A stretch of 37,973 nucleotides of DNA, from the NCBI GenBank assembly GCA_944367415.1, contig CALVWN010000058.1, positions 1 through 37,973 on the forward strand. The letters are read 5' to 3'. The notes under the pieces were generated by a model that was not told the origin of the DNA, did not search any database, and worked only from the letters and a program-made list of their open reading frames with translations. Each line of letters starts with the position of its first letter. Within the stretch, counting starts at the first letter, position 1. Both the position numbers and the translations under genes were made by a program. Source of the stretch: an uncultured Clostridia bacterium. GTDB lineage: Bacteria > Bacillota > Clostridia > Christensenellales > Borkfalkiaceae. This document shows positions 1-37,973 of the stretch, one piece after another.

Positions 1-925
1 CCGACGCCTGCGCATAGCCGAGCGCCGCATCCAGGCCCGAATCGGGCACACCGATGACGATGTCGGCGTCGATCTTGTATTTTTCCGCGAGGAAGGCGCC
101 CGCGCGCATCCTTGCGTCGTGAACGTAGCAGCCGTCGATCTCCGAATCGGGACGGGCGGTATAGAAATACTCAAAGACGCAGAACGCCTTCTTCCCGCCG
201 CAGTGAGAGGTATCCGACCGGACGCCGTCCTTGGTGATGACGATCATCTCGCCCGGCTCTACCTCGCGCACCTTGTGCGCGCCCACCGCGTTGAGGGCGC
301 ACGACTCGGAGGCGACGAGCCAGCTGCCGTCGTCGCGCTTGCCGAAGCAGAGCGGACGGAAGCCGAGCGGGTCGCGCGCGGCGATGAGCTTGGAGGGAGA
401 CATGACGACGAGCGAATACGCCCCCTTGAGCTTGTCCATCGCAGAGAGCACCGCGTCCTCGATGGAGCGCGCCTTGACGCGCTCGCGCGTGATGACGTAG
501 GCAATGACCTCGGTGTCCGACGTGGTGTGGAAGATGCAGCCCTCGTTCTCCAGCTCCTCCCGCAGTTCCGTCGCGTTGATGAGGTTGCCGTTGTGCGCGA
601 GCGCCATGTTGCCCTTCAGATGCTTGACGACGATGGGCTGGGCGTTCTCCCTGCCGCTCGTTCCCGTCGTGCCGTAGCGGACGTGTCCGATCGCCATGTT
701 GCCAAGCCCCAGCTTTGCCATCACGTCGGGCGTGAAGATGTCGTTGACCAGCCCGACGTCCTTGTAGGCGTTGAACACGCCGTCGTTGTTGACGACGATG
801 CCCGCTGACTCCTGCCCTCTGTGCTGCAGGGCGAACAGCGCATAGTATGTGGTCGAGGCGACGTTCTGAACGTCGGGCGAGAAAATCCCGAACACGCCGC
901 ACTCCTCGTGGATCTCGTGCTCCAT
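1..925 (-). CDS. purF: Amidophosphoribosyltransferase PurF (3' end cut by window)
   Basis: First committed step of purine synthesis: glutamine plus PRPP to phosphoribosylamine. The first 308 codons are in the window and the frame stays open to the left edge, so roughly the last third, including the PRPP-binding loop, is missing. The ATG at 925 follows GGGAG. The Ntn-type nucleophile Cys is residue 9 (ECGVFGI), so an eight-residue propeptide would be removed, as in the Bacillus-type enzyme. LQHRGQES lies at 33-40 and VPDSG at 293-297, both typical of the family. It is the third gene of a purE-purC-purF operon and starts 4 nt after the purC stop. Identification is firm; only the missing end is unknown. 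Confidence 0.97.
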   Translation of the reverse strand, partial: MEHEIHEECGVFGIFSPDVQNVASTTYYALFALQHRGQESAGIVVNNDGVFNAYKDVGLVNDIFTPDVMAKLGLGNMAIGHVRYGTTGTSGRENAQPIVVKHLKGNMALAHNGNLINATELREELENEGCIFHTTSDTEVIAYVITRERVKARSIEDAVLSAMDKLKGAYSLVVMSPSKLIAARDPLGFRPLCFGKRDDGSWLVASESCALNAVGAHKVREVEPGEMIVITKDGVRSDTSHCGGKKAFCVFEYFYTARPDSEIDGCYVHDARMRAGAFLAEKYKIDADIVIGVPDSGLDAALGYAQAS

Positions 926-929
926 CCCG

Positions 930-1649
930 TTACTCTCCCTTCGTGACGCGCTTGAAGATCTCGGCGTACGCGTCCTCGACGCCGCCCATGTCGCGGCGGA
1001 AGCGGTCTTTATCCAGCTTCTCGTTGGTCTTTGCATCCCAGAAACGGCAGGTGTCGGGCGAGATCTCGTCGGCGAGCACGATGGTGCCGTCGGGCAGACG
1101 TCCGAACTCCAGCTTGAAGTCGATGAGCTTGACCCCGAGGTGCATAAAGTACGCCTTGAGCACTTCGTTGACCTTGAACGCGTACTTCTTGATGGTCTCG
1201 ATCTCCTCCTTGGTCGCGAGCTTCAATGCGAGCGCGTGATAGGAGTTGATGAGGGGATCGCCCAGATCGTCGTTCTTGTAGGAGAACTCGATGGTGGGTT
1301 CGTCAAAGACGATGCCCTCCTCGACGCCGTAGCGCTTTGCGAACGACCCCGCGGAGACGTTGCGGATGATGACCTCCAGAGGCACGATCTGCACCTTCTT
1401 GACGAGGGTGTCTCTGTCGGAAAGCTCCTTGACGAAGTGCGTGGGAACGCCCGCCTTTTCGAGAAGCTGCATCAGAAGATTGGTCACGCGGTTGTTGACG
1501 ACGCCCTTGCCCGCGATGGTGCCCTTCTTGAGGCCGTTGAACGCGGTCGCGTCATCCTTGTAGGAGACGATGCAGAGGTTCTCGTCCGTCGTCGCATACA
1601 CCTTCTTCGCCTTGCCTTCGTAGAGCTGAACAGTCTTTTCGATTTCCAT
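930..1649 (-). CDS. purC: SAICAR synthase PurC
   Basis: Phosphoribosylaminoimidazole-succinocarboxamide synthase, which joins aspartate to CAIR with ATP in the cytosol. 239 residues, the normal length for the short bacterial form. Starts [18 protein letters not shown] with the nucleotide-binding GKAKKVY segment; [18 protein letters not shown] in the middle and [12 protein letters not shown] near residue 200 are family hallmarks. The ATG at 1649 is chosen because AAGGAG sits 8 nt upstream; a longer open frame upstream reads back into purE and is not real. It lies 34 nt after purE and 4 nt before purF. Confidence 0.98.
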
Positions 1650-1683
1650 ATTTGTATCTCCTTTACCCTTTTGTGTAAATTGA

Positions 1684-2178
1684 TTACTTGTTGAATTTTG
1701 CGGCGATCTCGGCGTCCTTTTTGAGCACCTTCTCGGTCGCCGCGCGGCGCGCGCCCATGAGCTTTTCGTGCAGTTTCTCGTCGGAAACGGCGAGGATCTC
1801 CACGGCGAGCAGCGCCGCGTTCTGCGCCCCGTCGATGGCGACGGTCGCAACGGGGATGCCCGAAGGCATCTGCACGGTGGACAGCAGCGCGTCAAGCCCG
1901 TCCAGCGTGGAGCTTTTGACGGGGATGCCGATGACGGGCAGCACGGTGTTCGCCGCAATGGAGCCTGCGAGATGCGCCGCCTTGCCTGCGGCGGCGATGA
2001 TGGCGCCGAACCCCTTGTCCGCCGCCTCCTGCGCGAAGATGCGCGCCTCGACGGGCGTGCGGTGCGCGGAATAGACGTGTACTTCGTAGGGAACGCCGTA
2101 CTCCTCTAACACGGCGAACGCCTTCTCCACAATGGGAAGATCGCTGTCGCTCCCCATGATCACTGCCACTTTCTTCAT
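1684..2178 (-). CDS. purE: N5-CAIR mutase PurE (class I)
   Basis: Converts N5-CAIR to CAIR (or carboxylates AIR) in purine synthesis. 164 residues, the usual length. Contains MGSDSDLP at 8-15, the catalytic His at 39 within YSAHRTP, and AAHLAG followed by PVIGIPV, all PurE signatures. The segment reads [11 protein letters not shown], with Lys where many family members have Gly; I regard this as a lineage variant. Start at 2178 is set by GGAGGT 7 nt upstream. First gene of the operon, with a consensus promoter 150 nt upstream. Confidence 0.98.
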
Positions 2179-2253
2179 ATGATTGACCTCCATAGTCCGG
2201 GCGCCGCCCGCGAATCTTTCCAAAAAAATGAAAAAGAGCAGTTTTTTTCTATG

Positions 2254-2320
2254 CGAAAAAACCCGGCTCTGACTCACACTCTCTTCTTCATCTGCCGTAT
2301 ATGGCAGAACAGAGCTGCCT
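2254..2320 (-). promoter_or_regulatory. Structured 5' leader of purE, possible attenuator
   Basis: The leader can form TCTGCC-ATATAC-GGCAGA (2308-2291). The first half can instead pair with an upstream GGCAG (2319-2315), so the two hairpins exclude each other. GCTCTG (2315-2310) can also pair with CAGAGC (2271-2266), which is followed by CGGG and six T (2261-2256), as in a terminator. No guanine-riboswitch core was recognised. That this controls purine genes is inference. Confidence 0.35.
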
Positions 2321-2333
2321 TTTTCATATCATC

Positions 2334-2362
2334 ATTATACCAAACGTCCCGCTTTCCGTCAA
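2334..2362 (-). promoter_or_regulatory. Sigma-A promoter of the pur operon
   Basis: On the minus strand TTGACG (2362-2357), a 17-nt spacer, then TATAAT (2339-2334). Transcription would start near 2327, giving a leader of about 150 nt before purE. Confidence 0.8.
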
Positions 2363-2409
2363 GCGTTACGGGGGTTTTTTTTCGTTTTTCATGCGACTTG
2401 CACACGCGC

Positions 2410-3180
2410 CTATCCGAGCGCAACGTCAAGCACCATCATGAGACAAAACCCCGCGACGACGCCCGCCGTCGCGAGCGTCTTGTTCCCCGAAAAACACTCG
2501 GGAATGAGTTCGGAACACACGACGGCGACCATCGCGCCCGCCGAAAAGGCGAGCGCCCACGGCAAGAGACTCCCCACCGCCGCCGCTGCGAACGCGCCCA
2601 GCACGCAGGCGGGCACTTCCACCGCGCCCGATCCCTGCGCAAAGAGAAAACTTCTGAGCGCGCTCATCCCGCGCGCCCGCATGGGAAAGGCGACGCACAT
2701 CCCCTCCGGAAAATTCTGCACCGCAATGCCGATGGCGAGCAGCAGCCCCGCAGGCAGTCCGGCGCTCGCTCCGCCCGCCGCAAACGCGACCCCCACCGCC
2801 ATGCCCTCCGGCACATTGTGCAGCGTCACGGCAAAGTAGAGAAGCGCCGTGCGCTTGTCGCCGATGGCGCGAAATGTGCGCTGCGTATGCGACAAAAGCG
2901 CATCGCTCCCCACGATGAACGCCCCGCCCAGCAGAAACCCGACCGCGACCGGGAGCCAGACGGGAAGGCGCCCCTGCGTCTCGATGGCGGGCAGGAGCAG
3001 GGAAAAGAAGCTCGCCGCGATCATGATGCCCGCCGACGCGCCCAAAAGGAGCGTGAGCGCGCCCTTCGCGGGACGCCGCGAAAAAAAGACGCACGCCGCG
3101 CCGAGCGTCGTCATGAGATACATGATGCAGGACGCCAGCAGCGCCTGCAGCCGGATGTCAAGCCCCGAAAACCATTGCAT
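2410..3180 (-). CDS. ZIP family divalent metal transporter
   Basis: Inner-membrane transporter of the ZIP family (ZupT/GufA-like), expected to import zinc, manganese or iron. 256 residues with about eight hydrophobic segments. The metal-site helices are clear: HNVPEG at 121-126 and QNFPEG at 155-160, with a further SELIPE near 223-228. The start at 3180 is preceded by a purine-rich GGGGGAAGGGGAA; an alternative ATG at 3207 has poor spacing to any ribosome site and adds only nine residues. It is divergent from the gene at 3345, with an inverted repeat between them that could be a metal-regulator site. Substrate cannot be told from sequence. Confidence 0.92.
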   Translation of the reverse strand: MQWFSGLDIRLQALLASCIMYLMTTLGAACVFFSRRPAKGALTLLLGASAGIMIAASFFSLLLPAIETQGRLPVWLPVAVGFLLGGAFIVGSDALLSHTQRTFRAIGDKRTALLYFAVTLHNVPEGMAVGVAFAAGGASAGLPAGLLLAIGIAVQNFPEGMCVAFPMRARGMSALRSFLFAQGSGAVEVPACVLGAFAAAAVGSLLPWALAFSAGAMVAVVCSELIPECFSGNKTLATAGVVAGFCLMMVLDVALG

Positions 3181-3252
3181 TTCCCCTTCCCCCGAAACGG
3201 CAGTCATTCCACCATATGCGCCCGCCGACCCCGCGTGTGCCTGCTTTGCCCC

Positions 3253-3275
3253 GCAATTTTTTCCGTAAAAATTGC
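3253..3275. promoter_or_regulatory. Perfect 9-bp inverted repeat, possible operator
   Basis: GCAATTTTT, five bases, then AAAAATTGC. It lies between the divergent ZIP transporter and the small membrane gene, 10 nt upstream of the -35 box of the latter. There is no T-run suited to a terminator role for either neighbour. It does not match a regulator site I know. Confidence 0.4.
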
Positions 3276-3285
3276 ACCTCGCATC

Positions 3286-3314
3286 TTGACAACCGCCGGA
3301 GCCTGTATTATAAT
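3286..3314 (+). promoter_or_regulatory. Consensus sigma-A promoter of the 3345 gene
   Basis: TTGACA (3286-3291), 17-nt spacer, TATAAT (3309-3314): a perfect match to consensus. The start codon follows 30 nt later behind GGGGGGAAA. Confidence 0.88.
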
Positions 3315-3344
3315 AAAGAAAAGTATTCTATGGGGGGAAATACA

Positions 3345-3806
3345 ATGGTTGTTTTAGGCGTTATCACGCTCATCCTGTTGGTCTATACGCTCATCTATTA
3401 TGCGTATCTTGCCAATCACTCCGAACATGACGTCTCGTTCTTTATGAGCGTCACGCTCATCATGCTCGTGATGAATCTCTGCACAAACGCGGGCGGCACC
3501 TACGCGCTCTCCTGGCTGTATCTTATCATCGCGGTCGTCTTCATCGGCGTCGGCTTCGCCGTCGATAAGGAGGAATCCATCGCCTTCTATCAGGCGATCG
3601 GCCCGTGGTTCAAGAACACGTTCTCCGACACCGCGACCATCGGCTTTAAGCTCCTCAGCTTTATCCTGTTCCCGGTCGGCATGATCTGTTACTTCACGAT
3701 GCAGGGCAGCAACGTCGCCCTCGCCCGCACCTGCGGCAGAAGCGCCCTCTTCGGGCTTCTCTTCTGGGCAGTGCTCGCCTGGGCGCTCGTCGGTCTCCTC
3801 GCATAA
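3345..3806 (+). CDS. Small polytopic membrane protein, unknown function
   Basis: 153 residues. Hydrophobic stretches at about 2-23, 31-50, 55-74, 98-118 and 130-152 suggest four to five membrane helices, with a short charged segment (VDKEES) near 75. No motif that I recognise. The ATG at 3345 is supported by GGGGGGAAA and by a perfect consensus promoter just upstream; a longer in-frame reading upstream would run through that promoter and is rejected. It has its own terminator at 3829, so it is a single-gene unit with potentially strong expression. No functional call is possible. Confidence 0.8.
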   Translation: MVVLGVITLILLVYTLIYYAYLANHSEHDVSFFMSVTLIMLVMNLCTNAGGTYALSWLYLIIAVVFIGVGFAVDKEESIAFYQAIGPWFKNTFSDTATIGFKLLSFILFPVGMICYFTMQGSNVALARTCGRSALFGLLFWAVLAWALVGLLA

Positions 3807-3828
3807 CCAATCATAGAATGACATCCTG

Positions 3829-3856
3829 CGGACGGCTCCATGCCGTCCGTTTTTTT
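3829..3856 (+). terminator. Rho-independent terminator of the 3345 gene
   Basis: CGGACGGC, five-base loop, GCCGTCCG, then seven T. It lies 22 nt after the stop codon. Confidence 0.92.
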
Positions 3857-3913
3857 GCCCGAATCTTAAACGCGCAGAGCCTTGGAGGTCTCCCCGCAAG
3901 AGGCTGCCAATGG

Positions 3914-4000
3914 CCCCCTCTCCGAGGGAGCTGTCACGAAGTGACTGAGTGAGTCCGTCGCGGCAAGACGCGGGGCAGGAAGGCTCCCTCTTTGAGGGGG
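3914..4000. repeat. Imperfect palindromic element (MITE/REP-like)
   Basis: Arms CCCCCTCTCCGAGGGAG (3914-3930) and CTCCCTCTTTGAGGGGG (3984-4000) pair over 14 of 17 positions, with a symmetric 3x3 mismatch. Between them is a small hairpin TCAC-GAA-GTGA (3934-3944) and GC-rich filler. Elements of the type 'CTCCCTC...GAGGGAG around a TCACG.AGTGA core' are, as I recall, common between genes in gut Clostridia; this is from memory and not checked. No open frame is supported here. Confidence 0.55.
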
Positions 4001-4108
4001 AAGCGCGCGTGATGCGGATATACACGCGTGCTGAACCGAACAATTTCATATGAAATACCGCAGCATCTTGCAAAAAGATGCGCGGCAAAGATTTTTACGA
4101 AAGAGGAG

Positions 4109-4143
4109 CGGCAGGCAAAAAAATCGGCCTGCCGAATTTTTTT
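4109..4143 (+). terminator. Terminator-like hairpin without an upstream gene
   Basis: CGGCAGGC (4109-4116), a ten-base A-rich loop, GCCTGCCG (4127-4134), then AA and seven T. No protein gene on the plus strand ends in front of it, since the 3345 gene already ends at 3829. It could close a small RNA or be part of a repeat. Confidence 0.5.
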
Positions 4144-4154
4144 AATCGAGTCTT

Positions 4155-4202
4155 ACACCGCAACGAGGTGCCCGAGGCGATCTTGCGCCGCCGGGGCGGT
4201 GT
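4155..4202. other. Structured segment of the 3857-4288 gene-free stretch
   Basis: ACACCGC (4155-4161) pairs with GCGGTGT (4196-4202), and GC-rich blocks between them can extend the stem. Together with 4109-4143 this fills the gene-free stretch with folded sequence. A reading frame crosses it but has no ribosome site and runs into the terminator at 4251, so I treat it as non-coding. Confidence 0.35.
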
Positions 4203-4242
4203 CACAAGGAGCGCATTGCCGCGGCACAAATACACGCGGAAA

Positions 4243-4276
4243 AACAAAAAAAGAGCGGCGAACCGCTCTTTTTTTT
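4243..4276 (-). terminator. Terminator of the SipW surface-protein operon
   Basis: Stem AAGAGCGG (4251-4258), loop CGAA, CCGCTCTT (4263-4270). On the minus strand it is followed by a T-run, and on the plus strand also, so it can act both ways. It lies 18 nt after the stop of the 1412-residue gene. Confidence 0.9.
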
Positions 4277-4288
4277 GTTTGTTTCAGA

Positions 4289-7200
4289 TCATTTGGTTCC
4301 GATTGCGACAACATCTCCCGCTGCATTATACAGGAACACCGAAACGGTCGGCGTAATGACCAGATTGGACTTGTTTACCAGATATGCCGCATCCTGGTAG
4401 TTTTCAAATCCGTAGTAGGTAAACTCATCAGGCACGTAATAGACCGTGCTGCCGTCCGCTGTCTTAGCCTTTTGGATGCCCTCGGGAGTGGAATTGACCG
4501 TACCCTCGATCGGCGTCACCTCTGTTCTGGTGTCAACCACGTTGCAGCGCTTGAGCGTGATCTCCGTTACCGTTCCGCTTGCTTCGGATGTTCCGGAAAC
4601 CACAACCTCCTCCTGATCGAAGTAAGTCAGCGCCGTGCCGTACTGTGAGCTGACATCGTCCTCTTTGCAGACATACAGATAGCTGTGCAGATAGACGACC
4701 GCCTTCGTGATCTGTTCGCCCGTCGATGTATAGTCGGCCGTGATCTCTCCGTCGCTATCAACATTGACCGTCACAGAGACACCCGTCAGTTTCACCGTGC
4801 CATCCTCTTTGTTCATAAGGCGCGTCTCGTCGAAAACGTTATCATACGCCGCGCCGCCAAGGCCGACGTTGAGCCCTGCGTGCGCGATTCCTATGATCGT
4901 ACCGTAATTGACGCAGTTCTTGACCGTATAGATCGATGCATCATATACGTTCGAATTGCCGACGAGCATCGCCGCACCTTCTGCATGGATTTTGCCGTAG
5001 TTTGCGCAGTCTTCAAACACAACGCTGCTCTTATTGGCACTACCGCTGTTTTTCACATACCCGCCGATAAATGCCGCGCCATACCGTGCATAGATGTCCG
5101 AATAGTTCACGCAGTTTCTGAACGTGATCTGCGAGCCGTTTTGACCCTGCGATATAAATGCGCCGATATTCGTTGCAAGCAGATCTCTGTCGCCAATGTA
5201 CTCGCCCTTGGGCGTCCTGGTCGTGACATTGTCAAACTCAAGCACAGAACCGTATGCGGCGGGCCCCCAACCGGTAAAGCTTGCGATCGCCCCTTTCTGC
5301 ACGAAAGTCACATTTCGGAACACAGTCGTGCCGATCGCATCGGAAATGAGCGCACCGTCCATTGCAGTATAATCAACGGTATAGGTTTTTCCGTCTTCCG
5401 TTGCGCCGTTCAGCGTTCCGATGAAATAGACGAGCTGCTCAAAATCTGCGGAGAGCGTCACGTCATTTTTGAGCTGATAATAGAGATTTGCATACCATGC
5501 GCCAGCATCGGCAACAGATGCCGCAAGCGCGGAGACCTGACGAATCGCCTCAAACTGCACTTCCGAAGAGATCCCGAAGGGCTTCTCCGCCGTGCCGTCG
5601 CCGCCGTCAAAATAGACAGCCTGCATCTTGCATCCCTCAACTGCAGCCCGCGCCACAAGATACAGATCTTCGCGGTTGACGACGATCATTCCACCGTTCT
5701 TATAGGACGGATGTGCAAGGAAAATATCCGTATTCTCGCCGTAGGTCCCGCCGAGCACAAGCATCTGACCCTTGTCCATCGTGTCGTTAAGATAACCATT
5801 GCAGAGGTACGCCTTGGCGTTTTCCTCCGTCACGAACGTGCCGCCGTTGATCGTGATCACATTCCAATTGAGCACGCAATGCTGCGACATATTGGTGAAT
5901 GTGCCGTCGTTGATCGTAAGGACACCCCAGTCATCATTCTTGATGGTGTTGAGACCGCCCTCAAACGTGCCACCGTTGATGATCATGACGGCTTCCGTTT
6001 GCGTGGTGTTATCATTCCCATCATACCAACCGTTTTCGACAAGGCTGGAGAAAGACCCATTCTGACCGACATATACGCCTTCATTGATCGTCATCCGGCC
6101 AAAATTCTGAATATTATAGAAGGTATTTTCCCCTCCGACACTCGGACTTGAACCGGTCTCTTCTGAACGCAGATATTTTCCGCCATTGAGAACAACAACT
6201 CCGGAAACTTCATTGCAAATCGCCGCACGCCCATCGGTCTTATTATCGACGGTAATATTCCCGTCAATGGTAAGCGTCCCGAAATTATGGATCGTGTGAG
6301 CGGCGCTCGCACTTCTGCTCTGTACCGCTTCGCCGTCCCTGTCGCAAATAACACCTTCTCCGCAAATCGTCGCCTCTGCTCCGGCTTGGATCTCAAACGA
6401 AGCGAGATATGTAATGTTATTCTGCAGCGTCAGAGTATATTCTTGATTGGACTTTAATGTCACATTGTCCGGCGTATCATTTGAAGCAACCAATGTAATA
6501 TTCGTGTTACCGTCATTGATCGCTGCGCTCAGCGTTTCATAGGGAACGCCATCTACCATAGCCGCCTGTTGCCCCGGCTCGCTTCCATTCACAGAGGTAT
6601 AATAAGAGGCTTCGTCCGCATAGTCGCCAAGATCAATATCGACGGTTCTGTCGACCTCTCCCCAGTCATAAATATCCGCGATATGCCCCGAGACCGACGA
6701 TACGGAGATCCCTTCTTCCAAGATAAACTTAAGTCCGCTTTCTCCATAGCCGTCAAGCCCGGTGTGGAACTGGAACACTGCGCCATTCCCGCCGGTTTTG
6801 CCTTTCGGCGCTTCGGTAATTTTTTCATATGGAGAATACGTCGAACTCAATGCACCGCCCGTGATCGTAGCAGTACCTGCACGCATATCAAGCACCGTCT
6901 CTCCGGACAACTCACCGCCCGTGATCGCAAGCGCGGCATCGCTAGGCAAATAAATCACAACTCCCGCGTTGATCGATCCTCCGCTGATCTCAATGTCAAT
7001 CTTCTCATCATTCCCTCCCTGACCGGAAAAAGCAATCCCGCCAACATCAACTTCTCCGTCTTGGAAAATCACTTTCGAGTTACTGAAGATTGCAAAAAGA
7101 GAAACTATATCTTTATCATACTTCTCCGTCGACAATGCTGTAAATTTGCCGCCTTCGATCACCAACGTAGCGCCATCCGTGACCCCATCCGTCAGTGTTC

Positions 7201-8527
7201 CGAGCTGGAAAATGTTAGCCTGCTGTTTCGTACTCGCTCCGACAAATTCGCCGTCTTTGATCGTGATCTCGCTTCCGTTAACGGCATGAATTGCATTTCC
7301 GGTCGCACCAGCCGAACCGGTTTGATAATATCCGCCGTAAACCGTGACATCCGTACCGTCAACTTCAAATATCGTCTTTCCGTTAGAGTTCGTAATAGAA
7401 TTTCCTTCACCCAACGTCAGCTGTCCGCCCTCTGTCTTACATTGAAAAGAAAGTGCGGTGATCTCTGAATGATCCAGTACAACATTCGCGTTGACGGCAT
7501 CGATTGCGCCTGCAGTGAAAGTCACATCGTTCAGTTCTACCTCAGGCAATTGAGAAGTGTCCGCGTTCTCGATCTTGAGACCATTCCCAAAGGAAACATT
7601 TTCCAACGATGCCGATCCGAGAAGCTCGACTTTGTGAGAAAAATTTATCCCCCGAGCCGTTACATTGGCAGGCAAGACAATTTTCCAATCCATCCAAAAT
7701 TCATCGGGATCCTCGTCTCTTCCGACAACTTTTGTTCCCGTTCCGACAATCGTAAGCTGCTTATCCCCGAGTGACACGATCTCGTCCCGCGAAGGCCACT
7801 GATAGGATGCCGACGCTGCAAGCGGATCAAGGAAGAGAACATCCCCGTCCTCGGCAGCCTCCATGGCATCAAGAAGGGTCGAATAGGTATCCCCCCCCAT
7901 AGAAATCATGCCGTTTGCATTGGACTGAACCGCACTCACGATAAGCGTCATGTTGGAGGGCGCCGGATCTGTTTCCCCCGCTCCCCAAGGCAGCCCGATG
8001 CTGAAAGAAAGCTCGATCGGCTCTTTCGAAACGCCAACCGTACTCCAGCCCTTCGTGCCGCCTTCGGATGTCAGAATATAGGAGTTGTTTTCCATCGCCG
8101 CGCCGTCGATGGTATATGGCGTCGCACGATCCGCCACAAGATACGCAACATATTTCATCCCGACGGTGCTTTGATTGGTAACGGTCAGCGTAAAATTCGC
8201 CGAAACGCCTTGCCCGAGCAGGATTTCAACCGACGCGGCGGCATTCCCCTGCCCCGACACCACCGTTGCATTTCCCAAACCATTTTCAAGCACGATGGAA
8301 TTGTCGCCATTATCATCGTTCTGCGTACCGTTTACCTTACCGTTTTCATCCACATAGGACATGGACGTAAGATCCAACGAAGTTGAAATACTGATTTCGC
8401 CGCTCTGCACCTGAAAATCATATTCATCGGAGCTTGAAAATGCAGCGATCGACGCACCTGCAATGATCGCCGTACAGCAGCCGATGGTCACAGCGGACAG
8501 AGCGATCGCCTTCGTCTTACTTTTCAT
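4289..8527 (-). CDS. Giant SipW-type secreted beta-helix protein (1412 aa)
   Basis: Predicted cell-surface or extracellular protein, last gene of the SipW operon. A SipW-type signal peptide covers residues 1-28 (GASIA-AF, cut after Ala28 by analogy with TasA). Residues 30-205 resemble the TasA/CalY beta-sandwich. From about 215 (TYSTLLDAMEAAEDGD) to about 960 come many short G-G-T/G-N-x-T turns such as INGGTF and ITGGEL, typical of a right-handed parallel beta-helix. Residues 1134-1222 hold three repeats built on CVNYG/CANYG. The C-terminus has no LPXTG, membrane helix or binding module. Paralogous to the next gene upstream. Starts at 8527 behind AAGGAGA. Adhesin or fibre component is inference; no enzyme residues seen. 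Confidence 0.85.
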   Translation of the reverse strand: MKSKTKAIALSAVTIGCCTAIIAGASIAAFSSSDEYDFQVQSGEISISTSLDLTSMSYVDENGKVNGTQNDDNGDNSIVLENGLGNATVVSGQGNAAASVEILLGQGVSANFTLTVTNQSTVGMKYVAYLVADRATPYTIDGAAMENNSYILTSEGGTKGWSTVGVSKEPIELSFSIGLPWGAGETDPAPSNMTLIVSAVQSNANGMISMGGDTYSTLLDAMEAAEDGDVLFLDPLAASASYQWPSRDEIVSLGDKQLTIVGTGTKVVGRDEDPDEFWMDWKIVLPANVTARGINFSHKVELLGSASLENVSFGNGLKIENADTSQLPEVELNDVTFTAGAIDAVNANVVLDHSEITALSFQCKTEGGQLTLGEGNSITNSNGKTIFEVDGTDVTVYGGYYQTGSAGATGNAIHAVNGSEITIKDGEFVGASTKQQANIFQLGTLTDGVTDGATLVIEGGKFTALSTEKYDKDIVSLFAIFSNSKVIFQDGEVDVGGIAFSGQGGNDEKIDIEISGGSINAGVVIYLPSDAALAITGGELSGETVLDMRAGTATITGGALSSTYSPYEKITEAPKGKTGGNGAVFQFHTGLDGYGESGLKFILEEGISVSSVSGHIADIYDWGEVDRTVDIDLGDYADEASYYTSVNGSEPGQQAAMVDGVPYETLSAAINDGNTNITLVASNDTPDNVTLKSNQEYTLTLQNNITYLASFEIQAGAEATICGEGVICDRDGEAVQSRSASAAHTIHNFGTLTIDGNITVDNKTDGRAAICNEVSGVVVLNGGKYLRSEETGSSPSVGGENTFYNIQNFGRMTINEGVYVGQNGSFSSLVENGWYDGNDNTTQTEAVMIINGGTFEGGLNTIKNDDWGVLTINDGTFTNMSQHCVLNWNVITINGGTFVTEENAKAYLCNGYLNDTMDKGQMLVLGGTYGENTDIFLAHPSYKNGGMIVVNREDLYLVARAAVEGCKMQAVYFDGGDGTAEKPFGISSEVQFEAIRQVSALAASVADAGAWYANLYYQLKNDVTLSADFEQLVYFIGTLNGATEDGKTYTVDYTAMDGALISDAIGTTVFRNVTFVQKGAIASFTGWGPAAYGSVLEFDNVTTRTPKGEYIGDRDLLATNIGAFISQGQNGSQITFRNCVNYSDIYARYGAAFIGGYVKNSGSANKSSVVFEDCANYGKIHAEGAAMLVGNSNVYDASIYTVKNCVNYGTIIGIAHAGLNVGLGGAAYDNVFDETRLMNKEDGTVKLTGVSVTVNVDSDGEITADYTSTGEQITKAVVYLHSYLYVCKEDDVSSQYGTALTYFDQEEVVVSGTSEASGTVTEITLKRCNVVDTRTEVTPIEGTVNSTPEGIQKAKTADGSTVYYVPDEFTYYGFENYQDAAYLVNKSNLVITPTVSVFLYNAAGDVVAIGTK
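8442..8527 (-). repeat. Signal-peptide direct repeat, copy 1
   Basis: The first 86 nt match those of the gene starting at 11397 except for about six positions, all synonymous; the first 30 residues are identical. Confidence 0.8.
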
Positions 8528-8598
8528 ATTACTTCTCCTTCATAATTGTTTCGAATCGGAACGAGTGAAGGCGCTCATGCGCGCCCTTCCCCGATGAA

Positions 8599-8620
8599 CC
8601 CGCCCGCTTGCGCGGGCGGG
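8599..8620 (-). other. GC stem-loop between the two largest surface genes
   Basis: CCCGCCCGC, loop TTGC, GCGGGCGGG: a perfect 9-bp stem, 24 nt after the 917-residue gene's stop. The minus-strand sequence after it has only two T, so full termination is unlikely. A near copy sits in the preceding spacer. Confidence 0.6.
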
Positions 8621-8643
8621 GTTTTCCGGCTGACTGCCGCTGA

Positions 8644-11397
8644 TTATTCCTTAACGACTTTCCAGGCGCCCTCCTCGCCCGTGAGTTCATATCCCTCGGC
8701 GAGATAGTCTTCCATGACTTTCGAGGTGAACGTGCCGCCTGCGATTTCGATCGAAGCCTCTTCCACAATACTATTTTCCGAAGCAATTTCAAATGTCCCC
8801 TCGCAGCCTTCCTCTACTTTCAGAACAGCCTTTTTCTCTTTCAGCCAATTAGCGTCTGTTCCATCGGATCCATAGCCGATTTTCCCCTCGACCTTGCCCA
8901 TAAAGCCTGCATCAAACGTCACATTCACACCCTCTCCGTAGCCGTTGCTCGGCCAATAGTACAGATCGAACGCATACCAATTTGCGCTTGCAAGAATCTG
9001 TGTTTTGCCCGTCACAAGGAGATCGCCGCAGTTGTTGGAGATGACGTACTGCACATAGGAGACGTCTCTTGCGTCAAGCACCATGTTCTCCAGCGTCAGA
9101 TTGTTGTACTTCTGGAACATGATCTTGCAATTCGCCGTACCGGGCTTCACAGTGCCGTTCTTCATCACCACGGTGGAACCCTTGAGGAGCTGGAAGCCGT
9201 TGGTCTCCGTCCCCGTCGAACCGACAGTAGGATCGGTAACGATGTAGGTGACGCCGTTGAAGTCGATGACAAAATTCTGATTTGCCTGAACCTTCACACC
9301 GCTGCCATTGGCAGTCTCACTCGTCGCGATAAACTTGATCGTTACCTGCATGTTATCGGCAGGAACAGCCGCGACTGCGTCCACAAGGGAGGCATACGGC
9401 ACCCCTTCCAACAAAACAGCAGCCTGACGGACGACCGTGCCGTCAACGTACTCATAATACGCCACTTGGTCACGGATATCTTCATACCCGCCGAGGTTGA
9501 GGGAAACTTCCTGATCGTCAGTATTTTGATTCCAGTCATACACATGGATCGGAAGCCCGTGAAGCGCAGAGACGTTCACATCAGGGGAAATCGTAAAGTT
9601 GAAAACGCCTGCCGTGTTTGTCTCATTATCTACATAACGATTCAGATTGAGCATAATGGCAGAACCATCTGTAAATGCTCCTTTCCCTGTGGTCTCCAAT
9701 GTAGGAACAGAGCTATTTTCTGTCGCAGACAGAGTTCCGCCTGTAATCTTTGCCGTTCCCATACGCATATCGAGCACAACGCCGCCCGTCAACGTTCCAT
9801 CCGTGATGGTAAGATTTGCATTGCCGGGAAGATACACAACCGCACCCAACCCCATCGATTCGATAGAGCCGCCGTTGATATCAATATTTATGGTATTTGC
9901 ACTTTGGTTATTTCCGGAAATGCAATGTGCATATATCTCGGAATCACCGCCATTGTATACGAGGGACGATTCACCGAACAGGACAAACCCGTACATGGAC
10001 GCACGGAATGTACCGCCATCAACAACCAGGGAACCTCCCCCGAGGTCGTCGATCACATCCCCATGATCCCCGAGCTGAATCATGTTGCCACCTTGTGAAG
10101 TAAAGGTGCCATCCGAAATCGTGCCGCTTCCCTCATACAGATACAAAACCACATTGGCAGAAGCATAATTTCCGCTCAAAATTTTTATCTGTGCGTTATT
10201 CGCTCCATAAATCAAAGCGGTGCCGCCCGTCATCGTAAAGTCATTTCCGTCGAGGGTCATCGAACCACCCTCTACATTAATTGCCGCATCTCCGCTCGAA
10301 AGCGTCACATCCATCGTCGAGTTTTGAATGGTGACGTCCGCATTTGTGACGGTGACTCCGCCCTTGAAGGTCACGTCGTCAAAGACGGCTGCGCCTTCCT
10401 CAAACGAAAGGCTCATGAGAGAGAATCCGCTGATCTGCGAACCAATGGAAATGCTGCCGTTGAACGTCACGTTGGACGCGTTCACGCTGCCCGCAAATTT
10501 GACATCTCCATCCAGCGTCATATCGCTGATGACCGCATTTTCAGGGACATAGAACGCATCCTCTCCTTCCGCAGGTACAAGCGTCGTCTGATCCTGCCCT
10601 GCGCCGCGGATGGTAAGCTGCTTCTCTCCGAGCGCTTCGATCTCCTCTTGCGAAGGCCACTCGAGCGGATCCTGCGTTTCGGCAAGATCGATCACCGCGC
10701 CATCCTCGGCGTTCTGCATTGCATCCGCAAGCGTCGTAAAGAAGTTGCCGTTCGAATCCATAATGGAAACGGCCGCATTCGACTGCACCGCACGAACAAT
10801 GAGCGTAAAGCTCCCGGATGCACTCAGTTCGGGATCCCAACCAAGACCGATGCTGAACGAGATCTCCTGCTGCCCCGTTGCGGTCATCGTGACCCAGTCA
10901 GAATCGGCATCCCCCGTGAGCGAGGTGTTGGAACCGCTCTGCGCATTGCCGTCGATGAGGAATGCCTCCGCACCCGTTTCTGCGACAAGATAGGCAATAT
11001 ATTTCATGCCGACGCTGCTTTCATTTTTAACGGACAGCTTGAAGTTTGCCGACACGCCCTGTGCGAGCATCATCTGCACCGACGCAACGGCGTCTGCTTC
11101 CTCGGTTGCAGTAACGGCGGCATTGCCGAGCGCATTGTCGAGCGTAATGGCATTCGCCGTCGCGTTGCTATCTCCCGTCTCGTTATCAAGTATCGTCGCC
11201 GACTGCGAGCCAACCTCATTGACATACGTCATGCTTTCCAGCGCAAGGTCGGTCGTAATTTTAATTTCACCGCTTTGCACAAGGAAATCGTATTGCTCGG
11301 AGCTTGTGAATGCTGCGATCGACGCGCCTGCGATGATCGCCGTGCAGCAGCCGATGGTCACAGCAGACAGAGCGATCGCTTTCGTCTTACTTTTCAT
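8644..11397 (-). CDS. SipW-type secreted beta-helix protein (917 aa)
   Basis: Paralogue of the 1412-residue protein. Residues 1-30 are identical in both, including the SipW-type signal (predicted cut after Ala28). Residues 30-210 are TasA/CalY-like (SVGMKYIAYLVAE, FTLIVRAVQSNA). A second module starts at about 218 (FFTTLADAMQNAEDG), followed by GEKQLTIRGAG and a beta-helix of short Gly-rich turns (VEGGSMTL, ITGGTL, VDGGTF). A further block near 700 (LEGVPYASLVDAV) repeats the same lead-in. The C-terminus ends LAEGYELTGEEGAWKVV, a style of ending seen in secreted clostridial repeat proteins. No anchor motif. ATG at 11397 with GGAGA upstream. Function as adhesin or matrix protein is inference. 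Confidence 0.85.
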   Translation of the reverse strand: MKSKTKAIALSAVTIGCCTAIIAGASIAAFTSSEQYDFLVQSGEIKITTDLALESMTYVNEVGSQSATILDNETGDSNATANAITLDNALGNAAVTATEEADAVASVQMMLAQGVSANFKLSVKNESSVGMKYIAYLVAETGAEAFLIDGNAQSGSNTSLTGDADSDWVTMTATGQQEISFSIGLGWDPELSASGSFTLIVRAVQSNAAVSIMDSNGNFFTTLADAMQNAEDGAVIDLAETQDPLEWPSQEEIEALGEKQLTIRGAGQDQTTLVPAEGEDAFYVPENAVISDMTLDGDVKFAGSVNASNVTFNGSISIGSQISGFSLMSLSFEEGAAVFDDVTFKGGVTVTNADVTIQNSTMDVTLSSGDAAINVEGGSMTLDGNDFTMTGGTALIYGANNAQIKILSGNYASANVVLYLYEGSGTISDGTFTSQGGNMIQLGDHGDVIDDLGGGSLVVDGGTFRASMYGFVLFGESSLVYNGGDSEIYAHCISGNNQSANTINIDINGGSIESMGLGAVVYLPGNANLTITDGTLTGGVVLDMRMGTAKITGGTLSATENSSVPTLETTGKGAFTDGSAIMLNLNRYVDNETNTAGVFNFTISPDVNVSALHGLPIHVYDWNQNTDDQEVSLNLGGYEDIRDQVAYYEYVDGTVVRQAAVLLEGVPYASLVDAVAAVPADNMQVTIKFIATSETANGSGVKVQANQNFVIDFNGVTYIVTDPTVGSTGTETNGFQLLKGSTVVMKNGTVKPGTANCKIMFQKYNNLTLENMVLDARDVSYVQYVISNNCGDLLVTGKTQILASANWYAFDLYYWPSNGYGEGVNVTFDAGFMGKVEGKIGYGSDGTDANWLKEKKAVLKVEEGCEGTFEIASENSIVEEASIEIAGGTFTSKVMEDYLAEGYELTGEEGAWKVVKE
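11312..11397 (-). repeat. Signal-peptide direct repeat, copy 2
   Basis: Partner of 8442-8527. The protein is identical over 30 residues although third positions have diverged. Confidence 0.8.
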
Positions 11398-11475
11398 ACA
11401 TGGTCTCCTTTGCTTATTTTCTTTTTTGATTTTGACGGGCGGAAGCGTTCATGCGCGCCCCCTGCCCGATCTTCC

Positions 11476-11495
11476 CCGCCCGCTCACGCGGGCGG
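11476..11495 (-). other. GC stem-loop before the 917-residue gene
   Basis: CCGCCCGC, loop TCAC, GCGGGCGG: an 8-bp perfect stem 25 nt after the stop of the gene ending at 11521. The spacer also shares a CATGCGCGCCC block with the next spacer (8577-8587 and 11452-11462). Confidence 0.6.
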
Positions 11496-11520
11496 AAAAG
11501 TTTACGTCAATGTGTCTTGG

Positions 11521-13302
11521 TTACTGTAAGGGAAACTCGTCTTCTTTTACATACGTTTCATCGGTCGTATTGTTTTCAAACACGATCGTGACCGTGGCAT
11601 CGGGATGACCTGCTTCCCAGTCGCCGTAGCCGTATTTCGTATCGACATATATACAATTTTTGATGGTAATGGAGACGTTTGCACCTGCTTCTGCCCCTCC
11701 GCAGTAGATCGCAGCACGCAGATCTTCAAAGGTACAGTTATCGAACGTGACCTCGGTGTCACCCACCGCAGACGGGCCGATGATGACCGCATAGCCGCCG
11801 TTATCGCCACCGCTTCCGATAAAGTGCACATTCTTTATGACGAGCTTTGCATTTTCGCCGATGCCATCAAGATTGTTGCCGTTTGTCCCTGCATTGTTGA
11901 AGAAGTGATAGTCGGATTTGATCGTAGCATTGTTGCCATCAATGGTGATCGTGCCTGCGTCCTCGGGCAATGCGATCTCGCCGGCACCATTCTCCGTGAG
12001 GTCGATCTCGGTTCCCGCTGCGAGCGTGATGGTGACGTCCGCGCCGGATGCGACCTTGTTAAGCGCATCCACCAATCCCGCCTCGGAAGCGACCGTCTTG
12101 TTGACGGCAAACTCATCCTCGACATTCCAGCCCGTATTCCCCGTGAAGGTCACGTTTGCCTTGAACGTGTCGGGATCCGTGAGAGATGACGTCGTATCGA
12201 TGGAATAGCCGTAAGACGTGTTCGTATAGGTGCAATTTCTGATGGTGAGATTGACCGTCGCGTTGTTCACCGCCGTGCAATAGACCGCACCCCACATATC
12301 GGTGAACGAGCAATCCTCGAGGACGACCTGCGCATATCCGATCTCGCTCGGGCCGAGGACGACCGCAAAACCGGTTCCCGTGCCGGGGCCGACAAAGTTG
12401 ACATTGCGGATGACGATGCTTGCATCCTTGCCGACGCCGTCAAGATTATCGCCGTCCACTCCCGCATTGTTGAAGACCTTGTTCGCAAACGTGATGGTCT
12501 CCCCGTTGCCGTTGAGATCGACGGAGACGCCGTCGGGAACGGAGAGCTGCCCGCTCGTTAGGTTCATACTCTCCGTGAGCGTGATCTGCACTTCCTCGCC
12601 CGCCTCCGCGGCGTTGATCGCATTCTGCAGATCGGCGGCATTGCCGACGGAAGCCGTGACGTCCGCCGTCTGCGCATTTGCCTGCACCGCCTCGAGGACG
12701 ATATTCAGCGTGATTGACTGCGGTTCGGTGACGCCCTCGAAGGCGTTCAGCGCGCTCCAGGGAAGGGAGATCTCGAACGCGAGCGAAGTGACGGCTGCAG
12801 CCTCTTCGACCTTCGTCCAGGGCTGCAGATAGACGGAGCGCTCGCCGAGGGCCAGATCGGTATCGCCGACCTTGACGATGAGGTTGTCGCGCAGCGTCTC
12901 GCCGCCCGCCGTCTCCGCATAGGCGTACACGGAATACTGCATCTTGACCGTGCTATGATTGGTGATGTCGAGCGTGAATGCCGCGCCGTCGCCGAGCGAC
13001 ATATTCCGGAACGTAATAGATGCGCCGTCAATCGTGACGATACCGCCCTGGTCGACCTCGACGGACGTGGCGGCATCGGCGATCGTCGCCTCAACACGGG
13101 CGCCGCCCTGTTCCTGCGACCATGCTTTGTCGAGAGACAACTCGCCCTGCACGTCGATCTTACCGGTGTTGACGCCGATCTCGTACTCGCTCTTCGCCGT
13201 AAACAGCGCGAAGGTCGCGCCCAGAATGACGGTGAGGCTGAGAAGCGCGACGAGAACGGACAACAGGATCGCCCTGCTCTTTGTCTTTTTTCCTTGCATC
13301 AT
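11521..13302 (-). CDS. SipW-type secreted protein with two beta-helix repeats (593 aa)
   Basis: Third large surface protein of the operon. The signal peptide ends GATFA-LF (cut after Ala32), the same pattern as TasA/CalY. Residues 33-215 are a TasA-like beta-sandwich (SLGDGAAFTLDITNHSTVKMQYSV). Then come two tandem repeats of about 180 residues, 221-400 and 405-593, each with FNNAG, NLDG(V/I)G, the pair GFAVVLGPS / GYAVIIGPS, and RNCTYTNTSYGYS / KNCIYVDTKYGYG. This looks like an internal duplication. The start at 13302 (MMQGKK) is chosen for AAGGAG 7 nt upstream; earlier in-frame codons extend into the previous gene. No anchor. Exact role unknown. Confidence 0.85.
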   Translation of the reverse strand: MMQGKKTKSRAILLSVLVALLSLTVILGATFALFTAKSEYEIGVNTGKIDVQGELSLDKAWSQEQGGARVEATIADAATSVEVDQGGIVTIDGASITFRNMSLGDGAAFTLDITNHSTVKMQYSVYAYAETAGGETLRDNLIVKVGDTDLALGERSVYLQPWTKVEEAAAVTSLAFEISLPWSALNAFEGVTEPQSITLNIVLEAVQANAQTADVTASVGNAADLQNAINAAEAGEEVQITLTESMNLTSGQLSVPDGVSVDLNGNGETITFANKVFNNAGVDGDNLDGVGKDASIVIRNVNFVGPGTGTGFAVVLGPSEIGYAQVVLEDCSFTDMWGAVYCTAVNNATVNLTIRNCTYTNTSYGYSIDTTSSLTDPDTFKANVTFTGNTGWNVEDEFAVNKTVASEAGLVDALNKVASGADVTITLAAGTEIDLTENGAGEIALPEDAGTITIDGNNATIKSDYHFFNNAGTNGNNLDGIGENAKLVIKNVHFIGSGGDNGGYAVIIGPSAVGDTEVTFDNCTFEDLRAAIYCGGAEAGANVSITIKNCIYVDTKYGYGDWEAGHPDATVTIVFENNTTDETYVKEDEFPLQ

Positions 13303-13328
13303 GGTTTCACTCCTTGTTTTATTCTCTC

Positions 13329-13346
13329 CATCCCGCGTACGGGATG
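13329..13346 (-). other. Stem-loop before the 593-residue gene
   Basis: CATCCCG, loop CGTA, CGGGATG. It starts 7 nt after the stop of the 199-residue gene. Like the two spacer hairpins downstream it lacks a T-run on the transcribed strand. Confidence 0.55.
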
Positions 13347-13352
13347 TGCGCA

Positions 13353-13952
13353 TTAAAGGCCGAACACCGTGTTGAGGTCTTCGTCCGAAGCATTCGCCTG
13401 TCCTGCATAGATGGTGAACGTGATGGTCGCATCGCCGCTGAGAGGCTGCGTGGCGCTCTTGTCAAGTTCGACGCTGATATTGAGCGTGACCGTCTCGTTC
13501 GACGCGAGCGGATCGTCGCTCGCACTCCATGCACCGATCGACCCGCCGGTCACGCCGACGTTGAGCACGTCCTCGGCTGCCGCGTTGTCGATGGTATAAG
13601 TGACGCAGTAGCGCAGCGGCGTGGCGCCGGTATTCTCCATGGTGAGCGCGAACTCCGCTCTGTCGCCGGGAACGATGTTTTTCAGCGTGACGGCGCCATT
13701 GGCGATCGTCGCCGTGCCGCCCGCGTTGAAGGTATTGCTGTTTGTCGGCTGCGCGACTTCACTGTTGTTGAGACTGTACAGCGTCAGCGAATCCGCGTCG
13801 AACTCTGCCGAAAGGTTGACGCTGCCCGTCGTGACGGTCACTTCGCGCGACTTGTTCACGCCGAACAGGGCGAACGTCGAGCCGACGATGACCGCCGCGC
13901 ACAGCATGATCGTAAGCCCCGCCGTGATAAGTGCTGTTCTCTTGGTTTTCAT
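13353..13952 (-). CDS. TasA/CalY-like SipW-dependent protein (199 aa)
   Basis: Small secreted protein of the TasA/camelysin type. The signal peptide ends GSTFA-LF (cut after Ala28). The mature part shows the expected order: TTGSVNLSAEF, then IVPGDRAEFALTMENTGATPLRY, then alternating short strands. At about 170 mature residues it is near the size of CalY. TasA and CalY form fibres in Bacillus; fibre formation here is inference. It starts 12 nt after the stop of the 220-residue gene, with AAGGAG in the spacer. It could be the major subunit that displays the large beta-helix proteins. Confidence 0.85.
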   Translation of the reverse strand: MKTKRTALITAGLTIMLCAAVIVGSTFALFGVNKSREVTVTTGSVNLSAEFDADSLTLYSLNNSEVAQPTNSNTFNAGGTATIANGAVTLKNIVPGDRAEFALTMENTGATPLRYCVTYTIDNAAAEDVLNVGVTGGSIGAWSASDDPLASNETVTLNISVELDKSATQPLSGDATITFTIYAGQANASDEDLNTVFGL

Positions 13953-13964
13953 ATTCCGATCTCC

Positions 13965-14627
13965 TTATGATACCTTCTGCCGCGCCATGACGGTGATGTT
14001 GAAGGAAAGCGCGCCGCTCATGATGGTCTCGCCCGTGCCGTCGTCGAGCACGCCCTCTTCGAGGGGAAGTTCCACTTTGAGCTTGAACGTCTGCGTCTCG
14101 TTGGCGGCGGTGATGCTGCCGACGGAGACGGCGCCCTGTTCGACGATCTGCGCGAGCGTCGTGTTTGCCTCGGTGAGGACGTTGCCCTCGCCGTCGGTGA
14201 CGGTGACGAGCAGCTTGTCCGCAAGGCGCGCCGCGGCGGAATTCTCGGCGGGCGTCTCGGCAAAGAAGAACGCAACGGAGTAGTCGAACGCGACGGAGCC
14301 GCGGTTTTCGATCTCCAGCGTCGCCTCCTGCCAGGTGCCGGGGATGCTCTGTTCCCCGAACGTGAACACGTTGTCGTCGGGATCGTCCGTCTGCGCATCG
14401 GTCAGATCGACGCGCTCCATGTTGCTCGACACGGTGAGAACGCCGTTCTCATCGGCGGTGCGGCCGTTGAGCTGCACGCGCGCAAGCCCGATCTCCAGCG
14501 TCCCCGCCTGCAGATAGTTGACGACGGTGACCGAATCGGAAAAGAGCGCGACGGATGCCGTGATGAGGATGATCGCGCTCATGAGCGCGAGTACCGCAGA
14601 CAGAATGATCGCTTTGGATTTTTTCAT
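13965..14627 (-). CDS. TasA/CalY-like SipW-dependent protein (220 aa)
   Basis: Secreted protein with a SipW-type signal (TASVA-LFSDS, cut after Ala27) followed by VNYLQAGTLEIGL, the classic TasA start. Later come SIPGTWQEATLEIENRGSVAFDYSVAFFF and LADKLLVTVTD, matching the conserved PGD/N.G..DFY and LAD.L.V blocks of the family. It has no Cys. ATG at 14627 behind AAGGAGG. Paired with the 199-residue protein as candidate fibre subunits. Family membership is firm, polymerisation is inference. Confidence 0.87.
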   Translation of the reverse strand: MKKSKAIILSAVLALMSAIILITASVALFSDSVTVVNYLQAGTLEIGLARVQLNGRTADENGVLTVSSNMERVDLTDAQTDDPDDNVFTFGEQSIPGTWQEATLEIENRGSVAFDYSVAFFFAETPAENSAAARLADKLLVTVTDGEGNVLTEANTTLAQIVEQGAVSVGSITAANETQTFKLKVELPLEEGVLDDGTGETIMSGALSFNITVMARQKVS

Positions 14628-14646
14628 GCCGCTGCCTCCTTACCGC

Positions 14647-15486
14647 TTATTCCTGCGCGGAAGGGGCTTCTTCCTCGGCGGGCTGTGTCTGCCCCTCTCC
14701 GGCGGCGGCAGCCTCTTCCTCCGCCTTCTTCTCCGCCTCGCGCTTGAGTCTGCGCGCTTCGCGGCGGGCGGCGCGCTTTTCCTCCTCGCGGCGGGCGCGC
14801 TCCTCGGCGAAATCGTTATATGTAATGTCGATGATGTTCTTGATATGCTCGATGGTCTCGGGCGCTTCCACGCGCACGTCGATGGGCTTTTCCTTGATGT
14901 TCAGCCCCTCTTTGTCGGTGTACGCGATGAAGTCGTTGTTCTGCACGGTGAGGCGCGCGATGATCTTGCCGCGGCGCAGCAGGATCCTCACGAGCAGCTT
15001 CTTGCCGTAGTACACGCTCGCGCTCTTGTCGTTGATGACCTTTTTGGAGTTCTCCTTCGACTCGGCGTATTCGATGATCTCGTCCACGCAGCTCCTCTCG
15101 ATGGGAGAGAGCGCCTCGTACGCCTCGGGATAGGGAACGCTCTCGTTGCGGCGCAGCATGACCATCCCCTCCGTGTCGACGGGTTCGGCAGGCTCCTCCT
15201 CGGGTGCGGCGGGCGCTTCTTCCGCAGGCGCAGGCTCGGGAGCGGGCTGCTCCTGCGGCGCTTCCTGCGGCTGCTCGGCGGGCGCTTCCTCGCGGGGAGC
15301 GATCTGCGCGGGCACGGGCTTTTCGCCGACACGGACGAGTACATAGGCGTTGTCATCCACGATGACGATCCTGCCCGCGTCGTCCTCTCGTTTGCTCTTG
15401 ACCAGCGTGACGATGAGCCACACCGCGAGCGCCAGAGCGACGACGCAGATGATGACGATGCACGCGATGAACAAACCTTCTGTCAT
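14647..15486 (-). CDS. Unknown membrane protein of the SipW operon, cytoplasm-facing domain
   Basis: 279 residues. One membrane helix at 4-28 followed by KSKRED, so the rest should be in the cytoplasm. A Pro/Glu/Ala-rich linker spans about 60-105. Then comes a compact domain, about 108-225, with YYGKKLLVRILLRRGKIIARL at its centre (159-179) and ending IEHIKNIIDITYNDF. A very basic-acidic helix (226-262) and an acidic tail close it. I cannot name the domain; it resembles short domains of unknown function in other clostridial proteins. The ATG overlaps the signal peptidase stop as ATGA, so the two are translationally coupled and may form a complex. Confidence 0.8.
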   Translation of the reverse strand: MTEGLFIACIVIICVVALALAVWLIVTLVKSKREDDAGRIVIVDDNAYVLVRVGEKPVPAQIAPREEAPAEQPQEAPQEQPAPEPAPAEEAPAAPEEEPAEPVDTEGMVMLRRNESVPYPEAYEALSPIERSCVDEIIEYAESKENSKKVINDKSASVYYGKKLLVRILLRRGKIIARLTVQNNDFIAYTDKEGLNIKEKPIDVRVEAPETIEHIKNIIDITYNDFAEERARREEEKRAARREARRLKREAEKKAEEEAAAAGEGQTQPAEEEAPSAQE

Positions 15487-16307
15487 TTCTCTTCACCTCT
15501 CTTTAATTCTTCCAGCTCCGCGCGAAGTCGCAGGATCTCCTGCTCACGGGCTGCCGTTTCCTCTTGTTGCTTCCTGCGCTTGTCCGAACGGACGATGCGC
15601 ACGATATTGATGACCTCGAAAATGAGGATGACCGACGCGGGAAGGATGAGACACACCACGATGCCCGTCGTCGAACACAGAAAGTTCAGACAGGCACCCA
15701 GCGGGTAGTTGCTCCATGTGACGACGCCGATGACGTCCTCCTGTTCGACGAGCCGGGTGTCGGGCGAATCGTTGGCGTCTCCCTGCGTGCGGTATTTCAC
15801 GCCGTCCGCACTCTCGACGACCTCGACGATGCGGTGGGTGTTGACGATGGGATCGTTTTCCGCGCCCGTTCTGCTCCAGTCGTTGAAGGTGATGATGTCG
15901 CCCGCTTCCAGTCGGGAAAAGAAGTCGGCGCGCGCCTCTCCCTCCTCCGGAACGACGCGGATGCCGATGACGGAGTGGGTGCGGATGGAGTCCTCCCGCT
16001 CGCCCTCCATCGAACCGGTGAGCACGATGCGGTACTGCATTCCGCCCAGCGTGAGCGTCTCTCCCTGCGCGCGGTAGGCGAGCGCCACCGCAAGCACGGC
16101 GATCGCCGCCGCCAGGATGACGCACACGATCACGGTGGATATGACGTTCCACACCCTGTGCGCGCCCTTCGGCTTCTCCGCCGCCTGCTCCGAGGGCGCT
16201 TCGGGCGGGGCAGAAACTTCCGCCGTTTCGGACGGGGCGGGGGCTGCGGGCGCCTGCTCTTCGGGCGCTTCGGGCGGCTGCTTGTCGGGAAATTCCTCGG
16301 GCGTCAT
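15483..16307 (-). CDS. sipW: SipW-type signal peptidase with long cytoplasmic tails
   Basis: ER-type (S26B) signal peptidase, 274 residues, presumed to cleave the TasA-like and beta-helix proteins encoded downstream. The catalytic Ser is S99 in LTGSMEG. His158 in NTHRIVEV replaces the Lys of ordinary SipS-type enzymes, which is the mark of SipW. GDIITF (136-141) and TQGDANDSPD (174-183) supply the remaining boxes. Membrane helices lie at about 52-78 and 212-238. Unusual parts are the Pro/Glu-rich N-terminal tail (1-48) and a charged, coiled-coil-like C-terminal tail (240-272), both cytoplasmic; typical SipW lacks such tails. Start at 16307 overlaps the previous stop as ATGA, with GGAGGG upstream. 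Confidence 0.93.
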   Translation of the reverse strand: MTPEEFPDKQPPEAPEEQAPAAPAPSETAEVSAPPEAPSEQAAEKPKGAHRVWNVISTVIVCVILAAAIAVLAVALAYRAQGETLTLGGMQYRIVLTGSMEGEREDSIRTHSVIGIRVVPEEGEARADFFSRLEAGDIITFNDWSRTGAENDPIVNTHRIVEVVESADGVKYRTQGDANDSPDTRLVEQEDVIGVVTWSNYPLGACLNFLCSTTGIVVCLILPASVILIFEVINIVRIVRSDKRRKQQEETAAREQEILRLRAELEELKRGEEK

Positions 16308-16768
16308 GCGGCGCTGCCCTCCAGCGTATATTGGGCGAGGACGGAGCAAGCGGCGCCCTGCGCCTCATTGCCCACTTCCTCCCCGAGCGTATAGGTGATC
16401 AGAAATCCGAAACTGCCGCTCACTTCGGCGCGGAACTCCTTGCCGGAGACGGCGGAGAGCGTGTCGTCGCACAGGACGGTGTCGCCGACCTGGATGCGCA
16501 CCTGCAGGTGCTCGGCGAGCGCGCCGCCGTCCGACGTCAGCGTGACGACGAAGGTCGCGGAGGAATCGGCCTCCCCGCGGTAGACGCAGGTGCGCCTGTC
16601 CCCCGGAGCAAGCCCGTCGATGGCGATCTGTTCGCTGAACTCGTCGCCGACGCCCTCCAGCACAAGCCCGTCATCATTCCGGCTCAACAGATATGCAAGA
16701 CCCACCCCCGTGCAGATGAGCACGGCGGCGAGGGCGACGAGCAATATGATCAATGATGACTTTTTCAT
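16304..16768 (-). CDS. Small CalY-like membrane or secreted protein, first gene of SipW operon
   Basis: 154 residues. N-terminal hydrophobic segment 5-28 ending GVGLA-YLL, which resembles the SipW cleavage pattern A-x-x, so it may itself be a substrate. The rest has IDGLAPGDRRTCVYRGEAD and LAEHLQVRIQVGDTVLCDDTL, which follow the PGD and LA..L.V.I..G..L order of the TasA/CalY fold. Three Cys (56, 110, 141 approximately) could form a disulfide. ATG at 16768 with GGGAG 8 nt upstream. Its stop overlaps the peptidase start. It may be an initiator or tip subunit; this is a guess. Confidence 0.78.
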   Translation of the reverse strand: MKKSSLIILLVALAAVLICTGVGLAYLLSRNDDGLVLEGVGDEFSEQIAIDGLAPGDRRTCVYRGEADSSATFVVTLTSDGGALAEHLQVRIQVGDTVLCDDTLSAVSGKEFRAEVSGSFGFLITYTLGEEVGNEAQGAACSVLAQYTLEGSAA

Positions 16769-16796
16769 ATGAACGATCTCCCGTGACGTGTGCGGC

Positions 16797-16830
16797 GCGG
16801 CGCGCCGCCTGCGCGCGCCCGTACGGGCGC
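16797..16830 (-). other. Two GC palindromes in the SipW operon leader
   Basis: GCGGCGCGCCGC (16797-16808) and GCGCCCGTACGGGCGC (16815-16830) are perfect palindromes in the predicted 5' untranslated region, ending 29 nt before the first start codon. No T-run follows. Confidence 0.5.
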
Positions 16831-16856
16831 ACAGCGTATGACAATCCTACAGATAT

Positions 16857-16887
16857 ATTATAACACAGGTGCCCCCCTGTTTGTCAA
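16857..16887 (-). promoter_or_regulatory. Promoter of the SipW operon with dyad in a 19-bp spacer
   Basis: Minus strand TTGACA (16887-16882), 19-nt spacer, TATAAT (16862-16857). Centred in the spacer is ACAGG-N6-CCTGT (16865-16880). A long spacer with a central dyad is the hallmark of MerR-controlled promoters. It is the only good promoter found upstream of the eight-gene operon. Confidence 0.65.
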
Positions 16888-16976
16888 GGGGGGCAGGAAA
16901 AATAATCACGCTTTTTTTCGACGAAATTCACACAAATCGGGCGCAAAATCGTACATACGTCACGGACAAAGCGTGA

Positions 16977-16994
16977 TATAGTCAAATAACTATA
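16977..16994. promoter_or_regulatory. Inverted repeat TATAGT-N6-ACTATA
   Basis: Perfect 6-bp arms with a 6-bp spacer in the divergent region between the SipW operon and the dGTPase gene. It is not next to a good -10 box. Possible operator, low confidence. The rest of 16888-17120 holds a weak AAAAACGCA/TGCGTTTTT hairpin (17033-17058) and nothing else I can support. Confidence 0.3.
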
Positions 16995-17127
16995 CAAAAA
17001 CCGCGCCGAGTGTCGCAAAAACTGCGCGCGAAAAAAACGCATGACGTGTTGCGTTTTTCGTGCCCGCCCCCCTTCGCTCCCGTGCACAAAGGGGGCGGAA
17101 AAAACCTTTGCTTTCCGCGCGGATGTC

Positions 17128-17136
17128 TGCTATAAT
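17128..17136 (+). promoter_or_regulatory. Extended -10 promoter of the dGTPase gene
   Basis: TGC followed by TATAAT (17131-17136); only a weak TTGCTT (17108-17113) is found 17 nt upstream. The start codon at 17143 is six bases after the -10 box, so the mRNA would be leaderless or nearly so. Confidence 0.6.
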
Positions 17137-17142
17137 AGAGGT

Positions 17143-18360
17143 ATGGCACACTATGAGGAACTCTCGGCGGAACTCACCCGCCGCATGGAAGAGGACAGGC
17201 GCGCGGGGAAGCGCAGCCCCTACGCGTTCGGCGACGGCGGCGCGCTGCGCCGCGACCCCAATCCGCACGATGCGGCGACCGTCTGGCGGCCCGCCTTCAT
17301 CCGCGACGCCGACAAAATCCTGAACTGCCCCTATTACAGCCGCTGCGCCGACAAGACGCAGGTGTTCTCCCTCTACAAAAACGACGATCTGACGCGCAGG
17401 AGCCTGCACATCCAGCTCGTCTCCCGCACCGCGCGCACGCTCGGGCGGGCGCTCGGGCTGAACACCGAACTCATCGAGGCGATCGCGCTGGGGCACGACA
17501 TTGGGCACACTCCCTTCGGACACACGGGGGAGCGCTTTCTGGATGAATTGTATTTCGGGCACACGGGGCTGCATTTTGCGCACAACCTGCAGTCGGTGCG
17601 CGTGCTCGACGAAATTTTCCCGCTCAATCTCACCCTGCAGACGCTGGACGGCATCGCCGCGCACAACGGGGAGCTGGAGCTTGCGCAATACGCCCCCGCG
17701 CCCCTTGCGGACTTTGCCGCGCTCGACGCGCGGCTCGACGCCTGCCGCCGCGACACGGCGAACATCGCCCGCCTCCTCCCCTCCACCCTCGAGGGGTGCG
17801 TGGTGCGCGTCGCAGACATCATCGCCTACCTCGGCAAAGACCGCCACGACGCCGAACGCAGCAAGGCGACGGCCGACGTGCGCTTCTCCGACACGGGCAT
17901 CGGCACCATCAACGCGGAGATCGTCAACAATCTCATCGTCAATCTCATCGAAAACAGCTACGATCGCCCCTTTCTGAAGCTGGACGAAGCGCACTTTGCG
18001 GCGCTGCGCGCGGCAAAGCGGGATAACTACGACAAGATCTACCTGCACGGGAGCGTGACGGCGGAGGACGACACCATCCGCGCCATGATGGGGCTGCTCT
18101 ACGAGCGGCTGCTGCGCGACCTCGACGCGGGGAAGACGTCCTCCCCCGTATTCCGCCACCACATCGCCTATCTCGACAAGCCCTACTACAACAAGCACCG
18201 CCGCATCCCCTATCCCGAGACCGAACACAACCGCATCGTCTGCGACTATCTCGCGAGCATGACGGACGACTACTTCGTCGACCTGTTCGCCTATCTCTTC
18301 CCCGACAGCACGCTGCGGCTCGACTATGTGGGGTATTTCGACGGGAGGAAGGAGGCATGA
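17143..18360 (+). CDS. dgt: dGTP triphosphohydrolase-like HD protein
   Basis: Cytosolic HD-domain nucleotidase expected to cut dNTPs to deoxynucleoside and triphosphate. 405 residues. RDADKIL and KTQVF (54-75) and ALGHDIGHTPFGHTGE (115-130) are diagnostic; metal ligands are H89, H118, D119 and D225 (VADIIAYLGKD). The start MAHYEEL at 17143 is chosen because TATAAT ends six bases before it; a longer frame from 17041 would have to start upstream of that box. An internal Met at codon 15 has no ribosome site. It overlaps the Nudix gene by ATGA. Together they suggest nucleotide-pool control. Confidence 0.92.
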   Translation: MAHYEELSAELTRRMEEDRRAGKRSPYAFGDGGALRRDPNPHDAATVWRPAFIRDADKILNCPYYSRCADKTQVFSLYKNDDLTRRSLHIQLVSRTARTLGRALGLNTELIEAIALGHDIGHTPFGHTGERFLDELYFGHTGLHFAHNLQSVRVLDEIFPLNLTLQTLDGIAAHNGELELAQYAPAPLADFAALDARLDACRRDTANIARLLPSTLEGCVVRVADIIAYLGKDRHDAERSKATADVRFSDTGIGTINAEIVNNLIVNLIENSYDRPFLKLDEAHFAALRAAKRDNYDKIYLHGSVTAEDDTIRAMMGLLYERLLRDLDAGKTSSPVFRHHIAYLDKPYYNKHRRIPYPETEHNRIVCDYLASMTDDYFVDLFAYLFPDSTLRLDYVGYFDGRKEA

Positions 18361-18749
18361 CCGTGACCGAAGTGGTCGCCGCGCTCATCGTGCGGGAGGG
18401 CAGGATCCTCATCTGCCGCCGCCCCGCGCACAAGGCGCGCGCGCATTTATGGGAATTTGCGGGCGGCAAGGTGGAGCCGGGCGAGACCAAGCGCGAGGCG
18501 CTCGTGAGGGAGTGCCGCGAGGAGCTTGCCGTCACGCTGAACGTGGGAGACGTGTATGCCGAAGTCACGCACGCATACCCCGATCTCACCATTCACCTCA
18601 CCCTCTTTTTTGCGTCGATCGCGGCGGGAGAGGTGAGGGCGCTCGAACACGAGGAGGTGCGCTGGGCACGCCCCGAAGAACTGCCCGCCCTCCCCTTCTG
18701 CCCCGCCGACGAGGGCATCGTAAAACGCATCGCAAAGGAGCTGTCATGA
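18357..18749 (+). CDS. Nudix hydrolase, MutT-like
   Basis: 130-residue cytosolic pyrophosphohydrolase of the MutT branch, likely acting on 8-oxo-dGTP or a related nucleotide. The Nudix box runs 37-59 (GKVEPGE then REC-REELAV), with Ala at 58 in place of the usual Gly; catalytic Glu residues 52, 55 and 56 are kept. ILICRRP and LWEFAGGKVE are typical of MutT. It starts inside the dGTPase stop codon and its own stop overlaps the next gene start, so the three are coupled. Exact substrate is not readable. Confidence 0.93.
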   Translation: MTVTEVVAALIVREGRILICRRPAHKARAHLWEFAGGKVEPGETKREALVRECREELAVTLNVGDVYAEVTHAYPDLTIHLTLFFASIAAGEVRALEHEEVRWARPEELPALPFCPADEGIVKRIAKELS

Positions 18750-19774
18750 AAGCATATACCTATCTCGCACCCGGGCACTTCTCGCTCGCCGAAAAGCCGC
18801 GCCCCACGCTGCAAAACGAGCGCGACGCCATCGTCCGCGTCACGCTTGCGAGCATCTGCACGAGCGATCTGCACATCAAAAACGGCGCCGTGCCCGCGGC
18901 AAGGCCGGGCGTCACCGTCGGGCATGAATTCGTGGGCGTCGTCGAGGAGACGGGCAGCGCCCTTTCCATCAAACGGGGACAGCGCGTCGCCGTCAACGTG
19001 GAGACGTATTGCGGAAACTGTTACTTCTGCCGCCACGGCTGGGTGAACAACTGCTCGGACGAACAGGGCGGCTGGTCGCTCGGCTGCCGCATCGACGGCG
19101 GGCAGGCGGAGTACGCGCGCATCCCCCTTGCGGACACCAACCTCGTTCCCATCCCCGACGGGGTGAGCGACGAGGCGGCGCTCTTTACGGGCGACCTGCT
19201 CTCGACGGGATATTGGGCGACCGACATCGCCGGGATCGGCGAGGGAGACACCGTGCTGCTCATCGGCGCAGGCCCGACGGGATACTGCACGGCGCTCTGT
19301 GCGCTGCTGCGCCGCCCCGCCCGCCTCATCGTCTGCGAGAAAGACCCCTTCCGCCGCGCCTTCTTCAAGGCGCACTTCCCGCAGGCGGAGGTCGTCTCCC
19401 CCGAGGAGGCGCTCCCCCTGCTCCGAAGCGCCGGACACGGCGGCGCGGACTGCGTCATCGAGGCGGCGGGTTCGAAGGAGAGCTTCCGCCTCGCATGGGA
19501 GGGCGCCCGCCCCAACGCGGTCGTCGTCATCGTCGCCATGTACGAGGAGGCGATGACGCTGCCCCTGCCCGAGATGTACGGCAAAAACCTCACCTTCAAG
19601 ACGGGCGGCGTGGACGGCTGCCGGATGGACGAGATCATGGCGCACATCGCAACAGGAGATCTGGACGCGACGCCCCTCATCACGCACACCTTCCCCCTCT
19701 CGGAGATCGATCGCGCGTACGCGCTCTTCGAAGCGAGAGCGGACGGCGTCATGAAAGTGGCGATCAGACCGTAA
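18746..19774 (+). CDS. Zinc-dependent alcohol dehydrogenase family protein
   Basis: 342-residue MDR-superfamily oxidoreductase. Catalytic zinc ligands Cys38 and His60-Glu61 (VGHEF), and the structural zinc site C89, C92, C95 and C103 are complete. The NAD(P) Rossmann motif GAGPTG lies at about 174-179. The sequence resembles the sorbitol/threonine dehydrogenase type (ICTSDLHIKNG, DLLSTGYWATDIAGI). Substrate unknown. AAAGGAG precedes the ATG, which overlaps the Nudix stop. It is followed by a strong terminator. A metabolic link to the two nucleotide hydrolases is not evident. Confidence 0.93.
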   Translation: MKAYTYLAPGHFSLAEKPRPTLQNERDAIVRVTLASICTSDLHIKNGAVPAARPGVTVGHEFVGVVEETGSALSIKRGQRVAVNVETYCGNCYFCRHGWVNNCSDEQGGWSLGCRIDGGQAEYARIPLADTNLVPIPDGVSDEAALFTGDLLSTGYWATDIAGIGEGDTVLLIGAGPTGYCTALCALLRRPARLIVCEKDPFRRAFFKAHFPQAEVVSPEEALPLLRSAGHGGADCVIEAAGSKESFRLAWEGARPNAVVVIVAMYEEAMTLPLPEMYGKNLTFKTGGVDGCRMDEIMAHIATGDLDATPLITHTFPLSEIDRAYALFEARADGVMKVAIRP

Positions 19775-19778
19775 ACAG

Positions 19779-19817
19779 CGCGCCCGCCGCACGAAATCGT
19801 GCGGCGGGCGCGTTTTT
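19779..19817 (+). terminator. Strong terminator between convergent genes
   Basis: A 15-bp GC-rich stem (19779-19793 with 19798-19812), loop AAAT, then five T. It ends the dehydrogenase transcript and probably also serves the convergent gene ending at 19816. Confidence 0.93.
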
Positions 19818-20175
19818 ATGCATTTTCCTGCGCAAGCAGTTCGTCGGAGAGCGCGACGATCTTCTGCCCGTATTTTTTCTTCCTCGCGCGGACGATCGCG
19901 CGGTACAAAAAATAGTTCGCACCCGCGAGTGCCAGCCCGACGACCCCGATGACGATGCCGACCGCAAAGGGCGCGGAGAGCGTATCCATCACGATATTCA
20001 TTCCCACGCCGAGCACGAGCGCGGCGACGATGCCGACCGTCCAGGCGGTGATACGGGCGGGGCGGTACACCGACGCGTTCATCTTGCGGAGCGTCTCGAA
20101 CTTCTCCTCCTCTTTGGTCGCGGGCGTATACTGCGCGCGGAGTTCTTCCACATACTGTTTGTCTTTTTCTTCCAT
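19816..20175 (-). CDS. Small two-helix membrane protein, paralogue of next gene
   Basis: 119 residues, unknown function. A charged N-terminus (1-38), two membrane helices at about 43-65 and 69-92, then ARKKKYGQKIVALSDELL. The end KKKYGxxIVxLSxELL and the LGVGM-IV turn are shared with the 123-residue protein upstream, so the two are paralogues. Start at 20175 behind AAGGAGGT. Unlike its paralogue it has its own promoter with TTNACA repeats, after a terminator. This suggests direct control by the neighbouring response regulator; that link is inference. Confidence 0.8.
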   Translation of the reverse strand: MEEKDKQYVEELRAQYTPATKEEEKFETLRKMNASVYRPARITAWTVGIVAALVLGVGMNIVMDTLSAPFAVGIVIGVVGLALAGANYFLYRAIVRARKKKYGQKIVALSDELLAQENA

Positions 20176-20201
20176 GATCCGTACCTCCTTCGGATGGTTG
20201 T

Positions 20202-20255
20202 ATGATAGCAGGCCGACTTTTCCGAATGGTTTCCGAATTGTAAGAAAAATGTAAA
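20202..20255 (-). promoter_or_regulatory. Regulated promoter: TTNACA direct repeats and -10 box
   Basis: Minus strand TTTACA (20255-20250), N5, CTTACA (20244-20239), N5, GAAACC (20233-20228), then 20 nt to TATCAT (20207-20202), which has an upstream TG. There is no good -35. The 11-bp period is like the PhoP/PhoB boxes of Firmicutes. Confidence 0.5.
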
Positions 20256-20261
20256 TTCTGC

Positions 20262-20287
20262 AAAACCCGTCCGCGGCTGCGGACGGG
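20262..20287 (-). terminator. Terminator of the two-component operon
   Basis: CCCGTCCGC, loop AGCC, GCGGACGGG and then four T on the minus strand, 7 nt after the stop of the 123-residue gene. Confidence 0.85.
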
Positions 20288-20293
20288 CAAAGT

Positions 20294-20665
20294 TTATTTT
20301 CCGAGCAATTCTTCGGAGAGGCGCACGATCTCGTCGCCGTACTTTTTCTTTTGCCGCCGCAGGACGGCATTGTAGACGGGCGCGGCGAGCGCCATCGGCA
20401 CGATCCCGACGGCGGCGACGGCGATCCCGCCCGCAAAGATCGACCACGACAGCACCATTGCCATCCCCAGCCCGAACGCGAGCAGCCCCGCCGTTCCCAT
20501 CGCGAAGGCGACCGCCGACGGCACCCGCCTGACCAGCCCGTCGAGCCTGCGCAGCGTTTCGAGCTTTTTCGTCCGCTCATCCGTCACATAGGCGGCGCGG
20601 ATGCTCTCGATCTCCCGCCGTTCCTCCTCGGTGGGCGCGGAATACCGGTACTCAAACTTCTTCAC
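20294..20665 (-). CDS. Small two-helix membrane protein (GTG start)
   Basis: 123 residues, unknown function, paralogue of the gene at 19816. Charged N-terminus (1-46), helices at about 50-70 and 74-98, then RRQKKKYGDEIVRLSEELL. The start is GTG at 20665 with GGGAGG seven bases upstream; it overlaps the end of the preceding membrane gene by 14 nt, which makes translational coupling likely. Last gene of the operon headed by the response regulator. Confidence 0.8.
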   Translation of the reverse strand: MKKFEYRYSAPTEEERREIESIRAAYVTDERTKKLETLRRLDGLVRRVPSAVAFAMGTAGLLAFGLGMAMVLSWSIFAGGIAVAAVGIVPMALAAPVYNAVLRRQKKKYGDEIVRLSEELLGK

Positions 20666-21560
20666 TGTCTTCCTCCCGCGCCCGCCGCAGCCAACGCGAG
20701 GCGCGCACGATCATATAGATCCCGATGCCGATGACGGCGACGCAGACGCAAAATCCCGTCGCGATGTTCATGAAGCGCATCTGTTCGGACGCATCTCCCG
20801 TTGCCGCGACGAGGGTGATCTCCAGGGCGAACAGCGAGACGAGCGCATTGGAAAAGTTGATGTTGCGCAGCGCCTGCAGCAGCGGATCGCCCGTGCGGCG
20901 CACCTTGAAGAGCTGCACGACGGCGATGATGAGCGAATAGAAGGTGTATGCCGCCGAGACGATCGCCGAGATGATGGAGGGCGTCAGCGGGCGGGCGAAC
21001 ATGGTCGCCTGCGCCACGAACGCGGTGAGCGCGATCTCCAGCACGAGAAGCGCAGCGCCGCAGAGACGGAAGATGCGCCATTTCCGCACGAGAAGCGCCT
21101 CGCCCTCCGCCCCCTTTTGCGCGCGCCGCCCGTGCAGGAGGACGACGCCGCGCAGGACGCCGAGCAGAAAATAGTACCCCGACAGCGCCCCGAACCACGC
21201 CGAGCGCCACAGCACGGCGAACACGAGGTGATAGACGCAGCAGCCGACATTGATGAGAAAGGAGCAGAGGGCGAACACCTGCGTGCGGAAGCCGTAATCG
21301 GCAACAAACTGCCCCGTGAACGCATGGCGGTTGGCGCGTTCGAGGATCCCTTCCTTCATGCGCGGCGTCAGGCGCACCGCGAGATAGATGCCGTAGGCGA
21401 GAAAGACCGCCGCCAGGAGATAGACGGCATACACCCATCCGCCCGAGTCACCCGTTGCGACGGCGGCGATGCTGCCGCCCGCCGCGGCAAAGGTGCCCGC
21501 CCAGATGAGGGCGGCAAACCACAGGGGCGGATCTTTGAGAAAGGCGAGAAGTCTCTTCAT
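20652..21560 (-). CDS. Polytopic membrane protein, unknown, coupled to sensor kinase
   Basis: 302 residues with about seven or eight membrane helices (near 13-33, 42-62, 95-116, 121-141, 164-186, 193-217, 238-254 and 264-285). The loops carry many basic residues, and the short C-terminal tail ends EEDSEEV. No transporter motif such as Walker A is present. The ATG at 21560 overlaps the kinase stop as ATGA. A role as partner or target of the kinase is a guess from position only. Confidence 0.8.
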   Translation of the reverse strand: MKRLLAFLKDPPLWFAALIWAGTFAAAGGSIAAVATGDSGGWVYAVYLLAAVFLAYGIYLAVRLTPRMKEGILERANRHAFTGQFVADYGFRTQVFALCSFLINVGCCVYHLVFAVLWRSAWFGALSGYYFLLGVLRGVVLLHGRRAQKGAEGEALLVRKWRIFRLCGAALLVLEIALTAFVAQATMFARPLTPSIISAIVSAAYTFYSLIIAVVQLFKVRRTGDPLLQALRNINFSNALVSLFALEITLVAATGDASEQMRFMNIATGFCVCVAVIGIGIYMIVRASRWLRRAREEDSEEV

Positions 21561-22612
21561 GGATGCAGCGGGAGCGTGACGCGGAAGGTGCTCCCCTTTC
21601 CCTCCTCGCTCTCCACCCCGATGGTGCCGCCCAGCACCGAGATGACCTTTTTGACCAGGGCAAGCCCCAACCCGTTCCCCTCGCGCGCGTGCGAGGTGTC
21701 GCCCTGATAGAACTGTTCGAAGATATGCGCGCCCGTCTCGGCAGAGATGCCGCAGCCCGTGTCCGAGACGGTGACGACGGCGTGCGCGCCCTCGCGCGCG
21801 AGCGTGACGCGGATGCCGCCGCGGTCGGTGAACTTGACCGCGTTGGAGAGAAGGTTGTTCCAGACCAGCTCGAGACATTCGGCGTCCGAACAGACGCGCA
21901 CTTCGGCGAGATCGCAGGTGAGCGAAAGCCCCTTCTGCTCCATCGCGTCCTCAAACTGCAGAATACACCCCGCGAGCTGTTCGCGGAGGTCGACTTCGGC
22001 GCGCACCGTGCCCGACTTGCGCTGTTCGAGGCGGTTGAGCCGCAGCACGCCCTGCACGAGGGCGGCAAGTTTTTCCGCCTCCTGCCGCAGCACCGCGAGA
22101 TATTCGGCGCGCGTATCGTCGGGAAGCGGCTTTTCGAGCGCCTGCGCATAGCTGACGATGACGGCGAGCGGCGTCTTCAATTCGTGCGAGACGTTGGAGA
22201 TAAAATCATTCCCCGCCCGCGCCGCCGCCGCGAGCCGCGCGGCAACGCGCTCGAGGTCGAGCCCGATCTTGTCGTACACGTCGTACGAGCCGTAGGCGTG
22301 CGCGGGCAGCGCGCGCACGGAGACGTCCCCCGCGGCGAGGCGCTCCGCCATTTCGGCGATGCGCGCGGCGGGGCGTTCCGCCGTGATCCGGCGCGCCAGC
22401 AATTCCATGACGGTGAGCGCGAGCGACAAAAACACAACGACGACGAGCATGACGGCGGCGATCGCCCCCTTGTCCTCGCCGAAGCGCGCGCCGAGCGCCT
22501 CGCTCACGAATACGGCGACGGTGATGACCGCCGCGACGAACAAAAACCGCACCGCAAAGGCGAGCGCCACAAGCAGCGCGCGGCGGCAGCGGCTGCGCGT
22601 GCCCCCGCTCAT
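21557..22612 (-). CDS. Sensor histidine kinase
   Basis: 351-residue membrane kinase that should phosphorylate the regulator upstream. Two membrane helices, about 12-38 and 48-70, leave only a short external loop, so it probably senses within the membrane or through a partner. HAMP region 71-125. The phospho-acceptor is His143 in SHELKTPL. The ATP-binding domain has NNLLSNAVKF (N box), SDTGCGI (G1), IFEQFYQGD (F) and GNGLGLALV (G2). Starts by ATGA overlap with the response regulator stop. No PAS domain, so it is unlike classic PhoR in that respect. Confidence 0.96.
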   Translation of the reverse strand: MSGGTRSRCRRALLVALAFAVRFLFVAAVITVAVFVSEALGARFGEDKGAIAAVMLVVVVFLSLALTVMELLARRITAERPAARIAEMAERLAAGDVSVRALPAHAYGSYDVYDKIGLDLERVAARLAAAARAGNDFISNVSHELKTPLAVIVSYAQALEKPLPDDTRAEYLAVLRQEAEKLAALVQGVLRLNRLEQRKSGTVRAEVDLREQLAGCILQFEDAMEQKGLSLTCDLAEVRVCSDAECLELVWNNLLSNAVKFTDRGGIRVTLAREGAHAVVTVSDTGCGISAETGAHIFEQFYQGDTSHAREGNGLGLALVKKVISVLGGTIGVESEEGKGSTFRVTLPLHP

Positions 22613-23280
22613 GTCAGAACCGCCTTGTATCCCAGCCCGTGCACGGTGACGATCTCAAATCCCGTGCACGCTGCCGTCTTTTCGCGCAATTTGGACATAT
22701 AGACGTCTACCGTGCGCGACGTCGCCGAGGAATCGTAGTCCCAGAATTCCTCCATGAGCTGCGTGCGCGTGAACGTCCTGCGCGGGAAGGAGAGCAGCTT
22801 GTACAAAAGATCGAACTCGCGCACGGTGAGCGCAAGCTCCTCCCCCGCGACGTAGGCGGTATGCTCGTCCTTGTTCATCGTCAGATTTCCCGCCGTGAGC
22901 GTGCGGCTGCGTTCGATGTTGGCGCGCCGCAAGAGCGCCGCGACGCGCGCGAGAAGAATGTCGGTGTCGAAGGGCTTGGTCACATAGTCGTCCGCGCCCG
23001 CCGCAAAGCCGCGCAGCTTTGCGGGCTTCTCGTCGAGCGCCGTGAGAAAGAGGATGGGAACGTCGGCGCCGCTCGCACGGACGTGCTCTGCGAGCGCAAA
23101 GCCGTCCGCCTCCGGCATCATGATGTCGGTGACGATGAGATCGGCGCCCTCCTCGTCGAAGGCGGCGATCGCCTGCGCGCCGTCATGACAGGCGCGGACG
23201 CGGTGCCCGTTCGCCGTCAGAGCGCCGGCGAGCAATCTGTTGAGCGCGCCGTCATCTTCGGCGACGATGATCTTTGCCAT
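22609..23280 (-). CDS. OmpR/PhoB-family response regulator
   Basis: 223 residues. Receiver domain 1-115 with Asp9/Asp10, phospho-acceptor Asp52 (TDIMMP), Thr80 and Lys102 (TKPF). Winged-helix DNA-binding domain from about 128, with LALTVREFDLLYKLL, and SATSRTVDVYMSKLREK as recognition segment, ending VHGLGYK. The ATG at 23280 follows GGGAGG. First gene of the operon regulator-kinase-membrane protein-123-residue protein. TTNACA-type repeats in front of it suggest autoregulation. Confidence 0.96.
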   Translation of the reverse strand: MAKIIVAEDDGALNRLLAGALTANGHRVRACHDGAQAIAAFDEEGADLIVTDIMMPEADGFALAEHVRASGADVPILFLTALDEKPAKLRGFAAGADDYVTKPFDTDILLARVAALLRRANIERSRTLTAGNLTMNKDEHTAYVAGEELALTVREFDLLYKLLSFPRRTFTRTQLMEEFWDYDSSATSRTVDVYMSKLREKTAACTGFEIVTVHGLGYKAVLT

Positions 23281-23300
23281 ATCCCTGCCTCCCTTTCCCT

Positions 23301-23354
23301 ATCATAATGCCGCGATGTTTCCGAAATGCAAATACAATGTTAAAATTTTGTAAA
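23301..23354 (-). promoter_or_regulatory. Promoter with four 11-bp-spaced direct repeats before the regulator
   Basis: Minus strand TTTACA (23354-23349), N5, TTAACA (23343-23338), N5, TTTGCA (23332-23327), N5, GAAACA (23321-23316), then TATGAT (23306-23301) as -10. The first three fit the TT(A/T/C)ACA pattern of Firmicute Pho boxes. The stretch TTTCGGAAAC is close to ATTCGGAAAC in the promoter at 20202-20255. Confidence 0.55.
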
Positions 23355-23380
23355 AGGCGCCCCGCACCCTGCGGAGCGCC
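23352..23380 (-). terminator. Terminator of the GH2 gene
   Basis: GGCGC-x-CCGCA, loop of three, TGCGG-x-GCGCC and then TTTT on the minus strand, 7 nt after the GH2 stop. Its T-run overlaps the first regulator repeat. Confidence 0.75.
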
Positions 23381-23386
23381 CGCCCG

Positions 23387-25138
23387 TCAGCGCGGCAGCC
23401 GCGTCCGTGCGCGGATGGCGTCGAGATCGAACTTGGGTCTGTGCTCGTCGTCCAAAAGCCCGTTGACCTCCTGCTGCACGTCGGTGAGCTGCGTATAGCA
23501 GAACCCGTCGAAATCGCATCCGGCGATGCCGCGCATGAGGCTCTCGTAGCGGGCGAGGAACTCCGCCTCGTCCTTTGCCGCGTCGTTGTATCCCCAATTT
23601 TCACCGCCCGCGTCCTTGCGCATGGCGATGCCGCCGAACTCGCTGAAGAACACCGACTGCCCGTTGTAATAGCTTCCCTCCTGCATGAGGCGGTGTTCGC
23701 CGTTGGGATACAGGCCGTCATAGCGGTCGGGCGTGTACTTTTCCGCAAACCCGTCGCCCAGTTTTTCATAGTCGTGGATGGAGACAATGTCCGTGTCGTC
23801 GCCGTTCTCCCAGCCGTCGTTGGCGGAGACGGGGCGGGAGGGATCGATCGCCTTGGTCAGACGATATAGTGCGCGCGCGAAATCCTGCTGCCGCCCGTCG
23901 GTGAGCAGCTTGCGCACCCCCCAGCTCTCGTTGAGCGGAACGTAGCACACGACGCTCGTGAAATTGCACGCCTCGGCAAGGATCTCCTGCCACTGCGCCG
24001 TGATCGCCGCCATTTCCTCCGCACAGAAGTGATAGGCGGAGGGCATTTCGCACCAGGTGAGAAAGCCCATCTCCTCGGCGTAGTAGTAAAAGTAGGGATC
24101 TTCAAACTTCTGATGCTTTCTCGCGCCGTTGAAGCCCATCTGCTGCGCGAGCGCGATGTCCTCCCGGATCGCCTCGACGGAGGGAGGCGTCAGACCGCTC
24201 TCCTTCCAGTAGCCCTGATCGAGGACGAGCCGCTGATAGCAGGGATGGTCGTTGAGGCGGATCCTGCCCGTGCAGTCCGCGCCGATCCGGCGCATCCCGA
24301 AGCGGGTATGTACCCTGTCCACCCTGCTCCCCCGCTTGTAGAGCGTGAAGTCGACATGGTAGAGATTGGGGTGTTCGGGCGACCAGTAATGCGACTCGCC
24401 CACGCAGTCCTGCTCGACGAGCCGGACGGTGTAGGGCGTGCGCTTGCCGTCCAGCGAAAACCGCACGCGCTTGACCGGCTTTCCGTCATAGGAGACGGCG
24501 ATCTCCGCCTCATCCGCAATGCCGCGCAGCGTGACGAGTTCGCCCGAAATGGAATACGTCCGCGGATCGGGGATGAGGGAGCGGCGGGCGATGCAGTCCT
24601 CGCCGAAAAATTCCAGCCAGACGCTCTGCCAGATGCCCGTATTGGCGACGTACCAGCAGCCGAAGCGGCTGCCCGTCCAGCTCTGCTTGCCGCGCGGGAG
24701 CGCGGGATCGAGCGCATCGCGGCAGCGCACGACAAAGACGTTCCTGCCCGCCTTGAGCGCGTCGGTGACGTCCGCAAAGAAGGGCGCAAATCCCCCCGTG
24801 TGGCGGGTGACGTGTTCGCCGTTGACCCATACGTCTGTCTCATAATCGCACCCGTTGAAGCACAGCAGCGCCCGCCGGCTCACGAGGCGGGAGAGTTCGA
24901 TCTCGCGGCGGTACCACACGACGGGGTGGGGCGTCGGATCGCCGATGCCGCTCGCGGGATATTCATAGGTAAAGGGCACGTTGATGCAGAGCGGAAGCTC
25001 CTTCTTGCCCGAAGCAAGCCCGCGCCGCACGCCGTCGTCCGCGTCATCGAAGCAAAACTCCCACATCCCGTTCAGGCTCTGCCATTCTTCCCGGGAAAAC
25101 TGCGGGCGCGGATACTCTCTTCTGTCCGGTAACAACAT
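23387..25138 (-). CDS. Glycoside hydrolase family 2 protein (beta-galactosidase/glucuronidase-like)
   Basis: 583-residue cytosolic glycosidase; no signal peptide. The GH2 sugar-binding jelly-roll covers about 1-185 (LNGMWEF, NVPFTYEYP, VWVNG), the immunoglobulin-like domain 186-290, and the TIM barrel from about 291. The acid/base is Glu404 in PLNESWG and the nucleophile Glu500 in FSEFGG. The family has galactosidase, glucuronidase and mannosidase members, and the substrate cannot be fixed here. There is no transporter or regulator next to it. Own promoter and terminator, AAGGAG ahead of the ATG at 25138. Confidence 0.93.
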   Translation of the reverse strand: MLLPDRREYPRPQFSREEWQSLNGMWEFCFDDADDGVRRGLASGKKELPLCINVPFTYEYPASGIGDPTPHPVVWYRREIELSRLVSRRALLCFNGCDYETDVWVNGEHVTRHTGGFAPFFADVTDALKAGRNVFVVRCRDALDPALPRGKQSWTGSRFGCWYVANTGIWQSVWLEFFGEDCIARRSLIPDPRTYSISGELVTLRGIADEAEIAVSYDGKPVKRVRFSLDGKRTPYTVRLVEQDCVGESHYWSPEHPNLYHVDFTLYKRGSRVDRVHTRFGMRRIGADCTGRIRLNDHPCYQRLVLDQGYWKESGLTPPSVEAIREDIALAQQMGFNGARKHQKFEDPYFYYYAEEMGFLTWCEMPSAYHFCAEEMAAITAQWQEILAEACNFTSVVCYVPLNESWGVRKLLTDGRQQDFARALYRLTKAIDPSRPVSANDGWENGDDTDIVSIHDYEKLGDGFAEKYTPDRYDGLYPNGEHRLMQEGSYYNGQSVFFSEFGGIAMRKDAGGENWGYNDAAKDEAEFLARYESLMRGIAGCDFDGFCYTQLTDVQQEVNGLLDDEHRPKFDLDAIRARTRLPR

Positions 25139-25185
25139 ATTTTTTCTCCTTCCGGCGCAGCCGTATGCGCTGCGTCCTCTTCCCT

Positions 25186-25214
25186 ATTGTACCTTGTGCG
25201 GCGCGTTTCGTCAA
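25186..25214 (-). promoter_or_regulatory. Promoter of the GH2 gene
   Basis: TTGACG (25214-25209), 17-nt spacer, TACAAT (25191-25186) on the minus strand. The leader can form CGCAGC/GCTGCG. Confidence 0.75.
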
Positions 25215-25233
25215 CCCCTTTGCACGCATTTTT

Positions 25234-25272
25234 GACAAAAATCGGGGGCGGCACCCTGCGGCATCGCCCCCG
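25234..25272 (-). terminator. Terminator of the cupin-reductase operon
   Basis: CGGGGGCG (25272-25265) pairs with CGCCCCCG (25250-25243), with further pairs inside, then ATTTTT on the minus strand. It lies 20 nt after the aldo/keto reductase stop. Confidence 0.8.
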
Positions 25273-25291
25273 GTTTTCCCTGTTTTTGCCC

Positions 25292-26254
25292 TTACAGCGC
25301 GCCGACCACGGCGTGCGGCGTGTAGTGTTCCTCGATCGCCGCCACGTCCTCCGCCGTGAGCGTGAGATCGAACGCCCCTGCCGCGTCGTCGAGGTAGGCT
25401 TCCTTGGTCGCACCGATAATGGGTGCGGCGACGCCCTTATAAAAGTGCCATGCGAGCGTCACCTGCGTCATGGTCGCGCCGTGCTTTTGCGCAACGGCGG
25501 CGATCGCCGCCGCGATCTGTTTGTCCTTTTCCTCGGTGGAATCGTACTTGCCCATCGCGACCTTGTCGGTATGGCTGCGCATGGTGTCTGCCGCCCAGTC
25601 GGGGCGGGCGCACCTGCCCGCGGCGAGCGGGCTGTAGGGCGTGAGCGCGACGTTCATCTGCCTGCAGATGGGGATGAGTTCCCTCTCGTCCTCGCGGTAG
25701 AGCGGATTGTAGTGGTTCTGCATGGAGACAAAGGGCGTCCAGCCGTTGTCGCGCGCCGCAAGCTGCATATTGTAGAACTGATAGCCGTACATGGCGGAGG
25801 CGCCGAGCGCGCGCACCTTGCCCTCCCGCACGAGCTTGTCGAGCGCCTCCATCGTCTCCTCGACGGGCGTTTCCGCGTCAAAGCGGTGGATGATATAGAG
25901 GTCGAGATAGTCCGTCCGAAGGCGGCGGAGCGTCCCCTCGATCTCGCGGGCGATCGCCTCCTTTTTGAGGTGCCCCTCGTTGAAATACACCTTGGAGGCG
26001 AGGATGACCTTGTCGCGGGAGGTGCAGTTCCCGATCGCCCTGCCGAGGTACTCTTCGCTCGTTCCGGCGGAGTAGGTGTTCGCCGTATCAAAGAAATTGA
26101 TGCCCAGATCGAGCGCGTGGCGGATGATCGCCTCGCTCCTCTCGGGGTCAAGCGTCCATGCGTGCATCTTGCTTGCGGGGTCGCCGAAGCTCATGCACCC
26201 GAGGCACAGGCGGGAGACGGTGAGATCGCTGTTGCCGAGTCTGATATATTGCAT
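25292..26254 (-). CDS. Aldo/keto reductase
   Basis: 320-residue NADPH-dependent (beta/alpha)8-barrel oxidoreductase of the AKR superfamily. The tetrad is complete: Asp56, Tyr61 (FFDTANTYSAG), Lys88 (ASKV) and His123 (IIHRFD). IIGATK near residue 280 belongs to the cofactor-binding end. It most resembles YhdN/tas-type reductases that act on aldehydes or ketones; the substrate is unknown. AAAGGAG lies before the ATG at 26254. Fourth gene of the MerR-like/cupin/CMD operon, 15 nt after the CMD gene. Confidence 0.95.
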   Translation of the reverse strand: MQYIRLGNSDLTVSRLCLGCMSFGDPASKMHAWTLDPERSEAIIRHALDLGINFFDTANTYSAGTSEEYLGRAIGNCTSRDKVILASKVYFNEGHLKKEAIAREIEGTLRRLRTDYLDLYIIHRFDAETPVEETMEALDKLVREGKVRALGASAMYGYQFYNMQLAARDNGWTPFVSMQNHYNPLYREDERELIPICRQMNVALTPYSPLAAGRCARPDWAADTMRSHTDKVAMGKYDSTEEKDKQIAAAIAAVAQKHGATMTQVTLAWHFYKGVAAPIIGATKEAYLDDAAGAFDLTLTAEDVAAIEEHYTPHAVVGAL

Positions 26255-26269
26255 ACGTTGCTCCTTTTT

Positions 26270-26950
26270 TCAGTTGTTTGCGGCGCGGATGCAGCCGAGC
26301 GCGTTGAGCGAACGCGGATAACCGATCCACGGCAGGATGGTCAGTACGGTGCGCCCGAGGTACGCCGCATCATTGCCGACGCGAAAGTTCCCCGCGGCGT
26401 GGCTCTTGAGCTGCGGTTCGCACCCGCCCTGCGCCGCCAGAAGGCAGAAGGTGACAAGCTCGCGCTCCCGCGCGTCCAGCCCCTCGCGCACATAGTAGTC
26501 GCCGAAGCAGTTCTCCGACAAGAGCAGGTTGACGGGGCGGGCAAGCTCGTCGCCCGAGGCATGAAATCCCCGCATCGTCTCGCCGAAAATGGCGACCTGC
26601 ATCGCCTCTCCCCGCTCCGCGCGGTCGCGCGCGTCCTCCTTTTCCGCAGGGAGGCGGACGCCGACCTCCTCAAACGCCTCCCCCATCGCCTCCGCGAAGG
26701 GCAGCACGCGCCCCATGCCCAGATACGCCGTCGCCTGGAGCATCGCCTCGTGTGCGGCGACGGGCGAAAGCCCCTCCTGCAAATACCGGGAGAGCTGTGC
26801 GCGGTAGGCGTCCGTGCCGCCGCATCCCGTGAGCGCGGACAGCACCGCGAGCGCACAGTCGCGCGCGGGGAGCGCGGCGCGCGCCGAGGCGTCCTGTTCG
26901 AGGCGGGAAAAGATGCGCCCGAGCGCCTCGTCCCTGCAGAGCGCGCTCAT
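26270..26950 (-). CDS. Carboxymuconolactone decarboxylase-like (CMD) protein
   Basis: 226 residues with two CMD-type halves. The first (about 25-100) has LSALTGCGG and QATAYLGMGR; the second (about 140-220) has ERELVTFCLLAAQGGCEPQLKSH, where Cys177 and His184 occupy the usual active positions. The halves are joined by a charged linker. Proteins of this kind next to cupins and reductases are common in gut anaerobes and are often annotated as decarboxylase without proof of the reaction. Start at 26950 overlaps the cupin stop as ATGA. Confidence 0.88.
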   Translation of the reverse strand: MSALCRDEALGRIFSRLEQDASARAALPARDCALAVLSALTGCGGTDAYRAQLSRYLQEGLSPVAAHEAMLQATAYLGMGRVLPFAEAMGEAFEEVGVRLPAEKEDARDRAERGEAMQVAIFGETMRGFHASGDELARPVNLLLSENCFGDYYVREGLDARERELVTFCLLAAQGGCEPQLKSHAAGNFRVGNDAAYLGRTVLTILPWIGYPRSLNALGCIRAANN

Positions 26951-27348
26951 GCCTCCGCCTCCGCGTACTGTTCGTCCGAGACGGGCTCGCACCACTCCGT
27001 GCTGCCGCCGACGGCGGGCACTTCCACCGCGAGGTGGGAGAACCGGCTGTCCTTCGCGGCGCCGTGCCAGTGCTTGACGCCCGCGGGGATATTCACCACG
27101 TCCCCCGCTTTTAAGGCGCGGGCGGGCTTGCCCCACTCCTGATACCAGCCCCTTCCGCTCACGCAGAGAAGGATCTGCCCGCCGCCCTGCTCGGCATGAT
27201 GGATATGCCAGAAGTTGCGGCAGCCCGGCTCAAAGGTGACGTTGGCGATGAACACCTGCTCTTTGGAGAGCGGGCAAAGGTAGCTCTTGCCCGTAAAATT
27301 GTTGTAGGCGACGTTCTCCTCGCCCACGGGAAACACATCCTGCTGCAT
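26947..27348 (-). CDS. Cupin-domain protein
   Basis: 133-residue single-domain cupin, cytosolic, likely metal binding. Motif 1 has His48, His50 and His51 (FWHIHHAEQ) followed by ILLCVSGRGWYQ; motif 2 is NIPAGVKHWHGA with His93 and His95. Such cupins often pair with CMD proteins. GGGAGGAAT lies ahead of the ATG at 27348, one base after the MerR-like gene. Its reaction is unknown. Confidence 0.93.
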   Translation of the reverse strand: MQQDVFPVGEENVAYNNFTGKSYLCPLSKEQVFIANVTFEPGCRNFWHIHHAEQGGGQILLCVSGRGWYQEWGKPARALKAGDVVNIPAGVKHWHGAAKDSRFSHLAVEVPAVGGSTEWCEPVSDEQYAEAEA

Positions 27349-27349
27349 A

Positions 27350-27664
27350 TCAATTCCTCCCGTCGCTGCATTTTCGCAAAAGGCAGTCGATTTTATCCAC
27401 ACGGCGCTGTTCGGCATGGGCGCGTTCGAGCACCTCGTCGCGCAGCCTGCGCAACAGCACGCGCTGCGTCTCGCCCCCGTCCCGCGCGAGAAAATAGGCG
27501 GCGATGCCCTCCTCGGGAAGGCCGCATTCGTGCAGAAAACAGGCGACCGCCGCGCGGCAGATCTCCTCGTCGCACAGCTCCGCGCCGAATACCCCGCGGC
27601 GTGCGAGCGCCTCGAGCAGCGCACCGTTCAATCCGTATGCCGTAGCGGCCTCCTGCAGCGTCAT
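27350..27664 (-). CDS. Small MerR-like regulator (104 aa)
   Basis: Begins MTLQEAATAYGL, a MerR-type helix-turn-helix start, followed by DEEICRAAVACFLHECGLPEEGIAAYFL, which matches the second MerR helix pair, and a long helix (65-98) fit for dimerisation. The usual wing arginine/tyrosine stretch is shortened. No effector domain. Cys residues 31, 36, 42, 47, 94 and 99 could bind metal or sense redox state; this is a guess. Start at 27664 with GGGAGGGG. First gene of the cupin operon, so it may regulate it. Confidence 0.7.
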   Translation of the reverse strand: MTLQEAATAYGLNGALLEALARRGVFGAELCDEEICRAAVACFLHECGLPEEGIAAYFLARDGGETQRVLLRRLRDEVLERAHAEQRRVDKIDCLLRKCSDGRN

Positions 27665-27684
27665 ACACCCCTCCCTGCCGTATG

Positions 27685-27708
27685 AAAAAAGCGCACTCCT
27701 TTGTGCGC
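27685..27708 (-). terminator. Hairpin plus T-run at the mRNA start of the cupin operon
   Basis: GCGCAC, six-base loop, GTGCGC, then six T on the minus strand. It can end the LysR transcript, yet it also lies directly at the predicted start of the cupin-operon mRNA (about 27706). Confidence 0.75.
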
Positions 27709-27712
27709 CTCT

Positions 27713-27741
27713 ATCATACTCCCGCGCGGCGGGAAAGTCAA
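27713..27741 (-). promoter_or_regulatory. Promoter of the cupin operon with dyad in spacer
   Basis: TTGACT (27741-27736), 17-nt spacer, TATGAT (27718-27713). The spacer is almost filled by TCCCGC-GCG-GCGGGA (27720-27734), a perfect inverted repeat centred in it, likely an operator. Confidence 0.65.
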
Positions 27742-27752
27742 ATACCTGTTTT

Positions 27753-28643
27753 TCATGCGTTGTCATGCCGCACGAGCATAGCCATCTCCTCGATGAACGC
27801 CTGTACCGCGCGCGAGAGCGGCTGGTACTTTTTCCAGACGAGGAAGGTGGACTGATGCAGCTCGGGACGGAAGGGGCGGAAGACGAGATCGGGCGTGCCG
27901 AAGTGGCGCAGCGTCCCCTCGATGGTGAACACATACCCCGTTCCGAGGCGCGCGAACCACGCGGCGTTGTTGACGAGGTTGAAGGACGCGATGAAGTTGA
28001 GGCGGTCGAACGCCTCGCCGAGGGCATTGCGGTAAAATTGGCGCACCCCCTCCCGCGCCGGCCCCACGACGGGCAGCCCCGCAAGATCCTGCACCGTGAC
28101 GTACTCGCGTTCGGCAAGGGGGGCGGAAGCGTTCATGAGGATGCCGCACCTGTCCTCGACGCCGAGGCGAAGAAAGTCATACTTTGCGATGTCGCCCGGC
28201 TCGATGAGCAGCCCCAGATCGAGCAGCCCCGCGTCGATGCGCTCTTTGACGTGATCGGCAATGCCCGCGTCCAGCTGGAAGGTGACGTCGGGATATTTTT
28301 TGCGGAAGCTGTCGATGGCGCGCACCAGAAGTTCGGAGGCGTACGTCTCCGCCGCCCCGACGCTGACGACGCCCGCGAGCCGTTCCGTCCGCGCCCGCAG
28401 TTCGCGCTCCGTCTTGTCGGCGAGCTCGGTCATTTCCTCGGCGCGGCGGCGCAGCAGCACCCCCTCCTCGGTGAGCGTGATCTTGCGCTTTCCGCGCGTA
28501 AAGAGCTGCACGCCCAGCTCCGCCTCCAGATCGGAGAGCTGGCGCGAGAGCGTCGGCTGTGTGATATAGAGCGCCTCGGCGGCGCGGGAAATGCTCTCCT
28601 CGCGCGCGAGCGTGAGAAAGTAGCGCAGCACCCGAAGTTCCAT
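27753..28643 (-). CDS. LysR-family transcriptional regulator
   Basis: 296 residues. The winged HTH at the N-terminus (MELRVLRYF, SISRAAEALYITQPTLSRQLSDLE, helix-turn-helix about 18-37) and a periplasmic-binding-like effector domain from about 90 are standard. ATG at 28643 behind GGGAGG. It lies just upstream of the cupin operon on the same strand, so it may control it or itself. A dyad overlaps its own -10 box. The effector is unknown. Confidence 0.96.
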   Translation of the reverse strand: MELRVLRYFLTLAREESISRAAEALYITQPTLSRQLSDLEAELGVQLFTRGKRKITLTEEGVLLRRRAEEMTELADKTERELRARTERLAGVVSVGAAETYASELLVRAIDSFRKKYPDVTFQLDAGIADHVKERIDAGLLDLGLLIEPGDIAKYDFLRLGVEDRCGILMNASAPLAEREYVTVQDLAGLPVVGPAREGVRQFYRNALGEAFDRLNFIASFNLVNNAAWFARLGTGYVFTIEGTLRHFGTPDLVFRPFRPELHQSTFLVWKKYQPLSRAVQAFIEEMAMLVRHDNA

Positions 28644-28660
28644 AGCCGCCTCCCCGTCTT

Positions 28661-28701
28661 GGTATCGTACCCATTGTACCATACCTTTCGGGCATATGCA
28701 A
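28661..28701 (-). promoter_or_regulatory. LysR gene promoter with overlapping dyad
   Basis: TTGCAT (28701-28696), 17-nt spacer, TACAAT (28678-28673). The perfect inverted repeat GGTAT-N-GTAC-N5-GTAC-N-ATACC (28661-28685) covers the -10 box, which suits negative autoregulation. Confidence 0.65.
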
Positions 28702-28720
28702 GCGTTTTTTGACGCGCTGC

Positions 28721-28750
28721 GGCGCCCCCGCTCCGCAGAGCGGGGGCGCC
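28721..28750 (-). terminator. Long GC hairpin after the addBA operon
   Basis: GGCGCCCCCGCTC, loop of four, GAGCGGGGGCGCC: a perfect 13-bp stem 14 nt after the 201-residue gene. No T-run follows on the minus strand, so it is not a canonical terminator. Confidence 0.45.
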
Positions 28751-28764
28751 GCGCGCCTTACAGG

Positions 28765-29370
28765 TTACAATTTGTACTTTGCCGTCAGCTTGAGGACGGA
28801 GGCGAGGCAGTCGTTGACCGTGCCCTGCTCCGCCGCCGTGAGCGCGCGCCCCTTGAGCGCCGAGAGCGTGCGCAAAAGCGCGTCCGCCTCCAGACGGTCG
28901 GAGGAGGAGAGTTTCCCCTTGCGCAGCTTTTCCAGCAGCGAGAGCGCGTGCCCGAGTTCGGGCGGCTCGACGGCGCGCTCCTCTTCAAAGCAGCATTCCT
29001 TGGCGGGAAGCTCCTCCTGTGCGGGAAGGGCGCGCAGCGGTTCGCCGCGGAACTGCTTGTAGATGCGCTCGTCGCGCGATGTGCTGCGGTCGGCGCGGCG
29101 GGGGCGCGGCAAAAAGAGCAGGCAGCGCAGAAGCGCCGCAAGCACCGCGTACAGCCCGAGATAGACGAGCGTCTCCGCGACCGTGCCGAGGCAGGCGAGC
29201 AGCACGGCGCCCGCCCCGCCGAACAGGACGGCAAAGACGGGATAGGCGCGCCTGCCGCCGAGCAGCGTCACAAGCACCGCCGCCGCGACGAGCAGCGCGG
29301 GGCAGAGGATGAGCGGCACCCACGCGGGCGTGCGCGCCAGAAGAGCGATGAGTTCTCTGAACAGTTGCAT
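28765..29370 (-). CDS. Small membrane protein downstream of addA
   Basis: 201 residues, unknown function. Two to three membrane helices within 16-90, then a soluble region of about 110 residues with a helical end (ADALLRTLSALKGRALTAAEQGTVNDCLASVLKLTAKY). GGAGGA is 8 nt ahead of the ATG at 29370. It lies 68 nt after addA with no clear promoter between, so it may be cotranscribed with addBA. A repair role is not implied by the sequence. Confidence 0.75.
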   Translation of the reverse strand: MQLFRELIALLARTPAWVPLILCPALLVAAAVLVTLLGGRRAYPVFAVLFGGAGAVLLACLGTVAETLVYLGLYAVLAALLRCLLFLPRPRRADRSTSRDERIYKQFRGEPLRALPAQEELPAKECCFEEERAVEPPELGHALSLLEKLRKGKLSSSDRLEADALLRTLSALKGRALTAAEQGTVNDCLASVLKLTAKYKL

Positions 29371-29438
29371 ATCGATGTCCTCCGATGAAGCATATCCATT
29401 CGGGGCGGGTCATATACCCCCTTCCCCGTGTTTTGACG

Positions 29439-32400
29439 TCACATTTCGATCTCGCGGTAGCGCGCGATGTTGACGATGCGCGCGCGTACGGTCGCCTCGT
29501 CGACGCGCATGGCGCGGGCGACCGCCTTGCGGTACAGCCTGATCTGCACGCCGTATTTTTTGCGCAGTTCCTCGTCATCCAGCTCCGAATACTTGTAGTC
29601 GATGACCTCGTACCCGTCGTCGCGTTCGACGAGCAGGTCGATGGCGCCCTGGTAGATGACCTCCTCGTCGGGCGCCCCCTCCTCGATCTCCGAGGCGGGA
29701 AGGCGCATGAGAAAGGTCTGTTCGCGCCGGATACGCCGCCCGGGAAGGGAGGCGAGGCAGGGAATGGCGAGGATGCGCCGCAGCTCCTCCGCGTCGAGCA
29801 GGTCTGCCTGCTGCTGCGTCAGCTCGCCGCACGCGAGCATCCGTCCGATCTCTTCGCCCGCGTCGCTGCCGTAGCGGACGTGCTGAAGGAAGGCATGGTA
29901 GGCGGTGCCCGCCTCCTTGCTCGTTTTTCCCGTGAACGTACCGCTCATCCCCGTTTGCGCCGGCGCCTCCAGCGCCTGCTCGTGCAGAAGCCCGGTCGCC
30001 GAGTTCTTGACGCGGCGGTACACGCTGTCCGCATAGCGGTAGGGTTTTTGATAGACGGCGAGGATGCGCGCGACCCTCTCTTCGTCCGGACGATGCACAT
30101 AGTCGTGGCGCACGGGCACGGCCTCGGGCGCGGCGGTACTCTGCGAAAAATACCTGCTGCACTTTTCGAGATCGACGAGGTCGGAAAACTGTTTGGCGAG
30201 CGCGGGCGACGCCGCCTTATTGGTGCGCCGCTTGAAGAGAACGTGCAGGCGGTACTTGGCGCGCGTCATCGCGACGTAGAGCAGATTCTGCCCGCCCTTG
30301 CGATCCTCCGCCTGCGTGCGCAGCTTGCTCGCCATGCGCAGGATGTTTTCGGAATAGGTCTTGCCGTCGCAGTCGAACGACATGGGCGCGGCGAGAAATT
30401 CCTCCGTCCACCTGACGTCCGCCGCCCCTCTCGGTTCGCCCGGCGGGGGCACCGTTCTCGTGAGATCGTCCTCCGTTCCCGCGAGAAAGACGACGGGATA
30501 CTCCAGCCCCTTGGAGGCATGGATGGTGAGGATCTGCACGGCGTTGTCGCCGCCCACCGGCGAGAATTTGATCTCCATCCCCTTCATGCGGATGCGGGCG
30601 AGAAAGGCGTTGACGCCCGTCTCCTCCCCTTCGGCGACCAGACGGCGGGCGCGCGCGAGGCACTCCGCACCGCCCGGACGGGCGGCGATCTGCACTTCCA
30701 GCCCCTCGGCGAGCAGCTCGTTCATGAGATCGGCCGCCGTGCGCACCCGCGCGTGCACGCGCAGTCTTTCGGTCAGCTCTTCAAACCGAAGCAGCTTTTT
30801 CGCAACAGCGTCATCGGGATTTTGTTCCCGGAACGCCTTGCACGCCGCGCGGAAGCTGCCGTATTCCGCGCCCTTCGTCCGCCGCACGCGCAGCAGCTCG
30901 CACTCGGTCATGCCGCCCGCGAAGGACAACAGCGCCGTGACGTAGGGGATGTCCTGCTCGGGATTGTCGATGTACTTGAGCCACTCGATGAGCAGCTGCA
31001 CCTCGGGGCAGTCGAGGATGTTCACGTCCGACGAAGTCGTATACGGGATCCCCAGCTCCGCAAGCGCCGCGGCGATGCTCTCCGCGTCTCCGGTGCGCTT
31101 GCGGCACAGCACGACGATGTCGCCCGGCTGCACCTTCTTCTCCTGCTCCGCGTCGACGTCGTACCACGTCGTTCCCAACTCACTGCGGATGAGGTTCGCC
31201 GCCTGCCTGCCGAAGGCATCGGGGCGGCGCACGGGCGCGTGCCCGAGCACGGAGTACACGCCGCGCTCGGCGGCAAGCTCCTTTTCGCCCTTGTCGAGCG
31301 CATGAAAGCACACCTCTCCCTTATACTTTTCGCCGTACCGCTCTCCGCCCTCCATCTTTTCGTAACCGGGCACGAGATCTTCAAAGACGCAGTTGACCGC
31401 GGCCAGGATGTTCTCTGCCGAGCGGAAGTTGCGGGAGAGCGGCATACACGTCATCTCCCGCGTCTTGCGCTCGAAGAACGCCGAATCGCTCCCGCGGAAT
31501 CCGTAGATCGCCTGTTTGGCGTCGCCGACGAGAAAGACTTCCTCCCCCGCGATGCCCGAGAGGATGGCCTCCTGCACGGGGTTGACGTCCTGATATTCGT
31601 CGACGAAGACGACGCGGTACCGCGCGCGCAGTTCCGCGCGCACCGCCTCATCCCGCAGGATCTCCAGCGTAAAATGCTCGAGGTCGTTGTAATCGAGCGC
31701 GCCCGCCTCCCGTTTTTCCGCGGCAAAGGCGTCGTCGTAGGCGAGCAGCAGGCGGCCGAGCGCCGCCGCGATCTGCGCCGCGCTGTCAAAGCGCGCAAGC
31801 TCCTCCTCGCGCGTGCCGATCGCACCGAACATCTTTTTGATCGCATTCACTTCGGCGCGCACCTGTTCGTAAAATCCGATCGCCGCTTCCTGCTCCGGCG
31901 TCCGGTCTGTCTTGGAATATTTCGCCTTCCGCGTCCTGAGACGAAGCGCCTGAAAGGCGTCCCTGCGGGCAAACAGATCGCCCTGCGCACACGCATCGGC
32001 GTCGTCGAGGATGCCCTCGACGGTCTCGCAGAGGTCTCCGCCCGCCTCGGTCAGCATTTCGCGGCGCACGTCGAACAGACGGCGAAGCTCCCGGAGCGTC
32101 CGGTCGGCATCTTCTGCGATCTCGCCGCACGCCCGGTCGAACAGCGACCGATCGCCCATCTTCTGCAGCCGATCCCGGTAGTCGGCAAAGCCGCGCACCG
32201 AAGTATAGATCTTGCGCAGAACGGCGCGCAGCGTCTCGTCGCTGTTCTTGGCATAGTAGACGCGCAGCAGCGCCGTAAGATCGGGATCCTCCCTCTCGTA
32301 TGCCGCCTCGAACACGGCGTCCATCGCACGGGCGGAGAGCGTCATGCCCTCGGCGCCCTTGGGGTCGATGATGCGGAAGGCGGGGTCGACGTCCGCAAGG

Positions 32401-32750
32401 TAGAAATACGACCGCACGAGCCGCCCGCAGAAGGCGTGGATGGTGCTGATCTCGGCGAGGGGAAGGGCGTCGAGCTGCGCCTTGAGGTGCGCCGTGTCGG
32501 CGCCGCCCTCGCACATCCGCTCCATGAGCGCCGCACGCAGCCGCTCGCGCATCTGCGCCGCCGCCTTGGAGGTGAACGTGACCGCGAGCAGATTGCGCAC
32601 GTCCTCGCCGCCCGTAATGAGACCGATGAGGCGCTCGATCATGACATACGTCTTGCCGCTGCCCGCCGAAGCGGACACGATGATCGCGTCGCGCGCGTCG
32701 ATCACGCGCTGTTGTTCGGGGGTAGGCCCCTGTTTTTTGCGTTCGCTCAT
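29439..32750 (-). CDS. addA: ATP-dependent helicase/nuclease subunit A (AddA)
   Basis: Large subunit of the AddAB helicase-nuclease, which processes double-strand breaks to start recombination, the RecBCD counterpart of Firmicutes. 1103 residues. Walker A ASAGSGKTYVM with Lys33, Walker B VDEYQDVNPVQ, and further UvrD-type motifs (ILTIHASKGLEYPVVFLAG, VAMTRAKYRLHVLF). The C-terminal RecB-like nuclease has Asp1051 and Lys1053 in EVIDYKYSE. Slightly shorter than the Bacillus protein. ATG overlaps the addB stop as ATGA. Confidence 0.98.
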   Translation of the reverse strand: MSERKKQGPTPEQQRVIDARDAIIVSASAGSGKTYVMIERLIGLITGGEDVRNLLAVTFTSKAAAQMRERLRAALMERMCEGGADTAHLKAQLDALPLAEISTIHAFCGRLVRSYFYLADVDPAFRIIDPKGAEGMTLSARAMDAVFEAAYEREDPDLTALLRVYYAKNSDETLRAVLRKIYTSVRGFADYRDRLQKMGDRSLFDRACGEIAEDADRTLRELRRLFDVRREMLTEAGGDLCETVEGILDDADACAQGDLFARRDAFQALRLRTRKAKYSKTDRTPEQEAAIGFYEQVRAEVNAIKKMFGAIGTREEELARFDSAAQIAAALGRLLLAYDDAFAAEKREAGALDYNDLEHFTLEILRDEAVRAELRARYRVVFVDEYQDVNPVQEAILSGIAGEEVFLVGDAKQAIYGFRGSDSAFFERKTREMTCMPLSRNFRSAENILAAVNCVFEDLVPGYEKMEGGERYGEKYKGEVCFHALDKGEKELAAERGVYSVLGHAPVRRPDAFGRQAANLIRSELGTTWYDVDAEQEKKVQPGDIVVLCRKRTGDAESIAAALAELGIPYTTSSDVNILDCPEVQLLIEWLKYIDNPEQDIPYVTALLSFAGGMTECELLRVRRTKGAEYGSFRAACKAFREQNPDDAVAKKLLRFEELTERLRVHARVRTAADLMNELLAEGLEVQIAARPGGAECLARARRLVAEGEETGVNAFLARIRMKGMEIKFSPVGGDNAVQILTIHASKGLEYPVVFLAGTEDDLTRTVPPPGEPRGAADVRWTEEFLAAPMSFDCDGKTYSENILRMASKLRTQAEDRKGGQNLLYVAMTRAKYRLHVLFKRRTNKAASPALAKQFSDLVDLEKCSRYFSQSTAAPEAVPVRHDYVHRPDEERVARILAVYQKPYRYADSVYRRVKNSATGLLHEQALEAPAQTGMSGTFTGKTSKEAGTAYHAFLQHVRYGSDAGEEIGRMLACGELTQQQADLLDAEELRRILAIPCLASLPGRRIRREQTFLMRLPASEIEEGAPDEEVIYQGAIDLLVERDDGYEVIDYKYSELDDEELRKKYGVQIRLYRKAVARAMRVDEATVRARIVNIARYREIEM

Positions 32751-35728
32751 ACTCCCCTCCCGTTCGCCTTATCTGCGATGGCGGCGATGTCCTGCGGCTT
32801 GACGGAAGACTCCTTCCGCGCGGGGCCGTCATACCCGCACGCCCCGCGGAAGGGGCAGTAATCGCACGCGCCGTCGTAGGGGGAGGGCGCGATCTCCCCG
32901 TTGCGCAGCTCCTCGAGCGCGCCCTGTACGACGAGGCGGGAATAGCCGAGGAAGTCGGAAAACTCCTTCGCCGTCATTCCCCCCTTGCCGTCGATGATCT
33001 GCTGCTCGCGCTCCCGTTCGAAGACGGGGGCGGTGTTGTCATAAAAGCCCGACATCAGAAAGGACTTCTCGTCCGCCTTGGAAAACTCGTCCTTTGCGGC
33101 GAAGTAAAACGCCCCCGCGGGTTTTTCGTCCTGCGCGACGGAGAGCAGATACAGCTCGAGCTGCAGATTCCTGCCCGTGTAGTACGCCGTCGCGTCCGCA
33201 CTCGCCGAACCCGTCTTGTAGTCGATGATGCGCACATACCCGTCCGCCTCGTCCACGCGGTCGGCCTTGCCCGTCACGCCGAGATCGGCGAGCCGGATGC
33301 CCGTTTCCTCCGCGCGGATGCGGAAGGGCGAGATGTGGACGGAGCGCCAGGCGTCGGCCGCCGCCTTCCGGCAGACGGCGACGAGGCGCGCGCGGCTGTA
33401 ATCGCCCGCCTTGCTCCCGCCGAACACCGTATAGCGCGCGTCGGCGTAGAGCGCCTGCGCGATCTCGCCGGCGCGCGCACGGCAGGCGTCCTCGTCGGGG
33501 AGCGTATCCAGCTCGGGGGCGATGCGTTCCAGCACTTCGTGGAGGAACGTTCCCGCCCCGCGCGCGACGGAGGATGCCTCGTCGCGCTCGGACAGGCGCA
33601 GAACGCCGCTTAAAAATCCCTTATAGGGACAGTTGAAATAGGTTTCGAGCAGGGTGGGCGAGACGGCGCCGTCGATCACGCTGCCGATCTCGCCGGCAGA
33701 CTTCTTTGCGCTCCCCTCGATCATCCGCAGGATCTCCCCCTCGCCGCTGCGTTCGAGCGCCGCCCAGATGGAGGAGGAAAAACTCTCGTCGTAGGACGCC
33801 GCACGCTCGAAGGCGGCGCTCCCGCGCAGGTAGGCGAGCAGCGCGGGGATGCGCTCGGCGCACAGATAGGGAAAGGGATCGGGCAAGGGCGCGGAACGGA
33901 AGAGGGAGGCGCACGAGGCGAACAGCTCCCCCGCCACCGTCTCCTTGCCGCAGATGCTGACGGGGCGGCTCACGTAGAGCTGCTCCCGGAAACTGCACAC
34001 GTTGCGCGCAAGCGATTCGCGGGCGCGCGCGTTGACGACGGCGATGGCGGGACGGATATCCACGCCCTGCTCGCCGAGCTTGGCGATCTCGCGGTCGGTG
34101 ATGAGGGCGGTATCCTCCCCCGCGGGGGGAAGGGCGTCCGTTGCGCCCGCCACGAACACGATGTCGACGCGCCCGAAGCGGCTCGCCACCGCGTCGCCCA
34201 GAAAGACGGCGTCCGCAAGCACGGGGATCATGGCGCGCTTGAGCGCATCGGCGGCGCCCGAGAAGAGGACGGAAAATTCGCGCGCGCCGAACGTGCGGTC
34301 GCCCGCGACGACGTCGATCTCGTCGAGCAGCCCGTCGAGCGGTTTGAGGGAGAGAAAATCGCGTTCGGCGCCCTCGAAGGAAGCGGCGAGCGCGTCGCAC
34401 GTCGCGTCCGCGTCCGTCAGGGTGCGCAGCGCGCGGATCCCCTCGATGAACGCACGCCCCGTCCCGCGGGCGGGCAGCACGCCGAGCACCTGCCCCATCC
34501 GCCTGTGGGCAGCCGCAAGCACGGCGGGATCGCCGAAGTCCTTGGCGTCCGCGCGCAGAGCGCTCTTATAGGCGCCCCGCCAGCCGCCGTATTTGGCGAG
34601 ATAGTTGCGGTAGGCATCGCTCTCGCCGAAGCAGACGTTCGACGCCACGGCGTCCACCGAGGCGGGCGTTCCGCCGTCCGCCACGGCGCGCAGCACGTCT
34701 GCCGTGAAGGCGCAGAAGGGATGGCGCAAAAAGGAGCGCTTGACGTCCGCAAAATAGGGGATCTTATAGGCGTCGAACGCCTTTTCGAGCACGGGAAAGC
34801 CGGAGGCGGGCGCAAGCACGGCGATGTCGCGCCAGCGCTTCCCCCCGTCGATTGCCCGCCGGATGGCGGCGCAGATGGCGCGCGCCTCCGCCGCCTCGTC
34901 CTGCGGCTGCGACAAAAAGACGTTCTCCGCCTGCACGGGCTTTTGCGCGGCGGACGCGGCGGAGAACAGGCCGCGGCGCAACCGCTCCGCCTCCCCCTTG
35001 AGGGAGCTTTCTCCCTGAACGAACGTAACTTCGCAGCCGTCGCACGCCTCGCGGAATGCCCGCACGCTCTCGCCGGTGTCGTACACCGCCCGGGAGGCGG
35101 GCAGGATGCCCGTCAGGGAATGTGCGCACAGGGCAGCGGTGCGGATGCCCTCGATGCCCTGTTTGGTGAAAGAGGAAAATCCGAAAAAGATGAGATTGTC
35201 CGCCTGCGCGCAGCACGCGCGCAGGCGATCGGGCAGCAGGGCGAGATAGCCGTTCTCGTCGAGCAACTCGTGCTCGCGCAAAAAGGCGGTATATTCGTCA
35301 AAGACGAGCGCGAGATCGGAGAGTTTGTCCCGCAGCGTGCCCTCCGCCTGCTCCGCGCCCCGTCGCAGATCGTCGCTCCCCACGCGGGAGGCGGCGAGCT
35401 GGGCGATCGTCTCATAGACCGCCTCGGCGGCGGAGGGAGAGAAGCGGGCGAGCTTTCCCTTGCAGCGGATGAGGATGGAGGTGACCGCCGCGACGGAACC
35501 CTGTTTGGACAGCACCTGCCCCGCCCCCGAAAGAAAGCGCGCGAACGTCGTGACTTCGGTCTGGAAGGTCGCCCCGCAGTCGCGCAGCACGGCGCGCTCC
35601 GCGAGCAGCGTGAGCGCGTCCTCGCAAAAGACGAGCGTGCGCTCCCCCCTCTCCTGTGCGGCGGCGACGCAGTCGGAAAGTCTTGCGAGCGCGTCCTCCG
35701 TCATCGGTTCCCCATAGAGCGTGATCAT
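32747..35728 (-). CDS. addB: ATP-dependent helicase/nuclease subunit B (AddB)
   Basis: Partner of AddA, 993 residues. The helicase-like part lacks a proper Walker A, and a canonical GKT is absent. The C-terminal nuclease has His730 (GTFLHEVLE), Asp836 and Lys838 (RIIDYKTG). The iron-sulfur cysteines are complete: Cys700 (YFNCPYKGFL) and Cys955, 958 and 964 (CDYCPFRGAC). This four-Cys cluster is the hallmark of AddB. ATG at 35728 behind AAGGAGG. In a Walker-A-lacking form AddB may serve in Chi recognition as known for the Bacillus enzyme; here that is inference. Confidence 0.97.
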   Translation of the reverse strand: MITLYGEPMTEDALARLSDCVAAAQERGERTLVFCEDALTLLAERAVLRDCGATFQTEVTTFARFLSGAGQVLSKQGSVAAVTSILIRCKGKLARFSPSAAEAVYETIAQLAASRVGSDDLRRGAEQAEGTLRDKLSDLALVFDEYTAFLREHELLDENGYLALLPDRLRACCAQADNLIFFGFSSFTKQGIEGIRTAALCAHSLTGILPASRAVYDTGESVRAFREACDGCEVTFVQGESSLKGEAERLRRGLFSAASAAQKPVQAENVFLSQPQDEAAEARAICAAIRRAIDGGKRWRDIAVLAPASGFPVLEKAFDAYKIPYFADVKRSFLRHPFCAFTADVLRAVADGGTPASVDAVASNVCFGESDAYRNYLAKYGGWRGAYKSALRADAKDFGDPAVLAAAHRRMGQVLGVLPARGTGRAFIEGIRALRTLTDADATCDALAASFEGAERDFLSLKPLDGLLDEIDVVAGDRTFGAREFSVLFSGAADALKRAMIPVLADAVFLGDAVASRFGRVDIVFVAGATDALPPAGEDTALITDREIAKLGEQGVDIRPAIAVVNARARESLARNVCSFREQLYVSRPVSICGKETVAGELFASCASLFRSAPLPDPFPYLCAERIPALLAYLRGSAAFERAASYDESFSSSIWAALERSGEGEILRMIEGSAKKSAGEIGSVIDGAVSPTLLETYFNCPYKGFLSGVLRLSERDEASSVARGAGTFLHEVLERIAPELDTLPDEDACRARAGEIAQALYADARYTVFGGSKAGDYSRARLVAVCRKAAADAWRSVHISPFRIRAEETGIRLADLGVTGKADRVDEADGYVRIIDYKTGSASADATAYYTGRNLQLELYLLSVAQDEKPAGAFYFAAKDEFSKADEKSFLMSGFYDNTAPVFEREREQQIIDGKGGMTAKEFSDFLGYSRLVVQGALEELRNGEIAPSPYDGACDYCPFRGACGYDGPARKESSVKPQDIAAIADKANGRGV

Positions 35729-35755
35729 GGCGTCCTCCTTCCGGTCATTTGCTCC

Positions 35756-35764
35756 ATTATATCA
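35756..35764 (-). promoter_or_regulatory. Extended -10 promoter of addBA
   Basis: TGA followed by TATAAT (35761-35756) on the minus strand; the -35 region is poor. It faces away from the lipoprotein promoter 67 nt to the right. Confidence 0.6.
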
Positions 35765-35804
35765 TACTTTTCATAAAATTCTCGACTAATTTCAGCGATT
35801 ATTT

Positions 35805-35833
35805 TTTACAAACGCAAAAAAATATGCTATAAT
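35805..35833 (+). promoter_or_regulatory. Promoter of the lipoprotein gene
   Basis: TTTACA (35805-35810), 17-nt spacer, TATAAT (35828-35833), with TG upstream of the -10. Confidence 0.8.
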
Positions 35834-35866
35834 GGGCGAAAAGAGAATGTTCCAACGGAGTTGTTT

Positions 35867-36832
35867 ATGAAAAAGAGACATCTTGCCTGCCTTGCGCTGG
35901 CAGCGCCCGTGTTCGCCCTCTCCGCCTGCACGACCGGGACTGCCGGGCTTGCGCTCTCGGCAAACTGGTTCCTGCGCACGGGAGACACCCCCACTTCGAG
36001 CGCCAACGAGACGCTCGAATATACCGTCTCCTTCCGGGCGGAGGCGTCCAATACCTTCCTCACCTACGAGGAGGGCAGCTATCAGACCGTTCTCACGGCG
36101 GAGAACACCGCGCTCGCGGACGGCAGCTCGGAGATGTGCTATCACCTCACCTCCACCCTCTCCATTCCCGTCGTCTACACGGTGAACGGCGAGAGCGCGC
36201 GCTTTGAGGACAGCGTCGTCTCCGACGTGTGGTTCCGCGACGTCAGCCACTCGCTGCAGCCCGTGCGCAGCGTCAAAAAGGTGGTCACGCACACCCCCGT
36301 CACGACGGAACCGACGTCGCTCGATTCGGCGTACAGCGCCTACGAATATACCTATACGGTCACCTACGACGCGGGCTGCACGACCGCCTCGATCGAGACG
36401 GTGTACACACAGCCCGAGGCGCAGCCGCACAGCGAGACCGTCTCCATCGCAAGCTCGGGCGGCACCTTCTTTGACAACGAGCAGATCCTGTTCGCCCTGC
36501 GCGGCGTCAGCTTTTCGTCCGGGTTCTCCTTCCAGACCATCAACCCCGTCAAGTACGCGACCGCGACGGTGAGCACCGCCGAGACGCCCGCCTCCGCAGA
36601 GGAGACGCTCCCCTTCTCGATCGACGGCACGGAGGGCGACCACACGCTGACGACGTACACTTTCTCCATCGGCTACGGCGGCACCAATCCCGGGCAGCCG
36701 CAAACGCTCACCTATGCGGGCGTGACGGACGCCAACAACAACCTCTACCGCAGCGCCCTGCTGCGCATGGAGGCGCCCGTGATGAACTCGCTCGGCACAC
36801 TCGTCTACGAGCTGAAGAGCGCGACCTTCTGA
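35867..36832 (+). CDS. Lipoprotein of unknown function
   Basis: 321 residues. Signal peptide with lipobox ALSAC, so Cys21 becomes the lipidated first residue and the protein is anchored on the outer face of the membrane. The rest is Thr/Ser-rich and beta-rich, with no domain that I recognise. A single-gene unit with its own promoter and terminator. The start ATG at 35867 has CGGAG at a distance of seven bases; a TTG six bases earlier is an unlikely alternative. No neighbour suggests a role. Confidence 0.85.
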   Translation: MKKRHLACLALAAPVFALSACTTGTAGLALSANWFLRTGDTPTSSANETLEYTVSFRAEASNTFLTYEEGSYQTVLTAENTALADGSSEMCYHLTSTLSIPVVYTVNGESARFEDSVVSDVWFRDVSHSLQPVRSVKKVVTHTPVTTEPTSLDSAYSAYEYTYTVTYDAGCTTASIETVYTQPEAQPHSETVSIASSGGTFFDNEQILFALRGVSFSSGFSFQTINPVKYATATVSTAETPASAEETLPFSIDGTEGDHTLTTYTFSIGYGGTNPGQPQTLTYAGVTDANNNLYRSALLRMEAPVMNSLGTLVYELKSATF

Positions 36833-36837
36833 CAAAC

Positions 36838-36869
36838 AAAAAATCCCGAGCAGCGCTCGGGATTTTTTT
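36838..36869. terminator. Bidirectional terminator, lipoprotein/dnaJ
   Basis: AAATCCCGAGC, loop of three, GCTCGGGATTT and a T-run on both strands. It lies between convergent genes. Confidence 0.93.
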
Positions 36870-36878
36870 GATGACGTA

Positions 36879-37973
36879 TTACCGGTAGGGATCCTTCCCG
36901 TACAGTGCGCCGACGTTGTCGGCGTATTTTTTTGCCTTGTCGTACTGGCGCAGGTCGATGCCCTCCGCCGCGTCCTGGATCTTTTTCTTCTGCTCGCGCG
37001 TGAGCTTGGTGGGCACTTCGACAAGGACGCGCAGATACAGATTGCCCGTGCCGCTGCGCGAACGGATGCCCTTGCCGCGCACCGTGAACGTCGTCCCCGA
37101 CTGCGTCCCCTCGGGGATCTGATAGTCGAAGGTGTCGTCAAGCCCGGGCACCTTGACGGTGCCGCCCAGCGCCGCCGTCTTGAAGGAGATGGGTAGCTCG
37201 ACATAGAGATCCATGCCCTTGCGCTGGAAGATGCGGTGCGGTTCGACGCGGATGACGAGGATGAGATCGCCGGGCGCGCCGCCCTCGGCGGACGCCTGCC
37301 CGTAGCCGCGCTTGCGGATGTACGATCCGGTGTCCGCGCCCGCGGGGATATCCACCTTGATGCGCGTCTCGCGGCGCACATAGCCCTTGCCCTTGCAGTC
37401 AGGGCACTTGTCGGTGACGATCTTGCCCCTGCCGCCGCAGTCGGGGCAGGCGCCCACACGGACGGTGCGGCCGAACATGGTATCCTGCGTGAAGCGAACC
37501 TGTCCTTTGCCGCCGCACTTTGTACAGGTGCGCATGGCGGTGCCGCCCTTCGCGCCCGTTCCCTTACAGGAAGGGCACGGCTCGTTGCGCGAATAGGTCA
37601 CCTCCTTGGTGCAGCCCTTGGCGGCGTCCATAAAGCTCAGCGACAGGGTGAGCTGGATGTCCTCGCCCGTCGTATCGCGCTGCACGGAGGCGCTGCCGCC
37701 GAAGCCCTGGAAGATGCTGTCGAAGATGTCGCCGAATCCCGAAAATCCGCCGAAGCCCGAGAATCCGCCCGCGCCGCCGGCGCCGCCCATGCCGCCCATA
37801 CCCGGGTGTGCCTGTTCATAGTCGTAGGCGGCGCGCTTCTGTTTGTCGGAGAGCACCTCGTTCGCCTCGTTGATCTCCTTGAATTTTTCCGCGGCGAGCT
37901 TGTCGCCGGGGTGAAGATCGGGGTGGTACTGCTTGACGAGCTTTTTGTACGCCGCCTTGATCTCCTCCTCCGT
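36879..37973 (-). CDS. dnaJ: Chaperone DnaJ (5' end cut by window)
   Basis: Co-chaperone of DnaK. The frame is open to the right edge and covers 364 residues; about 15-20 at the N-terminus are outside. The J domain keeps YHPD, then a Gly/Phe-rich linker (GGFSGFGG), then four zinc-finger repeats (CPSCKGTG, CTKCGGKG, CPDCGGRG, CPDCKGKG), and the C-terminal substrate-binding domain with GDLILVIRVEPH and the conserved KVPGL. Full-length type I DnaJ in all visible parts. Partial only because of the window limit. Confidence 0.98.
   Translation of the reverse strand, partial: TEEEIKAAYKKLVKQYHPDLHPGDKLAAEKFKEINEANEVLSDKQKRAAYDYEQAHPGMGGMGGAGGAGGFSGFGGFSGFGDIFDSIFQGFGGSASVQRDTTGEDIQLTLSLSFMDAAKGCTKEVTYSRNEPCPSCKGTGAKGGTAMRTCTKCGGKGQVRFTQDTMFGRTVRVGACPDCGGRGKIVTDKCPDCKGKGYVRRETRIKVDIPAGADTGSYIRKRGYGQASAEGGAPGDLILVIRVEPHRIFQRKGMDLYVELPISFKTAALGGTVKVPGLDDTFDYQIPEGTQSGTTFTVRGKGIRSRSGTGNLYLRVLVEVPTKLTREQKKKIQDAAEGIDLRQYDKAKKYADNVGALYGKDPYR

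Follow-up and report, generated by a model that had tools for sequence, protein, structure and literature searches.

The window, meaning the whole stretch of DNA analysed (37,973 nucleotides), is a complete contig (CALVWN010000058.1, our G000:C58) of a draft genome of 1.73 Mb that is 74% complete. Gene calls and a reading of the open frames place a single operon of eight closely packed genes on the minus strand at 4289–16768, in agreement with the initial annotation of this DNA. Read 5' to 3' along that strand, the genes encode proteins of 154, 274 (SipW), 279, 220, 199, 593, 917 and 1412 residues. They and the sites that flank them are:

16857..16887, minus strand: promoter-like site read in the sequence (TTGACA, 19-base spacer, TATAAT), kept in three species
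16304..16768, minus strand: leading gene (154 aa), membrane helix and a TasA-like domain that has no donor segment; a proposed anchor of acceptor-only type
15483..16307, minus strand: SipW, ER-type (Ser/His) signal peptidase (274 aa), from family models and residue conservation
14647..15486, minus strand: single-pass membrane protein (279 aa); its conserved domain matches no known family and is predicted to lie on the cytoplasmic side
13965..14627, minus strand: small TasA-like predicted SipW substrate, class A (220 aa, P0005); TIGR04088 above cut-off
13353..13952, minus strand: small TasA-like predicted SipW substrate, class B (199 aa, P0004)
11521..13302, minus strand: large protein (593 aa, P0003), SipW-type signal, TasA-like domain, C-terminal DUF4957
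8644..11397, minus strand: large protein (917 aa, P0002) with SipW-type signal and TasA-like domain; C-terminal part probably beta-helical
4289..8527, minus strand: large protein (1412 aa, P0001) with SipW-type signal and TasA-like domain; C-terminal part probably beta-helical
4246..4275, no strand assigned: two-way terminator-like hairpin (13 pairs, flanking A and T runs) downstream of the last gene

The promoter-like site, whose two hexamers are perfect and whose spacer contains a run of G, overlaps with an inverted repeat made of runs of G and C (16870–16895); a consensus scan lists that repeat but, taking spacers of 16–18 bases only, leaves the site itself out. A spacer of 19 bases is typical of activator-dependent (MerR-type) promoters. 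For the hairpin at the other end, the background is 17 terminator-like sites found over the region as a whole and 13.9 expected. The start of the 593-residue gene is placed at 13302, which has a ribosome site in front of it; the start in the list of open reading frames, 13353, is probably too early. Neither an Rfam nor a tRNA search gave a match in the window. The large genes have a GC content of 50–53%, against 60–67% across most of the window. A 25-base dispersed repeat (3924–3948) adjoins the 3' end of the operon and is present in 11 exact copies genome-wide, with no copy of a reversed control pattern. Going by the look of their sequences, the flanking genes are presumably those for a dGTPase, a NUDIX protein and a ZIP protein, and purine genes. 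The same locus is found in CALVZS010000004.1 (uncultured Clostridia bacterium) and in Candidatus Gallimonas faecavium (CAJFMF010000005.1).

Conservation was surveyed over 55 loci from 50 genomes, picked for SipW or TasA-domain matches. Genes were called with a home-made codon scorer, which missed every relevant gene at 8 of 40 loci; profiles applied to open frames recovered all eight. A core order, in which the leading gene is followed by SipW, then by the membrane gene if there is one, and then by a small TasA-like gene, is present at 32 loci in 31 of the 50 chosen genomes, a fraction that is no prevalence, because the loci were picked for having matches. These genomes lie in at least four families of the order (f1, f6, f19 and f32), and the gene order, whose retention in relatives had been set as a test, is thus kept. 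The core is followed by a protein of at least 260 residues in 27 of the 50 genomes, and the full set, including the membrane gene, is found in 23. As scored, the core order is absent from 19; SipW is the last gene in five loci and has no operon partner at all in five others. Distribution of the TasA-domain profile is patchy: at family level 44 of 151 genomes have a match, at order level 50 of 297 and, at E<=1e-10 and with the own genome included, at class level 9 of 391. In a genome of the same genus (G015) there is no SipW match at all and the genes that flank the operon are 112–121 bases apart, with synteny on both sides; this clean empty site means that the operon is present or absent there as one piece.

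SipW and the TasA-like N-terminal domains

The peptidase scores above the model cut-off with TIGR02228 and below it with NF046067 (E 3e-29). Its Ser and His, of the ER type, do not vary among the 11 aligned SipWs, bearing out its description as a His-type SipW peptidase.

Other arrangements of SipW genes were also seen. The same genome has a second cluster (L042:1-6923, on G000:C31) with two SipW-like peptidases, 31 and 37% identical to that of the window, and proteins of 226, 400, 472 and at least 686 residues, three of them with an Arg-Tyr motif after the helix; similar SipW pairs are present in L050, L051, L054 and L055. A 423-residue fusion protein (L149:9473-10744) consists of SipW (residues 6–195) and a TasA-like domain (217–420), and its gene adjoins two copies of the membrane-protein domain. 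The cluster at L151:4442-19999 has three genes for SipW, and one of its open frames, of at least 3130 residues, has a TasA-like N-terminal signature (2e-10) and runs off the end of the examined stretch.

The first ~200 residues of the three large proteins and of both small ones form one family (alignment A1, 27 domains, five from the window), from which the TasA-domain profile was derived. Searched against the PDB, this profile gave nine matches up to E 10, headed by TasA (8aur, 2.9e-5), the archaeal bundling protein AbpX (9sj2, 4.6e-5), TasA again (5of1, 5.8e-5) and AbpX again (9rhp, 2.2e-4); lower matches were to HYDIN (6.9e-4 and weaker) and beta-agarase (0.33). At E<=0.01, the NCBIfam models TIGR04088 (SipW-type signal), TasA and BsaA match 15, 7 and 1 of the 27 rows, and Pfam camelysin matches 15. 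Judged by these matches, the N-terminal domains belong to the TasA/camelysin (SipW-dependent) family, and the alignment with TasA that had been set beforehand as a test was obtained; likeness to CalY in particular comes solely from the Pfam camelysin matches. Membership of the BsaA family was rejected: besides the single row in 27, no window protein matches the BsaA model (TIGR04090) at E<=1.

Taken singly, the 220-residue protein passes the TIGR04088 cut-off, the 593-residue protein matches below it, and the 917-, 1412- and 199-residue proteins give nothing. Because these single-protein matches are weak or none, the SipW signal of the proteins that fail the cut-off is assigned from motif and homology. 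The motif, Ala-x-aromatic after a hydrophobic stretch, is present in all five window proteins and in 113 of 121 SipW-type proteins taken from loci with SipW.

The TasA fibre report (PMC9674648) gives residues 28–38 as the strand donated to the next subunit, with contacts made by F29, I32 and F39. Since F39 is position 12 of the chain in 8aur, the first residue of that chain is 28, which puts 14 residues ahead of the Gly matched in the alignment by the conserved Gly of the domains described here. The distance from the predicted cut to this Gly column is likewise 14 residues in 94 of the 121 SipW-type proteins and 15 in 14; the rest are 8 without the motif, 3 without the Gly column and 2 with other distances. 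These counts include two L057 rows with masked letters, a 59-residue piece in class B and a 591-residue protein among the large ones.

Hydrophobicity by position was tabulated for the spacer-14 proteins only (35 of class A, 16 of class B, 44 large), with the +1 column aromatic by construction. In the large proteins, positions +7, +9, +11, +16 and +18 are hydrophobic in 68, 97, 100, 100 and 100%, and the intervening positions from +2 to +17 in 0–11%. Class B follows the large proteins at +9 (93%) and +11 (100%), with 12% at +7. Class A has 60% at +5, 65% at +7, 11% at +9 (Asn in 27 of 35) and 100% at +11. The position equivalent to the TasA I32 contact (+4) is hydrophobic in 0% of all three classes. 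On this sequence pattern, all three classes appear to carry a donor-like strand, of at least two types, and most SipW substrates, the large ones included, keep the TasA donor-strand spacing with alternating hydrophobic residues. Common descent alone could be enough to keep the spacing.

The same pattern bears on the role of the large proteins. They might be secreted alone, having SipW and an old domain in common with fibre subunits and joining nothing, and SipW-type signals are indeed carried by proteins of quite another sort, among them those of this genome's second cluster. However, the large proteins keep more than the signal, namely the TasA-like domain in full, including its donor segment and strand pattern, and they share an operon with small proteins in 27 of the 50 chosen genomes; we regard secretion without joining as quite improbable. 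The initial annotation had taken the N-terminal domains to be the polymerising unit of each large protein. Spacing and strand pattern support a part in a TasA-type assembly, but the large proteins may instead be docked on a stalk or a short stack, because the donor pattern of class A differs and the leading protein resembles an acceptor fixed to the membrane.

A stack of this kind might be all there is, with the leading protein as base, a class A protein as adaptor and a large protein as tip, held by single donor-strand joints and forming no long polymer. The contrast between class A and the large proteins at +9 (11% against 97% hydrophobic) looks as if the strands fitted different grooves; class A is found in 40 of the 50 genomes and class B, the large-like type, in only 15, and many cores hold just one small gene. 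Relatives whose behaviour is known nevertheless polymerise, namely TasA and BsaA (PMC9674648, PMC7395162). One small gene can also suffice for a fibre, as in B. subtilis. AbpX would presumably be a further polymerising relative, a point that we take from its name alone. A short stack with no polymer is in our view unlikely, although it deserves serious consideration.

The leading protein and the membrane protein

The profile of the leading protein pairs with the TasA-domain profile at a probability of 98.7 (E 4.7e-16 for one comparison), against 4.5 to 54.8 for the other five pairings of the four profiles. The highest of these five, SipW with TasA, is probably inflated by a single fusion protein among the SipW sequences. 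The alignment of the leading protein with TasA begins after ~90 columns of the TasA profile, that is, past the signal, the donor segment and the first strand. Its six-row profile gave nothing credible in the PDB, where FliL (E 1.5) was matched by the membrane helix only.

The leading protein has one membrane helix, and net charge predicts an N-in/C-out orientation in 26 of 27 cases; by K/R count the orientation is less clear (17 N-in, 2 N-out and 8 equal, n=27). AxA, at which an ordinary signal peptidase might cut, is present near the end of the helix in 5 of 27. AxF is found in 7 of 36 leading proteins and in 24 of 88 controls, which is chance level, so the SipW motif is not enriched. The linker between the helix and the first strand is short. 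With a TasA-like domain that lacks the donor and sits on an apparently uncleaved helix, the leading protein is a candidate for an anchor that only accepts a strand. The initial annotation had counted three small TasA/CalY-like proteins; all three are TasA-like, but only two are of the SipW substrate type, the 154-residue protein having no donor segment. Identity of the leading gene with tapA was considered and rejected, given the chance-level motif, the short linker and the missing donor strand.

The 279-residue membrane protein matches no known family among those scanned, in keeping with its earlier description as a protein of unknown domain. Searching its profile against the PDB gave 41 matches, none credible (best E 0.02), mostly to sodium channels and other membrane proteins, with some to PomB. 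Its predicted topology is opposite to that of the leading protein in all 27 homologues; the conserved domain should therefore face the cytoplasm. An operon proposed to serve an assembly on the outside would thus include a domain on the cytoplasmic side.

C-terminal parts of the large proteins

Proteins of at least 260 residues were classed as large. There are 59 of them in the surveyed loci, with a median of 719 residues; 2 are shorter than 350 and 37 have at least 600. The C-terminal parts of 58 were scanned for families at E<=0.001, that of L151 being left out for its length. Pectate_lyase_5 (putative adhesive) was matched by 7, Beta_helix and Peptidase_M26_N by 3 each, and DUF4957, Pect-lyase_RHGA_epim and BspA-type LRR_5 by 2 each. 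Because the matches of all 15 families add up to 28, at least 30 of the 58 C-terminal parts have no family match. Within the window, P0003 alone has a match above cut-off, to DUF4957. Such varied families behind one kind of N-terminal domain suggest a docking module with exchangeable cargo.

A rung-like motif, picked after reading P0001, is found 11 times in that protein (1.0 in shuffles) and 5 times in P0002 (0.7 in shuffles), and is absent from P0003. The 53 other large proteins contain 132 instances, against 23.7 in shuffles, and 19 of these proteins are enriched singly; the other genes of the window are not enriched (2 against 2.7). Autocorrelation of glycine, hydrophobic and beta-former residues at lags of 12–44 revealed no clear coil period: among the many lags tried, the best z values were 3.3 for P0001 (lag 16), 2.6 for P0002 (lag 34) and 2.7 for P0003 (lag 27), with 2.3 in one control. 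PDB sequence searches with the three C-terminal parts returned nothing credible. A beta-helix is the likely fold of the large C-terminal parts. The three giant beta-helix proteins of the initial annotation thus stand as three large proteins with a SipW-type signal and a TasA-like domain, their beta-helix fold being supported but not proven.

Lyase-like beta-helices raise the question of whether the large proteins are surface glycan enzymes, with the remainder serving as carrier. Among pectate-lyase-like families, PF12708 is matched by 2 of the 58 C-terminal parts and NosD by 1; a rhamnogalacturonidase model is also matched by 1. The commonest match is, however, the putative adhesive Pectate_lyase_5 (7 of 58), beside the two BspA-type LRR proteins, and the window's own large proteins have no enzyme-family match above cut-off. 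An enzymatic role appears very improbable to us.

Related systems and the proposed assembly

Related systems among the literature matches are from Bacillus, C. perfringens and archaea. Like tapA-sipW-tasA of B. subtilis, the operon combines an accessory gene, SipW and a TasA-like subunit (PMC9674648, PMC10151520). The substrates resemble B. subtilis TasA in the TasA-like domain, the 14 residues from the mature N-terminus to the Gly and the aromatic second residue. TapA, in the same place in the B. subtilis operon, donates a strand and cannot receive one (PMC10151520), whereas the accessory protein here is predicted to keep its membrane helix and has no donor strand. Further differences of the present operon are a second small subunit, an extra membrane protein and the three large proteins, which share the N-terminal domain of the small ones. 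The sipW-tasA-capP-calY locus of B. cereus is likewise sortase-independent, with two TasA-like subunits and SipW, but the available portion of PMC13082335 mentions no large TasA-domain proteins. The clostridial sipW-bsaABCRSD operon of C. perfringens encodes a small secreted protein whose polymers depend on SipW and form without sortase; unlike the operon described here, it carries a two-component system (PMC7395162), and its BsaA differs from the present domains, 1 of 27 of which matches the BsaA model at E<=0.01. AbpX, the second and fourth best PDB match, is the archaeal likeness.

Sortase and chaperone-usher pili have a stalk of small subunits that bears large adhesins, and in the chaperone-usher case the subunits are joined by donor strands. 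A working likeness to such pili is possible, although no sortase or LPXTG was found here: the own genome (74% complete) has 0 matches to PF04203, and 0 of the 59 large proteins of the surveyed loci have an LPXTG-like end. The earlier statement that these elements are absent is upheld, and a sortase-assembled pilus was rejected on the same two counts. Among the titles and opening lines of abstracts listed from the open-access literature, with subscription papers and preprints mostly outside its range, none describes a TasA domain fused to large beta-helix or LRR parts, and none a membrane-anchored TasA-like base without a donor. Nor did a search of the same literature find a paper that pairs two of the terms SipW-dependent, pectate lyase-like and BspA.

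We propose that the operon encodes a membrane-anchored, sortase-independent donor-strand assembly of the TasA/SipW kind, displaying large adhesin-like proteins, and would give this reading an even chance of being right. SipW would cut the two small and three large proteins one residue before the Phe, freeing an N-terminal donor strand with the TasA spacing, and the TasA-like domains of the subunits would then be linked by donor-strand exchange. The leading protein, as an acceptor-only base, would offer a groove at the membrane and tie the assembly to it; the small subunits would stack as a stalk. The large proteins, docked by their own TasA-like domain, would expose their long, probably beta-helical, adhesive parts. 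The sequences show the gene content, the homology of the domains, the conserved order, the spacing and strand pattern, the predicted topology and the presence or absence of the operon as a unit at one site; processing by the operon's own SipW, the donor-strand joints, the polarity, the anchoring and the adhesion are what we infer from them.

The proposal draws on TasA and AbpX as the best PDB matches, on the spacing and strand pattern, and on the profile match and topology of the leading protein; further grounds are the core order, the fusion of SipW with a TasA-like domain in L149, the adhesin-type C-terminal families and the empty site. Counting against it are the +4 contact, which is not kept, the 8 of 121 proteins without the SipW motif and the 2 with other spacings, the less clear topology of the leading protein by K/R count and the AxA in 5 of 27, the patchy distribution and the 19 of 50 genomes without the core order. 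In its most specific form, a donor-strand organelle with a donor-less membrane base, a stalk with two strand types and plugged-in giant modules (beta-helix or BspA-type LRR), the proposal is tentative and somewhat less likely to be right than wrong.

If true, the assembly would be the equivalent of a chaperone-usher pilus and its adhesins, made with one dedicated signal peptidase, and very large adhesive proteins could be displayed with no need of a sortase. It bears on how TasA-type fibres attach to the cell and on whether they carry other cargo. To these questions the operons, from gut bacteria known mostly from metagenomes, may offer a specific answer: a membrane base that acts only as acceptor, and large proteins that use the same domain for docking.
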